Shown: piece by piece, positions 1-59,355 of the stretch
Layout: each line of letters starts with the position of its first letter
Numbering within the stretch: position 1 is the stretch's first letter
Source of the DNA: an uncultured Pseudomonadota bacterium
GTDB lineage: Bacteria > Pseudomonadota > Gammaproteobacteria > Steroidobacterales > Steroidobacteraceae
DNA: 59,355 bases
Reading direction: 5' to 3'
NCBI GenBank assembly: GCA_903927005.1
Contig: CAIYLH010000058.1
Location: forward strand, 1 to 59,355
Translations under genes and position numbers: made by a program
The notes under the pieces: generated by a model
Database searches by the model: none
Seen by the model: only the letters and a program-made list of their open reading frames with translations
What the model was told of the DNA's origin: nothing

Positions 1-2779
1 CAGCGGCCGGCGCAGGCGCCAGCCACGACGCCGGCAGCCGCTGCAACAACGGCGCCATCATCCCCGCCGCCGCCGCCGGCGCAGCCGGCAGCGGCGTCGT
101 CGCGGCCAGCGCGACCACCTCGTCACCTAGCGCGGGCCACAGCGTATGCAGCAACGAGCCGCGTCGCGCGGAACCGACGCTGCCATCCGTGCGCAATGGC
201 AACTGGCAGACCAAGTGCAACCGTTCACGGGCGCGGGTCGTGGCGACGTACAGCAGCCGACCCAGCTCAAGCGTACTGCGCTCGGCGGCCTGCGCGCGCA
301 GCCACGCCTCCAGCGGCTCAGACTCGCGCGCTCGCGCCAGGTGCGGGGCGAGTAGCAGACCGGTGTCACCGTCATCGCGCGCGAACTCCAGCCACTCGAG
401 CAACTGCCGCGACGCGCTGCGGATGCCGCGACCCAGTCCCGGCAGGATCACGACATCCCACTCCAGTCCCTTGGCACGATGAATGGTCAGTAGCTGCAGG
501 CTGTCCGGCGCCTGCGGGTCGGGCGCGGCGTAAAGGTCGGCCAGCGACGCCTCGAGCGCCGGCGGATCGTCCAGGTCCCCGGCGCGGGCCAGCGTGTCGA
601 GTCGCGTGAAGAACGCCTGCGCGTTGGCCAGGTCCGCCGCCGCGGTCAGCGTCGCAGGGCCCCCGAGCGCGAGCCACGCCGATTCGATCCAGGCCGCCAG
701 CGGTCGGCGGCCGCGCTCCTCGAGCGCGGCGATGAGCACCCCGCGCGTGCGCTCCAGCCGCAGCCGCGCTCCCTCGCCGAGCGTCGCCAGCAACCCCTCA
801 TCCGACAGCGCCTCGATGATGACTCGCTGGCCGTCGCCGGTCAGGCGCTCCAGCTCCGGCAATTCCAGTCCACACCACGGAGCGCGCAGGCACGCCAACC
901 ACGCGATGCGATCTGCCGGGTGCAGCAGTGCGCGGGTCAGCGCCACCAGATCCTGCACGGCAGATCGCTCAGCCAGCGGTACCAGGTCGACGCCCTGAAA
1001 ACGGATGGCAGCGGCCGCCAGCGCCGTCGCGACCGGCGTCAGATGCGCACGCGAGCGCCCGAGCACCGCTATGCGTGCAGTCGGGTTGGCCGCCTGCTCG
1101 GCACGCACCAGTGCAAGCACCCGCGCGGCCTCCTCGAGCGCATCGCCACCGGGTAGCACGCCGAGCGATACCACCGCCTCAGCACTCGCGGCGCGGGTTG
1201 GCAGCGAAGAGGCGTAACTCACCGCGCCGAACGCCGGCGCATCACGATCCGGCAGTACGGCGGCGAACACGCGGTTGAACCAGCCGACCAGCTCCGGACG
1301 CGAGCGGAAGTTCGCCTCCAGCGCGAGCGGCCGCAAGCGCACGCCACCTAAGCCGTCAGTGCGGATGCGCAGGAACAGGCCGACGTTCGCCTCGCGGAAA
1401 CCGTAAATAGACTGCATCGGATCGCCGACCAGGAACAAGGTCCGACCGTCGCCGTCGCTCCAGCCGGCGGTCAAGCGCTCGAGCAACGACACCTGCGCTG
1501 CCGAGGTGTCCTGAAACTCATCCACCAGCAAGTGCTCGACGCGACCGTCGAGTGCGATGGTCAGGTCGGTAGGCTCAGCCGGCGTCCCCAACGCCTCCAG
1601 CGCCGCGCGTGAGACGGCCGTGAAGTCGACCGCACCTTCCTCGGCAAACACCGCGGCAAGATGCGCGGCAGCGGCGACCAGTACCGTCGTCAACGCACTG
1701 ACGACGCGCCACTCAGTTTCAGCGTAGCGAGCCGGCGGCAGCGCGGCGATGGCCGCGAGCGCCTGCTCGAGCCCGCCGACGGCGGCGCACCGATCCAGCA
1801 ACGCGGCCAGTGCGCGCTTGTCCTGCGGCGCGGTCGTCGGCATGCCCTGCGCGACGCTGAGTTTCTTGCGCCACTCGCCCTTGGCCGTCAGCAGCAGCTC
1901 GGTCAGTTGCCCCCACAGTGGCAGTGCGGTGGAGTCCACCGGCAGCGGCCAGGGTGGCGCGTCTGCCAGCAAGGCGAACTCCGGCCGGGTCGACGCCAGG
2001 CGCGCGGCTGCGGCCCGCGCCAGTGGCAGCAGCGCGACGCCGACATCCGGCGGCAAGCGCTCACGGGCGCGCGCCAATGCGCTGCCGACCAGACTGGCCA
2101 GCGAGTCCTCCAGCACCGCGCGCAGCTCGGCCTCGTCACTCGCGCCGCGGGCAGCGAGCACGATGCGCAGCCAGCGATCGCGCCCCTGCAACATCTCGGC
2201 GACCAAGCCGCAGAGCCGCTCGGCCTCGTTGCCCAGATGCGCGAGCACCACGGCCAGCGTCGTCCCTAGCGGTCCGGGAACGTCAAGCTCCGCCAGCGTG
2301 CGTTCGGCGGCACGCCGGTACAATGGCGCAGCGCGCGGCTCGACCTTCAGGCTGGCGCCGGCGCGCGACAGGATCGGCAGCCGGCCCGCCAGCCAGTGAC
2401 TCAATGAATCGATGGTCTGGATGCGCAGCCGCGCAGGCTGCTCCACCAGACTCCAGCCCGCCACGGTGGCGTGCGCAAGCGCCGCCGCCGCGCACACTAG
2501 CGTCTGCGCATCGGCCGGATTTTTCGGCGTCGCGCCGGCGGCCGCGCGTACCAGTGCGTCCACCACCCGCTCGCGCATCTCGGCGGCAGCCTTCTGCGTG
2601 AAGGTGATCGCGATGATCGCCTCGGGGCGCTCGACGCGCGCGAGCAACGTGAGGTAACGCTGCGTCAGCAGCGTCGTCTTGCCAGAGCCTGCCGGCGCCT
2701 GGACGATGAACGAGTCGGCGGGATCCAGCGCCCGGTCGCGGGCCGCCTGGTCGGGTGCGCGCGCGTAAGCCTCACTCAT
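1..2779 (-). CDS. UvrD/AddA-like helicase subunit (C-terminus cut by window edge)
   Basis: About 926 residues are visible; the C-terminus lies beyond the left edge. It is an SF1A UvrD/RecB/AddA-type DNA helicase. The Walker A motif APAGSGKTT lies at residues 28-36 and is followed by AIIAITFTQKAA (motif Ia). The Walker B motif VDEFQDTS and then GDPMQSIYGFR sit near the middle, and LLTIHRAKGLEW and a late YVATTRARERL motif lie towards the end. The ATG at 2779 overlaps the stop of the AddB-like gene by 8 bases, so the two are co-translated and probably form one helicase-nuclease for double-strand-break end processing. Whether it carries its own C-terminal nuclease domain, as true AddA does, cannot be seen here. 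Confidence 0.88.
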   Translation of the reverse strand, partial: MSEAYARAPDQAARDRALDPADSFIVQAPAGSGKTTLLTQRYLTLLARVERPEAIIAITFTQKAAAEMRERVVDALVRAAAGATPKNPADAQTLVCAAAALAHATVAGWSLVEQPARLRIQTIDSLSHWLAGRLPILSRAGASLKVEPRAAPLYRRAAERTLAELDVPGPLGTTLAVVLAHLGNEAERLCGLVAEMLQGRDRWLRIVLAARGASDEAELRAVLEDSLASLVGSALARARERLPPDVGVALLPLARAAAARLASTRPEFALLADAPPWPLPVDSTALPLWGQLTELLLTAKGEWRKKLSVAQGMPTTAPQDKRALAALLDRCAAVGGLEQALAAIAALPPARYAETEWRVVSALTTVLVAAAAHLAAVFAEEGAVDFTAVSRAALEALGTPAEPTDLTIALDGRVEHLLVDEFQDTSAAQVSLLERLTAGWSDGDGRTLFLVGDPMQSIYGFREANVGLFLRIRTDGLGGVRLRPLALEANFRSRPELVGWFNRVFAAVLPDRDAPAFGAVSYASSLPTRAASAEAVVSLGVLPGGDALEEAARVLALVRAEQAANPTARIAVLGRSRAHLTPVATALAAAAIRFQGVDLVPLAERSAVQDLVALTRALLHPADRIAWLACLRAPWCGLELPELERLTGDGQRVIIEALSDEGLLATLGEGARLRLERTRGVLIAALEERGRRPLAAWIESAWLALGGPATLTAAADLANAQAFFTRLDTLARAGDLDDPPALEASLADLYAAPDPQAPDSLQLLTIHRAKGLEWDVVILPGLGRGIRSASRQLLEWLEFARDDGDTGLLLAPHLARARESEPLEAWLRAQAAERSTLELGRLLYVATTRARERLHLVCQLPLRTDGSVGSARRGSLLHTLWPALGDEVVALAATTPLPAAPAAAAGMMAPLLQRLPASWLAPAPAA

Positions 2780-5399
2780 CGCCACCCTCCTCCGCGTCGT
2801 CGGCCGCGGCCGCCGCCGTGCCGACGCGGCACAACGTGGCAAGCCGGCACTGGTCGCAGGCACGCGGCGCAGGATCGACGTCGGCCTTGCCCGCGACGTG
2901 GTCGCGGGCAAGGTCCGTCGCCAGCGCCCGCCAGGCGCTGAGCAGCGAGCTCCAGTCCAGTGCGCGCAGCTCGGTTGCACGCGCATCGGCGAGAATGCCG
3001 ACCTTCGGCAGCACGCCGCCGCGCTCTGCAAGTCCGGCAAAGGCGGTCTGCGTCAACGGCAGCAGCGCGAGCGCCACCGCAGCCGGCGGCGCCTGCCGGG
3101 ACAGTGCGTAGATCGCCAGCTGCATCGCATCCGGTCGTGGCCCGACCCAGCGGCGCGGCACGGCGCGGCCGGTCTTGTAGTCGATTAAGACTTCGCTGCC
3201 GTCAGCGAGTCGGTCGACGCGATCAAGGCGGATCGACAGCGACCACTCGCCCAGCACGACCTGACCGGGCACCTCGCGGCCGAGCACCTCGAACGGCTCA
3301 CGCTCCGTCTCCAACAGCGCGAGCCGATCGATCGCCTCGACCAGCCAGTCGCACTCCAGCTGCAGCAGCCGTCCCGTCGGCAGGCGTCGCCGGTACGTTC
3401 GCACTGCTCGCTCCACCGCCGCGCGGACCTCTGCGCGCCGTGCCGCAGCGGCAAGCTCACACAAGGCCGCGTGCGAGATGACGCTGCCCCAGAACTCGCG
3501 TAGCGCAAGGTGCGCCAGATCACCGCGCACCCGTGGCGGCACGCCAGCCGTCGGCACCTCAAGCGCACGCGCACCCAGACGCAGCTCGGCACCGGCACGG
3601 AACGGACAGAGCGACTGCAGCTCCAGCACGCGTACGCCGCCATGCAGGTGCGGACCGCTCACGGGCGGCAAGCCGACCTCGGTCCACGACTCAAGCACGG
3701 CCGCAGCACGCAACTGGCTCGCCCGCGACGGCGTAGCAGGCACTGCCCACTGCGTCGTCGCGGGAGGCACAAGCGCCGAGCGCACCAACCGTGCCTCGCC
3801 CGCCTGGGACGGGGCCGACAGTACGAGCTCTGCCGCCGCACGCTGCCATCCCAGCAGCGTCTGGCGTGCGCCCGCCAGCACCGCCGCGGGCGTCGCGCGT
3901 GGCAAGCCGTGAGCGCGCTGCAGCGCCAGCGGCAGGAACGGCGTCGGTGTCGCGGTGCCCGGGAAGCGGTCCGCGGTCAGACCCGCGACCCACAGGCCGC
4001 TGCAGGGCAGCGCCGGATCCTCCAGTCCGTCGAGCACCAACACCGACGGGTCGCCCTTTTCAGTACGCAGCGCGGTTGCTGCGACCAACGCGACAAGCTC
4101 CGCGCGTGCACGCTCGAATGACAGCTCCGGCAGCAGCGTCACAAGCCCGGCCAAGGAGGTCAGCGCGTCGGTCAGCGCACGGGCCGCTTCATACTCAACG
4201 CTTCCGAGGGTGCGGCCCTTGGGCCAGCCTGCAACCCGCAGCGCGCGCTGGAACGCATCAGCCCACTCAGCGGGGCCGCGCGACCGAGCAGGATCCAGTT
4301 CACTGCGCACCGACTCGATCAGCGTCGCCACGACCGGCTCAGCGGGCGTCATCTCGCGCAGCCGACGCGGCAGCTCTGCCAGCGGCAATCCACGCACGCC
4401 TTCAGCGCGCAGCGCAGCGTCGAGGCGAGCGCGAGCCGCCACCCCCGCTGAGCCACCCGGCAGGTAGGGCGAGCGCAGCAGTCGACCGAAGGCCAGCACA
4501 TCGACCGCCTCCGTCCCCAGTTCGAGCAGTCCGAGCGCAGCATCGACCACCGGCTGCGCCGCCAGCGACGGCGCCAGACCAAAAGCGTAGGGCCGGGTAT
4601 CGGGCGCACCCGGCGCCAGTAGCACCGGCGCGAGCCGATCATCGAGCAGTCGCGCCAGCGAGGCGGCGCGTATGGCCAGATCCGGCAACAACACGATCAG
4701 GCGCGCGTCCGGCGCCTGCCGCAACCGGTCCGCGAGCCAGCCGGCAATCGCCTCACACTCGGCCTCGGCGCTGGCTGCCGCCAGCGGCGTGGGCACCGCC
4801 GACGCAATATTGAGGGTCAGCTCGCTGACCGTCCGACCGCCACGCGCGAGTGCCTCACAGACCGACTGCCGCGACGGCGTGCGCACGGCAAAACCATGAA
4901 AGCCCACCGGGGTGGCCGCCTCGGCCGAGCTCTGCGCCGCAATCAGCGCGGCAAGACGCGCCGAGTCGAGCACGCCCAGCGCCTCGGTCCGCGCCCGGAA
5001 ATCGCGCGCCCAGCCGGCAAAGGCCAGTTCATCGGGCGAGCCGCCGCGCTCGAGCGGCAGACGCCAGTCCTGTGCCAGCGCCCAGGCCCGCGCCGCCTCG
5101 TCGGCGGTCGCGCGCACGTTCATCAGCTCGGCGCCGGCCGGACTGTCGGTAATGACCATTTGCCACAGGCGCAGCGCTACGTAGGGATCAAGCAGCTGCG
5201 GCCGCGCATCCAGCAGCCTGGCCCGTGCGGCGAGCCAGGCGCCGTACGGCGTGATGCGCGGCGTCGCCCAGACCTGCCGGCCAGCCGCCGCCGCCGCGCG
5301 GCCGATGACCGCCTGCAGCCAGCGCGCCTGCCGCGGCGTCGCCGTGACGATCTCACCGCCAGCCTCGAGAATCGCCGCGTGGGGCTGGAGTCGGTGCAC
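2772..5399 (-). CDS. AddB-like PD-(D/E)XK nuclease, 'probable DNA repair protein'
   Basis: 875 residues, GTG start placed directly after the alaA stop with no gap. The N-terminal part has a helicase-like fold signature but no Walker A: the position reads TATPRQARWLQ. The C-terminal part (from about residue 640) is a RecB-family nuclease with the catalytic LIDYKTGRAV motif. One cysteine precedes the nuclease (SLCPFRAGAE), and CDQCRLATLC (C-X2-C-X5-C) closes the protein. These four cysteines match the iron-sulphur staple of AddB-type nucleases. The protein matches the proteobacterial family annotated as probable DNA repair protein that pairs with a UvrD-type helicase, encoded here immediately downstream. 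Confidence 0.85.
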   Translation of the reverse strand: MHRLQPHAAILEAGGEIVTATPRQARWLQAVIGRAAAAAGRQVWATPRITPYGAWLAARARLLDARPQLLDPYVALRLWQMVITDSPAGAELMNVRATADEAARAWALAQDWRLPLERGGSPDELAFAGWARDFRARTEALGVLDSARLAALIAAQSSAEAATPVGFHGFAVRTPSRQSVCEALARGGRTVSELTLNIASAVPTPLAAASAEAECEAIAGWLADRLRQAPDARLIVLLPDLAIRAASLARLLDDRLAPVLLAPGAPDTRPYAFGLAPSLAAQPVVDAALGLLELGTEAVDVLAFGRLLRSPYLPGGSAGVAARARLDAALRAEGVRGLPLAELPRRLREMTPAEPVVATLIESVRSELDPARSRGPAEWADAFQRALRVAGWPKGRTLGSVEYEAARALTDALTSLAGLVTLLPELSFERARAELVALVAATALRTEKGDPSVLVLDGLEDPALPCSGLWVAGLTADRFPGTATPTPFLPLALQRAHGLPRATPAAVLAGARQTLLGWQRAAAELVLSAPSQAGEARLVRSALVPPATTQWAVPATPSRASQLRAAAVLESWTEVGLPPVSGPHLHGGVRVLELQSLCPFRAGAELRLGARALEVPTAGVPPRVRGDLAHLALREFWGSVISHAALCELAAAARRAEVRAAVERAVRTYRRRLPTGRLLQLECDWLVEAIDRLALLETEREPFEVLGREVPGQVVLGEWSLSIRLDRVDRLADGSEVLIDYKTGRAVPRRWVGPRPDAMQLAIYALSRQAPPAAVALALLPLTQTAFAGLAERGGVLPKVGILADARATELRALDWSSLLSAWRALATDLARDHVAGKADVDPAPRACDQCRLATLCRVGTAAAAADDAEEGGDE

Positions 5400-6671
5400 T
5401 TAGAGGCGCTTAACGACCCTGAGCGACGCCTCGGCAGACACCGGCCCAGCCGCCGCCGCATAGAGGTCCAGCTGCGCCTCGATGCGAGCGAACACATCCG
5501 CCAGCACCGCCGGCTCCGGCAACAGCGTGACGCGAAAGTGGCTGTTGTACGGGGCGTTGAAGCTCACCCCAGGCGCCACCAGTACGTGCTTGTGCTCCAG
5601 CAGATCAAGCGCAAAGACACGGTCATCGAAGTGCGGCAGCACCTCCGTGCGCACGCCAATGAAGGCGTACATCGCGCCCATCGGCCGCACCAACTGCAGG
5701 TACTTGCTGCTGGCGACGGCAGCGAGGATCGCCTGTCGCGATGCATGCAGGCGTCCGCCCGGCGCGACCAGGTCACGAATACTCTGATAGCCCCCGAGCG
5801 CGGTCTGCACCGCCCACTGGCCGGGCACATTCGCGCACAAACGCAGCGAGCTGAGCAGCTCGAGCGCCTGCAGATACTCCGATGCGCCCTCGCGCTCGCC
5901 GGAGAACGACGCCCAACCGATGCGGAAACCGCAGGCGCGATAGATCTTCGACAGGCCCGACAGCGTCGCGCACAGCGTGTCGTGTACCAGTGTCGCCATC
6001 GGCACGAACTCGGCGCCGTCGTAGGTCATCTGGTCGTAGATCTCGTCTGACAGCACCAGCAGTCGGTGCCGCTCGGCCATACGCGCGAGGCGCTCTAGCA
6101 CCTCACGGCTATAGACCGCACCGGTAGGGTTGTTGGGGTTGATCACCACGAGCGCGCGCGTGCGCTTGGTGATGAGCCGCTCGACCTCGTCCGGATCGGG
6201 CATGAAGCCGTTACTGGCGTGGCAGGGATAATGCACCGCCCGACCGCGATTGAGGATCGTCGCGGCGGTCCACAACGGGTAGTCCGGGCTGGGAATCAAC
6301 ACCTCGTCGCCGTCGTTGAGCAGCGCCCGCAGCACCAGGTCGATCAGCTCGGAAACGCCGTTGCCGATGAACACGTCCTCGACCGTCACCTCGCGCAGGC
6401 CGCGCTCCTGCTGCTGCATCACCACCGCCTCGCGCGCGGGAAAGATGCCCTTCTGGTGTACGTAGCCCTCGGCGGAGCGCAGGTTTTCGATCATCGCGAG
6501 GCGCATCGTCTCCGGCGTACGAAAGCCGAAAGCCCCGGGATTGCCGATATTCAGCGAAATAATATCGTAGCCAAGTCGCTCCATTTCCTGGGCGCGACGG
6601 GCAAGCTGGCCACGAATCTCGTAACGAACGCTGGCGAGCGCGCTGGCGGCGCGCAGGGTTGGGATGGTCAT
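5400..6671 (-). CDS. alaA: Alanine-synthesising aminotransferase AlaA-like
   Basis: 423 residues, fold-type I PLP aminotransferase of the AlaA (glutamate-pyruvate transaminase) group. The PLP lysine is in LSGLSKIYRACGFRIGW. NPNNPTGAVYS and LSDEIYDQMTYDG supply the cofactor-binding Asn and the Asp/Tyr contacts. The N-terminal IRGQLARRAQEME is typical of AlaA, and the length fits. It makes L-alanine from pyruvate in the cytosol. The two downstream DNA-repair genes follow without spacing, so alaA probably drives their transcription. The leader holds two hairpins, one a full intrinsic terminator, so expression may be attenuated. AspC-like or AlaC specificity cannot be excluded by eye. Confidence 0.85.
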   Translation of the reverse strand: MTIPTLRAASALASVRYEIRGQLARRAQEMERLGYDIISLNIGNPGAFGFRTPETMRLAMIENLRSAEGYVHQKGIFPAREAVVMQQQERGLREVTVEDVFIGNGVSELIDLVLRALLNDGDEVLIPSPDYPLWTAATILNRGRAVHYPCHASNGFMPDPDEVERLITKRTRALVVINPNNPTGAVYSREVLERLARMAERHRLLVLSDEIYDQMTYDGAEFVPMATLVHDTLCATLSGLSKIYRACGFRIGWASFSGEREGASEYLQALELLSSLRLCANVPGQWAVQTALGGYQSIRDLVAPGGRLHASRQAILAAVASSKYLQLVRPMGAMYAFIGVRTEVLPHFDDRVFALDLLEHKHVLVAPGVSFNAPYNSHFRVTLLPEPAVLADVFARIEAQLDLYAAAAGPVSAEASLRVVKRL

Positions 6672-6694
6672 GGGCCAAGGATAGCGCAGCCGCC

Positions 6695-6724
6695 GTGCCG
6701 TGAGCCGCGCCGGCTCACGGGCAC
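6695..6724 (-). repeat. Stable hairpin in the alaA leader
   Basis: Nine perfect base pairs (CCGTGAGCC / GGCTCACGG, loop of 5) are extended by three more pairs across a one-base bulge. The hairpin lies between the leader terminator at 6737-6768 and the alaA start codon, about 25 bases upstream of the ATG, with no T-run after it on the minus strand. Its place suggests a role in alaA leader RNA folding or processing; that role is inference. Confidence 0.55.
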
Positions 6725-6736
6725 TTAGCCCCGCCC

Positions 6737-6768
6737 AAAAAAAAAAGCGGCCCGGATGGCGCCGCTTT
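6737..6768 (-). terminator. Intrinsic terminator upstream of alaA
   Basis: The hairpin AAAGCGGC / GCCGCTTT (8 pairs, loop of 9) is followed on the minus strand by ten uridines. It would stop minus-strand transcription about 70 bases before alaA, yet no minus-strand gene lies between it and the divergent etfB. It therefore either attenuates alaA or ends a small RNA from the 418-base alaA-etfB gap. In that gap a TATCAT -10-like box (complement 6911-6916) is visible but no convincing -35. Confidence 0.7.
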
Positions 6769-7025
6769 GTTCACGCACCTATCGACGCCGTCTTGGCCCG
6801 ACCGGTGCTCCCCTCCGCCCCGCCTATTGGTTTTCATTGGCGGCGGGACGTTTCCCTCTGGCGGCCGACGCTAGCAAGCCCAAAACCGGCCGTAAAGCCG
6901 CAGTGCAAAAATGATAACGGTCGCCGGCAGCCGCCTGCGCCCGGCCCGCTGTCGCAGTCGGACCCGTAGGGGGCGCGTCGGGATCAGCCCCCCCCCGCCG
7001 CGACGTCACGAGGGGAATCCGTGGA

Positions 7026-7054
7026 TTGACACCACGAGGGCTTTTGCATAGCGT
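7026..7054 (+). promoter_or_regulatory. Sigma70-type promoter of etfBA
   Basis: A perfect -35 TTGACA at 7026-7031 is followed after 17 bases by TAGCGT at 7049-7054. This places the start of transcription about 30 bases before the etfB ATG. A CGGAG ribosome-binding site lies just upstream of the ATG. Confidence 0.6.
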
Positions 7055-7089
7055 GCCGCGACGCAAAAAAAGCGGCCGCGGAGCACCTC

Positions 7090-7839
7090 ATGCGCAAGAT
7101 TTTGGTTGGTATCAAACGAGTGGTCGATTACAACGTCCGGGTCCGGGTCAAACCCGACGGCTCCGGGGTCGTCACGGACGGCGTCAAGATGAGCGTCAAC
7201 CCGTTCGACGAAATCGCCCTGGAAGAGGCCCTGCGGCTGCGCGAGCGCGGCGAAGCGGCCGAAGTGATCGCCGTCAGCATCGGCCCGGAGGACGCCCAGC
7301 AGCAGCTGCGTACCGCGCTTGCGATGGGCGCTGACCGCGCGATCCTGATCAAGACCGACGCGGTGCTGGAACCGCTGACCGCCGCGCAGGCGTTCCTGGC
7401 GGTGATCGTCAAGGAGAACCCGGATCTGGTCCTCGTCGGCAAACAGGCCATCGACGACGACGCTGCGCAGACCGGCCCGATGATCGCAGCCCTCTGGGAC
7501 CGCCCGCAGGCGACGTTCGCCTCGAAGGTGGAGATCAAGGGCGGCACCGCCGTGGTCACCCGCGAGGTCGATGCTGGCCTTGAGACGATCGAAGTCGATC
7601 TGCCCGCCGTCATCAGCGCCGACCTGCGGCTCAACGAGCCGCGCTACGTCAAGCTGCCAGACATCATGAAGGCCAAGAAGAAGACGCTGGACGTGATCGA
7701 TCTCGCCACGCTCGGCGTGAGCGCCGAGGCTGGCCTCAAGTGCGTGCTGGTCGAGCCGCCGAAGCCGCGCGCCAAGGGCATCATGGTCAAGGACGTCGCC
7801 GAACTGGTCGACGCGCTCAAGAAGAAGGGGCTGGTCTGA
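7090..7839 (+). CDS. etfB: Electron transfer flavoprotein beta subunit
   Basis: 249 residues, the usual length for EtfB. It has the N-terminal [16 protein letters not shown] typical of bacterial Etf[17 protein letters not shown], and the AMP-binding region around [18 protein letters not shown]. With EtfA it forms the FAD/AMP heterodimer that takes electrons from acyl-CoA and other dehydrogenases to ETF:quinone oxidoreductase. Its stop overlaps the etfA start (ATGA), and a strong promoter lies directly upstream. An acyl-CoA dehydrogenase that could feed it lies in the same window at 47.4-49.2 kb, though not in the operon. Confidence 0.95.
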
Positions 7840-8783
7840 TGAGCAAGATTCTCGTCATTGCCGAACACGACGGCACAAAGCTGAGCCAGGCAACTGCGCG
7901 CTGCGTCACCTGTGCCGCACAGGTCACGGGCGCTGAAATCACGGTCGCCGTCTTCGCAGCAGAGCCGGCCGCTGTCGCGGCGCAGGCCGCGGCGCTGGCA
8001 GGCGTCGCGCACGTGATCACGATCACCGCGGCCCACAACGCGCATCCGCTCGCCGCGGTGCTCGCCCCGCAGGTGGTCAAGATCGCCGCTGCCTACACGC
8101 ACGTGTTCGGCGCCTCCACCTCGTTCGGCAAGGATCTGATGCCGCGCGTCGCCGCGCTGCTCGGCGTGCCGCAGATCTCCGACGCGATGGCGGTCGAGGG
8201 TGCCTACAAGTTCAAGCGGCCGACCTACGCGGGCAACGCGCTGGTGACGCTCGAAGCGCCGGCCGACCGGATCCTCGTCGCGACGGTCCGCACCGCCTCG
8301 TTCGAGGCGGCGACCGGCGGCGGCAGCGCCCCGATCAGCGCGGTCAGCGTCGATGCGGTCGTGCCCACCCACACCCGCTTCGTCTCGATCAGCGCCCAGG
8401 CCACCACGGACCGTCCCGAACTGACCTCGGCCGCCAAGGTCGTCTCCGGTGGCCGCGCGCTCGCCAGCAAGGAAAACTTCGAGCTGATCTTCAGCCTGGC
8501 CGGCAAGATCGGCGCGGCGGTCGGCGCCTCCCGCGCCGCGGTCGATGCGGGCTACGCCTCGAACGAGCTGCAGGTTGGCCAGACCGGCAAGATCATCGCG
8601 CCGGAGCTGTATATCGCCGTCGGCATCTCCGGCGCGATCCAGCACCTCACCGGGATCAAGGACGCCAAGACCATCGTGGCGATCAACAAGGATCCGGAAG
8701 CGCCGATCTTCGAAGTCTCCGACTTCGGTCTGGTGGCCGACCTGTTCCAGGTGCTGCCGGAAATGGAAAAGGCACTCGGCTGA
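7839..8783 (+). CDS. etfA: Electron transfer flavoprotein alpha subunit
   Basis: 314 residues starting [12 protein letters not shown]. The ATG at 7839 overlaps the etfB TGA and is preferred over the longer open frame. The C-terminal FAD domain is clear: [53 protein letters not shown] and the closing [12 protein letters not shown]. It carries the FAD that accepts electrons from flavin dehydrogenases. It is the last gene of the two-gene operon, ended by the terminator at 8829. Confidence 0.95.
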
Positions 8784-8828
8784 CGGGCTCGTCGCGGGTG
8801 CCGGCAGCCGCCGGCCCCGACGATCAGG

Positions 8829-8857
8829 AAGGGGCGCTGCGGCGCCCCTTCGCTTTT
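8829..8857 (+). terminator. Intrinsic terminator of etfBA
   Basis: Nine perfect base pairs (AAGGGGCGC / GCGCCCCTT, loop TGCG) are followed by CGCTTTT, 46 bases after the etfA stop. Confidence 0.8.
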
Positions 8858-9001
8858 GGGGGGCAGGCGGCTCGCCCGCGCCCAGCGTGGCGTTCAGCGC
8901 GTTTTGCCATCTTCCACTGCAACCGAGGAAAATATCCCAGTCGATTGATTACCAAATAGTTTGTTAATTAAAGTCGTTTCGAGGAACGATTGAATGGCCG
9001 T

Positions 9002-9178
9002 TCAATGGGACGGCGCATCTTTAGGCGGCGACTCCATCGCGCGGGCGACGTCGCGCTGATGACTCCAGCCGCCCCAGGCCGCGAGCGTGAGCACGAACAA
9101 CAGCAAGACCAGACCGCCCAGCGCCAGTGCCAGCGCCCAGTCTTGCCAACCCACGTCGAATTTCGAGCGTCTGCGCAT
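9002..9178 (-). CDS. 58-residue single-pass membrane protein
   Basis: A short frame starts MRRRSKFDVGWQDW, runs through one hydrophobic segment (about residues 15-36, ALALALGGLVLLLFVLTLAA) and ends in a polar tail HQRDVARAMESPPKDAPSH. The positive N-terminus predicts an N-in orientation. A purine-rich stretch (GGGAAGGG) precedes the ATG, but closer than usual. It lies alone between the etfA terminator and the divergent NnrU gene. No family is recognised. The organised topology supports a real gene, but codon evidence is limited. Confidence 0.5.
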   Translation of the reverse strand: MRRRSKFDVGWQDWALALALGGLVLLLFVLTLAAWGGWSHQRDVARAMESPPKDAPSH

Positions 9179-9276
9179 CCCTTCCCAAACTCACCTGCCG
9201 TACGGCAGGACGAGATTCCACCATTTACGGCCGGACAGGTAGCATCCTTTTCACCATAATCCGCGCCGGAGACTCC

Positions 9277-9846
9277 ATGACCACGCTGATCATCGGCCTC
9301 GTGCTGTTCCTCGGCATCCATTCACTGGCGATCGTGGCCCCGCACTGCCGTGATCGGCTGGCAGCTCGCCTCGGACCGGTCTGGAAGGGGCTGTATGCCC
9401 TGCTGGCGGCGGTCGGGCTGTGGCTGGTAGTTACCGGCTTCAGCGTGGCGCGGGGCCACGCCTCGACGCTCTATATCCCCACAGCCCCGATGCAGGCGGC
9501 CTCCCTGGTACTGATGCTGCTGGTGTTCCCGAGCCTGTGGGCCAGCTACCTGCCTGGCCGGATCCAGACAACGCTGCGCCACCCGCTGCTGGTGGCGACC
9601 CAGGCCTGGGCCCTCGCCCACCTGCTGGCCAACGGCAGCAGCGCGGACGTGCTGCTGTTCGGCGCCCTGCTCGCCTGGGCATTCGCCGAACAGGTCTCGC
9701 TGCAGCAGCGACCCCGCCGACCGCTGCCGATGGCGCCCAGCGGCCGCTTCAACGACGCCATCGCCGTCGTGGCGGGACTTGCCAGCTACGCGCTGTTTCT
9801 GGGCGGGCTGCACCGCTGGCTGTTCGGACTGCCGCCCTTGGGCTAA
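9277..9846 (+). CDS. NnrU family membrane protein
   Basis: 189 residues. The ATG at 9277 has GGAG six bases upstream and is chosen over the longer open frame, whose extension is polar and overlaps the divergent small gene. The N-terminus (TTLIIGLVLFLGIHSLAIVAP) with the membrane-embedded His, then GPVWKGLYALLAAVGLWLVV and SLWASYLPGRIQTTLRHP, are the hallmarks of NnrU proteins. About five membrane helices are visible. The NnrU family was named for genes near nitric-oxide/nitrite reductase clusters, but no denitrification gene is nearby, so the role here is unknown. Confidence 0.8.
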   Translation: MTTLIIGLVLFLGIHSLAIVAPHCRDRLAARLGPVWKGLYALLAAVGLWLVVTGFSVARGHASTLYIPTAPMQAASLVLMLLVFPSLWASYLPGRIQTTLRHPLLVATQAWALAHLLANGSSADVLLFGALLAWAFAEQVSLQQRPRRPLPMAPSGRFNDAIAVVAGLASYALFLGGLHRWLFGLPPLG

Positions 9847-9865
9847 GACCCGACTGCGCCCCGCT

Positions 9866-10270
9866 TCAGGCGCGGAGCCATCTCAGCAGCAGCGCGCCGG
9901 CCAACGCCACCGTCACCAGCCAGGTCAATAGCATGCCGACAAAGCGGGGCGGCGAAGCCCCGCCGCTGCGCGCAAGTCCGGCCGCATGCAGCAGTCGACC
10001 GCACAGCAGCGCAAGTCCCGCCGCCTGCAAGCCCACCGCCGGTAGTGCCGCCGTCAGCTCCGCCAGCAGCAGCAGCAGCAACGCCAGCGGCGCCGTCTCG
10101 AGCAGATTGCCGTGCGCGCGGATCGCGCGCGTTAGCCGCGACTGCCCGCCGTCACCGAGCCCGACGCGGTGCCGTACCCGCAGCGTGGCGACCCACGCGC
10201 CCAGCGCGACCGCAAGCAGCGCGAGCAGCGCGGCATACAGCGCCGTGACCAGCGGTAGCGCGCCGCTCAC
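9866..10270 (-). CDS. MAPEG family membrane protein
   Basis: 134 residues with four hydrophobic segments. The MAPEG core is visible: RVRHRVGLGDGGQSRLTRA followed by IRAHGNLLETAPLALLLLLL, which supplies the conserved Arg/Asn/Glu of the glutathione-binding helices. Bacterial MAPEG members resemble microsomal glutathione S-transferase, but their substrates are mostly unknown. It is convergent with the NnrU gene and lies 34 bases downstream of the peroxiredoxin gene on the same strand, so co-transcription is likely and would fit an oxidative-stress pairing. Confidence 0.85.
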   Translation of the reverse strand: MSGALPLVTALYAALLALLAVALGAWVATLRVRHRVGLGDGGQSRLTRAIRAHGNLLETAPLALLLLLLAELTAALPAVGLQAAGLALLCGRLLHAAGLARSGGASPPRFVGMLLTWLVTVALAGALLLRWLRA

Positions 10271-10304
10271 TCAGCACCGCCGCTGACGCTGGCGACGCGA
10301 TTCA

Positions 10305-10787
10305 TCACAGCTGGCCGAGGACGTACTCGGCGGTGCTGACACGGAACTCGCCGCCAGCCTCAACGTTCAGTTGCGTGACGACGCCGTCCTTCACCACCAG
10401 GGCAAAGCGCTTGCCGCGGATGCCCATGCCGAAGCCGGTCGCGTCGAGCTCGAGGCCAAGCGCCCGGGTGAACTCCGCATTGCCGTCGGCGAGCATCTGG
10501 ATATCGTCGCCCGCGCCGCTGGCCTTGCCCCAGGCCGCCATCACGAACACATCGTTGACCGCCAGGCAGGCGATCGTGTCGACGCCCTTGGCCTTCAGCT
10601 GCGCGACGTGCTGCACGAAGCCCGGCAGATGCTTGGCGTGACAGGTCGGCGTGAACGCACCGGGAACCGAGAACAGCACGACCGTCTTGCCGCTGAACAG
10701 CTCGTCCGTCGTGATGTTGGCCGGGCCATCCTTGGTCATGTGCTTGAGGGTCGCCACCGCAATGCGATCGCCCACGTTAATCGTCAT
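10305..10787 (-). CDS. Peroxiredoxin, Prx5-like
   Basis: 160 residues, the usual size for bacterial Prx5-type (hybrid Prx without the glutaredoxin domain). The peroxidatic cysteine lies in VPGAFTPTCHAKHLPGF, with the conserved Pro-Thr two and one residues before it. CLAVNDVFVMAAWGKA and a late RFALVVKDGVV complete the fold. It reduces hydrogen peroxide and organic peroxides with thiol reductants in the cytosol. A TATGAT -10-like box lies upstream (complement 10830-10835). Confidence 0.9.
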   Translation of the reverse strand: MTINVGDRIAVATLKHMTKDGPANITTDELFSGKTVVLFSVPGAFTPTCHAKHLPGFVQHVAQLKAKGVDTIACLAVNDVFVMAAWGKASGAGDDIQMLADGNAEFTRALGLELDATGFGMGIRGKRFALVVKDGVVTQLNVEAGGEFRVSTAEYVLGQL

Positions 10788-11157
10788 GTTTCGATACTCC
10801 GCGCTAGGCCAAAAATAAATCCTGTGCCGATCATAGCCGCTGCCGAGCTGCAGTTGGGCACCGACGCATGACTCCGTCAGAAGCGGTGAGTGTCCGCAAC
10901 TTCAATGAAGGTTCATTCACAGCGAAAAATAAGTAAATAGTAAGAATCGTGTACTGAATCTACCCACTATTTCAGTGCGTGACCGCTCGCTACAGTCCGC
11001 TCCACGAGGTCCATTGGATGGACCCGTACTGGAAGACAGGGAAGTCCGGCCGGCGCGCGACGATGCTGGCCCCGCCACGCGCGGAGCGGCAGCGCGCACG
11101 CCACGATCGGCCCCTTTTTCCAGCGACACCTACCTGCCGACTGCAAGGAAGCTTCTG
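10788..11157 (+). promoter_or_regulatory. Peroxiredoxin / cytochrome-porin divergent intergenic region
   Basis: 370 bases without a convincing gene. The stretch 10905-10975 is unusually AT-rich for this window. It holds an inverted repeat ACTGAA-N12-TTCAGT (10953-10958 and 10971-10976), a candidate operator for the cytochrome-porin/azurin pair. The open frame that extends the cytochrome-porin upstream to 10975 has no signal-peptide or ribosome-site logic, so it is read as untranslated leader. Confidence 0.4.
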
Positions 11158-12549
11158 ATGCGCCGTCTCCACCTCAACCGTTCCCGCTGGACCGCCCCCG
11201 CCCGCAGTGTCGTCGGCACCGCCACGACAGCAATGCAGGTCGCCGCGCTGCTCACCGCGCTGGCCGGTGCGGGCGCCGCGCAAGCGGTGCCGAGCTTCGC
11301 AAGCCAGACCGGAATGCCCTGCGAGCAGTGCCATACGGTCGGCTACGGGCCGGCTCTGACACCCTACGGTCGCCAGTTCAAGCTCAACGGCTATGTCTGG
11401 GGCGAAGGCAAGACGATGCCAGTCGCGCTGATGGTGCAGGGCGGCTATACCAAGCTCAAGACTGACCTGCCCGAGCCGCTGGCTGACCACACCAGCGTCA
11501 ACAACAACCTGTCGATGGACCAGGCGAGCCTGTTCCTCGCCGGTCGGATCAGCGAGCACATCGGTGGCTTCGCGCAGATCACCTACAGCGGCCCGGACCG
11601 CGCGACCTCCTGGGACAACGTCGACGTGCGCTACGCGCACCCGATGGCCTTCGGCGACAACTCGGCGGTCGTCGGCGTCTCCATCAACAACAGCCCGACC
11701 GCGCAAGACCTGTGGAACTCCACGCCGACCTGGGGCTACCCGTACATAGGCTCGGAGCTGGCGCCGACCCCGGGCACCGGCGCGATGCTCGGTGGACTGG
11801 GCCAGAGCGTGCTCGGCGCGAGCGTCTACGCGATGTTCAATGATCGCTACTACGTCGAACTTGGTGGCTATCGCGGCATGTCCGATCGCTGGCTCAAGAA
11901 CGTCGGCCTCGATGGCGACGCCAACGTGCATATGGTCGGCGCGGCGCCCTATGCCCGCGCGGCGATCCAGTTCGACGGCCCGGTACGGCACGCCTCGATC
12001 GGCCTTGTCGCGCTGGACGCCAAGTTCGAGCCGGACGCGAGCATCGGCCTGCGCGACCGCTACACCGACATTGGCCTGGACGCGACCTACCAGTGGCTGC
12101 CCAACGGCCCGCACCAGTTGTCGATCAATGCCGCGCTGACCCACGAGAAGCGCTCGCTGGACGCCAGCGTACAGCTCGAGGAAGCGAGCAACGTCAGCAG
12201 CAACCTGACCTTCTTCAGCTTTGATGCGACCTATGCCTACGAGCGCACCTGGTCGGTAGCGGCCGGGGTATTTTCGAGTCACGGCGACAGCGACTCGACG
12301 CTGTACTCGGTGCAGCCGCTGGAAGGCAGCCTCAACGGCAAGCCCGACAGCCGCGGCTATTCGCTACAGCTCGAGTACATCCCGTTCGGCAAGGAGAAGT
12401 CGCTATGGCGTCCGTGGCTGAACGTACGAACTGGCCTGCAATACGTCGGCTACTCGAAGTTCAACGGCGGCAACGACAACTACGATGGCTTCGGCCGCTC
12501 GGCGTCAGACAACAACACGTTGTTTGCTTACCTGTGGATCATCCTGTAA
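11158..12549 (+). CDS. Cyc2-like outer-membrane cytochrome-porin fusion
   Basis: 463 residues. The start at 11158 has AAGGAAG eight bases upstream and gives a signal peptide (RSRW..., hydrophobic core about 25-43, cleavage after AQA). The mature N-terminus carries one c-type heme site, CEQCH (residues 55-59), within PSFASQTGMPCEQCHT, followed by LTPYGRQFKLNGYVW. That is the arrangement of Cyc2-type iron-oxidase cytochromes. The remaining 380 or so residues alternate polar and hydrophobic positions with Gly and aromatic girdles, as in a 16-strand porin-like barrel, ending NNTLFAYLWIIL. Azurin follows 29 bases later. Extracellular electron exchange is inferred; a plain monoheme porin of other use is possible. 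Confidence 0.7.
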   Translation: MRRLHLNRSRWTAPARSVVGTATTAMQVAALLTALAGAGAAQAVPSFASQTGMPCEQCHTVGYGPALTPYGRQFKLNGYVWGEGKTMPVALMVQGGYTKLKTDLPEPLADHTSVNNNLSMDQASLFLAGRISEHIGGFAQITYSGPDRATSWDNVDVRYAHPMAFGDNSAVVGVSINNSPTAQDLWNSTPTWGYPYIGSELAPTPGTGAMLGGLGQSVLGASVYAMFNDRYYVELGGYRGMSDRWLKNVGLDGDANVHMVGAAPYARAAIQFDGPVRHASIGLVALDAKFEPDASIGLRDRYTDIGLDATYQWLPNGPHQLSINAALTHEKRSLDASVQLEEASNVSSNLTFFSFDATYAYERTWSVAAGVFSSHGDSDSTLYSVQPLEGSLNGKPDSRGYSLQLEYIPFGKEKSLWRPWLNVRTGLQYVGYSKFNGGNDNYDGFGRSASDNNTLFAYLWIIL

Positions 12550-12578
12550 TCACCCCCGGCAAACCCCACGGAGGCCCT

Positions 12579-13070
12579 ATGCGTTCGTTGCTCCTGCCAC
12601 CTCTTGCGATCGCGGCGCTGACGCTGTGCGCCGCCGCCGCGCACGCCCAGGGCAGCTGTTCGCTCAACCTCGAGGCGAACGACATGATGCAGTTCAGCAC
12701 CCAGAAGCTGACCGTCGCGGCGGACTGCGACGAAGTCGAGCTGACGCTCAAGCACACCGGCAGCGCCAACCCTGCCGGCATGCTGCACAACTGGGTGCTG
12801 GTGCGCCGCGCCGACATGAGTGCCGTGGCCACCGCTGGACTTAAGGCCGGACGCGAGCACGAGTACCGGCCCGCGGGCGACACCCGCGTGCTGGCCGCGA
12901 CGCCGCTGGTTGGCGGCGGCCAGAGCACCTCGATCCGCTTCGATAGCCGCGCGCTGAATACGGGCGAGGTCTACGCGTTCTTCTGCTCGACGCCCGGACA
13001 CAACGTGATCATGCGCGGCCAGCTGGTACGCGAGGCCGGTGCGCGCGTCGCCGACGCCAGCAGCCGCTAA
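12579..13070 (+). CDS. azu: Azurin, periplasmic blue copper protein
   Basis: 163 residues with a signal peptide (cleavage after AHAQ). The mature protein begins with the azurin pattern CSLNLEANDMMQF. All type-1 copper ligands are present: His70 in GMLHNWVL, then Cys136, His141 and Met145 in FFCSTPGHNVIM. Cys27 and Cys50 give the conserved disulphide. It is a single-electron carrier in the periplasm. The start has CGGAGG upstream and lies 29 bases after the cytochrome-porin gene, so the two are probably one operon and azurin is the likely redox partner of the heme at the outer membrane. Confidence 0.93.
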   Translation: MRSLLLPPLAIAALTLCAAAAHAQGSCSLNLEANDMMQFSTQKLTVAADCDEVELTLKHTGSANPAGMLHNWVLVRRADMSAVATAGLKAGREHEYRPAGDTRVLAATPLVGGGQSTSIRFDSRALNTGEVYAFFCSTPGHNVIMRGQLVREAGARVADASSR

Positions 13071-13085
13071 GCGCCGGCACCCGCT

Positions 13086-13868
13086 TCAACGCGGTCGTGA
13101 CAGCAACGCGACCGCAGCGGTCGCCCAACGGCGTGGAACGAAGCGAACCGTCCGCGCCAGCAGGGCATTGAGAACGCCGGGGACGACCACGCGCTGTCCG
13201 CGCAGCAAAGCGCGGTAGCCCCGCCGTGCGACCTGGGCAACACCCATCATCGGCACGCCCCGCCGCAGCGTTCGCCCCAGCTGCATGCCTGCCCGTGCCT
13301 GGAACCCCGACGGGGTCGGCCCCGGACACAGCGCGGTGACGCTGACCCCACTGCCCTCGAGCTCGTGCGCGAGCGCCTCGGAGTAATGCAACACGTAGGC
13401 CTTGCTGGCGTAATAGACCGCCATGTACGGGCCCGGCTGGAACGCGGCGACCGAGGCGACATTCAAGATCCGCCCCGAGCCGCGCGCCAGCAGCGCCGGC
13501 AGCAGCCGCTTGGTCAGCCGCGTGAGCGTCACAATGTTCAGATCCAGCAGTTCCTGCTCGGCGGCCAGGGGAATGGCCCGATGCAGGCCGAAAGCACCGA
13601 TGCCGGCACTATTGATCAGCAGCTCTGGGACGATCTGACGCCGCTCGAGCTCGCAAACCAAGGTATCTGCCGCTACGCGGCCGGAGAGGTCCATGGCCAG
13701 GACGACGGCCTGAACCCCATGACGGGCGCTGAGTTCCGCGCCCAGGGCCTGCAACGGGCCCTCAGTGCGCGCCACGAGCACCAGATCGTGGCCATCGGCG
13801 GCCGCGAGCCTTGCCAGCTCGCGACCGATTCCCGACGAGGCGCCCGTGACGAGCGCCCAGCGCCGCAT
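13086..13868 (-). CDS. SDR family NAD(P)-dependent oxidoreductase
   Basis: 260 residues, a classical short-chain dehydrogenase. The cofactor motif TGASSGIG lies at about residues 8-15. LINSAGIGAFG, the catalytic Ser in ILNVASVAAF, and the catalytic YYASK dyad are all present, followed by CPGPTPSGF. The Arg/Thr after the second strand (VARTEGPL) suggests NADP preference. The substrate is unknown; the SDR type with an HELEGSGVSV segment is often a membrane-associated lipid or retinol-like dehydrogenase. It starts 4 bases after the upstream TPR-like gene and is probably co-transcribed with it. Confidence 0.88.
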   Translation of the reverse strand: MRRWALVTGASSGIGRELARLAAADGHDLVLVARTEGPLQALGAELSARHGVQAVVLAMDLSGRVAADTLVCELERRQIVPELLINSAGIGAFGLHRAIPLAAEQELLDLNIVTLTRLTKRLLPALLARGSGRILNVASVAAFQPGPYMAVYYASKAYVLHYSEALAHELEGSGVSVTALCPGPTPSGFQARAGMQLGRTLRRGVPMMGVAQVARRGYRALLRGQRVVVPGVLNALLARTVRFVPRRWATAAVALLSRPR

Positions 13869-13872
13869 CGCG

Positions 13873-15111
13873 TCAGATCTTCTGCAGCGCCAGCAGCCAG
13901 ACCTTGGCAGCGCGAGCCATCCGACTGTCGGTCTGCGCGGCGGTAAAGGCCTTGATGGCCTCGTCCTTCTTACCGAGCTTGTAGTAGGCGAAGCCGAGGT
14001 TCATGTTAGCGTCGTCCAGCCGCTTGACCTTGCCGACCCGCTCCGGCTTCAGCCCGCGCTCGATCGCCTCGACCGCCTTGTCGAACTCGCCCAGGCCGAG
14101 GAACGCAAGGCCCACCTTGACGTCCGCCTCACCGCTGCCACCAGCGCGCGCTTCCTTGTCCAGCGAGCCGATCAGCTTCTTGTCCTCGGCCGTCAACTCC
14201 TTCGCCTGCTTGAGCATGCGACTGTTGCGATCGGTCGGCGCAATCAGCTTCACCGCGCTCTTGCCGATGCCGGCCTCGAGAACCTTCAGCGCCTCTGCCG
14301 GCGAGCCGGCCTCGAGCGCCATGTCGGCGTACTCGACGTACTCGCTCTCGCGCGTCAGGAAGTCCTGATCGAACGCGAGCCGATACAGATTCATCATCGC
14401 GTGCGGATCCGCCGCCTGGCTCTCATAGACGGACATCAGGCTGAGCAGGTACTCACGGTTGAGGAAACGCGCTTCAAGCGCTTCGATCGTCGCAACCTGC
14501 TTGTCCTTCTGACCGAGCTGCGTGTAGCACTGGTATTCGCGCTTGAGCTCCGTCTCCGAAGCCTCCTTGCCCTCGACCGACTTCTCCAGCGCGACCACGC
14601 CGTTGGCGCAGTCCTTCTGGATCAGATAGAGCGTCGCGAGGAAGCTGTAGGCGTCGCTGCCGCCGCCGGCGTCGACCCACTTCTTGGCGTATGGCACGGC
14701 CTTTTCGTAGTTGCCGCCCTTGCCGAAGATCTGTGACAGCGCCCGGTAGGCGCGCATCTTCTCGTCGGCCGGCACGCCCTCCATGGTCACCAGCTCTTCC
14801 CAGGCCTCGGCGTAAATCTCGTAATCGCCCTTGCCACCGCCCGCCGCGCCGAGGAGCTTCAGCGCCACCTCGCGATCATAGGGCTTCTTCGCGATCGCCA
14901 GACCCTCGCGGGCCTTGGCGATGCCGGTGTCGAAGTCCTTCTTCTGAATCGCGTCCTGCGCGGGCTTCAGAAACTTCGTCACCTCCGGCGAGATCGTCGG
15001 CGGCTTCGGATCAGCCGCCCAGGCAGACGACGACGCAAGACCCAAGCCGAGGAGCGACGCGCAGACAGCAAGCGCCGCCGGACGTTGGAAGCGCGATAGC
15101 CAGATAGCCAT
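13873..15111 (-). CDS. Secreted TPR-like protein A of the TonB locus
   Basis: 412 residues from the ATG at 15111, which has GAGGTG upstream; an upstream in-frame start would overlap the neighbouring gene. The signal peptide ends ASSSAWA-A. The body is alpha-helical with degenerate TPR-like repeats, best seen at the C-terminus (DDANMNLGFAYYKLGKKDEA then AFTAAQTDSRMARAAKVWLL). It is a clear paralogue of the gene upstream (15135-16349). Such proteins accompany tonB-exbB-exbD-exbD loci in Xanthomonas relatives; their job is not established. Periplasmic location is inferred. Confidence 0.78.
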   Translation of the reverse strand: MAIWLSRFQRPAALAVCASLLGLGLASSSAWAADPKPPTISPEVTKFLKPAQDAIQKKDFDTGIAKAREGLAIAKKPYDREVALKLLGAAGGGKGDYEIYAEAWEELVTMEGVPADEKMRAYRALSQIFGKGGNYEKAVPYAKKWVDAGGGSDAYSFLATLYLIQKDCANGVVALEKSVEGKEASETELKREYQCYTQLGQKDKQVATIEALEARFLNREYLLSLMSVYESQAADPHAMMNLYRLAFDQDFLTRESEYVEYADMALEAGSPAEALKVLEAGIGKSAVKLIAPTDRNSRMLKQAKELTAEDKKLIGSLDKEARAGGSGEADVKVGLAFLGLGEFDKAVEAIERGLKPERVGKVKRLDDANMNLGFAYYKLGKKDEAIKAFTAAQTDSRMARAAKVWLLALQKI

Positions 15112-15134
15112 GACCCACCTCTTGATGATTGGAC

Positions 15135-16349
15135 TCAGGCGCCGAGCCACATCTTGGCGGCAGCAGCCATACGAGCATCAGCCTTGGCGGCGTTGAACGC
15201 CTTGTCCGCTTCCGCCTTCTTGTTGAGCTTCAGCAGCGAAATTCCGAGCACCATGTTCGCGTCATCCGGACGCTTGACGCGGGCCACGCGCTCCGCCGAC
15301 AGCGCACGCTGTAGCGCATCGACGGCCTTGTCGTACTGCTTCAGGCTGAAGTAGCGCATGCCAACACGATAGTCGGTATCGCCATTCTTGCCGGCGTGTG
15401 CCTCGGCATCGAGCTGCGCGACGGTCTTCGCGTCTTCGACGGCGCGATCCTTGGCCTGCTTGAGCAGGCCGTCGGCCTTCTCCATCTTCTTGATGACCTT
15501 CTTCGAGATCGCCTTCTCAAGGACGCGCTGCGCCTCGGCCGTCGTGCCGACGTCGAGCGCGCGGTCAGCGAGCTTGATGAAATCCGACTCGTTGTCCAGA
15601 TAGTCGTGCTCGAAGCCGTAGCGAAGCATGGCGAAGATCGCCATGTCATCGATCTTCTTCTCCTGGTTGATCGACAGCACCTGGTTGAACCAGTCCTTCT
15701 TCGGGAACCGGCGCAGCAGTTCCTCGGCGGTCGCCAGCAGACGAGCATCCTTCATCTGGAAATAGCAGGAGTCCTTGGCCTTGAGCTGCTGCTCGTTCGC
15801 TTCCTTGCCACCGGCAAGCGCCTTGTCGAGAGCCTCGAGGCCGTTCCTGCAGTCGCGCGAACCGAAGTACAGCGTCGCGAGCATGTCGTAATCCGACGCG
15901 CTGCCGCCGCTCCTCATCGCCTCCTTCATCTCGCCGAGCGCCTTGTCCAGCTTGCCCGTCTGCGCATAGGCGCCCGCGAGCGCCTTGTGCAACTGGCCCT
16001 TGCTGCCGGCCGGCACGCCGTCGGATGCGAGCAACTGCTCGAGCGCATCGGCCTGGTCGGCGTACTTGCCCGACGCGCCTGCGACGTTGACCATCAGGTT
16101 CGCAGCGGCAACCTTCTCGAAGCCGCTCTTGGCGGCGGCCTTGGCGTCCTTCGCGGCCGCCAGCGCCTTGCCCATGTCGCGCGCCTTGAAGGCTTCGACA
16201 CCGGCGTTGTACTTGTCCGAGAATTCAGCAGAGGTCTGCTGGGCGCGGGCGGACTGCGTGCCTAGACAGAGCACGGCCACCGTGACAAGACCGGCCACGA
16301 ACAGGGCGCGCGCAGCGCGCGGCGATGAAATAGCGAGCGTGCTCATCAT
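15135..16349 (-). CDS. Secreted TPR-like protein B of the TonB locus
   Basis: 404 residues with signal peptide (cleavage near SARAQ). GAGG precedes two adjacent ATGs (16349 and 16346); the second has the better spacing. It is lysine- and alanine-rich and helical, with TPR-like units at the N-terminus (KYNAGVEAFKARDMGKALAA) and C-terminus (VGMRYFSLKQYDKAVDALQR). It aligns end to end with the downstream paralogue through shared landmarks such as VKRPDDANMVLG and a C-terminal KADARMAAAAKMWL. It is separated from exbD2 by a strong terminator, so the TPR pair has its own or read-through transcription. Confidence 0.78.
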   Translation of the reverse strand: MMSTLAISSPRAARALFVAGLVTVAVLCLGTQSARAQQTSAEFSDKYNAGVEAFKARDMGKALAAAKDAKAAAKSGFEKVAAANLMVNVAGASGKYADQADALEQLLASDGVPAGSKGQLHKALAGAYAQTGKLDKALGEMKEAMRSGGSASDYDMLATLYFGSRDCRNGLEALDKALAGGKEANEQQLKAKDSCYFQMKDARLLATAEELLRRFPKKDWFNQVLSINQEKKIDDMAIFAMLRYGFEHDYLDNESDFIKLADRALDVGTTAEAQRVLEKAISKKVIKKMEKADGLLKQAKDRAVEDAKTVAQLDAEAHAGKNGDTDYRVGMRYFSLKQYDKAVDALQRALSAERVARVKRPDDANMVLGISLLKLNKKAEADKAFNAAKADARMAAAAKMWLGA

Positions 16350-16426
16350 GTACCTCAGTTAACTCCGGACTCTGACCGTTTTGACGTTAGCGGCAACGTG
16401 CAAGTTCCCGCCACCCCGTATATCGC

Positions 16427-16466
16427 AAAAAAAATGGGCCGACGAAGTCAGCCCATTTCTTTTTTT
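16427..16466. terminator. Bidirectional terminator between exbD2 and the TPR pair
   Basis: The stem AAATGGGC / GCCCATTT has an internal GAC-gaa-GTC extension and is flanked by eight A on the left and seven T on the right, so it can work on both strands. On the minus strand it follows exbD2 by about 40 bases and marks the end of the tonB-exbB-exbD1-exbD2 operon. Confidence 0.8.
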
Positions 16467-16506
16467 CAACGCGTCGCGGCCTGTACTCAGCGCCGCTGCC
16501 CCCTGC

Positions 16507-16926
16507 TTAGAGGGCTCCGCTAGCATCGGCAACGAAGCCGATCTTCTTCAACCCACCGCGCTGCACCGCGAACAGGACGGTCGCCGCGGAATCGTACTTC
16601 GCGCGGCGGTCCACCGAGAGGTGCACCTCCGGCTGCGGATCCTTGACGGCCTCGTCCTTGATCTTCAGACGCAGCTCGGTCGGAGTGACCGGCGAGTTGT
16701 TCCACAGCACCGCGCCGTTGTAGGACACGTCGATGTTGATCGGCACGGACTTAACATCCGGCGGCGGCGCATCGGTCGCCCGCGGCAGGTCGATCTTGAC
16801 CGCATGTGTCATCACCGGCAGCGTGATGATAAAGATGATCAGCAGAACCAGCATGATGTCGACAAGCGGCACGACGTTGATCGCCGTCTGGTATTCGTCG
16901 CTAACGTCGCTGACTGACATTCCCAT
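16507..16926 (-). CDS. exbD: ExbD biopolymer transporter, second copy
   Basis: 139 residues. One N-terminal membrane helix contains the proton-path aspartate in NVVPLVDIMLVLLIIFII, followed by a periplasmic domain with PQPEVHLSVDRRAKYDSA. It is part of the ExbB-ExbD motor that uses proton motive force to drive TonB. It is the last gene of the operon, 23 bases after exbD1. The two ExbD copies share the membrane helix but differ in the periplasmic domain, which suggests hetero-assembly or partner specificity; that is inference. A two-exbD arrangement is known in Xanthomonas. Confidence 0.92.
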   Translation of the reverse strand: MGMSVSDVSDEYQTAINVVPLVDIMLVLLIIFIITLPVMTHAVKIDLPRATDAPPPDVKSVPINIDVSYNGAVLWNNSPVTPTELRLKIKDEAVKDPQPEVHLSVDRRAKYDSAATVLFAVQRGGLKKIGFVADASGAL

Positions 16927-16949
16927 CGAGTAGTGCTCCTAGATCGCTA

Positions 16950-17369
16950 TCAGTCGATGTGAGGCGGTTCGGCGATGAACGCCACCTTGAGCAGGAAGTT
17001 GCGCTGCAGCGTGGTCAGCACGTCGGCGACGTACGCGTAGGTCACGCGCTTGTCGGCCCGAATGTGCACTTCCGGCTGCGGCGTCTTCTGCGCCTCGACC
17101 AGCGCCGACTTGGCGAGGTCCTCGAGTGAGATCGCGTTGTCGTTCCAGTAGACCTGGCCGGCGAAGTCGACCGAGAGATTGATGTTCTCGGGCTTGGTCT
17201 CCGTCGGCAGGTTGAAGTTCGTCGGCAGATTGACTCGCACCGCCTTCGTCACCACGGGGACCGTGATGATGAAGATGATGAGGAGCACCAGCATGATGTC
17301 GACGAGCGGAACGATATTGATCTCGTTGTTGTAATCGCCTTCCTTAATCGGGCTGCCACCGCCTGCCAT
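16950..17369 (-). CDS. exbD: ExbD biopolymer transporter, first copy
   Basis: 139 residues with the same architecture: NIVPLVDIMLVLLIIFII with the conserved membrane Asp, then a periplasmic domain (PQPEVHIRADKRVTYAYVAD, LLKVAFIAEPP). It lies 34 bases downstream of exbB. The short Gly-rich N-terminus (MAGGGSPIKEGDYNNE) is cytoplasmic. Confidence 0.93.
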   Translation of the reverse strand: MAGGGSPIKEGDYNNEINIVPLVDIMLVLLIIFIITVPVVTKAVRVNLPTNFNLPTETKPENINLSVDFAGQVYWNDNAISLEDLAKSALVEAQKTPQPEVHIRADKRVTYAYVADVLTTLQRNFLLKVAFIAEPPHID

Positions 17370-17403
17370 GCTCGTGCTCCTCGTCTATATCTAGGGCTAA
17401 AAC

Positions 17404-18114
17404 TTACTTCTTGACCGCGGTCACACGACCGCCCGACAGCAACGCCTGGTGCAGATCGTGCGCGAAGTAGTTGACCCGCTCGATGATGAACTTGTTGCGG
17501 CGCGTCAGCCAGTTGAAGCCAAGCACCGCAGGCACGGCGACCACAAGACCGATGGCGGTCATGATCAGCGCCTCGCCGACAGGGCCTGCAACCTTGTCAA
17601 TCGACGCCTGGCCCGAGATGCCGATCGCGATCAGCGCGTGGTAGATGCCCCACACCGTGCCGAACAGACCGACGAACGGGGCGGTGGCGCCGACCGAGGC
17701 GAGCACGGCCATGCCGTTGCTGAGGTCGCCCTGGATCAGGTCAACGCGGCGCTGCATGTGGCTGGAGACCCAGTCATGCAGGTCGATCGACTCGGTGAGC
17801 TTGCCCTTGTTCTTCTCGTGGTGCTCGAGCGACTCAAGGCCGTCGGCCGCGATGGCGCGGAAAACGTTGTCTTCGACGTTCTTGAGACGGGCGAGACCGT
17901 CCTTGACGTTCGGGGCAGCCCAGAAGTCTTTCTCGGCGATCAGGGCGTGCTTGCGCAGCGCGGCCTGGTCAAGGTACTTCGTGATGATTACGAACCACGA
18001 ATAGAGGGACATGATCGCGAGGACCACGAACACGCCTTTACTGACAAAGTCGCCCGTCGTCCAGAGCGCGGTGATGCCATACGGGTTGTCTAAGGTTGCA
18101 GCTGCGTCAGCCAT
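17404..18114 (-). CDS. exbB: ExbB/TolQ/MotA family proton channel
   Basis: 236 residues from the ATG at 18114, with GAGGG upstream; a TTG two codons earlier is less likely. There are three membrane helices. The conserved channel segment reads GATAPFVGLFGTVWGIYHAL, and the last helix pair contains VAGPVGEALIMTAIGLVVAV. It forms the pentameric channel around ExbD. It lies between tonB and exbD1. Confidence 0.93.
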   Translation of the reverse strand: MADAAATLDNPYGITALWTTGDFVSKGVFVVLAIMSLYSWFVIITKYLDQAALRKHALIAEKDFWAAPNVKDGLARLKNVEDNVFRAIAADGLESLEHHEKNKGKLTESIDLHDWVSSHMQRRVDLIQGDLSNGMAVLASVGATAPFVGLFGTVWGIYHALIAIGISGQASIDKVAGPVGEALIMTAIGLVVAVPAVLGFNWLTRRNKFIIERVNYFAHDLHQALLSGGRVTAVKK

Positions 18115-18199
18115 GATCAATACCCTCTACTGAGTTCAGGTCAAAACGGGTTTAAGTTGGAATCAAAAAACTAAAAAAGAGTCTATCGAAATCGATAAA

Positions 18200-18832
18200 T
18201 CAGGTCGTCAGGCGCCACGTCCACTTCATGCGCTGCCAGGAACCGACGGCCTCGGCGCCGACCTTCTGCGGCTCGAAGCGACCCTGGGCCTTGACGCACT
18301 TCTCGGCGGCCTCGTCCAAGCGCTGGAAGCCGCTGGACGTCTCGACCTTGGACTCGGTCACCTTGCCGTTGGGCGCGATAAACACGAGCAGCACTACCGA
18401 GCCTTCCTCACTGAGGCGGCGCGATGCCGACGGGTAGTATGAGCCACACGCATCGCCCAGGTTGACGCCCTTGGCGACCTTGGCCTGCACGATCGGCAGC
18501 GGCGCGGGCGGCTTGGGCTCCGGCTTCGGCTCGACCTTCTGCACGATCGCAGCCGGTGGCGGCGGACCGTGCACCATCGGCAGATCCAGCAACGGCGTCT
18601 GCACCGACGGCGGCTTGAAGTCAGGAGGCGGCGGCGGCGGCGCCTTCTTCTCTTCCTCCTCCTCGTGCTTGAGGAGCTTCATGTCTAGCGCTTCAGCGAG
18701 CTGCGGCACGTACTTGACGGCAGTTCCGATGATTAGCGCAAAGGCAAACAGGACATGAATGCCAATGACAAAAATGCCAACGATCGTCTTACGCGAATAT
18801 TTCTTACGCGTGTGTTGCGGTGCGTTCGCCAT
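18200..18832 (-). CDS. tonB: Energy transducer TonB
   Basis: 210 residues. A positively charged start is followed by one inner-membrane anchor (IVGIFVIGIHVLFAFALIIG), an acidic patch, a proline-rich periplasmic spacer (EEKKAPPPPPPDFKPP, PKPEPKPPAPLP), and a C-terminal TonB domain with YYPSASRRLSEEGSV and VFIAPNGKV. It couples ExbBD to outer-membrane receptors such as the TonB-dependent receptor at 51.9-54.3 kb. It is the first gene of tonB-exbB-exbD1-exbD2. Two cysteines (DACGSYYP and AEKCVKA) are unusual for a TonB domain and could form a disulphide. Confidence 0.92.
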   Translation of the reverse strand: MANAPQHTRKKYSRKTIVGIFVIGIHVLFAFALIIGTAVKYVPQLAEALDMKLLKHEEEEEKKAPPPPPPDFKPPSVQTPLLDLPMVHGPPPPAAIVQKVEPKPEPKPPAPLPIVQAKVAKGVNLGDACGSYYPSASRRLSEEGSVVLLVFIAPNGKVTESKVETSSGFQRLDEAAEKCVKAQGRFEPQKVGAEAVGSWQRMKWTWRLTT

Positions 18833-19122
18833 GCAGCAGGGAGCCCCTATCTCCCAGAAAACTTCTTCTTACCGAATCCCGGTGTACCTGGCCCGCTAGG
18901 GCCGCTTCACCGAAAGGACCGCTCGGCTGTTAACCGAACAGTGTCTGTTTCGTACGTACGGAAATGTTCAAGCTCGCTGCCCGCTTCTCGCCGACGCGAA
19001 CGGACGATAGCGCCAGTCGCGTACGTCTGCAAGCCTGATTTGAGAGACACTCAAAATGTTGCCTTACCAGCATACCAAAGCTTAATCCGCCATGAGTTGT
19101 CAAGTGTCGCTCGTACCCTTGA
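18833..19122 (-). promoter_or_regulatory. tonB/ilvD intergenic region with CGTACGTACG palindrome
   Basis: 290 bases between the ilvD stop and the tonB start, both on the minus strand. A perfect 10-base palindrome CGTACGTACG at 18951-18960, flanked by TTT and GAAA, lies about 120 bases upstream of tonB and could be an operator. It does not look like a Fur box. The rest is AT-richer than the genes and shows no open frame with gene-like features. Confidence 0.35.
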
Positions 19123-20855
19123 TCAGCGACGTTGCCGTGCTTTTGGGGTCGCTTTTTGCGGCATTTGCGGGGCGAGGTCAGTGACTGCGCCGAGCGACGC
19201 GCTACTGACTTCGCGGGCGTATTTTGCAAGGACGCCGCGCTCTGCATACGGCGCGGGGGCGCGCCATTTTGCGCGCCGACGCTTGAGTTCCGCGGCGCCG
19301 ACTTCGAGGGAAAGCACGCGTTTTTTCGCGTCGATCGAGATGCGGTCGCCGTTGCGAATCAGCGCCAGCGGCCCGCCGACGGCGGCCTCTGGCGAGACAT
19401 GGCCGACGACAAAACCGTGGCTGCCGCCGGAGAACCGGCCGTCGGTGATCAGCGCCACCGTGTCGCCCAGCCCCTTGCCCATGATCGCCCCGGTCGGGCT
19501 AAGCATTTCCCGCATACCGGGGCCGCCTTTCGGGCCCTCATAACGAATGACCACCACGTCACCCGCCTTAATGGTGCCGTCGAGGATCGCCTGCAGGCTG
19601 GTCTCCTCCGAGTCAAATACCCGGGCAATGCCCTCAAACAGCAGCCCCTCCTTGCCGGTGATCTTGGCCACCGCCCCTTCCGGGGCGAGGTTGCCGTACA
19701 TCACGACCAGGTGGCTGTCCTTCTTGATCGGGTCGTCAAAGCCGCGTACCACGCGCTGCCCCTTCGGATAGGCCGGCGCCTTGGCCAGGCTCTGGGCGAG
19801 CGTGCCGCCGGTCACGGTCAGGCAGTCGCCATGCAGCAGCCCCTTGGCCAGCAGCATCTTCATCAGCGGCCGAATCCCACCGATCTCGATCAGCTCGGAC
19901 ATCAGGTACTTGCCGCTGGGCTTGACGTCAGCGAGCACCGGCACCCGCTTGCCGATGCGGGTGAAGTCGTCCAGCGTCAGCTTGACCTGTGCGGCGTGCG
20001 CGATCGCGAGCAAGTGCAGCACGGCGTTGGTCGAGCCACCGAGGGCGATCACGACCGTGATCGCATTTTCGAAGGCCTTGCGAGTCATGATGTCAGAGGG
20101 CCTGATGCCGGCCTTGACCAGCCGCACCACCGCTTCGCCCGCCAGCCGGCAGTCGTCGAGCTTGATACGCGACACCGCCTCCTGGGCAGAGCTGTTGGGC
20201 AGGCTCATTCCCAGCGCTTCGATCGCCGAGGCCATCGTATTGGCGGTGTACATGCCGCCGCAGCTACCGGCGCCGGGGATCGCGGTCACCTCGACCTCAT
20301 GCAGCTGGGCGTCGCTGACCGTGCCGTTGGCGTGGCCGCCGATCGCCTCGAAGACCGAGACGATGTCCCGCCGCTCGGCGCCCGGCCGGATCGTTCCGCC
20401 GTAGACAAAAACAGCCGGTCGGTTCATTCGCGCGATCGCCATCAGGCAACCGGGCATGTTCTTGTCGCAGCCGCCGATGGCGACCAGGCCATCGAAGCCC
20501 TGCGCACCGCTCACCGTCTCAATCGAATCGGCGATGACCTCACGGGAAACGAGCGAAAAGCGCATTCCAGGCGAGCCCATCGAGATGCCGTCGGAGACGG
20601 TGATGGTATTGAAGATCCGGCTCTTGCCCCCGGCCGCATCGGCGGCGGCGGCCGCAGCAGTCGCCAGCCCGTCGAGGTGGACGTTGCAGGGCGTGATGTT
20701 CACCAGGTCGTCGCGACCCCGATCGAGGGCTTTTCAAAGTCACTGTCCACATAGCCCACCGCACGCAGCATCGCCCGACTCGGCGTCTGCTTGGCGCCCT
20801 CGGTGACAAGGCGGGAGTAGGCACGCGGATCGTAGCTGGTCTTCTTGCGGGTCAT
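19123..20855 (-). pseudogene. ilvD: Dihydroxy-acid dehydratase, apparent single-base frameshift
   Basis: IlvD catalyses the [Fe-S]-dependent dehydration step of valine, isoleucine and leucine synthesis. The start at 20855 gives [14 protein letters not shown] and the family sequence runs to GVATTW, where a TGA intervenes at about 20705. The protein resumes in the next frame at [13 protein letters not shown] and runs to the end. One missing base between the TGG and AAC codons explains it: restoring it gives 577 residues, the normal IlvD length. Cluster cysteines are intact ([24 protein letters not shown]). The downstream frame could initiate at a GTG (20703) but would lack the first 50 residues. 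Either a real mutation or a sequencing error; the otherwise perfect sequence favours the latter or a very recent event. Confidence 0.85.
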
Positions 20856-20937
20856 GGTCGGGTCCAGGGAGCGAGCAGGCGGCACGTCGCCGCAAGCCTA
20901 TTCTGACGGCCTCAGCACCAGCAGCGCCACCACGGCG

Positions 20938-21170
20938 TCAGCTGCCGGTATCAGCCGCGCTAGGCTCGCCCAGCGCGATGATCGTCACGCCCAGCAGCGT
21001 CAGCAGGCCGCCGACCAGCAGCTGCGGCAAGAGCGACTCGCCCAGCAGCGGCACGCCGAAAGTAATCGAGAACACCGGCGACAGCGTCGTCAGCGGCGTG
21101 ACGCTGGTGAGCGGATAGCGACGCACCAGCCACTAGTAGGCGGAATGCGCCACCCGCAGTTCGGCACTCG
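20938..21170 (-). pseudogene. EamA/DMT-type transporter, C-terminal remnant
   Basis: The translation AHSAY-stop-WLVRRYPLTSV, then TPLTTLSPVFSITFGVPLLG and LLVGGLLTLLGVTIIAL, is the last two membrane helices of an EamA family drug/metabolite exporter. A TAG (21133-21135) replaces the expected Tyr codon, and the first eight or so helices are absent. It is a non-functional remnant abutting a second remnant at an eight-C tract (21178-21185). Confidence 0.65.
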
Positions 21171-21172
21171 CG

Positions 21173-21405
21173 GCGAGCCCCCCCCTAAGCCCACCACCGC
21201 ACCGACCGGGCCGCCCCCGGCCGCCGGCAGCAGCAGCACGCGGCCTGGCTCCGCGCGAAACGCATGGGTCTGCGCCCAGGACGCGACAGCGGCCCACTCT
21301 GACAGTGGCACGCGCCGGATCCAGCCCTCGGCGTCGGCCTCGGTCGCGAGCCAAATCGGCGGGCTGGCCTCGCTTGCTGCGGACGCAGAATCATTCGACG
21401 GTCAT
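21173..21405 (-). pseudogene. Possible leucyl-aminopeptidase N-terminal remnant
   Basis: The minus strand reads WLATEADAEGWIRRVPLSEW then ASWAQTHAFRAEPGRVLLLP and GGPVGAVVGLG. This resembles the N-terminal domain of the leucyl aminopeptidase (M17) family. The ATG at 21405 is out of frame with the body (MTVE-stop), and the catalytic domain is missing: the sequence runs directly into the EamA remnant in another frame. It looks like a deletion junction between two former genes. Family assignment is from memory of the sequence pattern and is tentative. Confidence 0.4.
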
Positions 21406-21458
21406 TGGCGGAGGCTTCCTTGCAGGCTAATCGCGACTAGCCGTCCGCGCTCCAGCCG

Positions 21459-21488
21459 TTGACAAGCTTCGCGCCCATGTGATCCCAT
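21459..21488 (+). promoter_or_regulatory. Candidate promoter of the ilvC-leuACDB leader
   Basis: A perfect TTGACA (21459-21464) with an 18-base spacer to a weak TCCCAT (21483-21488). It would start transcription about 20-25 bases before the leader-peptide ATG. The -35 is convincing, the -10 is not. Confidence 0.4.
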
Positions 21489-21516
21489 CACGAAGTTAAT
21501 TGCAGCGCGACAACCC

Positions 21517-21630
21517 ATGCCCGTCCGTGATTCCTCCGCAGCTACCGTTCGCCTGACGCCGCCCACGCTGCGTCCAGAGCTTCTTTCGGGCCTTCTTCTT
21601 CGCACTGCCAAGTGCGGGATCCACGGCTGA
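21517..21630 (+). CDS. Leucine-rich leader peptide of ilvC-leuACDB
   Basis: A 37-codon frame starting MPVRDSSAATVRL and containing PELLSGLLLRTA before stopping in the attenuator. Five of its leucines, two at 21580-21585 and three at 21592-21600, are encoded by CTT, a codon used sparingly by the neighbouring GC-rich genes, which favour CTG/CTC. The triple CTT lies directly before attenuator segment 1. Leader peptides of this design sense charged leucyl-tRNA. No good Shine-Dalgarno is seen before the ATG. Confidence 0.7.
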   Translation: MPVRDSSAATVRLTPPTLRPELLSGLLLRTAKCGIHG

Positions 21631-21694
21631 CGTAACGGTCAACACGTAACAACAGGAACCCCGCACCGGCACCGCCCGAGGCGGGGTTTTTTTT
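21601..21694 (+). promoter_or_regulatory. Transcription attenuator of ilvC-leuACDB
   Basis: All four classical segments are visible. Segment 1 CGCACT (21601-21606) pairs with segment 2 AGTGCG (21611-21616). Segment 2 can instead use GTGCGGG (21612-21618) to pair with segment 3 CCCGCAC (21660-21666), the antiterminator. Segment 3 AACCCCGC (21657-21664) pairs with segment 4 GCGGGGTT (21681-21688), the terminator. A ribosome stalled on the CTT run covers segment 1 and frees 2 for 3. A ribosome reaching the TGA at 21628 covers 2 and lets the terminator form. The mechanism is inferred from structure. Confidence 0.8.
21657..21694 (+). terminator. Attenuator terminator hairpin
   Basis: Eight base pairs (AACCCCGC / GCGGGGTT) with a 16-base loop that has a minor CGG/CCG inner stem. 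It is followed by an eight-T tract starting inside the stem. It lies 44 bases before the ilvC start codon. Confidence 0.85.
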
Positions 21695-21737
21695 GGCTTT
21701 TTTTGGCTTCAGTACAGTTTCATCCGGAGAACAAACA

Positions 21738-22730
21738 GTGAAGATTTACTCGGCGAAGGACGTTGACCAGAAGGCGCTTAAAGGCGCGATCATCACCATC
21801 ATCGGCTACGGCAGTCAGGGCCGCGCCCACGCGCTGAACCTGAAGGACAGCGGCTTCAACGTCGTCGTCGGCGCCCGCAAGGGCGGCGCGAGCTGGAAGA
21901 AGGCACAGAAGGACGGCCTGAAGGTCGCTGAGCCCGCCGATTCAGTGGTCGGCGCCTCGCTGGTCGCACTGCTGACCCCGGACCTGACGCAGCCGGCCGT
22001 CTACAACGAAATCAAGGGCCACATGGCGACCGGCGCGACGCTGCTGTTCGCGCACGGCTTCAACGTGCACTTCGGCCAGATCAAGCCGCGCAAGGACCTC
22101 GACGTCGTGCTGATCGCGCCAAAGGGCCCGGGCGACCTCGTCCGCCGCCAGTACCAGCAGGGTCGCGGCGTGCCGTGCCTGATCGCGGTATCGCAGAACC
22201 CCACCAAGAAGGCCAAGAAGAAGGCCCTCGCCTACGCTGACGGCATCGGCGGCACCCGCGGCGGCGTGCTCGAGACCACCTTCGAAGAAGAGACCGTCAC
22301 CGACCTGTTCGGCGAGCAGGTCGTGCTCTGTGGCGGCGCCACCGAACTGGTCGTGAAGGGCTTCGAGGTGCTGGTCGAGGCCGGTTACAAGCCTGAGGCG
22401 GCCTACTACGAGTGCCTGCACGAACTGAAGCTGATCGTCGACCTGCTGCAGGAAGGCGGACTGGCGAAGATGCACCAGTTCATCTCCGAGACGGCGAAGT
22501 ACGGCGACCTGACCCGTGGCCCGCGCATCGTCAATGCCGCCACCAAGAAGGAGATGAAGAAGATCCTCAAGGAAATCCAGGACGGCACGTTCGCGCGCCA
22601 GTGGATTCGTGAGACCAAGACCGGCAAGAAGAAGTACACCAAGCTGATCAATGCCGACCTGCGTCACCCGATCGAGAAGGTCGGCCGGCAGCTGCGTGCG
22701 CGCATGTCCTGGCTGGAACAGGGCAAGTAA
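21738..22730 (+). CDS. ilvC: Ketol-acid reductoisomerase
   Basis: 330 residues from the GTG at 21738, which has CCGGAGA eight bases upstream. The longer open frame would begin inside the attenuator T-tract. The NADPH site is [17 protein letters not shown], with [10 protein letters not shown] and [10 protein letters not shown]. The metal-binding acidic residues lie in TVTDLFGEQ and [11 protein letters not shown]. It is a class I enzyme that converts acetohydroxy acids to dihydroxy acids in valine, leucine and isoleucine synthesis. It is first in the attenuated operon, 20 bases before leuA. No acetolactate synthase genes lie between them, unlike the Xanthomonas ilvCGM-leuA order. Confidence 0.95.
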
Positions 22731-22750
22731 GAGCTTCTAGGAGATTAGAG

Positions 22751-24333
<1,583 letters not shown>

Positions 24334-24337
<4 letters not shown>

Positions 24338-25734
24338 CCGCGACGACACTATTCGAGAAGATCTGGCAGGCACACGAAGTCGTCGCCGAGACGGCCGACA
24401 CGCCGGCCATCATGTACATCGACCTGCACCTGACCCACGAGGTCACCTCGCCGCAGGCCTATACGGTGCTGCGCCAGCGCGGACTCAAGGTGCGGCGCAC
24501 CGACCGCACGCTCGCGACACTCGACCGCTCGACGCCGACCGACGCCGATCAGCTGTTCGGCAAAGTGCCGATCCGGATCGAGAGTGCCGCGAACCAGATC
24601 CGCGAACTGGAGAAGAACTGCGCTGAATTCGGCGTCGAACTGCTCGGCATCCACGACCCCAACCGCGGCATCGTCCACATCATCGGACCTGAGCTTGGCG
24701 CCACGCAGCCCGGCCAGACCATCGTCTGCGGCGACAGCCACACGAGCACCCACGGCGCGTTCGGCGCGCTGGCTTTCGGCATCGGCACCACCGAGGTTGG
24801 CCACGTGCTCGCGACGCAGTGCCTGCTGCAGCGCAAGGCGAAGACGCTGGCCGTCAACGTCGAGGGCACCCTGCCCCGCGGCGTCACCGCCAAGGACCTC
24901 GTGCTCGCGATCATTCGTAGGCTTGGCGTCTCCGGCGGCACCGGCAGCGTGATCGAATATCGCGGCAGCACCATCCGCGCGCTGTCGATGGAAGAACGCA
25001 TGACGGTCTGCAACATGTCGATCGAGGCCGGCGCCCGCGCCGGTCTGATCGCGCCTGACCAGACCACCTTCGACTACCTCAAAGGCCGCGCGCGCGCGCC
25101 CACCGGCGCCGCCTGGGATGGCGCGGTCGCACGCTGGCGCACGCTGGTGACCGACCCGGGCGCACATTTCGACGCGGAGATCTCGATCGACGCGGGCACG
25201 CTCGCGCCGATGATCACCTACGGCACCAACCCCGGCATGTCGGTGGCACTGGGCGAGGCCATTCCGGCGGCTGGCGACGCGGTCTATGCCAAGGCGCTGG
25301 CCTACATGGGCCTGACCGCCGGGCAGCAGATGCTCGGCCAGAAGATCAATGAGGTGTTTCTCGGCAGTTGCACCAATGGTCGCCTGTCGGACCTCGAGCA
25401 GGCGGCGGCGATGCTGCGCGGCCGCAAGGTCGCCCCCGGCGTGCGCTTCCTGGTCGTCCCCGGCTCGCACCAGATCAAGCTGGCCGCCGAGGCCGCTGGC
25501 CTCGACCGCGTCTTCAAGGATGCCGGCGCCGAATGGCGCGAGGCAGGCTGCTCGATGTGCCTGGGGATGAACGGTGACCTGGTCGCCAAGGGCGCCTACT
25601 GCGTCAGCACCAGCAACCGCAACTTCGAAGGCCGCCAGGGCATTGGCGCGCGCACGCTGCTGGCCAGCCCGATCATGGCCGTCGCCGCGGCCATCACCGG
25701 CGCTGTCGCCGACCCTCGCGCGCTGCTCGCTTAA
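24334..25734 (+). CDS. leuC: 3-isopropylmalate dehydratase large subunit
   Basis: 466 residues, starting at the ATG overlapping the leuA stop. It is aconitase-fold. The three cluster cysteines are visible: one in [12 protein letters not shown] and two in [24 protein letters not shown] and NRNFEGRQG are family signatures. With LeuD it isomerises 2- to 3-isopropylmalate using a [4Fe-4S] cluster. The open frame upstream of the ATG, inside leuA, is a shadow. Confidence 0.96.
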
Positions 25735-25744
25735 GGACTTTCCG

Positions 25745-26323
25745 ATGGAACCGATCCGCACCATCCGCTCGCGCACTGTCGTGCTGTCGAGCACCAACAT
25801 CGACACCGACCAGATCATGCCGGCGCGATTTCTCACCACGACCACCCGCGAGGGCCTCGGCAAGCATCTGTTCGCCGACTGGCGCTACGACGCGGCCGGC
25901 CAGCCGATCGCCGAGTTCGTGCTCAACAAGCCGGAGGCTGCCGGCTGCCAGATCCTGGTCGCCGGTCGCAACATCGGCTGCGGCTCGTCGCGCGAGCATG
26001 CCCCCTGGGGCCTGTACGACTACGGCTTCCGCGCGGTGATCTCGAGCGAGATCGCCGACATCTTCCGCAACAACAGCCTCAAGAACGGCCTGCTGCCGAT
26101 CGAGGTCGACGCCGAGACACACGCCTGGCTGCTCGCCAATCCTGGCGTTGAACTGAGCGTCGATCTGCAGACCCGTACCGTCACCCTGCCGACCGGCAAG
26201 AGCGTGTCCTTCGCCGTCGAAGCCTTCGCCCGCTACTGCCTGCTGAACGGCGTCGACGAAACCGGTTACCTGCTGTCGCAGGAGGCCGCAATCCGCGCCT
26301 ACGAGACGAGGCACGAGGCATGA
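25745..26323 (+). CDS. leuD: 3-isopropylmalate dehydratase small subunit
   Basis: 192 residues. The swivelling domain of the aconitase family, with [13 protein letters not shown], the substrate-binding [15 protein letters not shown] loop and [13 protein letters not shown]. It is the partner of LeuC. The ATG at 25745 has AAGGA upstream, ten bases after leuC. The stop overlaps the leuB start (ATGA). Confidence 0.95.
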
Positions 26324-27375
26324 AGGCGCACATTGCGGTCCTCGCCGGCGACGGCATCGGGCCGGAGGTCGTGGTGGAGGCGCAGCAGTGCCTCGAGGCG
26401 ATCGCACGCCGCTACGGGCACGAGTTCCGCTTCGAGGCAGCTCCCGTCGGCGCGATCGCGATCGACACCACGGGCAGCCCGTTGCCGGATGCAACCCTCG
26501 CGCTGAGCAAAGCCTCGGACGCGATTCTGTTTGGCGCGATCGGCACGCCGAAGTACGCCGATCCCACGCTCAAGGTCAGACCTGAGCAGGGAATCTTGAA
26601 GCTGCGCACCGAGCTGGGCTTGTACGCCAACCTGCGACCGGTCACCTGCTTCGAGTCGGTCATCGATGCCTCGCCTTTGAAGCCAGAGCTGCTGGTCGGC
26701 GTCGATATCATGGTCATCCGCGAATTGACCGGCGGCATCTATTTCGGCGCAAAGACCCGCACGCCCACCTCCGCCAGCGACGTGTGCACCTACACGGTGC
26801 CGGAGGTCGAGCGGATCGCGCGTCTGGGTGCCCGGCTCGCCCGCGAGCGCCGCGGCAAGCTGACCTCGGTCGACAAGGCCAACGTGCTCGAGACCTCGCG
26901 CCTGTGGCGCGAGGTGGTGGTGCGCGTGCTGCGCGATGAGTTCCCGGACGTCGCGCTCGACCACATGTACATCGACGCCGCCGCCATGCACCTGCTGCGC
27001 AGGCCGGCGGACTTCGACGTGGTGATCACCGAGAACATGTTCGGCGACATCCTGACCGACGAGGCCTCGATGCTGCCCGGCTCGCTCGGGCTGTGCCCGT
27101 CAGCCTCACTCGGCGATGGCCCGCGCGGCATGTACGAGCCCATTCACGGCTCGGCACCGGACATCGCAGGCAAGGGCATCGCAAACCCGTACGCGACGAT
27201 CCTGTCAGCGGCCATGCTGCTCAGGTACTCGCTCGGCCTTACCACCGAGGCGACAACGCTGGAACAGGCCGTGGTCGGTGCGCTCGCCGCCGGCGTGCGC
27301 ACCGGCGATCTTAAGCCGCGCGGCGCGGCTGCCACGACCCGCGAAGCGGGTGCTGCGGTCCTCGCCCGGCTCTAA
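26320..27375 (+). CDS. leuB: 3-isopropylmalate dehydrogenase
   Basis: 351 residues. [20 protein letters not shown] opens the fold. [14 protein letters not shown] carries the substrate arginines, [13 protein letters not shown] the catalytic Lys, [14 protein letters not shown] the metal-binding Asp residues, and [18 protein letters not shown] the NAD site. It performs the oxidative decarboxylation that yields 2-ketoisocaproate. It is the last gene of ilvC-leuACDB. The GC palindrome at 27392 follows. Confidence 0.96.
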
Positions 27376-27391
27376 CGCGTCACGACCCGCG

Positions 27392-27409
27392 GGGGGGCGG
27401 CCGCCCCCC
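27392..27409. repeat. 18-base GC palindrome between convergent genes
   Basis: A perfect palindrome GGGGGGCGG / CCGCCCCCC lies between the ends of leuB (+) and the alkaline phosphatase gene (-), 16 bases from leuB and 10 from the other stop. As RNA it would fold on either strand, but there is no T-run, so it is at best a factor-dependent or 3'-end-stabilising hairpin. Confidence 0.4.
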
Positions 27410-27419
27410 GGCGCAATCT

Positions 27420-29426
27420 TCAGTCCGCAGGCGTCGTGCGGCTGCGCGCGCCTGCCAGCACCGCGCTGGCAACCTTGTAGAACAGTTCGGTGTTGTCCAT
27501 CACCCCGAAGAAGCGCGCCGAGCCGCGCCCGAAGGCCGACAGCGGCACATCGGCGCCGGTGTGCACCGCGGAGGCTCCCTCGACCTGACCGGTCACCTTA
27601 AAGGCGCCGGCGACACCCCGCGCCATCGGCGATGGCAGGTAGCCACGAGGGAACACCGGGAACGGCGATGGCGCCGCCATCGGCTGCTGGCCGTCGATCA
27701 GTGGCCGCAGGTTGGCGGCCCAGTCCTCGTTCCTGTCGCCGTTCGCGCCGTAGCCGATCAGCAGCTTGTGGTCCGGATCCATGCTCTGCGGATAACCGTC
27801 GGCGAGCATCCCATAGGCTGGAAATCCCGCCTCGTCGTAGCTCCCGACGACGCCGTCGCGCAGCGCGGCACTGCCGCCACCGGACTGCGCCCGCGCGGCC
27901 AGCGTGGCCGCGTCCAGGCGCGACGAACCGATAATCGACGACCCTCCCGTCTCGTGGTCCGCCGTGACGATCACCAGCGTCTCCGGATGGCGCTCGGCGA
28001 AGGCCTTCGCCACCGCGACCGCGCGATCGAACTCCAGCATCTCCAGCAGCCAGCGATCCGAATCCATCGCATGGGCCTGCTTGTCGATCGAGGCGCCCTC
28101 AACCATCAGGTAGAAGCCCTGTGGGGCGTGCTCGAGCACCGCGAGCGCCTTGGCCGTCATCTCGTCCAGCATCGGCTGGTCGGTGAGCCCGAATTCGGCC
28201 ACCACCGGCGAGGTACCACGACGCCCGCCGATCTTGTCGTAGGCGGCATTCATGTTGCCCCAGGCAAACAGGCCTAGCAGCGGCCGGTCGCCTGGCGCCG
28301 CGGCGAGCTCCTGCGCGGTCGCGGCGTAACTAAAGCCCGCGGCACGGAAATCAGCCACCAGGTCGCGCCCCGGGTTCAATGCACCACGCGCCGCGCCCCA
28401 GCCGCTGGCCAATGCCTCTGACAGCACATAGTCGGTCCTGGCGGCGCGCTGTGAGCCCGGCAGGCCGGCAGGCGTAAACCACTTGCGTCCCCCACCCATC
28501 AGCACTGTCAGCCCGGTCAGGCCGCGATCATCGAAATACTGATCGACAATGCCGGTACCGGCGCCACGGCTGCCGGTATGCACGGCGTTGGCGGCAGGCG
28601 TAGCGTCGAATACATCGGCGGTGGTGACGAGGCCAAGTTGGGTGCCGCGCGTGCGGTGGAGAAACTCGGACAGGTACTCGACGCGCGGATTGTCGAAGGG
28701 ATCGAGCGTGTCATCTGGCCACACACCTTCCTCGGAGTTGGCGGCCTTGTTGCCGGTCACATAGTTCGACATGCCCGGCGCGGAGTCGGTGACGATCGAG
28801 GTCAGTGAGGCGGTGCGCACCAGCGCGACGTGCGGGAACGTGTCCATCGCCAGCAGCCCGTTCGCCTTGCCCTGCGTGTAGCCGTGCGCCACGATCCGCG
28901 CCGCGGTACGGTGCGCGATGCCCATGCCATCGCCGAGCAGCAGGATCACGTTCTTCGCGCGCGGTCCGTGGCCCTCGGGCAGGTCGACCGCAAATGCACC
29001 GCGCGCCTCAGCCTCAGCACCATCCGACTGGCGCGCGACGACCTTCAGTTCGTGGATACCGGCTCGCTCCTGCCAAACGCCGCGCTGCGAGGCCACCAGC
29101 GTCCCCGTCGGCGTCGGCGTGCCGTCGCCGAGGCTCGGCACCAGACCGCGATCGATCCGCTCCGGCGCACCGCGCGACACCGGCAGGCCATCGACGAAGA
29201 ACGCAACCGCCGCGACCGCCTGACCCGCATCAGGGACAATGGTCGCCTGCAGGTCGAAGCGCTGGCCGGCCAGAAAGCGGGAGATCACCGGCACTGCCTC
29301 GCTGCCGGCGGACGCGGCGCTCGGGGGCGTCAGCCGCGTGATGCGCGGTGCTGACTCGACTTGCGCCGAGGCGACGCCCAGCAGCAGCAGGGTCAGACTT
29401 GAGATCGTCGACGGACGCATCCGCAC
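27420..29426 (-). CDS. Secreted alkaline phosphatase with extra N-terminal domain
   Basis: 668 residues with a signal peptide (cleavage after about residue 26). Residues 30-150 are beta-rich and look like an Ig-type domain (AVAAVAFFVDGLPVS, GIHELKVVARQSDG). The catalytic domain follows. GDGMG is at 165-169, the nucleophile is Ser215 in TDSAPGMSNYVTGNKA, metal-binding EGASIDKQAHAMD lies in the middle and TADHETGGSSI later. It hydrolyses phosphomonoesters in the periplasm or outside the cell. It is longer than E. coli PhoA because of the N-terminal domain and large insertions. No Pho box was found upstream. Confidence 0.88.
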   Translation of the reverse strand: MRMRPSTISSLTLLLLGVASAQVESAPRITRLTPPSAASAGSEAVPVISRFLAGQRFDLQATIVPDAGQAVAAVAFFVDGLPVSRGAPERIDRGLVPSLGDGTPTPTGTLVASQRGVWQERAGIHELKVVARQSDGAEAEARGAFAVDLPEGHGPRAKNVILLLGDGMGIAHRTAARIVAHGYTQGKANGLLAMDTFPHVALVRTASLTSIVTDSAPGMSNYVTGNKAANSEEGVWPDDTLDPFDNPRVEYLSEFLHRTRGTQLGLVTTADVFDATPAANAVHTGSRGAGTGIVDQYFDDRGLTGLTVLMGGGRKWFTPAGLPGSQRAARTDYVLSEALASGWGAARGALNPGRDLVADFRAAGFSYAATAQELAAAPGDRPLLGLFAWGNMNAAYDKIGGRRGTSPVVAEFGLTDQPMLDEMTAKALAVLEHAPQGFYLMVEGASIDKQAHAMDSDRWLLEMLEFDRAVAVAKAFAERHPETLVIVTADHETGGSSIIGSSRLDAATLAARAQSGGGSAALRDGVVGSYDEAGFPAYGMLADGYPQSMDPDHKLLIGYGANGDRNEDWAANLRPLIDGQQPMAAPSPFPVFPRGYLPSPMARGVAGAFKVTGQVEGASAVHTGADVPLSAFGRGSARFFGVMDNTELFYKVASAVLAGARSRTTPAD

Positions 29427-29544
29427 TCCAACAGCAGGACAGGGGCCATGAGCCTACCGCGCCGCGCGGCGCCAGACGATGACGATCCGAGGAATCGCGA
29501 AAATCCCTCGGGAAGCCCGCCGGCCAGGCGGCGGGCCATGCGCC

Positions 29545-30711
29545 TCAGTCAGCCCGCGCCGCCCGCTCAAGCCCCGCACGCAGGTCGTCAACCAGGTCGT
29601 CCACCGCCTCGATACCCACCGACAGCCGCAGCAGACTCTCGGTGATGCCCGCGCGCGCGCGCGCCTCCGGCGCCATCGCACCGTGCGTCATGGTCGCCGG
29701 GTGGGCAATCAGGCTCTCCACGCCGCCGAGCGATTCGGCGAGTGAGAAGTAGTCGAGCCCCTCGACCAGCGCCTTCACCGCCGGCAGTCCGCCGGCGAGC
29801 TCGAAGCTGACCATCGCCCCGAACCCCTTCTGCTGGCGCGCGGCAAGCGCGTGGCCCACATGGTCCGGCAGTCCCGGGTAGTAGGTCTGCGCTACCGCCG
29901 GGTGCGTGCTCAGCAGCTCTGCGATGCGCGCCGCGTTGGCTGCGTGCAGCGCGAGGCGCGGGTGCAAGGTGCGCAGCCCGCGCAGCGTCAGGAAGCTGTC
30001 GAACGGCGCGCCGGTGAGACCTAAGCAGTTGCCCCACCAGGCGAGCTCCTCCTGCAGTTCGGCATTGGCCGCGATCACCGCACCGCCGACAACGTCGCTG
30101 TGGCCATTCAAGTATTTGGTAGTCGAGTGCACGACGATATCGGCACCCAGCTCGATCGGCCGCTGCCAGACCGGTGACAGGAACGTGTTGTCGACGACCA
30201 CCAGCGCGCCGGCAGCGTGCGCAAGGGCGCTCGCGCGCTCCAGGTCGGTGATCCGCAGCAAGGGGTTCGACGGCGTCTCCAGCCAGACGAAACGCGGCCT
30301 GGCAGCAAGTGCCGTCGCAAACTCGGTCAGGTCGGTCGGATCGACGAACAGCACCTTGAGGATGCCCTGTCGCTCGAAGCCGGTGAACAGACGGAACGTG
30401 CCGCCATAGCAGTCACGCGGCACGAGCACGGTCTCGCCGGCCTTGCACAGGTGCGCCACCAGCGCCACCGCCGCCATGCCGGACGCGGTGACCACCGCAC
30501 CGGCGCCCCCCTCCAGCTCGGCCAACGCGTCGCCAAGCGCGTCGCGGGTCGGGTTGCCCGAGCGCGAATAATCGTAGCGCCCCTTCACCCCGAAACTGGC
30601 GAAGGAGAACGTCGAGGTCAGGTGCAACGGCGGCACGACCGCACCGTGCTGCGTGTCGGAATCCAAGGCAGCACGCACAAGGCGCGTGCGCGGGTCGGCA
30701 GGACGGGTCAT
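29545..30711 (-). CDS. metB: Cystathionine gamma-synthase / O-succinylhomoserine (thiol)-lyase
   Basis: 388 residues, Cys/Met metabolism PLP enzyme family. The PLP lysine is in HSTTKYLNGHSDVVGG. Other landmarks are RYDYSRSGNPTRDAL, ETPSNPLLRITDL, VVDNTFLSP and the C-terminal SLAESLGGVESLIAHPATMTH. It uses the activated homoserine made by MetX to form cystathionine. The start overlaps the metX stop (ATGA), so the pair forms one operon under the SAM riboswitch. Cystathionine beta-lyase or MetZ activity cannot be excluded from sequence alone, but the MetX pairing favours MetB. Confidence 0.87.
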   Translation of the reverse strand: MTRPADPRTRLVRAALDSDTQHGAVVPPLHLTSTFSFASFGVKGRYDYSRSGNPTRDALGDALAELEGGAGAVVTASGMAAVALVAHLCKAGETVLVPRDCYGGTFRLFTGFERQGILKVLFVDPTDLTEFATALAARPRFVWLETPSNPLLRITDLERASALAHAAGALVVVDNTFLSPVWQRPIELGADIVVHSTTKYLNGHSDVVGGAVIAANAELQEELAWWGNCLGLTGAPFDSFLTLRGLRTLHPRLALHAANAARIAELLSTHPAVAQTYYPGLPDHVGHALAARQQKGFGAMVSFELAGGLPAVKALVEGLDYFSLAESLGGVESLIAHPATMTHGAMAPEARARAGITESLLRLSVGIEAVDDLVDDLRAGLERAARAD

Positions 30712-31724
30712 CGAGCGGATCCTTCAAGGCAATCAGCAAAGATCGGTCGCAGCGCATCGCCTTCCTTCAGGAAGGCATCGTGACCGTAGATGGAGTCCAG
30801 CGTCGAGAGCCGCCCCGCGGGCAGGCGCGCGACGAAGCCCTGCATGTGCTCGTAGGGCACCAGCTCGTCTTCGCGTACCGCAACCGCCGTCACCGGCACC
30901 GCCACGCGAGCCGCATCGAGGCGAAACAGGTCGATCGACTCGGACAGTGCGATAAACGACTCAGGTCGGTACTGCGCGACGTAGGCATCACCGCGCGCAA
31001 ACAGGTAGTCCTCGATCGGCAGGCGGAAGCGATCCTCGTCGCGGCGCGGCTCGCCGGAGAAGCGCGCCTCGAACTCGCGCGGCGTACGGTAGGTGCACAT
31101 GGCGAGCGCACGGGCGAGCTTGAGGCCGCCGCTGGCGTCCCCGGTGCGGATACCGAAGCGGACGATCTCCCGCTCCACCGCGCGCCAGCCCGAGGCCATC
31201 GGATGGATCCGATCCGCCGCCGAAATCACCAGCAGACGCCGCACGAGCTCCGGGTAGCGCAAGCCGATCGCAAGGGCGACCTGGCCGCCGTACGAGGCAC
31301 CCACCGCCGCGTGCAGCGGCGCTTCACCGAGCGCGCGGATCACCGCGGCGATCGCATCGGCCTGATCGAAGGCGGACAGTGCTGGCAGCAGCGGACCGCC
31401 GCGGGCGGGCCCGGTGGAATCGGCGCTGCCGCCGAGGTAGTCGACGCCCAGCACGCGATACCGATCGGTATCAAGCGCGCGACCGGCGCCGACCACCGGC
31501 GACCACCAGCCGCGATCCTCCGCGCCAACGCGGCGGTGACCGGAGATGCCGCCCACGGCGAGCACCAGCGGCGCGCCCGCGGGACCGACGATCCGCCAGG
31601 CCATCACGGCATCGGTCAGTTCGCCACCGTGATGCAGCGACAACGGCGATGGCAGGCGCACGATCCCCTCGAGCGGTTCGTCGATCGGGGCCGCGGCGGG
31701 CGGGGTGTTCACAGGGGCACTCAT
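30708..31724 (-). CDS. metX: Homoserine O-acyltransferase, MetX type
   Basis: 338 residues from the ATG at 31724, which has GAGGAG upstream. It is an alpha/beta-hydrolase fold with the nucleophile elbow GASYGGQVAL (Ser), a strand-end VREDELVPYEHMQGF (Asp) and the catalytic GHDAFLKEG (His). It activates homoserine for methionine synthesis. In Xanthomonas-type bacteria such MetX proteins are often succinyltransferases, and the gene sits with metB rather than metY, so O-succinyl transfer is favoured but not proven. The leader carries a SAM-I riboswitch. Confidence 0.88.
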   Translation of the reverse strand: MSAPVNTPPAAAPIDEPLEGIVRLPSPLSLHHGGELTDAVMAWRIVGPAGAPLVLAVGGISGHRRVGAEDRGWWSPVVGAGRALDTDRYRVLGVDYLGGSADSTGPARGGPLLPALSAFDQADAIAAVIRALGEAPLHAAVGASYGGQVALAIGLRYPELVRRLLVISAADRIHPMASGWRAVEREIVRFGIRTGDASGGLKLARALAMCTYRTPREFEARFSGEPRRDEDRFRLPIEDYLFARGDAYVAQYRPESFIALSESIDLFRLDAARVAVPVTAVAVREDELVPYEHMQGFVARLPAGRLSTLDSIYGHDAFLKEGDALRPIFADCLEGSAR

Positions 31725-31816
31725 CGGGACTCCTCGGGCAGACGCGCTGGCGCACACTCCCGAACCGCTGCACGCGGTACCGGCACGCCCGGGATCTAAC
31801 CCGGAACGGACGGCGA

Positions 31817-31918
31817 CCTATCTACCGGATCGGTGGGATCCGCAGGAGTTGGCACCTGAACGCTTCGCGCAGGTTGCCCCGGCTTCAAAGGGCCAGTCCC
31901 TCAGCCGGTCTAGATAGG
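31817..31918 (-). promoter_or_regulatory. SAM-I (S-box) riboswitch upstream of metX-metB
   Basis: Read on the minus strand, the P1 helix CCTATCTA / TAGATAGG encloses the whole S-box core: GAGGGACTGGCCC, then GAAGCC, GGCAACC, a variable hairpin, AGGTGCCAA and CTCC. All match the SAM-I consensus closely. The ATG of metX is 93 bases further on. The segment between holds a CCGGG/CCCGG hairpin and a CGGGA/TCCCG pairing that would enclose the GAGGAG ribosome site, and no T-run, so control is more likely at translation than termination. Confidence 0.93.
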
Positions 31919-31926
31919 CAGGAGGA

Positions 31927-31956
31927 AGTCTACGGAGCGTTGCCGCACCGCGTCAA
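31927..31956 (-). promoter_or_regulatory. Promoter of the metX-metB riboswitch transcript
   Basis: On the minus strand TTGACG (complement 31951-31956), an 18-base spacer and TAGACT (complement 31927-31932). It places the transcript start at about the first base of the riboswitch P1 helix, which is the expected spacing. Confidence 0.6.
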
Positions 31957-31981
31957 GAACGCTTGCCCGCAATCAAACAAT

Positions 31982-31999
31982 GTATTAATGTACTAATAC
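31982..31999 (+). promoter_or_regulatory. TrpR-like operator in front of the his operon
   Basis: The inverted repeat GTATTA-ATGTAC-TAATAC lies 20 bases before the start of the TrpR-related gene. Its arm length and spacing equal those of the E. coli Trp operator (GTACTA-n6-TAGTAC). It overlaps a possible -10 (TAATGT, 31986-31991, with TTGCCC at 31963-31968, 17-base spacer). It is therefore a good candidate for autogenous repression of the regulator and his genes. Binding is inferred. Confidence 0.6.
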
Positions 32000-32019
32000 G
32001 CTATTACAACCGTGGCACG

Positions 32020-32337
32020 ATGAAAATTCACCGCCCGCTGAGTCCCCGCCAAGAAGCGCTGGCAGAAAAAGCCCTCTATCAGGGCATTCTGACGCTGCAG
32101 AACGCCGACGAATGCCGGGCCTTCTTCCGCGACCTGTGCACGCCGGCGGAACTGCAGGCGCTGGCCGACCGCTGGGCGGTGGTCGACCTGCTGCGCCAGG
32201 ACCTGCCCTACCGCGAGATTCACCGGCTCACCGGCGTCAGCGTCACAACCATCGGCCGGGTGGCACGCTGCCTGCTCGCCGGCCACGGCGGCTACGCGCT
32301 CGCCGCACACCGTACACATGAGGTCAAGAATGGATAA
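32020..32337 (+). CDS. TrpR-related regulator, YerC/YecD family
   Basis: 105 residues from the ATG at 32020; the longer frame would read through the operator. It has the all-helical TrpR-like fold. FFRDLCTPAELQALADRWAV is the dimer part and DLPYREIHRLTGVSVTTIGR the helix-turn-helix with the TrpR-like recognition helix. Members of this family have been linked to histidine-gene regulation in other bacteria. Here it heads the his operon, overlaps hisG by 8 bases, and is preceded by a Trp-operator-like palindrome. No his-leader peptide with histidine codons is present, so this protein probably replaces attenuation. Confidence 0.87.
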   Translation: MKIHRPLSPRQEALAEKALYQGILTLQNADECRAFFRDLCTPAELQALADRWAVVDLLRQDLPYREIHRLTGVSVTTIGRVARCLLAGHGGYALAAHRTHEVKNG

Positions 32338-33229
32338 GGAACAACGCCTGCGCGTCGCAATCCAAAAGAGCGGTCGACTGACCGATCACTCGCTGGATCT
32401 GCTGAGCCGCTGCGGCCTCAAGTACAGCCGCGGCAAGGACCAGCTGCTGTGCTACGGCGAGAACATGCCACTGGACGTGCTGCTGGTGCGCGATGACGAC
32501 ATTCCCGATCTCGTCCGCGAGGACGTCTGTGATCTGGGCATCGTCGGCGGCAACGTCGTCAACGAAAAGCGACTCAGCTTCCTCGCACGCGGCGTCGAGC
32601 CGCTGTTCGAGGTGCTGCAGTCACTCGACTTCGGGCGCTGCCGACTGTCCATCGCCGTTCCCGACAACTTCAACTACACCGGCCCGCAGAGCCTCGCGGG
32701 CCGGCGCATCGCCACCACCTATCCGCACACGACCAGCCACTGGCTGGCGGAGAACGGCGTGCCGGCTGAGGTGGTCACGCTGTCCGGCGCGGTCGAGATC
32801 GCGCCCCGCCTGGGCCGTGCCGATGTCATCTGCGACCTCGTCTCGACCGGCAGCACGCTGCAGGCCAACCACCTGCGCGAGAGCGAGGTCGTGATGCAAA
32901 GCCAGGCACTGCTGATCCGCACGCCGGTGCCGCTGCCACAGGCCAAGGAAGACTGGCTCAACCGGATCTTGCTGCGCATCGACGGCGTTCAGCAGGTGAA
33001 GGAGAGCAAGTACATCATGCTGCACGCGCCGCGCTCGGCACTGGCGGAAATCCGCCGCCTGCTGCCAGGCTCGGAGTCGCCGACGATCATTCCGCTGGAG
33101 GGCACCACCGACAAGGTCGCCATCCACGCGGTCTGCCGTGAGAACGTGTTCTGGGAGACGCTCGAGAGCCTCAAGCGCGCCGGCGCAAGCTCGCTGCTGG
33201 TGCTACCCGTCGAGAAGATGCTCGCCTGA
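32330..33229 (+). CDS. hisG: ATP phosphoribosyltransferase, long form
   Basis: 299 residues from the ATG at 32330, with GAGG upstream. It is the long HisG with its own C-terminal ACT-like regulatory domain, so no HisZ is needed. Motifs: RVAIQKSGRLTDHSLDLL, DLGIVGGNVVNEK, the phosphate-binding ICDLVSTGSTLQANHL and the C-terminal TIIPLEGTTDKVAIH. It is the first enzyme of histidine synthesis and is feedback-inhibited by histidine. The TGA overlaps the hisD ATG. Confidence 0.95.
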   Translation: MDKEQRLRVAIQKSGRLTDHSLDLLSRCGLKYSRGKDQLLCYGENMPLDVLLVRDDDIPDLVREDVCDLGIVGGNVVNEKRLSFLARGVEPLFEVLQSLDFGRCRLSIAVPDNFNYTGPQSLAGRRIATTYPHTTSHWLAENGVPAEVVTLSGAVEIAPRLGRADVICDLVSTGSTLQANHLRESEVVMQSQALLIRTPVPLPQAKEDWLNRILLRIDGVQQVKESKYIMLHAPRSALAEIRRLLPGSESPTIIPLEGTTDKVAIHAVCRENVFWETLESLKRAGASSLLVLPVEKMLA

Positions 33230-34536
33230 TGCTCGCGCTCTATCACTGGTCCGGACTGACCGACGCTGCTCGCGCCGCGCTGCTGCGCCGTCCGGCGCAG
33301 GACAATGCCGAGGAACTTTCCACTGCAGTGGAGGCGATCATCGCTGCTGTGCGTGCCCGCGGCGACGCCGCGCTGGCCGACTACACGCGTCGCTTCGACG
33401 GCGTGGAGATCCAGACGCTACGCGTCACGGCTGCCGAGTTCGCGACCGCAGAGGCGGCATTGCCTACTGCCGCACACGCAGCGATCGACCGCGCGATCGC
33501 GAACGTGCGCCGTTTCCACGAAGCACAACGCCTGCCGCCGCTGTCGATGGAGACCTCGCCCGGCGTGCGCTGCGAGCGCATCGAAGTGCCGCTGGCCGCG
33601 GTTGGCCTGTACGTACCGGCAGGCTCCGCACCGCTGCCCTCGGCCGCCATCATGACTGCGGTGCCCGCCGCGATTGCCGGCTGCCCGACGCGCGTGCTGT
33701 GCACGCCGCCGCGCCGCGATGGCGCGGCAGACGCGGCGGTGCTGGTGGCTGCACGACGCGCCGGTGTCGACGAGGTCTACAAGGTCGGCGGCGCCCAGGC
33801 GATCGCGGCGATGGCCTACGGCACCGCCTCGATCCCGAAGGTCGACAAGATCTGTGGTCCGGGCAATGCCTGGGTGACGGCGGCGAAGCTTGCGGTCGCA
33901 CGCGACCCGGAAGGTGCCGCGCTCGACCTGCCCGCCGGCCCCTCCGAAGTGCTGGTGATCGCGGATGACTCGGCGCGCGCGGCATTCGTCGCCGCCGACC
34001 TGCTGGCGCAGGCCGAACACGACCCGTCTGCACAGGTCATCCTCGTGACGCCCTCGGCGGCGCTCGCGGCTGCGGTGATCGATGAAGTGGCGCGCCAGCA
34101 GATGGCGCTCAGCCGCCGGGCGATCACCGCACAGGCACTCCTGGCCAGCCGGGTGATCCTGGTGGCGGACCTCGCCACCGCATTCGCCGTCAGCAATGCC
34201 TATGCCCCCGAGCACCTGATCCTGGAAATCGACGCAGCGCGCGACTGGCTGGGTGCCGTCCGCGCCGCAGGCTCGGTGTTCCTCGGTCACTGGTCGCCCG
34301 AATCGATCGGCGACTATTGCAGCGGCACCAACCACGTGCTGCCGACCTACGGCTACGCCCGGGCTTTCTCCGGCCTGTCCGTGGGCGACTTCATGCGCCG
34401 CATCACCGTGCAGGAACTGACGCCGGCAGGCCTTCAGGACCTCGGCCCGGTCGCCCAGGTACTCGCCGGACTGGAAGGGCTCGACGGTCACGCACAGGCC
34501 GTCGCGGTCCGCCTCGCGGCACTGGCGGCACCATGA
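33229..34536 (+). CDS. hisD: Histidinol dehydrogenase
   Basis: 435 residues. Typical blocks are VGLYVPAGSAPLPSAAIM, KICGPGNAWVTAAKLAV, LPAGPSEVLVIAD, LAQAEHDPSAQ (Zn and catalytic residues) and the late SIGDYCSGTNHVLPTYG with the catalytic His. It catalyses the final two oxidations from histidinol to histidine with NAD and Zn. Its ATG overlaps the hisG stop, and its own stop overlaps the hisC start. Confidence 0.96.
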   Translation: MLALYHWSGLTDAARAALLRRPAQDNAEELSTAVEAIIAAVRARGDAALADYTRRFDGVEIQTLRVTAAEFATAEAALPTAAHAAIDRAIANVRRFHEAQRLPPLSMETSPGVRCERIEVPLAAVGLYVPAGSAPLPSAAIMTAVPAAIAGCPTRVLCTPPRRDGAADAAVLVAARRAGVDEVYKVGGAQAIAAMAYGTASIPKVDKICGPGNAWVTAAKLAVARDPEGAALDLPAGPSEVLVIADDSARAAFVAADLLAQAEHDPSAQVILVTPSAALAAAVIDEVARQQMALSRRAITAQALLASRVILVADLATAFAVSNAYAPEHLILEIDAARDWLGAVRAAGSVFLGHWSPESIGDYCSGTNHVLPTYGYARAFSGLSVGDFMRRITVQELTPAGLQDLGPVAQVLAGLEGLDGHAQAVAVRLAALAAP

Positions 34537-35594
34537 ACATCGCCACCCGCCTCGCCCGCCCCGAAATACTCGCGCTCGAGTCCTACTCGCACGCCAGCTG
34601 GGACCCGACGCTAGAACGCCTGCATGCCAATGAAAACCCGTGGCGCTATACCGGCGACAACACCCCCGCGGGCCTCAACCGCTATCCCGAGCCCCACCCG
34701 CTCGCGCTCGAAGCCCGACTCGCGACGCTGTACGGCGTCACGGCCCAGCAGCTACTCGCCGGCCGCGGCTCGGACGAGGGCATCGACCTGTTGACCCGCG
34801 CCTTCCTGATGCCCGGACACGATGCCGCACTGATCTGTCCGCCGACCTTCGGCATGTACGCGGTCGCGACACGGATCCAGGGGGCGCGCGTGATCGAGGT
34901 GCCGCTACAGGCCGCGAACGGCTACGCGCTCGACGAGGACGCCGTGCTCGCCGCGGTGGGACCGCGCGTCAAGCTGCTGTTCCTGTGTTCGCCAGGCAAC
35001 CCGACCGGCAGCGCACTGGACCCGGACGCCATCGAGCGGATCCTGCGCGCGCTGGCGGGCCGGGCGCTGGTGGTGGTCGATGAGGCCTACGCCGAGTTCG
35101 CGGCGACGGGCAGCTTCGCGACACGCCTGGACGCGCACCAGAACCTGGTCGTGCTGCGCACGCTGTCCAAGGCCTATGCGCTGGCCGGCGCCCGCTGCGG
35201 TGCGGTGCTTGCCGACCCATCCGTGATCGGACTGCTGCGGCGGATCATCCCGCCCTACTCGATGCCAACCCCCAGCATCGACGCAGTACTCGCGGCGCTG
35301 GCAGTAGCACCGCTCGCGCAGGCGCAGTTGCGCATCGAGCTACTCAAACTCGAACGGGAGCGCCTGCACGCGGCCTTGGCCGAACTGGCGCTGGTGCGCC
35401 GGGTGCAGGCTAGCGATGCGAACTTCCTCTACCTCGAGTGCAGCGACGCCGCCGAGGTGATGAGCCGCGCCCGCGACGCGGGCCTGCTGCTGCGTGACTT
35501 CAGCCGCGGCCGCTACACGCCTGGCGGCGTGCGCGTCACGATCGGCACGTCCTCCCAGAACGACCGCCTGCTCGAGGCACTGGCACGCCCATGA
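34533..35594 (+). CDS. hisC: Histidinol-phosphate aminotransferase
   Basis: 353 residues from the ATG at 34533 overlapping the hisD TGA. Fold-type I PLP enzyme: LHANENPW, LLAGRGSDEGIDLL, CSPGNPTGSALD, VVDEAYAEFA, and the PLP lysine in RTLSKAYALAGARCG. RVTIGTSSQND near the end carries the substrate-binding Arg. Frames upstream within hisD are shadows. Confidence 0.95.
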   Translation: MNIATRLARPEILALESYSHASWDPTLERLHANENPWRYTGDNTPAGLNRYPEPHPLALEARLATLYGVTAQQLLAGRGSDEGIDLLTRAFLMPGHDAALICPPTFGMYAVATRIQGARVIEVPLQAANGYALDEDAVLAAVGPRVKLLFLCSPGNPTGSALDPDAIERILRALAGRALVVVDEAYAEFAATGSFATRLDAHQNLVVLRTLSKAYALAGARCGAVLADPSVIGLLRRIIPPYSMPTPSIDAVLAALAVAPLAQAQLRIELLKLERERLHAALAELALVRRVQASDANFLYLECSDAAEVMSRARDAGLLLRDFSRGRYTPGGVRVTIGTSSQNDRLLEALARP

Positions 35595-36661
35595 CACCGA
35601 CCCTGTTCATCGATCGCGACGGTACCCTCGTCGAGGAACCCGCCGACGAGCAAGTCGACCGGCTGGACAAGATCCGCCTGGTGCCGGGTGCGATCAGCGC
35701 GCTGAGCGCGCTGCAGGACGCCGGCTACCGGCTGGTGATGGTCACCAATCAGGACGGGCTGGGCACCATCAGCTTCCCGGCAGCAGATTTTCAGCGGGTG
35801 CAGGACTTCATCCTCGCGCTGTTCGCCGCCGAAGGCGTGCAGTTCGACGCGGTGCTGGTCTGCCCACACCACGCCATCGATGGCTGCGACTGCCGCAAGC
35901 CCAAGACCCTGCTCGTCGACCAATACCTCGCCACGCGGCCGATGGATCCGGCGCGCTCTGCGGTGATCGGCGACCGCGCGACCGACCTTGAGCTGGCCGC
36001 CAGGCTCGGCATCGCAGGGCTCAAGATCGAAGTCGCAGGTCCGCCCGAACACACCTGGCCGGCCGTGCGACAACGCCTGACGCAGCGCCAGCGCACCGCC
36101 ACGGTGGAGCGCAAGACGCGCGAGACCGACATCCGCGTGCACGTGAACCTCGACGCCGAGGCTCCGACGCGCATCACCACCGGCATCGGCTTCTTCGACC
36201 ACATGCTCGAGCAGGTCGCCCGTCACGGCGGCTTCGCGCTCGAGCTCGACTGCAAGGGCGATCTCGAGGTCGACGAACACCATACCGTTGAGGACTGCGC
36301 GCTGGCGCTCGGCCAGGCGCTGCGTCAGGCGCTCGGCGCCAAGCTCGGCATCGGTCGCTACGGCTTCCTGCTGGCGATGGACGAGGCCGAAGCGCAGGTA
36401 GCGCTCGACCTGTCCGGTCGCGCCTACTTCGTCTTCGAAGGAGCGTTCGGACGCGATGCTGTCGGCGGCCTGCCGACCGAGCTTGTGCCGCACTTCTTCC
36501 GCAGCCTGTCCGATACGCTCGCCTGCGCGCTGCACCTGACCGTCAGGGGCGAAAACACCCACCACATGGTCGAGAGCTGCTTCAAGGGCGTCGGCCGGGC
36601 GCTGCGTCAGGCGCTGCGCGTGGAAGGCACCACCCTGCCCTCCAGCAAGGGCGTGCTTTGA
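35591..36661 (+). CDS. hisB: Bifunctional histidinol-phosphatase / imidazoleglycerol-phosphate dehydratase
   Basis: 356 residues, two fused enzymes. Residues 1-165 are a HAD phosphatase: LFIDRDGTLVEEP with the two Asp, then the Zn-binding CPHHAIDGCDCRKPK. From about residue 170 it is HisB dehydratase: TGIGFFDHMLEQVARHGG and DEHHTVEDCALALG with the metal-binding His residues, repeated as ENTHHMVESCFKGVGRALRQ. The fusion occurs in enteric and Xanthomonas-type bacteria. ATGA overlap with hisC, and the stop overlaps the TTG of hisH. Confidence 0.96.
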   Translation: MTPTLFIDRDGTLVEEPADEQVDRLDKIRLVPGAISALSALQDAGYRLVMVTNQDGLGTISFPAADFQRVQDFILALFAAEGVQFDAVLVCPHHAIDGCDCRKPKTLLVDQYLATRPMDPARSAVIGDRATDLELAARLGIAGLKIEVAGPPEHTWPAVRQRLTQRQRTATVERKTRETDIRVHVNLDAEAPTRITTGIGFFDHMLEQVARHGGFALELDCKGDLEVDEHHTVEDCALALGQALRQALGAKLGIGRYGFLLAMDEAEAQVALDLSGRAYFVFEGAFGRDAVGGLPTELVPHFFRSLSDTLACALHLTVRGENTHHMVESCFKGVGRALRQALRVEGTTLPSSKGVL

Positions 36662-37257
36662 GCTCGCTGGTCATCGTCGACAACGGCGGCGGCAATGTCG
36701 CCTCGGTGCGTTACGCGCTCGAGCGACTCGGCGTCGAGGCCGCGCTATCGGCAGACCCGGCCGTCGTACGCGCGGCGCGACGGGTGATCCTGCCCGGGGT
36801 CGGCGCCGCGGCCGATGCCATGCAGCGGCTGCGCGCAAGCGGACTGGACCGGCTGATCCCGACGCTCACCCAACCGGTGCTCGGAATCTGCCTGGGGATG
36901 CAGTTGTTGTTCCAGTCCTCCGCCGAGGGCGACACGCAGTGCCTGGGGATTCTCGCCGGCCGCGCCGAGCGGTTCCCGGACCGGGCCGGCCTGCCGGTGC
37001 CGCACATGGGCTGGAACCAGCTCGCCCCGCAACGCAGCTCGCCGCTGCTGGCGGGCATCGAGGCGGGTGAGTACGCTTACTTCGTGCACAGCTACGCCCT
37101 GCCGCCGAGTCCGGATGCGATTGCCCTGTGCGACTACGGCCAACCGTTCACGGCGATCGTCAGCCGCGGCAACTTCCACGGTGCGCAATGCCATCCGGAG
37201 CGCTCCGGCTCAACCGGCGCCCGCCTGCTCGCCAACTTCCTCGCACTGGATGCCTGA
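36658..37257 (+). CDS. hisH: Imidazole glycerol phosphate synthase, glutaminase subunit
   Basis: 199 residues, TTG start overlapping the hisB stop (TTGA). Class I glutamine amidotransferase: the nucleophile Cys is in LGICLGMQLLF, the catalytic His-x-Glu in GAQCHPERSGS, with NGGGNVASVRYALERL at the N-terminus. It supplies ammonia to HisF. Confidence 0.93.
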   Translation: MSSLVIVDNGGGNVASVRYALERLGVEAALSADPAVVRAARRVILPGVGAAADAMQRLRASGLDRLIPTLTQPVLGICLGMQLLFQSSAEGDTQCLGILAGRAERFPDRAGLPVPHMGWNQLAPQRSSPLLAGIEAGEYAYFVHSYALPPSPDAIALCDYGQPFTAIVSRGNFHGAQCHPERSGSTGARLLANFLALDA

Positions 37258-37260
37258 CAC

Positions 37261-38001
37261 GTGCAACTGATACCCGCCATCGATCTCAAGGACGGGCGCT
37301 GCGTGCGCCTCTACCAGGGCGACTTCGCTGCAGAGACCCGCTACGACGTCACGCCAGAGGGCTTGTATGAGCGCTTCGCCGACCTCGGCGCACGCTGGCT
37401 GCACGTCGTCGACCTCGACGGCGCACGCGACGGTGCCCAGGCCCATCTGCCGCTGATCGCAGAGCTCGCCGGCCGTGGTCGGCTGAAGATGCAGGTCGGC
37501 GGTGGGCTGCGCAGCCGCGAGACGATCGACCGGACCCTCGCCGCCGGCGCGAGCCGGGTCGTGATCGGCTCGCTGGCGGTCACCGACCCGGACCTCGTCG
37601 CCGGCTGGCTGCGCAAGCTCGGACCTGACGCCATCGTACTGGCGCTGGACGTGCGCCTCGATGCCGACGGCACGCCGCGACTGGCCACGCACGGCTGGCT
37701 CGAGCAGTCGACGCTCGTGTTGTGGGACGTGGTCGCGCGCTACATCGACGCGGGGCTGCGGCACGTGCTGTGTACCGACGTCGGCTGCGACGGCGCGCTG
37801 TCCGGGCCGAACTTCGACCTGTATGTCGAGGCCGTGCGGCGCTTCCCGACCGTGCAGTGGCAGGCCTCGGGCGGCGTGCGCGATGCACGCGACCTGTGGG
37901 CACTGGCAGGCGGCGGCGTTGCCGCGGCGGTCAGTGGCCGTGCCCTGCTTGAGAACAGGATGACTGTCGAGGAGTTGCAGCCATTCTTGCCCGCCGCCTG
38001 A
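37261..38001 (+). CDS. hisA: HisA isomerase (ProFAR isomerase)
   Basis: 246 residues, GTG start three bases after the hisH stop. TIM barrel with the paired phosphate loops. The first catalytic Asp is in [19 protein letters not shown], then [29 protein letters not shown] with the second Asp, and [15 protein letters not shown]. Its last 19 bases overlap the proposed hisF start. Confidence 0.94.
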
Positions 38002-38762
38002 TCCCCTGCCTGGATGTGCGCGACGGCGTCGTCGTCAAGGGCGTGCGCTTCCGCGATCACAAGATCGTCGGTGGCATCGAAGAACTGGCGTTGCGCTATC
38101 GCGACGCCGGCGCCGACGAACTGGTGTTCTACGACATCACCGCCAGTCCCGACGGTCGCAGGGTGGAGCGCGCGTGGGTCGAGCGCGTCGCGCGACTGCT
38201 CGACATCCCGTTCTGCGTTGCTGGCGGCATCCGCTCGGTGGCGGACGCCGAGGCCGTCCTCGGCGCCGGCGCCGAGAAGGTGTCGGTGAACTCCCCCGCA
38301 CTGGCGGATCCCGAACTGATCAGCCGCCTGAGCGAGCGCTTCGGCGCGCAGTGCGTCGTCGTCGGCATCGACAGCCAGACCGTGCCCGGGCCGGACGGCC
38401 CGCGCTATGAAGTGCACCAGTACACGGGCGATCCCAGCCGCAGCCGGGCGACACCGCGTGCGACCCTCGACTGGGTACGACAAGTACAGGCGCTGGGCGC
38501 CGGCGAAATCGTGCTCAACTGCATGGCCAGCGACGGCGTGCGCAACGGCTACGACCTGCCGCAGCTGATCGCCGTGCGCGCCGAGTGTCGCGTGCCGCTG
38601 ATCGCCTCGGGGGGTGCGGGTACGCCCGCGCATTTCCTGGACGTGTTCCAGGACGCGCAGGTCGACGGCGCGCTGGCGGCCAGCGTGTTCCATCTGGGCA
38701 CGATCGAGATTCCGGACCTGAAGCAGTACCTGCGGGCCGCAGGCATCGAGGTGAGGCCATGA
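37983..38762 (+). CDS. hisF: Imidazole glycerol phosphate synthase, cyclase subunit (ATT start)
   Basis: 259 residues if translation starts at ATT (37983), reading [20 protein letters not shown]. No in-frame ATG, GTG or TTG occurs between the preceding stop (37950) and the GTG at 38016. Starting at that GTG would delete strand 1 and the catalytic Asp11. A strong GAGGAG lies eight bases before the ATT, inside hisA. The second catalytic Asp is in [11 protein letters not shown], with [13 protein letters not shown] near the end. TIM barrel, partner of HisH. The stop overlaps the hisIE start. Confidence 0.88.
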
Positions 38763-39397
38763 CGATCGACGACATTGAGGCGCTGGACTGGACCAAGGGC
38801 GACGGGCTGCTGCCTGCCATCGTGCAGCACGCCGACTCCGGCACGGTACTGATGCTCGGCTACATGAACCGCGAGTCACTCGCAGCCACACTCACCACCG
38901 GCCAGGTCACCTTCTACAGTCGCAGTCGCGCGCGGCTGTGGACCAAGGGCGAGACCTCCGGCAACACGATCTCGGTCGGCGCCGTCACGATGGACTGCGA
39001 TCGCGACACGTTGCTGGTACTGGGCCGACCGCAGGGCCCGGTATGCCACACCGGCGCTGCCACCTGCTTCCACGGCCAGCCGGCGAGCGCCGCGACCGAG
39101 CTGGCGTTCCTGCTACAGCTGGAAAAAATCATCGCCGCCCGCATCGCGGACCAGCCTGACTCGAGCTACACCGCCAAACTGCACGCCCGCGGACTCACCC
39201 GCATGGCGCAGAAGGTTGGCGAGGAAGGACTGGAAGTCGCGCTCGCCGCGGTCACCGACAACGACGCACAACTCGTCGGCGAGGGCGCCGACCTGATCTA
39301 CCACCTGCTGCTATTGCTGCGGGCGCGGGGACTTGGGCTCGAGGATGTCGTCACCGAACTGAGCTGCCGTCACGCGGCGCGCCTCGCGCCTGGCTAG
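38759..39397 (+). CDS. hisI: Bifunctional phosphoribosyl-AMP cyclohydrolase / -ATP pyrophosphatase
   Basis: 212 residues from the ATG at 38759 overlapping hisF. The N-terminal HisI domain has [34 protein letters not shown], the Zn/Mg-binding MDCDRDTLL and [12 protein letters not shown]. The C-terminal HisE domain has [19 protein letters not shown] and [13 protein letters not shown]. It catalyses steps two and three of the pathway and ends the operon. No intrinsic terminator follows. Confidence 0.95.
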
Positions 39398-39510
39398 CTG
39401 GGCGCGACAATCGTCGCACCCGCTCGCGCAATGGGCGGCTGAGGCGGTAGCATCAATCCCCTAGACCCGCGGCAGCACAGCCACAACGGGCGGACGATAA
39501 GGGGGCGAAG

Positions 39511-41013
39511 ATGACAGACCAGACCACCGGCAGCGGTGATGCCGACGCCGCGCAACTGCGCGCCCTTGGCTACGTATCCCACTTCGAGCGCAGCATGACG
39601 CTGTGGGAGAACTTCGCGCTCGGCTTCACCTATCTGTCGCCGGTCGTCGGCGTGTATACGATCTTCGCGACCACCTTCGCGGCCGGTGGCCCACCGATGT
39701 GGTGGACCTACCTGCTGGTCGGCATCGGCCAGCTGGGCGTCTGCCTGATCTTCGGCGAGATCGTCTCGCAATTTCCAATCTCCGGCGGCATCTACCCATG
39801 GGCGCGACGCCTGTACGGCAAGCGCTGGGCGTGGATGGCGGGCTGGGTGTACGGCTGGGCGCTGTTCGTCACGCTCGCCGCAATCGCCACCGGCGCTGCG
39901 CCCTTCATCGCACAGCTGTTCGGTAGCGAGGGCACGCCGGCACAGTTGACGAGTATCGCGATCGGGCTGATCGCACTGACCACGCTACTCAACCTCAGCG
40001 GCACGCGGCTGCTGGCGCGGTTCGCGATGTTCGGCTTCATCTGTGAACTGGTCGGTGCGATCGCGGTAGGCAGCTATCTGCTGGCGTTCGCGCGCCACCA
40101 GCCATGGAGCGCGCTGATCGATGTCAGCCACCTGCATGCCGCCAACGCCAGCTACTGGCCGGCATTCCTCGCCTCCGCACTCGGCGCGATGTTCTGCTAC
40201 TACGGCTTCGAGGCCTGCGGCGACGTCGCCGAAGAGACCCCGGACGCGGGCCGGACGATCCCGAAGTCGATGCGCCTGACGATCTACGTCGGCGGCGCGG
40301 CAGCGCTATGGGTCTGCCTCGGACTCGTACTCGCCGTGCCCGACGTCGAGGCAGTCATGTCCGGCAAGGATAAGGATCCGGTCGTCACGCTGCTCAAGGC
40401 GGCGGTTGGCGAGCTGGGACTCAGAGTCGTGATCGCGATCGTCACGGTCTCGTTCGTCTCGGCGCTGCTGAGCCTGCAGGCGGCGGCGAGTCGGCTGCTG
40501 TTCGCCTACGCGCGCGACGAGATGATCGTCGGCAGCGAACACCTGCGGCGGCTTTCGCCCGGCCGGCACGTCCCGGCGGTCGCGCTGCTGGTCGCCGGCG
40601 GCATTCCCGCGCTGATCGCGCTGTCGGCGATGTGGCTGCAGGATGCGATCGCGACCATCATCAGCTTTGCGTCGGTCGGCATCTACATCGCCTTCCAGAT
40701 GATCGTGTTCGCGGCGCTCGTCGCAAGACTGCGTGGCTGGCGGCCCGCCGGATCCTTCACGCTGGGCGCCTGGGGCTGGCCGGTCAACCTGTTAGCACAG
40801 CTCTACGGCCTGTGCGCGATCGTCAACATGTCCTGGCCGCGCAGCCCTGCCGACCCCTGGTACAGCAACTACGGAGTCCTGCTGACGTCGCTGGGCGTCA
40901 TCGGCCTCGGCCTGCTCTACATGCTGCTCTGGCGGCCGTATGATCGTGGCCGCGCACCCGCCGGCGACGCACACCAGGTCATGGTCGCCGTCGGCGCACC
41001 GATCAGTGATTGA
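39511..41013 (+). CDS. APC family amino acid permease
   Basis: 500 residues, about twelve membrane helices. The N-terminal consensus loop is present: NFALGFTYLSPVVGVYTIF followed by LIFGEIVSQFPISGGIYPWA. GFEACGDVAEETPDAGRTIP is the signature of the amino-acid/choline transporter (ACT) branch, which includes GABA and polyamine permeases. The substrate is unknown. It follows the his operon by 113 bases on the same strand with no terminator between, but has its own ribosome site and is probably separate. Confidence 0.88.
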   Translation: MTDQTTGSGDADAAQLRALGYVSHFERSMTLWENFALGFTYLSPVVGVYTIFATTFAAGGPPMWWTYLLVGIGQLGVCLIFGEIVSQFPISGGIYPWARRLYGKRWAWMAGWVYGWALFVTLAAIATGAAPFIAQLFGSEGTPAQLTSIAIGLIALTTLLNLSGTRLLARFAMFGFICELVGAIAVGSYLLAFARHQPWSALIDVSHLHAANASYWPAFLASALGAMFCYYGFEACGDVAEETPDAGRTIPKSMRLTIYVGGAAALWVCLGLVLAVPDVEAVMSGKDKDPVVTLLKAAVGELGLRVVIAIVTVSFVSALLSLQAAASRLLFAYARDEMIVGSEHLRRLSPGRHVPAVALLVAGGIPALIALSAMWLQDAIATIISFASVGIYIAFQMIVFAALVARLRGWRPAGSFTLGAWGWPVNLLAQLYGLCAIVNMSWPRSPADPWYSNYGVLLTSLGVIGLGLLYMLLWRPYDRGRAPAGDAHQVMVAVGAPISD

Positions 41014-41107
41014 CCCGCCTGGCAGCCGCGTTAGAGACGATCAGTTCCAGGCCATGCTCGCACACTATCCCACCCACAATAGCCGCTTCGGCAAGATGAG
41101 GACTCCC

Positions 41108-41539
41108 ATGCACAAGTCACTTTCGATCCTGGTCGCCGTCGCGACCCTGGCCACCGGCAGCGCGCTCGCGGCGGAGCACCTGCAATTGGTTGAGCGCGAC
41201 GCCACTGAGACCACTATCGATATCGGCGCCAAGGGCGATTCGGTCGGCGACCTGCTGACCTTCGCCAACCCCGTGTTCGACGCCGCCAACAAGACCCAAC
41301 TCGGCTCCGACCAGGGTTATTGCGTCCGCGTGATCGCAGGCAAGAGCTGGGAGTGCATCTGGACCCTGTCGCTGAAGGAGGGTCAGATCACGATCGAGGG
41401 GCCGTTCCTCGACGTCGGTGACTCGCTGTTCAGCGTCACCGGCGGCACGGGCAAGTACGCTGGCGCAAAGGGCCAGCTAAAGATGCACAAGCGCGACGGC
41501 AAGGCCACCGCCTACGATTTCAGCTACGACCTGCTCTAA
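41108..41539 (+). CDS. Secreted allene-oxide-cyclase-like (AOC barrel) protein
   Basis: 143 residues from the ATG at 41108 with GAGGA upstream; signal peptide cleaved near SALAAE. The mature part has the AOC/dirigent-like eight-strand barrel pattern: VGDLLTFANPVFDAANKTQL, GYCVRVIAGKSWECIWTLSL, and GGTGKYAGAKGQLKMHKRDG. Plant AOC enzymes make jasmonate precursors. Bacterial secreted relatives have no settled function. The paired Cys (GYCVRV, WECIWT) may bond in the periplasm. Confidence 0.75.
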   Translation: MHKSLSILVAVATLATGSALAAEHLQLVERDATETTIDIGAKGDSVGDLLTFANPVFDAANKTQLGSDQGYCVRVIAGKSWECIWTLSLKEGQITIEGPFLDVGDSLFSVTGGTGKYAGAKGQLKMHKRDGKATAYDFSYDLL

Positions 41540-41578
41540 GCCGCTACCGCGGCTGCGGCGGCACGCCTTGCTAGAACT

Positions 41579-41606
41579 CCACAGCCGCGGCCGCTCGCGG
41601 CTGTGG
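41579..41606 (+). terminator. Strong hairpin after the AOC-like gene
   Basis: An eleven-base-pair perfect stem (CCACAGCCGCG / CGCGGCTGTGG, loop of 6) lies 40 bases after the stop and between convergent genes. It has no T-run, so it is a weak or factor-assisted terminator. Confidence 0.5.
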
Positions 41607-41687
41607 GCCCTGCCGACCCCGAACCGCGGCGTGCAACGCCAGGCGCTGCCGCGCTGACCCCGCCGCTCTCGCCGCCTAAAGCCGGCC

Positions 41688-42872
41688 TCAGCCGTCTGCA
41701 GGGCGGCGAGCGAATGCTGCCATGCCACTCGCAGCGAGTGCCGTGACGGCCGCTGCCGCCGCAAAGGCGACGGACGAGCCGGCGCGCTCCCAGAGCACGC
41801 CGAACAGCACCGCACCGGGCAGCACAAACACGCCCGAGACGAGATGGTACAGACCGAAGGCCGTGCCCCGTGCAGCAAGCGGCGCCGCATCGCCGATCAG
41901 CGCCCGCTCAGCCGGCTCGGTCAGCACGAGCGAGGCGGAGTACGCCAGAAACAGCGCCCACACCACCGCACCCTGCGCAGGGACCAGCGCCAGCGCCAGC
42001 AGCGCACAGACCCGCGCCGACCAGCCCAGTAGCAGCAGCGGCAGGCGACCATAGCGATCGGTCGCAACCCCCGCGGGGTAGGCCAGCAGCATCTTCACCA
42101 AGCTGGCGGCAGCCCAGATGAGCGGCACCCACGGCAGCGGCAGCCCCGCGCCACGCGCCCACAACACCACGAACACCTCCGGCACGGTCGCCAGCGCCAG
42201 CACCGCGGCGGCGGCCAGCAGCGCACGCAGGCGACGATCAAGCAGCCCCAGCCGCAGCGGCGGAGACGCAGCCGGTGGCGCACCGGCCTGCGCTGGCAGC
42301 GCGACCCCCACCAGCAGCATGACCAGCAGGCCCGGCACGACTGCAGCGAGGAACACCCGGCTCAGCGGCACCTGGCGGGCCAGCAACGCCCAGGCCAGCA
42401 GCGGCCCGATCATGGCGCCGGCGTGATCCATCGTGCGATGGAAGCCAAATGCCCGACCGCGCGCCGTGCGGTCGGCGGCTGTGGCGATCAGCGCATCGCG
42501 CGGCGCAGTACGAATCCCCTTGCCGATGCGATCGGCGAAGCGCAGCACAAGCACCGCCGGCCAGCTCGCCGCCAGACCGATCAGCGGACGAGCCAGGTTC
42601 GAAAGCCCATAGCCTGCAACCACGAGTCGTTTGGGCGGTACGCCGCGGTCGGCGAGCCTGCCTGCGACCAGTTTCAGGACGCTGGCAGTGGCTTCGGCCA
42701 AACCCTCGACCAGACCGACGATCGCGGGCCCCGCACCGAGCGTCGCGGTCAGAAATATCGGCAGCAGGGGCGTGATCATCTCGCTGGAGGCATCGTTGAG
42801 CAGCGAGACGCAGCCGAGCACGATCACCGTTCGCGGCAGCACGGCAGAAACCTTCGGGGGCGCGATGCCCAC
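41688..42872 (-). CDS. MFS transporter
   Basis: 394 residues from a GTG at 42872, eight bases after the asd stop. Longer starts would lie inside asd. About twelve membrane helices. VSLLNDASSEMITPLLPIFL at the N-terminus, the loop motif DRIGKGIRTAPRDALIA and GFHRTMDHAGAMIGPL are typical of a bacterial MFS group related to multidrug or nickel-resistance permeases. Probably co-transcribed with lysAC-asd. Whether it exports a pathway amino acid is unknown. Confidence 0.82.
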   Translation of the reverse strand: MGIAPPKVSAVLPRTVIVLGCVSLLNDASSEMITPLLPIFLTATLGAGPAIVGLVEGLAEATASVLKLVAGRLADRGVPPKRLVVAGYGLSNLARPLIGLAASWPAVLVLRFADRIGKGIRTAPRDALIATAADRTARGRAFGFHRTMDHAGAMIGPLLAWALLARQVPLSRVFLAAVVPGLLVMLLVGVALPAQAGAPPAASPPLRLGLLDRRLRALLAAAAVLALATVPEVFVVLWARGAGLPLPWVPLIWAAASLVKMLLAYPAGVATDRYGRLPLLLLGWSARVCALLALALVPAQGAVVWALFLAYSASLVLTEPAERALIGDAAPLAARGTAFGLYHLVSGVFVLPGAVLFGVLWERAGSSVAFAAAAAVTALAASGMAAFARRPADG

Positions 42873-42879
42873 GCTGCTG

Positions 42880-43992
42880 CTAGCGACGCGCGACGAGGAT
42901 GCGCAGCATCCGCCGCAGCGGCTCGGCAGCGCCCCACAGCAGCTGGTCGCCGACGGTGAAGGCACTGAGGTACTCCCCACCCATCGACATTTTGCGCAGC
43001 CGTCCTACCGGGATCGACAGCGTGCCGGACACCTTCGCAGGTGACAGCTCGCGGATCGACGCCTCACGCTCGTTCGGGATCACCCGCACCCAGTCGTTGG
43101 ACGAGGCGATCAACTGTTCCAGCTCGAGCAGCGGCAGGTCGCGGCGCAACTTGAGGGTCAGCGCCTGGCTGTGGCAGCGCATCGCACCGACGCGCACGCA
43201 CAGACCATCGAGCGGCACCGGGTTCGCCTCGCTACCGAGGATCTTGTTGGCCTCCGCCCCGCCCTTCCACTCCTCGCGGCTCTGGCCATTGCCGAGGTCC
43301 TTGTCGATCCATGCAATCAGGCTGCCGGCCAGCGCCGTGCCGAACTGCGCATGCGGCAGCGCATCGCCACGCAGCGTCTCGGCGACGATACGGTCGATCT
43401 CGAGGATGGAGGCGTGCGGATCAGCCAGCAGCGGCGCGACGGCGGCGTGCGTCGCGCCCATCTGCGCGATCAGCTCGCGCATGTTGGCAGCGCCTGCGCC
43501 AGAGGCCGCCTGGTAGGTCATCGCGCTCGCCCACTCGACCAGGCCTTCGGTGAACAGCGCACCGAGGGCCATCAGCATTAGCGAGACGGTGCAGTTGCCA
43601 CCGACGTAGTCGCGTACGCCGCTGGCGAGGGCCGCGTCGATGACCGCACGGTTGACCGGATCGAGGATGATCACCGACTCGCGCTTCATACGCAGCGTCG
43701 AGGCCGCATCGATCCAATAGCCGTCCCAGCCGGCAGCGCGCAGCGCCGGATGCACGGCGCTGGTGTAGTCGCCGCCCTGGCAGGAAATGATCGCATCCAT
43801 CGCGGCGAGCGCCGGCAGGTCGTTAGCGTCCTGCACCGGGCCCAGCGCACGGCCCACCTCAGGCGCCGGCCGGCCCGCCTGGGTCGTGCTGAAGAACACC
43901 GGCTCAACGAGCTCGAAGTCACGCTCGGCGCGCATCCTGGCTACGAGCACCGAGCCCACCATGCCGCGCCAACCGACGATTCCGACCTTCAT
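42880..43992 (-). CDS. asd: Aspartate-semialdehyde dehydrogenase
   Basis: 370 residues. The NADP loop is [18 protein letters not shown]. The catalytic Cys is in [16 protein letters not shown], and the substrate-binding Arg and His lie in [18 protein letters not shown]. It reduces aspartyl phosphate to the semialdehyde, the branch point to lysine, methionine and threonine. It sits 26 bases downstream of the aspartate kinase fusion, so the first two pathway steps and the last lysine step are one transcription unit. Confidence 0.95.
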
Positions 43993-44018
43993 CGACCTCT
44001 CCTCGCGCCCGTTAAGGG

Positions 44019-46604
44019 CTACAGCAGCAGTTCCTCGGCCGGCTCGCGCAGGTTGTAGCGCGAACTCATCGCGTGCCCGTAGGCGCCGGCGGTGGCGATC
44101 AGCATCACATCGCCTTCATGACACGTCGGCAGCGTGCGCTCATGGCCGAGCACGTCGGCCGACTCGCAGATGGGACCGACGACCTCGTAGGTCGCCTCTG
44201 TCGGCGCCTCCAGCCGTGTCAGATTAACGATGTCGTGGTGGGCACCGTACAGCGCAGGCCGAATCAGCGAGTTCATGCCGGTCGCGATGCCCAGGTACTG
44301 CTTGCTGCCCTTGCCCTTGAGCTGGGTCACGCGCGCCAGCAGCACGCCGGCCGCTGCGACCAGGTAGCGGCCAGGCTCGAGCCATAACTCGAAGCGCGGG
44401 TTGCGCGCACGGAACGCCGCCAGCGTCACAGCCAGCGCCGCCAGGTCAACGGGACGGCGACTGGCCTTATCGGGCACGCCGAAACCGCCGCCGAGATCGA
44501 GCACACGGACAGCGGGGAAGTCCGCCGCGACCTTCGCAAGGGTTTCGGCGACCTCAAGCCAGGTGTCGATGGCGAAGATGCCGCTACCGGTGTGGGCATG
44601 CAGGCCGACAACGCGCGCACGCGCGGCACTGGCGAGCCGCGCCAGTTCGTCCATCTCGAACAGCGGCACACCGAACTTGGCATGCTGACCGGCGGTGCGC
44701 ACGTGCTGGTGGTGGCCGTGACCGCGGCCGGTGTCGATGCGCACGAATAGTCCGGCGTCCGCGAACAGCTCAGGCCAGGCCCGCAGCGGATAGAGGTTGT
44801 CGAGGGTCACGGTGAGACCCGCCGCGACCGCCCACGCATACTCGTGGCGCGGCGCGAAGTTCGGGGTATAGAGAATCCGTTCGGGCGCCAACCCCGGCAC
44901 GCTCGCCAGCAGATGCTCGACCTCGCCCCTGGAGACGCAGTCAAAACCAATGCCTTCGGCGGCCAGCGCCTGCAGCACGGCCGGGTGCGGGTTCGCCTTC
45001 ATCGCATAGTGAACTTCCGCGACCGCGTCGATGGCGCGGATCTCACGCGCCGCCGCGCGCACGGTGTCCAGGTCGTAAACGTAGGCTGAGTCGCGCTCAC
45101 CGAGCCGCTCGAGCAGCCGCTCGCGCTGCAGGCGCCACCAGGCCGGCGCCGACTGCGGCGTTGCCGCAGGTCCCTGCAGCTCGTCCCAGGTAGGTCCCAG
45201 CACCAGATCGTTGACTGCCGCGCGGATCAGCAACTCGTGCAGCTGACCTACCAGCCGGTCGCCCTGCACCTCATCGATGACGAAGGTGAAGTTGAGATCG
45301 TTGGCCGCCTGGCTGACCAGGTAGATCCGCTCTTCAGCGAACAGCGCCAGCGCCTCACCCAGGTCGTGCAGGATGCCGCGGATGTTGCGCCCGAGCAGCG
45401 ACAGCGCGGCGCACGGGCCGATGATCTCGGCGCGGCATAGCGGCGCGAGCGCCGCCAGCAGCGACGCGATCGCGGTCGTATCGAGCGTATTGGCCTGCGG
45501 GTCGAGCGAGACGGTGACGTTGGTCTCGGAGGTCGACACCAGATCGACCGACAGTCCCTGCGCCTTGAACACCTGGAACACGTCGGCGAGAAAGCCGACC
45601 TGATGCCACATGCCAGGGCTGTCCATCGACACCAGCGTGATGCCCTTCTTGAGCGCGATCGCCTTGACCTGCGCGGCGTCACCGCCGGCCGGACTTGCGC
45701 TGATGTGCGTGCCCTCCACCGCCGGGCTCTGCGTTGCGTACACGTACAGCGGTATACCGTACTGCTTGACCGGCATGATGCAGCGCGGATGCAGGACCTT
45801 GGCGCCGCTGGAGGCGATCTCCTGCGCCTCGTCGTAATGCAGCTGGCGCAGCAGCCGCGCATTCGGCACGCCCTTGGGGTTCGCGCTGAACAGCCCCGGC
45901 ACGTCGGTCCAGATCTCCAGCCGCACCGCGCCGAGCTTGGCGGCAAAGTACGCCCCCGAGGTGTCGGAGCCGCCGCGGCCGAGCAGCACCGTGTTGCCGT
46001 GCGCGTCCGCGGCGATGAACCCCTGGCTGAGGAAGACCGTCCCGGGACGCGTGCAGCGCGCCATCAGCGCGGCGTCCGGGGCGTAGTCACAGGTCGCGGA
46101 CAGGATCGAGGCGCGCTCGGACGCGCCGGGCCGGTCCTCCGCGCGCAGCACCGTGCGCGCGTCCATCCATTCGACCAACAGGCCTTCGCTGGCAAGCCAT
46201 GCCGCGCCTAGCTCAGTCGCCATCAACTCGCCGCTGGCCATCACCCGCGCCCGGACGCGGGCGCTGACCTCGTTGACCAGTGCGACGCCGGCGGCGATCT
46301 GGCCGAGTTCGTCGAGGTGGCGCTGCACGCCGGCTGGCAGCGCGAGGCCCAGCTCGGCCGCCAGCTGCGCATGGCGGGCGGCAATCTGGGCGAGGACCTC
46401 GGCATGGCGGCCGACCGCCGCAGCGCTCAGCAGAGCCTCCAGACGGTCGGTGATGCCCGACAGCGCCGAGTGGACGACCACCGGCTGCAGGCCTGCGGCA
46501 AGTCGCGCACGCAGCACGTCGCGGATGTTGCGCCAGTTGGCGGCTGACGACACGCTGGTGCCGCCAAACTTCAGGACGACGAAGGAAGCGGTGTCTGCTG
46601 GCAT
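44019..46604 (-). CDS. lysAC: Bifunctional aspartate kinase / diaminopimelate decarboxylase
   Basis: 861 residues, a fusion of the first and last enzymes of lysine synthesis. Residues 1 to about 440 are aspartate kinase: [35 protein letters not shown], and ACT-domain segments such as [13 protein letters not shown]. From about residue 480 it is LysA: the PLP lysine in [47 protein letters not shown] and [15 protein letters not shown]. The same fusion is known in Xanthomonas. Coupling the two allows lysine to control the entry step through the ACT domains. No lysine riboswitch lies in the 90-base leader. Confidence 0.95.
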
Positions 46605-46694
46605 GGCGGGTCTGGGGCGGCGGGGGCCCTCAAGGGCCGAAAATCGGGAGTCTGGGGGGCGCGGCGAAGCGCGCCGCGGAATCGAAGACGGCGA

Positions 46695-46910
46695 TCAGGC
46701 GTCGTCTTCGAAGTCCAACAGCTCTTTTTTGAGGCGGCGCTCTGCGAGCACGTCCTCGAGCTTGCTCCAGGCTGCCTTGCCTTTCTTGCCAGGCTGGGCC
46801 TTCTTACGATCCACCCGATCGATCAGGCGGTCGTAATCAGGCTCCTCCGCCTCAGCATCGGCGAGGAACTCTTCGTCAAGTTCGAAGTGCTCTTCGTCCC
46901 TTTCTGTCAT
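46695..46910 (-). CDS. Small acidic cytosolic protein
   Basis: 71 residues, start MTERDEEHFELDEEFL. The first half is very acidic. The second half is basic then helical (AWSKLEDVLAERRLKKELLD) and ends in FEDDA. There is no signal peptide or membrane segment. The C-terminal pattern of a basic stretch, a LEDxLxERRLKKEL helix and acidic end is reminiscent of small proteins of the PA3496-like group in gammaproteobacteria, but this is a weak match from memory. It lies 90 bases upstream of lysAC and has its own promoter. Confidence 0.65.
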   Translation of the reverse strand: MTERDEEHFELDEEFLADAEAEEPDYDRLIDRVDRKKAQPGKKGKAAWSKLEDVLAERRLKKELLDFEDDA

Positions 46911-46981
46911 GCCCGGTTCGCCTAAATTTCTTCAATCAGATCAACGAGATCTGGTGCTTTTTGCGGTTGCGAAGCATCCGA

Positions 46982-47009
46982 ACTATACAGAAAAGGTGAG
47001 CGCTTGCAA
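46982..47009 (-). promoter_or_regulatory. Promoter of the small acidic protein / lysAC unit
   Basis: On the minus strand TTGCAA (complement 47004-47009), a 16-base spacer and TATAGT (complement 46982-46987). It sits about 70 bases upstream of the small gene and downstream of the terminator of the preceding transcript. Confidence 0.55.
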
Positions 47010-47036
47010 CAAGGATTCTCGTATTTCCGAAAAACA

Positions 47037-47062
47037 AAGGCCCCGGACGCTGCCGGGGCCTT
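47037..47062 (-). terminator. Terminator of the six-cysteine peptide gene
   Basis: Ten perfect base pairs (AAGGCCCCGG / CCGGGGCCTT, loop of 6) followed on the minus strand by TTTGTTTTT, 35 bases after the stop at 47098. Confidence 0.85.
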
Positions 47063-47097
47063 CGTATCTGCCACCAGAAAAGCCCTGGCGCACTAGC

Positions 47098-47310
47098 TCA
47101 GCCGCACTTGCGCAGGCACTCGTCGACGGCCGCATCGCACTGCCGCTGCTTGGTGCTGTCCTTGCCCGCTGCCATCATGCAACGGTCGGATTCCTCGTCG
47201 CATTGCGCCGCGCATTTTTCGTCCGCGGCGTGCCCCACCCCAGGCAAAGAGACAGCGAACGCAAAAGCCAGTAACAGCGCGCTGGGGCGCAGACGTACAC
47301 CGAACTTCAT
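47098..47310 (-). CDS. Secreted six-cysteine mini-protein
   Basis: 70 residues from the ATG at 47310, with AGGAGAA upstream. The signal peptide (LRPSALLLAFAFAVSLPGVG) is cleaved near HAADEK, leaving about 42 residues. The six cysteines have mirror-symmetric spacing: C-X3-C-X6-C-X13-C-X6-C-X3-C. That fits a helical hairpin held by disulphides. It has its own terminator, and the acyl-CoA dehydrogenase lies upstream in the same direction. No family recognised; metal binding or a toxin/adhesive role are both possible. Confidence 0.75.
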   Translation of the reverse strand: MKFGVRLRPSALLLAFAFAVSLPGVGHAADEKCAAQCDEESDRCMMAAGKDSTKQRQCDAAVDECLRKCG

Positions 47311-47408
47311 AATTCTTCTCCTACGTTGCCGGCGGCCTCCGATGGCCGTCACGGTGGATCGATGATGATTCGCCCGTGCGGCGGATGCAACGAGTAAAAA
47401 CCGACCCG

Positions 47409-49184
47409 CTACAGGCTGTACTGCTCCGCCGTCAGCACCGGCAGCGAACCGGCCCCCGCCCGTACGCCGGCCGCAAAGGCCTGGGTCCGCGGCAGCAAGC
47501 GCTCGAAGTAGAACCGGGCGGCCGCGAGCTTAGCCTCGTAGAAGCCCGCCTCGTGCGTCCCCGCCGCCAATTGCTGCACCGCAACCTTGGCCATCCGCAG
47601 CCAGCACCAGGCCACCAGCACGTAGCCGGCGTGATTGAGGTAATCCACCGCCACCGCCCCCAGCTCGTCCGGGTCCTGGGCCACCCGGCCGCCGACCACC
47701 GCCGTCAGCTCGCCCAGCTCCTTCATCCGCGTCTGCAGCTCGGCCGCCCACGGCAGCAGCGCCGGCGGCAGGTCCGTGCCCAGCGACGCGACCATCTCCG
47801 CCGCCAGCGCGCGCACGGTTGCGCCGCCATTCATCAACACCTTGCGGCCGAGCAGGTCCAAGGCCTGAATACCGTTGGTCCCTTCGTAGATGCAGGTGAT
47901 CTTGGCATCGCGCAGATACTGCTCGACGCCCGTGTCACGGATGAACCCCGCCCCGCCATGCACCTGCACCGCAAGTCCCGTGGTCTCCATGGCGGTATCG
48001 GTCAGCAGCGACTTCACGATCGGCACCAGTAGCGCCACCAACTGCTCAGCGTGCGCGCGCACGGCGGGATCGGAATGCAGCTGCGCGGTGTCCTCCAACT
48101 GGTAGGTGTAGTACGCCAGCAGCCGCTGCCCTTCGGTCAGGGCCTTCTGCGTCATCACCATCCGGCGCACTTCCGCGTGGCGGATGATCGGGTCGGCCGG
48201 CTTGTCGCGATCGAGCGGCCCGCGAGCCGCCCGGCCCTGCAGGCGCTCGAACGCGTACGCAACCGACGCCTGCAGCGCGCGCTCGCTCAGGCCCAGGCCC
48301 TGCAGGCCAACACCGAGACGGGCGTGGTTCATCATGGTGAACATCGCCGCGAGCCCGCCGCCGGGCTGGCCAATCATCCAGCCCTGCGCGGACTCGAAGT
48401 TCATCACGCAGGTCGGCGAGGCGTGGATACCCATCTTGTGCTCGACCGACGCACAGCTGACGCCGTTCTGCGCCCCGTCGATGCGCCGCGGCACCAGCAA
48501 CAGGCTGATGCCCTTGGTCCCCACCGGCGCGTCCGGCAACCGCGCGAGCACCAGGTGGATGATGTTGTCGGTGAAATCGTGCTCGCCCCAACTGATGTAG
48601 ATCTTGGTGCCACTGACGCGGAAGCTGCCGTCGGCCGCCGGTTCCGCCCGCGTCCGCAGCATCGCAAGGTCGGTACCCGCCTGCGGCTCGGTCAGGCACA
48701 TCGTGCCGGTCCAGTGGCCTGCGACCATCTTGGCCAGGAAGCGGCCCTTGAGCTCCTCACTGCCGTGCCGGTCGAGCGCGTACGCCGCGCCCTCCGACAG
48801 CCCGCTCGCCATGCGCCAGGCCATCGCCGCGCTGCAGAGCATTTCACCGACGACGATGTGCGCGATCGCCGGCAAGCCCTGGCCACCGTACTCGGGACTC
48901 GCCGACATGCCGGCCCAGCCATCGGCGCAGAACTGCTGGTAGGCGGCCTTGAAGCCGTCGGCGGGGACCACCTCGCCGTCTACATAGCGCACGCCCTGCT
49001 GGTCGCCCTGCCAGTTGAGCGGTGAGAGCACCTGCTCGCTGAACTTGCCCGCCTCGTCGATGATGCTGTCGATCAGCTCGCGACTGACGTCATCACGGCC
49101 CAGGCCCACGAGCACACGCTCGGCACCGAGCACCTCGTGCAGGATGAACTCGAACTCGCGGCGCGGCGCACGGTACTCGTACAT
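47409..49184 (-). CDS. Acyl-CoA dehydrogenase with C-terminal extension
   Basis: 591 residues from the ATG at 49184 (MYEYRAPRREFEFILHEVLG). The open frame upstream is antisense to another gene and is not coding. It has the acyl-CoA dehydrogenase fold: TGTMCLTEPQAGTDLAMLRT and SGTKIYISWGEHDF in the flavin region, GLQGLGLSERALQASVAYA, and QVHGGAGFIRDTGVEQYLRD with IYEGTNGIQALDLLGRK carrying the catalytic Glu. The N-terminal and C-terminal add-on domains and length match the DmdC/FadE-like long family. It feeds electrons to ETF (etfBA at 7-8.8 kb). Confidence 0.92.
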   Translation of the reverse strand: MYEYRAPRREFEFILHEVLGAERVLVGLGRDDVSRELIDSIIDEAGKFSEQVLSPLNWQGDQQGVRYVDGEVVPADGFKAAYQQFCADGWAGMSASPEYGGQGLPAIAHIVVGEMLCSAAMAWRMASGLSEGAAYALDRHGSEELKGRFLAKMVAGHWTGTMCLTEPQAGTDLAMLRTRAEPAADGSFRVSGTKIYISWGEHDFTDNIIHLVLARLPDAPVGTKGISLLLVPRRIDGAQNGVSCASVEHKMGIHASPTCVMNFESAQGWMIGQPGGGLAAMFTMMNHARLGVGLQGLGLSERALQASVAYAFERLQGRAARGPLDRDKPADPIIRHAEVRRMVMTQKALTEGQRLLAYYTYQLEDTAQLHSDPAVRAHAEQLVALLVPIVKSLLTDTAMETTGLAVQVHGGAGFIRDTGVEQYLRDAKITCIYEGTNGIQALDLLGRKVLMNGGATVRALAAEMVASLGTDLPPALLPWAAELQTRMKELGELTAVVGGRVAQDPDELGAVAVDYLNHAGYVLVAWCWLRMAKVAVQQLAAGTHEAGFYEAKLAAARFYFERLLPRTQAFAAGVRAGAGSLPVLTAEQYSL

Positions 49185-49322
49185 GGTGGAACCCAACGGT
49201 GAGGAGCGCGATCCGGAACTGACGATCGCAGCGCTGATTCTAGCAGCGACTCCACACCGGCCGCAGCGTGGGCTGTGGCAAAATCGGGCCTTGGGCGCAC
49301 TCCACGCGCCCGCGGGGAACTC

Positions 49323-50114
49323 ATGCGCATCATTACCCTGCTGCTGCTGGCGCTGACCGCGCCACTGCTGGCGGATGCTGCGGAGCTTGCCCCGGCACCG
49401 ATCTGCACCGACCGGCCGACCAAGTCGACCGGCACCTGCACCGCCGAGGCCGGCCATCTGCAGCTGGAGGCGGACTTGGTCAGCTACAGCGAGCTGTCGC
49501 TGGACGGCACGCGCACCGACACCCTGCTCGCGCTCAACCCGACGCTCAAGCTCGGACTGAACTCGCGCCTCGACCTCGAGCTCAACCTGCCGCTCTGGAC
49601 CCAGAACCGCACGCGTGACGCCGGCGGCAGCAGCACGGTGCGTGGCAGCGGCGATTTGTCGCTCAAGCTCAAGCAGAAGCTCTACAGCGGCGCTGTGCTC
49701 GAGCTCGCACTGATGCCGGTCGTGAAAGCGCCGACCGCCGCGCACGCGCTCGGCAACGGCGCCTGGGAGGGCGGCGTGCTGCTGCCGCTGGTCGCGACGC
49801 TGTCGGACGAATGGAGCCTCAACCTCAGCCCGGAACTCGACGTGCTCGCCAACGCCAGCGGCAGTGGCCACCACCTCAATACCGCCCAGTTGGTGAACCT
49901 CGGCCGCACCCTGCCGCATGACGTCACTCTGTCGATAGAGCTGTGGGCAGACTGGAACCACGACCCGGCCGGCAGCCAGCGGCAAGCATCCTTCGACCTC
50001 GGCGCTGCGTGGCTGCTGTCCACCGATCTGCAGCTGGATGGCGGCGTCAACCTGGGGCTCAACCGGCTAACACCAAGCCGGCAGGCCTATCTGGGCATAT
50101 CGCAGCGATTTTAG
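49323..50114 (+). CDS. Outer-membrane beta-barrel 'transporter', Phenol_MetA_deg type
   Basis: 263 residues from the ATG at 49323; signal peptide (IITLLLLALTAPLLADA) cleaved near AAEL. The mature protein starts PICTDRPTKSTGTC and then shows repeated amphipathic strands (TDTLLALNPTLKLGLNSRLD, SGDLSLKLKQKLYSGA) and ends YLGISQRF with a terminal Phe typical of outer-membrane barrels. It resembles the PF13557-type family (putative MetA-pathway of phenol degradation). Function unknown. It precedes the DUF2946 cluster on the same strand by 95 bases and may or may not belong to it. Confidence 0.72.
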   Translation: MRIITLLLLALTAPLLADAAELAPAPICTDRPTKSTGTCTAEAGHLQLEADLVSYSELSLDGTRTDTLLALNPTLKLGLNSRLDLELNLPLWTQNRTRDAGGSSTVRGSGDLSLKLKQKLYSGAVLELALMPVVKAPTAAHALGNGAWEGGVLLPLVATLSDEWSLNLSPELDVLANASGSGHHLNTAQLVNLGRTLPHDVTLSIELWADWNHDPAGSQRQASFDLGAAWLLSTDLQLDGGVNLGLNRLTPSRQAYLGISQRF

Positions 50115-50209
50115 ACGCGCAGGCGCCGCCTACAGTGTTCCCCTCGGGCAACTACCGTCTCACAGTGGCCGCAACGGCCATTGCACGGATTGTCGCCGCG
50201 AGCGCTCTA

Positions 50210-50602
50210 ATGCATATTAGGGCAATGATCGGCGCCTACCGTTGCTCACGTTTTCCGAGCCCTCGCCAGTGCCTTGCGGGACTGGCGCTCTTGGCGCTGC
50301 TGGTCCGTGGGCTGATTCCGGTCGGGTTCATGCCGGCGCAACTCGGCGGGGCGACCCACCTGATGTTCTGCCACGGCACCGCCATGGCGATGCCGGACGC
50401 GGGTCACTCAGGCTCAAAACCCGCAGCCCACGGCTACTGCGCTTATGCCGCCAGTAGCGGCGCAGCGCTGTTACCGGTACTCGCGCTACAGGCACCGCCA
50501 ATCGTGCCCGCAGCCATCTCTGCCGCGTCGCCACTCTCCTCGCGCGTCGCGGCCCCCCCGCCACGCCATTCCGCCGCACGCGGACCTCCTACCCTCGCCT
50601 GA
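50210..50602 (+). CDS. DUF2946 family protein, first copy
   Basis: 130 residues (an ATG five codons later, 50225, is an alternative start). One hydrophobic N-terminal segment (CLAGLALLALLVRGLIPVGF) leads into the DUF2946 hallmark GLIPVGFMPA. A periplasmic Cys/His/Met region follows: LMFCHGTAMAMPDAGHSG and AAHGYCAYAA. The tail is proline/alanine-rich. DUF2946 proteins are found near copper-transport genes. In Bordetella a DUF2946 upstream ORF (CruR) is reported to control translation of a TonB receptor in response to copper. Here a second copy lies just before a TonB receptor. Confidence 0.72.
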   Translation: MHIRAMIGAYRCSRFPSPRQCLAGLALLALLVRGLIPVGFMPAQLGGATHLMFCHGTAMAMPDAGHSGSKPAAHGYCAYAASSGAALLPVLALQAPPIVPAAISAASPLSSRVAAPPPRHSAARGPPTLA

Positions 50603-50825
50603 CACTCCCCGGACATCGTGATGTGACGAGGCCGCGGCCGCGTCATGTCCGATGCAATCCCCGGTAAGGGTGTTGTCGACCGTGTGGCGCAGCCGCATAC
50701 GGCCGCCGCTGCTTCGCCCTAACGCGACAGCATCGGCGCGAGAACCGACAGCCCTCTCCGCGATAAAAGTCACTGCAGCGCAGCTGCACGAGTGGCAAGC
50801 CGTCCGCAGGACAGAGGAGCGAGAA

Positions 50826-51377
50826 ATGGATACGCAACCACCGAGCCTGCCCACCCACCGGGCAGCCCTTGGCTGCATTGCCCCGTCGGTAGTCGTCCAC
50901 CATCCGTCGGCACTGGTCGCAAGCGCCCTCGCCATGGTCATCGACCGCCATGGCGTCTGTCGCGTCGCGGCAACCGCCGCGAGCATGGCAGAGACGCTTG
51001 AACTGCTGCATGACGAGCACCCCGCAGTGCTGGTGCTATCACTGCCCGGCAGCACCGCAAGAGGCGCTGCCGGGGCAATCACCGCAGTAAAGAGGTTCGC
51101 GCCTCAGACGGCGCTGGTGCTGATCAGCGAGCATCGCGATCGGCCATTCCTGGCCGCCATGCTGCGCGCTGGCACCGACGCCTGCCTGCACTGCAGCGAA
51201 ACGAGTCAGCGCCTGCATGAGGCGCTTGATGCGGCGTGCAACGCCAGAACATACCTCAGTCCATCGATCATGCGCGACCTGAACCGCCGCCGACAACCTC
51301 GCCGACGCAACGCGAGCTGCACCCTCACGACTGCGCCCGCACCGGTGACGCGGTCCTACACGAGGTCTGCGCACTGA
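50826..51377 (+). CDS. Degenerate response-regulator receiver (pseudo-receiver)
   Basis: 183 residues from the ATG at 50826, with GAGGAG eight bases upstream. Residues 20-147 follow a NarL/FixJ receiver: SVVVHHPSALVASALAMVID, AVLVLSLPGSTARG, AVKRFAPQTALVLISEHRDR, FLAAMLRAGTDACLHCSE, and ARTYLSPSIM. The phosphorylation residues are lost: the acidic pair is His25-His26, the acceptor Asp is Ser72, and the conserved Lys is in HCSE. After YLSP, where a LuxR HTH normally begins, only a basic tail (LNRRRQPRRRNAS) remains. It probably works without phosphorylation, perhaps through protein contact or metal binding by its His/Cys. Function unknown. Confidence 0.65.
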   Translation: MDTQPPSLPTHRAALGCIAPSVVVHHPSALVASALAMVIDRHGVCRVAATAASMAETLELLHDEHPAVLVLSLPGSTARGAAGAITAVKRFAPQTALVLISEHRDRPFLAAMLRAGTDACLHCSETSQRLHEALDAACNARTYLSPSIMRDLNRRRQPRRRNASCTLTTAPAPVTRSYTRSAH

Positions 51378-51384
51378 ATCGGCC

Positions 51385-51801
51385 ATGAGCGCTCCACGCA
51401 TCACCTCGCGACGCCAGACAACTCGCCATGCCCTGGCGATGCTGCTTGCGCTCGCGCTGGCGGTGCGAGCGCTGGTACCACTCGGCTTCATGCCGACGGT
51501 GGATGTGCACGGCGCCATCGCGCTGATGTTCTGCGAAGGCTACGCGCCAACACCAACCGCGACCGCGCCGACCCGCGACGCCCACCACACCCACCACGTG
51601 CATGGCGGCGCCGGACATCGGACCGCGCACACGTCGTGCCCCTTCGCTGCGAGTGGCGGCGCCACACCACCGCCAGCGCCGCTGCCGCTGTACCTGCCAG
51701 CAGCGCGATTCCTCGCCACTGCCAGGCAACCCTCGCGCGAGCCCGTGAGCCGACGGGGTTTTCGCGCGCATGCGCCGCGTGGGCCACCCTCCCTCTACTG
51801 A
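51385..51801 (+). CDS. DUF2946 family protein, second copy
   Basis: 138 residues, starting 8 bases after the pseudo-receiver stop. The basic N-terminus, hydrophobic segment (ALAMLLALALAVRALVPLGF) and GFMPT landmark match the first copy. The metal-binding part differs: LMFCEGYAP is followed by the His-rich DAHHTHHVHGGAGHRTAH and a SCPFAAS cysteine. The 102-base gap to the TonB receptor contains a 7-base-pair hairpin (51855-51871). Position directly before the receptor gene fits a DUF2946 upstream-regulator role as reported for CruR. Transfer of that role to this protein is inference. Confidence 0.72.
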   Translation: MSAPRITSRRQTTRHALAMLLALALAVRALVPLGFMPTVDVHGAIALMFCEGYAPTPTATAPTRDAHHTHHVHGGAGHRTAHTSCPFAASGGATPPPAPLPLYLPAARFLATARQPSREPVSRRGFRAHAPRGPPSLY

Positions 51802-51903
51802 GTCCCTTCGCCGACCGCCGTGAAGGCGTCCTAGCGGGCGTCGAATCCGCCTCCGCGTGCACCCTGCACGCCGTTTCCCCCGAACCCAGTAGAGAGTCCC
51901 ATC

Positions 51904-54261
51904 GTGAAGTTCATTACCCCACCGCGAGCGCCGCTCGCTATTGCAGCTGTCTGCGCCGCCCTGCTCGCCAGCGTCGCTGCAGGCCCTGCAAGCGCCGGCA
52001 GCGCCGCCGGCGTGACACAGCTCGACGATGTCACCGTCTATGGCATGAGCGAGACCGGCGGTCTGCCCGCGGCACTCGCCGCCAACAGCGCAGGCTACAG
52101 TGCGCAAGAAATCGAACAGCAGATCAACCTGATCGACACATCCGACATCGTGAAGTACTCGCCCGACACGATGACCCGCAAACGCTACATTGGTGATCGC
52201 AATGCGATCATTGAGACGCGCACTGCGAGCGTCACGACCAGCAGTCACTCACTGGTCTATGCCGACGGCGTGCTGATCTCCAACCTGCTCGGCAACGGCT
52301 ATTCGTATCCAGCCCGCTGGAACATGGTCATGCCCGAGGAACTCAGCCGGGTCGACTTTTTCTTCGGACCCTTCTCCGCCGCCTATGCCGGCAACAGCGT
52401 TGGCACAACGGTACTGATGACTACCCGCATGCCGACGTCGCTGCTGATCGCAGCAAAGGCGCAAGCCTTCGCCGAATCGTTTGACTACCTCGGCCGCGCC
52501 GACACATATCGCGGCAGCAGCTACTCGGGCCTGGTCGGCGATCGCACCGCCAGCGGCATCAGCTGGCTGCTCGGCGTCGATCACCTCGACAGCCATGGTC
52601 ATCCAATGACCTATGCCCAGCTCGGGGCAGCCGTCAGTTGCACCGGCAGTTGTGCGAGCGGCTCGCCAGTGGTCAGCGGCGGCGTCAGCTACGTCGATCC
52701 GTACGGAGCGACCCAGACGCTAGTCGGTGCCCAGAGCATAGACCACACCGTGCAGGACACATTCAAACTCAAGCTCGGCTATGAACTCGGCAAAACGGTC
52801 CATGCGCGCTACACACTGGGCAGCTGGCACAACCGCACCGACAACGGCGTCTCAAGCTGGTTACAAGATGCGGCCCGCCAGACGGTGAGCTACTCGCCCA
52901 CCGGCAATATCAACCTCGGCGGCCGGTACTACGCACTGGGCACGCTGTACGCTCAGAACCACTGGGAGCAGCAGCACTGGCTGCACGCCCTGAGCCTGAC
53001 GGGCGATCGCGCGGCAGGCTGGAGCTGGGAAGCCGTCGCGAGCCTCTATACGATCGCGCCCGACCGGCAGACGTCGAGCCTGCCGCAGGGAACCCGGGTC
53101 GGCGCGACGCGGTACTACGGCCAGACCACACGCAACCCTTACGGGGACGGCTGGCAAGTCATGGACCTGCGCGCCAGCTGGCACACCAACGACTCCGCGC
53201 ACGAACTCTCGTTCGGCGCTCATCACGACCGTTATCTGCTCGACAGTCGCGTGGACTACAACACCACCGCCAACGACGGCAGCTGGCTGGCCTCAACCGA
53301 TGCGCTGCAGCTAAAGGCGGCCGCGCGCGGCGAGACGCGCGTCGATGCACTCTACCTGCAGGATGCCTGGCGCTTTACCGATGGCTGGCGGGCAGCAGCG
53401 GGCCTGCGCAGCGAGCGATGGCGCGCGAGCGGCGGCTCGAACCGAACCCTGATTGCCGGCAGCCTCGCCAGCGCGGAGTACGCCGCACGCACGACCACAC
53501 GCAACTCGCCCAAGCTCGCCCTGGAGCACGACCTGTCGGGGCAGTGGTCGGCGCGCCTGGCGATCGGACGGGCGTTTCGCTTCCCCACGGTGACCGAGCT
53601 GTACCAGGCAATCGCCGGACCATCCACCCTACTGGTCAATAATCCGGATCTGCGGCCCGAGGATGTCCTGACCGGCGAACTCACCGCCACGCGCTCGCTG
53701 GCGGACGGCCTGTTGCGCATCTCGGTATTCGAGGAAGACCTGCGTGACGCGCTCTACACGCAGCAGACACCTATCCCGGGCTTTGGCAGCCAGTCGGTCG
53801 TATCTAACATCGACAAGGTACGCAGTCGCGGCGCAGAACTGGCCTACCAGCAGGTCGATGTACTCCTGCACGGCTTGGATCTGACCGGCAACGTCACTTA
53901 CGCTCAGGCGCGGACGCTGCATGACGCGGTCAATCCGGCGTACGACGGCAAGATATATCCCGGCGTACCGCGCTGGCGGGCAACAGCAGTGACCACCTAC
54001 CGGTTCAGCGACACCACAGCGCTCACGGTAGCCGGCCGTTACAGCGGCGACCAGTCGAATTCACTTGCGAATAGCGACGTCAACAAGACGACCTATACGT
54101 CGAACAGCCCTTACTTCGTGCTCGACCTGCGCATCGTCCACGACTTCGGGCACGGCTGGAAGGGCTCGCTCGGCGTCGACAACCTGCTTGATCGCACATA
54201 CTTCGCCTATCACCCCATGGGTCAGCGAACCGTGCATGCGGAAATAAAGTACCGACATTAG
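51904..54261 (+). CDS. TonB-dependent outer-membrane receptor
   Basis: 785 residues, GTG start with AGAGAG upstream. Signal peptide cleaved near ASAGSA. A TonB-box-like DDVTVYGM precedes the plug domain (IVKYSPDTMTRKRYIGDRNA, SRVDFFFGPFSAAYAGNSVG). The rest is a 22-strand barrel rich in aromatic and Gly positions, with the late NPDLRPEDVLTGELTATRSL and SRGAELAYQQVD typical of the family and a closing EIKYRH. Cargo unknown. Its setting among DUF2946, Cys/His-rich and thioredoxin-like genes suggests copper or a copper complex. The TonB-ExbBD proteins in this window could energise it. Confidence 0.9.
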   Translation: MKFITPPRAPLAIAAVCAALLASVAAGPASAGSAAGVTQLDDVTVYGMSETGGLPAALAANSAGYSAQEIEQQINLIDTSDIVKYSPDTMTRKRYIGDRNAIIETRTASVTTSSHSLVYADGVLISNLLGNGYSYPARWNMVMPEELSRVDFFFGPFSAAYAGNSVGTTVLMTTRMPTSLLIAAKAQAFAESFDYLGRADTYRGSSYSGLVGDRTASGISWLLGVDHLDSHGHPMTYAQLGAAVSCTGSCASGSPVVSGGVSYVDPYGATQTLVGAQSIDHTVQDTFKLKLGYELGKTVHARYTLGSWHNRTDNGVSSWLQDAARQTVSYSPTGNINLGGRYYALGTLYAQNHWEQQHWLHALSLTGDRAAGWSWEAVASLYTIAPDRQTSSLPQGTRVGATRYYGQTTRNPYGDGWQVMDLRASWHTNDSAHELSFGAHHDRYLLDSRVDYNTTANDGSWLASTDALQLKAAARGETRVDALYLQDAWRFTDGWRAAAGLRSERWRASGGSNRTLIAGSLASAEYAARTTTRNSPKLALEHDLSGQWSARLAIGRAFRFPTVTELYQAIAGPSTLLVNNPDLRPEDVLTGELTATRSLADGLLRISVFEEDLRDALYTQQTPIPGFGSQSVVSNIDKVRSRGAELAYQQVDVLLHGLDLTGNVTYAQARTLHDAVNPAYDGKIYPGVPRWRATAVTTYRFSDTTALTVAGRYSGDQSNSLANSDVNKTTYTSNSPYFVLDLRIVHDFGHGWKGSLGVDNLLDRTYFAYHPMGQRTVHAEIKYRH

Positions 54262-54318
54262 CCAACAGCCCGCCCCGCCCGCGTCAACCCGGGCGGGGCA
54301 CCGAGCCGCGAGAAACCC

Positions 54319-55536
54319 ATGACTACCCATTTCTTCTCCATCCGCGCACTCGCCTGCGGGGCCGGCCTGCTGCTCGCCGCCTACGGTGTCGCAGCGGTTG
54401 AGGCACCGGCCCCACACGCAGGTCACGCAGCCGGCGGCCACCGCCCCAGCATTGGAACTGGTGCGGAATTTTCGCCCTCCGGTGCACTTTGGATCGCAAA
54501 CATCGAAGGCGACGGCCACCTGGCCGTGCGTATCAGCAACGATCAGGGCGCGCACTTTTCAGTGCCGCGCCAACTGGACACGCAGGGCGATGTAATCGCT
54601 GCCGACGGTGAGAGTCGACCCACCATCGCGTTTGGTCCGAACGGAGTTGTCCTGATCGCATACGCCCGACCGCTGGCGAAACCGTATACGGGCGAGATCC
54701 GACTTCTGCGCTCGACCGACGGCGGCGTTCACTTCGCGGCACCGGTCGTCGTCCACGACGATCGACAGGAAATCACGCATCGCTTCCAGAACCTCGCCTT
54801 CGACCACCACGGCGATCTGTACGTGGTCTGGATCGACAAGCGCGACGCCGAACTGGCCCGCGCTGGCGGCGGCCGGGACGCTTACCGCGGCGCTGCGATC
54901 TATGGCAAAAGATCAACCGACGGCGGCCGCACGTTCGGCCCCGATCTGCGTCTTGGTGATCATTCATGCGAGTGCTGTCGGATAGCGCTGGCCGAATCGC
55001 CGACCGAGGGTCTAGTGGCGCTGTGGCGACACGTATTCGAGGGCAACGTCCGGGACCATGCGCTGCTTGCGCTGTCCGAACTGGGTCAGGGCAGCGAGCC
55101 ACGGCGCGCAACAGCCGACGGCTGGGTGCTCGCTGCATGCCCCCACCACGGGCCCGCGCTGGTTGCGGCCGAGGATGGCGGCTACCACGCAGTCTGGTTC
55201 GGCCTGGATGGCGACCGTCCAGCAGCCCGCTATGGGCGCCTTGCGGCCGATGGAACGCCGCGCGGCACGGTGCGGTCACTGCCCGATGCCGGCGCCGAGC
55301 ACGCCGATGTCGCCGCCGCGGGCGCGATGGTCGTCATCAGCTGGCGCAGCTACGACAATGGGCGCACACACCTTCGCGCGTGGGTGTCGAACGACGCAGG
55401 CGCAACGTTCGCACTGCGCGAAGTGGATGCGGCGAGCGGCGATACCGACCAGCCGCACCTGCTACGGAATGGCTCTGCCTTGTACGTCGTCTGGAACACC
55501 GAAGGAGGCGTCCGTGCACACCGTCTCGATCGCTAG
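54319..55536 (+). CDS. Secreted BNR-repeat (sialidase-fold) protein with Cys/His clusters
   Basis: 405 residues, signal peptide ending near VAAVEA. The mature N-terminus is His-rich (PHAGHAAGGHRP, residues 32-43). The body is a six-bladed propeller with at least four Asp boxes (SNDQGAHF, STDGGVHF, STDGGRTF, SNDAGATF). It lacks clear evidence of the sialidase Arg triad. HSCECCRIAL (Cys217, 219, 220) and ACPHHGPAL (Cys274, His276-277) are candidate metal sites. It lies 57 bases after the TonB receptor and overlaps the thioredoxin-like gene. A metal-handling propeller is more likely here than a true sialidase; that is inference. Confidence 0.75.
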   Translation: MTTHFFSIRALACGAGLLLAAYGVAAVEAPAPHAGHAAGGHRPSIGTGAEFSPSGALWIANIEGDGHLAVRISNDQGAHFSVPRQLDTQGDVIAADGESRPTIAFGPNGVVLIAYARPLAKPYTGEIRLLRSTDGGVHFAAPVVVHDDRQEITHRFQNLAFDHHGDLYVVWIDKRDAELARAGGGRDAYRGAAIYGKRSTDGGRTFGPDLRLGDHSCECCRIALAESPTEGLVALWRHVFEGNVRDHALLALSELGQGSEPRRATADGWVLAACPHHGPALVAAEDGGYHAVWFGLDGDRPAARYGRLAADGTPRGTVRSLPDAGAEHADVAAAGAMVVISWRSYDNGRTHLRAWVSNDAGATFALREVDAASGDTDQPHLLRNGSALYVVWNTEGGVRAHRLDR

Positions 55537-55978
55537 ACGGGCGCTGGCGGCAACCGCGATGCTGCTGATGACGCTGCTCGCTGCGGCGGCGCCACCGGCC
55601 GTACGGTTTTTCGACGAATCCACCTGGGCACACCTGACGCGTCAACTGCACCGACCAGCTGCGGTCGTCTTCACCACCACGGACTGCGCCTACTGTCCGG
55701 CGGTCGTCGACGGGCTCGCTCGCTGGTCCCGGAACGCCCCCGGGGCCGTGATCGTCGTCGTCATGGATCCCGTCGAGACGCCGGCCGCACTGCTGAACGA
55801 TCCCCATTACCGCCAGGCACAGGCGGTGTATGTGTTCGATGGCGCTCCGCTGGCCTTACGACATTCTGTCGACCCCGGCTGGCGGGGCGAGACGCCCTTT
55901 GTCGCGTTACTGGCCCGCGACGGCCACGTCCGCTACGTGCGCGGGCTACCGGACGCCGCCGCACTGGGCGAGTTGTAG
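55514..55978 (+). CDS. Periplasmic thioredoxin-like protein
   Basis: 154 residues from a GTG at 55514 with GGAGG five bases upstream, overlapping the previous gene by 23 bases. The signal or anchor segment is TAMLLMTLLAAAAPP. The thioredoxin-like motif is TTTDCAYCPAVV (Cys58-x-x-Cys61), followed by VYVFDGAPLAL and TPFVALLARDGHVRYV with the cis-Pro. It probably reduces or escorts the cysteine-bearing partners encoded just upstream (BNR protein, DUF2946). It is the last gene of the cluster. Confidence 0.78.
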   Translation: MHTVSIARRALAATAMLLMTLLAAAAPPAVRFFDESTWAHLTRQLHRPAAVVFTTTDCAYCPAVVDGLARWSRNAPGAVIVVVMDPVETPAALLNDPHYRQAQAVYVFDGAPLALRHSVDPGWRGETPFVALLARDGHVRYVRGLPDAAALGEL

Positions 55979-56033
55979 CGGCGCGGTAGATCCGGAGTGC
56001 CAGATGCGACCGGAGTGTGCAAGGATCGGCATC

Positions 56034-56627
56034 ATGCCGCTCCCTACCGCCTCTGGCTCGCGCTCTTCGTTGTTGGCGGTCACTTCAAGCGCACTGCTGC
56101 GACTGCTGGGTTGGCAGCCGGTACTGGTCGATCCACCGGGCCCGAAGGGCCTGATCGTGGTCTACCCGCACACCTCGAACTGGGACTTCCCGATCGGCAT
56201 TCTGTACAAGTCCGCCGTGCGCCTGCCGGCCCGCTGGATGGGCAAGGACACGCTGTTCCGCTGGCCGATCCGCGGCCTGATGCAGCGACTGGGCGGGATC
56301 CCGGTCAACCGCCGCGCCCACACCGGCTTCGTCGAGGATATGGTCGCCGAGTTCGAGCGCCATCCGTGGCTGTGGCTGGTGCTGGCCCCTGAAGGCACCC
56401 GCGCGCGCACCGACTACTGGAAGAGTGGCTTCTACCGCATCGCGCTGGCCGCGCAGCTGCCGCTCGGCCTCGGCTTCATCGACTACCCGACGCGGCGCGT
56501 CGGTGTGGACACCTACATCACCTTGAGCGGCGACGAGGACGCGGATCTTGCGAGAATCCGGGCCTTCTACGCCGACAAGCACGGTCTGCGGCCGGCGCAG
56601 GCCGGTGAGATCCGCCTGCGACCATAG
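56034..56627 (+). CDS. 1-acyl-glycerol-3-phosphate acyltransferase family protein
   Basis: 197 residues from the ATG at 56034, with AAGGA upstream. It has the PlsC/LPLAT fold with the catalytic box VYPHTSNWDF (H-x4-D), the second block GGIPVNRR and APEGTRARTDYWKSGFYRIA (the EGTR block). It is short and lacks an obvious N-terminal anchor, like the small bacterial LPLAT group. It acylates lysophosphatidate or a related lipid at the inner membrane; exact substrate unknown. Confidence 0.85.
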   Translation: MPLPTASGSRSSLLAVTSSALLRLLGWQPVLVDPPGPKGLIVVYPHTSNWDFPIGILYKSAVRLPARWMGKDTLFRWPIRGLMQRLGGIPVNRRAHTGFVEDMVAEFERHPWLWLVLAPEGTRARTDYWKSGFYRIALAAQLPLGLGFIDYPTRRVGVDTYITLSGDEDADLARIRAFYADKHGLRPAQAGEIRLRP

Positions 56628-56668
56628 CGGCCCGCGCCGCGCGCAGGGGGCCGCGTCTTGCTGCGCTG

Positions 56669-57013
56669 TCAGCCGTCGTCCTCGTCGCTCGCGTCGTCGG
56701 CGGGGCTCGGCTCGCGCGCCCACGGCGCGCCGACCGCCTCGCGATAGGCTTCCCAGCCGCGCGGCAGATCGGCGATCTCGGCGAGCGTGGGATCCAGCTC
56801 CAACAGACAACCGAGGCAGGTCAGACGCCCGTCCTCCGGCTCGTTGGTCGTGCCACACAGCACCTGCCACATACCGTCATCGGCGTCGTGCGACACCAGC
56901 AGGATCGGCGCCTCGCCCTCGAGCACCGGCACGGTGGTCAGTGCGTCAGAAAACTCCGGCTCCTTGAACGGCCAGGTCGCGGCCGCGAAGTCGTGTACGT
57001 GCTGCTCGATCAT
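56669..57013 (-). CDS. Hypothetical protein, possibly DUF2185-like
   Basis: 114 residues, cytosolic, acidic C-terminus (PADDASDEDDG). The core VSHDADDGMWQVLCGTTNEP then CLGCLLELDPTLAEIADLP and GWEAYREAVG resembles small proteins annotated with DUF2185, a group that includes predicted immunity proteins, but this is from memory of the pattern. No toxin gene is adjacent. It is convergent with the acyltransferase. Confidence 0.65.
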   Translation of the reverse strand: MIEQHVHDFAAATWPFKEPEFSDALTTVPVLEGEAPILLVSHDADDGMWQVLCGTTNEPEDGRLTCLGCLLELDPTLAEIADLPRGWEAYREAVGAPWAREPSPADDASDEDDG

Positions 57014-57102
57014 GCGGTCGTCCTAGTGGGTCTGCGGGCACAGCCGGCCAGCGCAGGCCGTGGGCCCATCATAACCGTCGGGGCGCACGACGGCGACCGC
57101 TG

Positions 57103-58629
57103 TCAGCCGACAGCAGCGCTCCTCTGCTCGCAAGCGAAAAACCGCGCCTGGATCGCGCTCAGGGTCGCGTCGAGCTCCGCGGCCAATGGCGGCGGCCGAT
57201 GAGTGGCCAGCAGCAGGCGCAGGTCCGCGTCGATGCGCTCCAGCAGGTCCAGGTCAGGCTGCAGGCCTACGCTGACGGGGATGTGGACGCCGAAATAGCG
57301 GGCCGGCCAGCGCTGGTCGCGGCAGTGGCTGGCCGTGTGTCGCTGGGCAAGAAAGTTGCCACGCGGACCGACCGCATCGATCAGCCCCAGCGCCAGGGTG
57401 TCATCATCGATCGTTACGCCGCGCCACATCGTTCGTAGCAGACCGGCCAGCTCGTCGCACAGGCACAACGCGTGCATCGAAAAGCTGATGCCATCGTCAA
57501 TCAACCCCAGGTAATCGAGCGTTGCCGGTCGACTGAAGAACGCCTGCGTCATGCTGGTGCTGATCTCCCACACCGCGTCCTGATTGAAGCGCCGCGCCAC
57601 CGCCCGGCCGCTGACACCGGAAAACGACGGCAGGCCCAGATGCCGGCGCACCTGGTGCATCGTGATGTCGGCAAGGGTCGTGTGTGGCAGATTGCCCAGC
57701 CCACCTGTCGCCGGCTCCATGAAGCGCACGTCCGAACTACCGATGACGAACGCTCCACGCCGAGCGAGCTGACCTAGCGTCATCGCGGCAAAGTCAGTGG
57801 CCAGACTGGACACCATGCAGCCGGCCATCGTGATCGGCGCCGAGGCGCCGCCGATCGGCAGCGTACCGATGCTCAGCGGGATGCCGGCGCGGGCGCCGGC
57901 AATGATCTGGTCACTGTGCGTACGCCAAAAGCCCAGCGGCAGTGGCGTTACGATCTGCAGGAAATACGGCTTCTCGGCCAGCGCGGCGGCGGAACCGCGC
58001 ACTGCGGTCGCCATTTCAATGACGACCTGCAGCGAGCGGGCGTCCTCGCACAGGTACTCGAGCGGCTTCGCGGTGTTTCGGATCAGCGTGGCGAACTCGT
58101 TGATCTCGCCGTGGATGTCGGAGTTCGGCACATCCTTGCAGGCGACACAGACCGCATCGATGTTGGGCAGCGCATCGGCGAGCCGCACGATCATCGCCAG
58201 GTCATCGCCGGTACTGGAGCGCCGCTCGCCGCTGTCAGGATCATAGACCTTGATAGCAGTCATGCCTGGGATGAACCAGGTGTGTTCAGCATCGAGCAGG
58301 ATCGAGCCGCTCGCGTCGCGGTTCCACAGCCTGACCGCCCGCGGCGTGCTGGCCAGTGCCGCCTCCACCACCGCCGTGGGAAAGCGCACCACGCCCTGGG
58401 CGTCGACCGTGCAACCGGCCGCCTCGAACAGCTCGATGGCCTCGGTGCCCGGCTCGAACGCACAGCCGGTCTGGCGCAGCAGGCACAGCGCCGCGGCGAT
58501 CAGGCGCTCGACCTCAGCGCCCGACAGCGGGTCGTACGGATCCATCGCCGCGTTGTGGCGACCCCGGTCGCTGGGCGGCGGGACCAGCACGCCGCCGGCG
58601 GCTGGGGGTCGATGGGATTTCGGGCGCAT
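57103..58629 (-). CDS. MttB-family methyltransferase (non-pyrrolysine)
   Basis: 508 residues from the ATG at 58629 (an ATG at 58543, MDPYDPLSG, is an alternative). It is a trimethylamine methyltransferase (MttB) superfamily TIM barrel: LRQTGCAFEPGTEAIELFEA, LWNRDASGSILLDAEHTWFI, CVACKDVPNSDIHGEINEF, PLSIGTLPIGGASAPITMAG and LGLPSFSGVSGRA. No in-frame TAG is present, so it is not the pyrrolysine enzyme. It belongs with MtgB/MtpB-type demethylases of quaternary amines such as glycine betaine or proline betaine. No corrinoid protein is seen in the window. Confidence 0.85.
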   Translation of the reverse strand: MRPKSHRPPAAGGVLVPPPSDRGRHNAAMDPYDPLSGAEVERLIAAALCLLRQTGCAFEPGTEAIELFEAAGCTVDAQGVVRFPTAVVEAALASTPRAVRLWNRDASGSILLDAEHTWFIPGMTAIKVYDPDSGERRSSTGDDLAMIVRLADALPNIDAVCVACKDVPNSDIHGEINEFATLIRNTAKPLEYLCEDARSLQVVIEMATAVRGSAAALAEKPYFLQIVTPLPLGFWRTHSDQIIAGARAGIPLSIGTLPIGGASAPITMAGCMVSSLATDFAAMTLGQLARRGAFVIGSSDVRFMEPATGGLGNLPHTTLADITMHQVRRHLGLPSFSGVSGRAVARRFNQDAVWEISTSMTQAFFSRPATLDYLGLIDDGISFSMHALCLCDELAGLLRTMWRGVTIDDDTLALGLIDAVGPRGNFLAQRHTASHCRDQRWPARYFGVHIPVSVGLQPDLDLLERIDADLRLLLATHRPPPLAAELDATLSAIQARFFACEQRSAAVG

Positions 58630-58703
58630 TTGGACTGTCCGGACGTTAAGCTCTGCTCGCCGCTGGATTATTCGAGCTTCAATCCGCCGGCCGATATACG
58701 CAG

Positions 58704-58961
58704 ATGTCCAGTCACCCCCACGGCGCATCGGCCCACTGCACACCCGCCTCGATCGAGGCAATCGAGCTGCTGGCCAGGCTCGAGGGCATCCTGCTCGACC
58801 CGGTCTACTCCGGCAAGGGCATGGCCGGACTGATCGACCTGGTCCGCCGCGGCCAGTACCGGCGCGGCCAGAACATCGTCTTCATCCATACCGGCGGCAG
58901 CGTCGGCCTGTTCGGCTACGTGCGCGACTTCGGCTTCCAGCCCAATGCAGCCGCGCCGTGA
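58704..58961 (+). pseudogene. D-cysteine desulfhydrase/ACC-deaminase-like C-terminal fragment
   Basis: 85 codons. From about residue 16 the translation [55 protein letters not shown] is the last 65 residues of a fold-type II PLP D-cysteine desulfhydrase. The PLP-lysine domain (about 250 residues) is missing and the first 15 residues are unrelated. The stop overlaps the GTG of the racemase-like gene. Probably a remnant; an independent small protein is unlikely. Confidence 0.7.
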
Positions 58962-59355
58962 ACGCTGCGAGCGGCGCGATCGCCGGCATCATCGGCGGGA
59001 TTGGACCGGAGGCGACGGTCGAGCCGCTGCGCCGCGTCGTCGCCCGCACGCCGGCGCGCGATGACGACGAGCATCTGCACTGGCTGGTCGAGTGCAATCC
59101 GCGGATCCCGTCACGGCTCGCGCACCTGCTCGAGCGCAGCGGGCCCGACCCCCCGCCCGAGCTGGTGCGCATCGCGCGCAATCTGCAGGCCGGCGGGGCA
59201 ACGGAAGCGCAGGGACGCGCTGACCCCGCTGCGACAGTTGCGCTAGCACAAGGAGCTGCGGCCAAGTGTTTAGGGCTCATGCCGCGCGCGTTGCCGGGCT
59301 GCAGTGGATCGTTCGATATCTGTACGAACTGGGCAATTTCTCGCGCACGCCGCAG
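58958..59355 (+). pseudogene. Aspartate/glutamate racemase-like N-terminal fragment
   Basis: GTG start overlapping the previous stop. AIAGIIGGIGPEATVEPLRR, VARTPARDDDEHLHWLVECN, PRIPSRLAHLLE and PELVRIARNLQAGGAT match the first third of amino-acid racemases of the Asp/Glu family. Directly after NLQAGGAT, where the catalytic PCNTAH motif is expected, the sequence departs from the family (EAQGRADPAATVALAQ) and runs open to the window end. The first catalytic Cys is therefore absent. It is read as truncated by a rearrangement near 59195, but the right edge hides the outcome. Confidence 0.55.
59266..59355 (+). CDS. Possible start of a further gene at the right edge
   Basis: A GTG at 59266 with AAGGAG ten bases upstream opens a frame MFRAHAARVAGLQWIVRYLY then ELGNFSRTPQ, cut by the window end. 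Composition looks protein-like, and the frame begins just after the racemase homology stops. Too short to assign. Confidence 0.3.
   Translation, partial: MFRAHAARVAGLQWIVRYLYELGNFSRTPQ

Follow-up and report, generated by a model that had tools for sequence, protein, structure and literature searches.

Outer-membrane uptake of copper and the identity of its periplasmic recipient are poorly known in bacteria. The question addressed here is whether the gene cluster at 50210-55978 of the window (the whole 59,355-nucleotide stretch of DNA that was analysed) encodes such a route. The cluster is probably a copper importer, in which two small leader genes appear to pause the ribosome so that the import genes are expressed only under copper scarcity; as judged from sequence, handling of the metal probably falls to a cysteine-rich propeller and a thioredoxin-like partner.

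Organization of the locus

Six forward-strand ORFs were confirmed (Table 1), and the motifs quoted for them in the preliminary description (FCHGTAMAMPDAGH, HHTHHVH, CECC, CPHH and CAYC) are all found in their translations. Leader 2 starts 7 nt past the stop codon of the receiver ORF, and the GTG start of the thioredoxin gene falls 23 nt within the propeller gene.

Table 1. Features of the locus, in window coordinates.
Feature	Position	Strand	Evidence or remark
Leader 1, DUF2946 family, 130 aa	50210..50602	+	PF11162 27.6 bits, cut-off 23.7
Upstream Cys codon of leader 1 (LMFCHG)	50369..50371	+	Translation
Cys of CAYA, leader 1	50438..50440	+	Position of first Cys in CruR CXXC
RGPP arrest motif, leader 1	50579..50590	+	C-terminal end ARGPPTLA
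223-nt gap, leader 1 to receiver ORF	50603..50825	+	
Degenerate receiver ORF, 183 aa, without DNA-binding domain	50826..51377	+	Response_reg 25 bits, cut-off 30.2
Leader 2, DUF2946 family, 138 aa	51385..51801	+	PF11162 31.1 bits, cut-off 23.7
Upstream Cys codon of leader 2 (LMFCEG)	51532..51534	+	Translation
Cys of CPFA, leader 2	51637..51639	+	Translation
RGPP arrest motif, leader 2	51778..51789	+	C-terminal end PRGPPSLY
TonB-dependent receptor, 785 aa, GTG start	51904..54261	+	TonB_dep_Rec_b-barrel 150.8 bits, Plug 31.1 bits
CECC propeller protein, 405 aa	54319..55536	+	AlphaFold2 model pLDDT 89.0, pTM 0.86, mainly strands
CECC motif, residues 217-220	54967..54978	+	Invariant in 63/63 aligned sequences
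CPHH motif, residues 274-277	55138..55149	+	C274, P275, H276 invariant 63/63; H277 at least 90%
Thioredoxin-fold protein, 154 aa	55514..55978	+	C58, C61, P128 invariant in 27 aligned

Conserved gene order

One genome scan gave at least 543 relatives of the propeller protein, of which the best 80 loci were kept. The thioredoxin gene adjoins the propeller gene at 79 of these 80 loci, and the two are fused in a single ORF in L038. The 80th locus, L114, is cut inside the propeller. After removal of seven loci without a receptor within reach (L067, L070, L073, L076, L082, L085 and L115) and 12 with short upstream sequence, 61 loci with a receptor gene next to the propeller and sufficient flanking sequence could be searched for leaders. 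An ORF ending in R[AG]PP was found at 55 of them (at 51 within 800 bp), the other six having no recognised leader, and at five of six further loci from genomes of the same bacterial order. Chance origin of these ends was rejected since controls gave far fewer: 19 of 22 permuted motifs occurred at 0-3 of the 61 loci, the three able to overlap the true motif (PRGP, PRAP and PPRG) at 8-12, and no R[AG]PP leader was found on the other strand at any of the 61. The conserved operon core is leader, TonB receptor, CECC propeller and thioredoxin, as the neighbourhood check suggested in the preliminary description sought to establish, with propeller and thioredoxin as its constant part, a point which that description did not make. 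In L040, receptor and propeller occur without an R[AG]PP leader and the thioredoxin gene lies on the other strand.

The recurrence of this order in tens of genomes, with the copper chaperone PCuAC encoded at 37 of the 80 loci (among the 50 loci of 16 kb or more, at 28; one seed confirmed by Pfam at 131.5 bits), supports the leader-controlled copper uptake that had been proposed. The window itself yielded no PCuAC gene. None of nine other listed genomes of the window's genus gave a match below 1e-50, the strongest being 2.8e-14.

Leader peptides

Copper control of a TonB receptor by a DUF2946 leader, on which the original proposal drew, is published for CruR (PMC9426467). Both leaders of the window exceed the Pfam cut-off for this family and end in the C-terminal RAPP/RGPP type of motif (RGPPTLA and RGPPSLY). 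The Cys-to-Arg spacing is 47 in both, compared with 49 in CruR (PMC9426467), and 43 residues lie between CXXA and RGPP, within one or two of the CruR value of 45. The position of CruR ahead of copper genes is matched through the synteny of relatives (receptor and PCuAC). The CXXC copper motif of CruR is absent from both leaders, which carry CXXA (CAYA and CPFA) instead, and because of this they were not filed as CruR; they look like leaders that work as CruR does, yet are not CruR proper. Neither the RGPP ends nor the missing CXXC had been pointed out in the preliminary description.

Leaders lacking CXXC are common in the bacterial family of the window. The survey of leader cysteines drew on the window and its genome, on the bacterial family and on one relative from the order; ORFs without a hydrophobic stretch, namely one CXXS leader (L164) and four chance-looking non-CXXC ORFs, were dropped. 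CXXC is missing from 27 of the 37 leaders in this set, and both leaders here have CXXA, as would be expected if these arrest peptides, after its loss, respond to a different signal, for instance secretion or the redox state of thiols, and copper does not control the operon. One of the 27 resembles a chance ORF. There are other RAPP peptides that monitor where proteins are localised (PMC12992588). A further observation against the copper reading comes from Bordetella pertussis, where the CXXC double mutant was without copper control and a semiconserved upstream Cys was dispensable (PMC9426467). A non-copper signal is nevertheless quite unlikely, given that all 26 CXX(A/S/T/G) leaders retain an upstream Cys, that the spacing holds at 45-48, and that CXXA leaders precede a receptor and PepSY_TM in L171, PepSY_TM genes in L168, and an outer-membrane protein and SCO in L167.

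Tandem leaders occur at 11 of 51 loci. The layout described earlier, of two leaders bracketing one gene, is therefore recurrent, but in 10 of the 11 the bracketed gene is PCuAC; in the window the receiver ORF holds that slot.

Receiver ORF

The Response_reg match of the receiver ORF lies under the cut-off, indicating a weak or degenerate domain. Alignment with 11 relatives shows the phospho-acceptor Asp replaced by Ser, the acidic pair by HH and the Lys by His, and the ORF stops before the HTH output domain of its NarL-type relatives. It was found at none of the 80 propeller loci (the best 80 of at least 543), and its best other match across 150 genomes of the family is only 28% identical and belongs to ordinary response regulators. 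The receiver had been regarded as part of the system; on these two grounds a conserved role was rejected, and by sequence comparison the ORF is an orphan. It might still be a working, phosphorylation-independent regulator, made only when the ribosome stalls on leader 1 and feeding back on the operon, a suggestion consistent with the intact reading frame, the GAGGAG upstream of its ATG, the short junction to leader 2 and its occupation of the PCuAC slot. Its absence from the 80 propeller loci, the lack of a close homologue in the 150 genomes of the family and the missing DNA-binding domain make this very improbable, and a decaying gene is the simpler account.

Receptor, propeller and thioredoxin

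The receptor is 31% identical over its full length to the receptor of L171, which has both a leader and PepSY_TM. Among 29 aligned receptors from the two nearest types, His433 and His440 are conserved in 97%. CrtA receptors are marked by a sequence cluster of their own and by six binding-site residues. PepSY_TM follows the CrtA receptor gene in more than 75% of loci (PMC12914433). Here the propeller gene takes that position, and a search of the genome, which is 97% complete, gave no PepSY_TM at E <= 0.001; filing of the receptor as CrtA was not adopted. In L036 and L037 the receptor of the operon has weak similarity to the window receptor or none. The same propeller and thioredoxin pair with at least three groups of receptors, which account for 26, 30 and 5 of the 61 loci. 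Since the operon receptors differ between loci, they may not share a substrate.

The propeller protein scores below both Pfam BNR (26.1, cut-off 27) and BNR_2 (18.2, cut-off 31.4), and a profile search of the PDB gave no propeller sequence relative at E <= 0.01. The fold of its AlphaFold2 model is propeller-like. Invariance of the motifs in Table 1 refers to 63 aligned sequences, consisting of 62 of the 78 full-length loci and the window; among the 79 homologues (of 80) readable as an ORF, CECC is present in 79 and C.HH in 78.

The thioredoxin-like protein is over no Pfam cut-off, but its CXXC is invariant among 27 aligned relatives and its profile matches PDB thioredoxins and glutaredoxins (best E 2.6e-4). 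The CXXC and cis-proline expected of a thioredoxin fold correspond to C58, C61 and P128, the last of which is the putative cis-proline.

In NCBIfam the receptor matches heme and siderophore subfamilies best, with scores far below cut-off, for which reason the name heme receptor was rejected; the nearest PDB sequence is PhuR. These matches, together with the resemblance of the propeller model in Foldseek to lectin, lyase, glycoside hydrolase and sialidase propellers, could point to import of heme, a siderophore or a sugar, with the propeller as an enzyme or lectin acting on that ligand and copper at most a side signal. The invariant Cys/His set, the linkage to PCuAC and the pairing of several receptor groups with one propeller and thioredoxin render this explanation unlikely.

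Transcription signals

The 78 nt with the greatest excess of C over G begin at 50533 and extend into the gap after leader 1, which is compatible with, but not proof of, a Rho site. Of 51 leaders, 48 have such a stretch at a percentile of 95 or higher, compared with 64% of same-length controls. The signal discriminates poorly because the maxima of the receptor, propeller and thioredoxin genes are likewise above the 99th percentile, and it is weak evidence for Rho. No consensus promoter was found upstream of leader 1. Scans for promoters and terminators were uninformative: a single promoter-like site, lying within the receptor gene, compares with a mean of 0.6 in shuffled sequences, and five terminator-like sites with a mean of 3.0; an Rfam search found no known RNA element over the gathering score.

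Proposed mechanism

The reading that we favour, with a probability of roughly 0.7, is an operon for copper uptake that copper represses through two leaders in series, the propeller-thioredoxin pair occupying the position that a PepSY_TM reductase has in crtA operons. For B. pertussis, others have shown that RAPP is needed, that arrest occurs at RAPP, that copper relieves it through CXXC and that termination is by Rho; we infer the steps that go beyond these and beyond the reading frames, motifs, synteny and lost receiver residues observed here. During copper shortage, the ribosome would stall at the RGPP of each leader and keep Rho off the transcript, allowing transcription to proceed across the receiver ORF and leader 2 into the receptor, propeller and thioredoxin genes. 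When copper is sufficient, the nascent leader would bind it with a pair of cysteines set apart from each other and a linker rich in His, rather than with CXXC, the stall would be released and transcription would terminate, so that the serial leaders would gate the receptor twice. The receptor would carry a copper chelate into the periplasm, where the propeller might accept copper at CECC/CPHH while its thioredoxin-like partner either keeps the propeller thiols reduced or reduces the copper, which could then be handed to oxidase chaperones.

If this is correct, the propeller is a widespread candidate for the periplasmic copper receiver, with fixed Cys/His positions across its relatives. The lineage would also provide a natural test of copper sensing by leaders, having lost half of a CXXC said to be invariant and kept the arrest motif, spacing and context, and the serial two-leader layout would be a simple switch design.

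Comparison with known systems

The closest parallel is the cruR-crtA(bfrG)-crpH(bp2921) operon of B. pertussis, in which a TonB receptor gene is likewise preceded by a DUF2946 leader that has R[AG]PP at its C-terminus, and is followed by that of a protein thought to be active in periplasmic redox or copper handling (PMC9426467, PMC12914433, PMC13038864). Compared with what is described of that operon, the window has two leaders, CXXA instead of CXXC, an additional receiver ORF, a CECC propeller and thioredoxin where PepSY_TM stands, and a receptor not filed as CrtA.

The copper-starvation operon of Bradyrhizobium japonicum is, in full, pcuABCDE. It includes PcuB and PcuC and places a receptor and PCuAC behind a cruR homologue, and the available text does not mention the propeller-thioredoxin pair present in the window (PMC9426467, PMC12617631). 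CutF of Rhodobacter capsulatus is a further leader linked to copper, and it too has a proline motif at its C-terminus as well as a Cys motif, but the latter is CXXXC, copper enhances the stalling-like step instead of relieving it, and the controlled gene encodes the multicopper oxidase CutO (PMC9973294). Arrest at RAPP/RGPP has been demonstrated for peptides that share the C-terminal motif of the window leaders and are enriched before TonB-receptor, PCuAC, PepSY and thioredoxin-domain genes; that survey is general, and its accessible portion mentions neither the propeller nor the CXXA class (PMC12992588).

Tentatively, the locus may represent a module outside the literature searched: an invariant CECC/CPH propeller and a thioredoxin dedicated to it would accept and reduce copper in the periplasm, combined with exchangeable TonB receptors and with serial nascent-chain copper attenuators, one lineage of which would sense copper at a split Cys...Cys site in place of CXXC.

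Operon organization

All six same-strand genes claimed in the preliminary description are found as ORFs on the plus strand (see table), with successive spacings of 223, 7, 102, 57 and −23 nt. Anatomy and synteny give good support to reading the locus as a probable copper-uptake operon with tandem DUF2946 leaders (probability about 0.7). Of the copper-responsive system first envisaged, with leaders bracketing a receiver, the tandem-leader operon thus stands; the receiver does not belong to the conserved system and CXXC is missing from both leaders. Ahead of leader 1, the gene at 49323–50114 encodes an outer-membrane-type protein of the Phenol_MetA_deg family, scoring 61.4 bits against a cut-off of 22.

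Genes of the candidate copper-uptake operon in the window
Feature	Coordinates	Strand	Pfam result
Leader 1	50210–50602	+	Over DUF2946 cut-off
Receiver-like ORF	50826–51377	+	Below cut-off
Leader 2	51385–51801	+	Over DUF2946 cut-off
TonB receptor	51904–54261	+	Clear match
Propeller protein	54319–55536	+	Below cut-off
Thioredoxin-like protein (TRX)	55514–55978	+	Below cut-off

Conserved gene order

A propeller match at E ≤ 1.8 × 10−51 occurs in seven of 296 genomes of the order, including the window's own. Five of the six order loci examined (L036–L041) carry a leader with the RAPP/RGPP (R[AG]PP) arrest motif; none was found in L040, where the TRX gene lies on the opposite strand. Scanning named genomes with seven propellers produced at least 543 relatives, of which the best 80 were retained; judging from their record titles, most belong to Burkholderiales and Rhodocyclales. 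The expected conservation of order is borne out among these best 80 loci: TRX, always with a CXXC, adjoins the propeller in 79, and 61 with an adjacent receptor and sufficient upstream DNA form a test set in which an R[AG]PP ORF lies within 800 bp upstream in 51 and a leader with a correctly positioned Cys within 1800 bp in 55. The opposite strand yields R[AG]PP leaders at none of the 61 loci; 19 of 22 permuted motifs match 0–3 loci, and the three able to overlap R[AG]PP match 8–12. Receptors vary among the 61 loci, forming at least three groups (of 26, 30 and 5 loci), so that what stays constant in the operon is the propeller with TRX.

In two loci (L070 and L076) the receptor lies farther upstream and other genes intervene before the propeller; by eye, those of L070 resemble energising ExbB-type genes. 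Four Burkholderiales loci (L073, L109, L101 and L116) have several leaders each, and either a receptor or PCuAC comes after every one of them; judged by eye, a gene with CATCHH or a similar peroxidase-like sequence precedes one of the leaders in L101 and in L116.

Propeller and thioredoxin-like proteins

The propeller model (pLDDT 89.0, confident) is all-beta except for short helices, its closest solved folds being lyase, lectin, glycoside hydrolase and sialidase propellers at ∼12% identity; a profile search against PDB sequences found no match. Cys217, Glu218, Cys219, Cys220, His247, Cys274, Pro275 and His276 are invariant and His277 nearly invariant in 63 aligned propellers. In more distant homologues (L013–L035) the position of CECC is taken by C[D/P]CC or similar (CDCC, CPCC, CTCC or CSCC) and CPHHG is lacking, and the combination of CECC and CPHH therefore marks the branch of this operon. 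A thioredoxin-like gene follows the CPCC propeller of one of them, L016.

Cys58, Cys61 and Pro128 of TRX are kept in 27 of 27 aligned sequences. Propeller and TRX are fused in a single 531-residue ORF in an order relative (L038, 7373–8968), which argues that the two proteins act together. The simplest reading is a putative copper site at CECC/CPHH that would be held reduced by the TRX partner. Literature searches found no paper linking this propeller–thioredoxin pair to copper uptake; neither PMC12914433 nor PMC9426467 uses the terms sialidase, propeller or BNR in its main text, and thioredoxin is likewise absent from that of PMC12914433.

Receiver-like ORF and PCuAC

The receiver aligns with NarL-type regulators, with the acceptor Asp replaced by Ser, the acidic pair by HH and the Lys by His, and stops before the HTH; a good ribosome-binding sequence is retained upstream. 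It has no match in any of the best 80 (of at least 543) loci, and its best other match in 150 genomes of the family is 28% identical. The receiver, once thought part of the system, lies outside its conserved part and is taken as a relic or private addition.

The copper chaperone PCuAC, which serves oxidase assembly, is present in 37 of the best 80 loci; among the 50 loci with a length of 16 kb or more, it occurs in 28. Pfam confirmed the identity of one seed. Of 51 loci taken from the best 80, 11 have two leaders ahead of the receptor, ten of these with PCuAC between the leaders (101–156 nt after leader 1 and 19–115 nt before leader 2). The receiver occupies this slot in the window, with gaps of 223 and 7 nt. 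No PCuAC was found near the operon in the window; the genome has one PCuAC gene elsewhere and no PepSY_TM was found in it.

Leaders and comparison with CruR

All 92 leaders that pass a hydrophobic-stretch filter in the best 80 (of at least 543) named loci are CXXC; unfiltered, there are 93 and four chance-looking ORFs. A lineage set, which combines leaders of the window and its genome with those of the family and of one order relative (best loci and others), contains 10 CXXC against 27 non-CXXC leaders; one of the 27 resembles a chance ORF. The other 26 comprise 21 CXXA (Ala at the second Cys position), three CXXT, one CXXS and one CXXG, all with spacings of 45–48 and with an upstream Cys that follows a hydrophobic residue; seven of the 10 CXXC leaders have such a Cys. 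Sampling 369 genomes from the class gave 18 new loci, 14 with a readable leader (13 CXXC and one CXXW). Non-CXXC leaders, frequent in the lineage set, absent from the filtered leaders of the named loci and rare in the class draw, are thus concentrated in the window's lineage.

With named domains confirmed by Pfam and other neighbours assigned by eye, CXXA leaders precede a receptor accompanied by PepSY_TM in L171, PepSY_TM genes in L168 and, in L167, an outer-membrane-like protein with SCO after it. At this last, same-genus locus (4518–7111), the genes between two CXXA leaders encode a CACGCG protein and SCO1/SenC. A third DUF2946 leader of the window's genome (CPFA, RGPP; L042, 6049–6882, contig C65) precedes an outer-membrane-like protein with CACGCG.

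In CruR, the DUF2946 leader of Bordetella pertussis, the C-terminal RAPP is required for continued receptor expression and the CXXC, termed invariant, for copper shut-off via Rho-dependent termination (PMC9426467); RAPP and RGPP, CruR's included, arrest translation (PMC12992588). Since the semiconserved upstream Cys of CruR is dispensable in B. pertussis (PMC9426467), a role for this Cys in CXXA leaders, including those of the window, is something we infer. The absent CXXC is the main point against plain CruR-type copper sensing. Both window leaders end in RGPP, three residues ahead of the stop, where CruR has RAPP; their Cys-to-Arg distance of 47 leaves 43 residues between the motifs, compared with 45, give or take one or two, in CruR (PMC9426467); and CXXA, as CAYA in leader 1 and CPFA in leader 2, replaces the CXXC of CruR.
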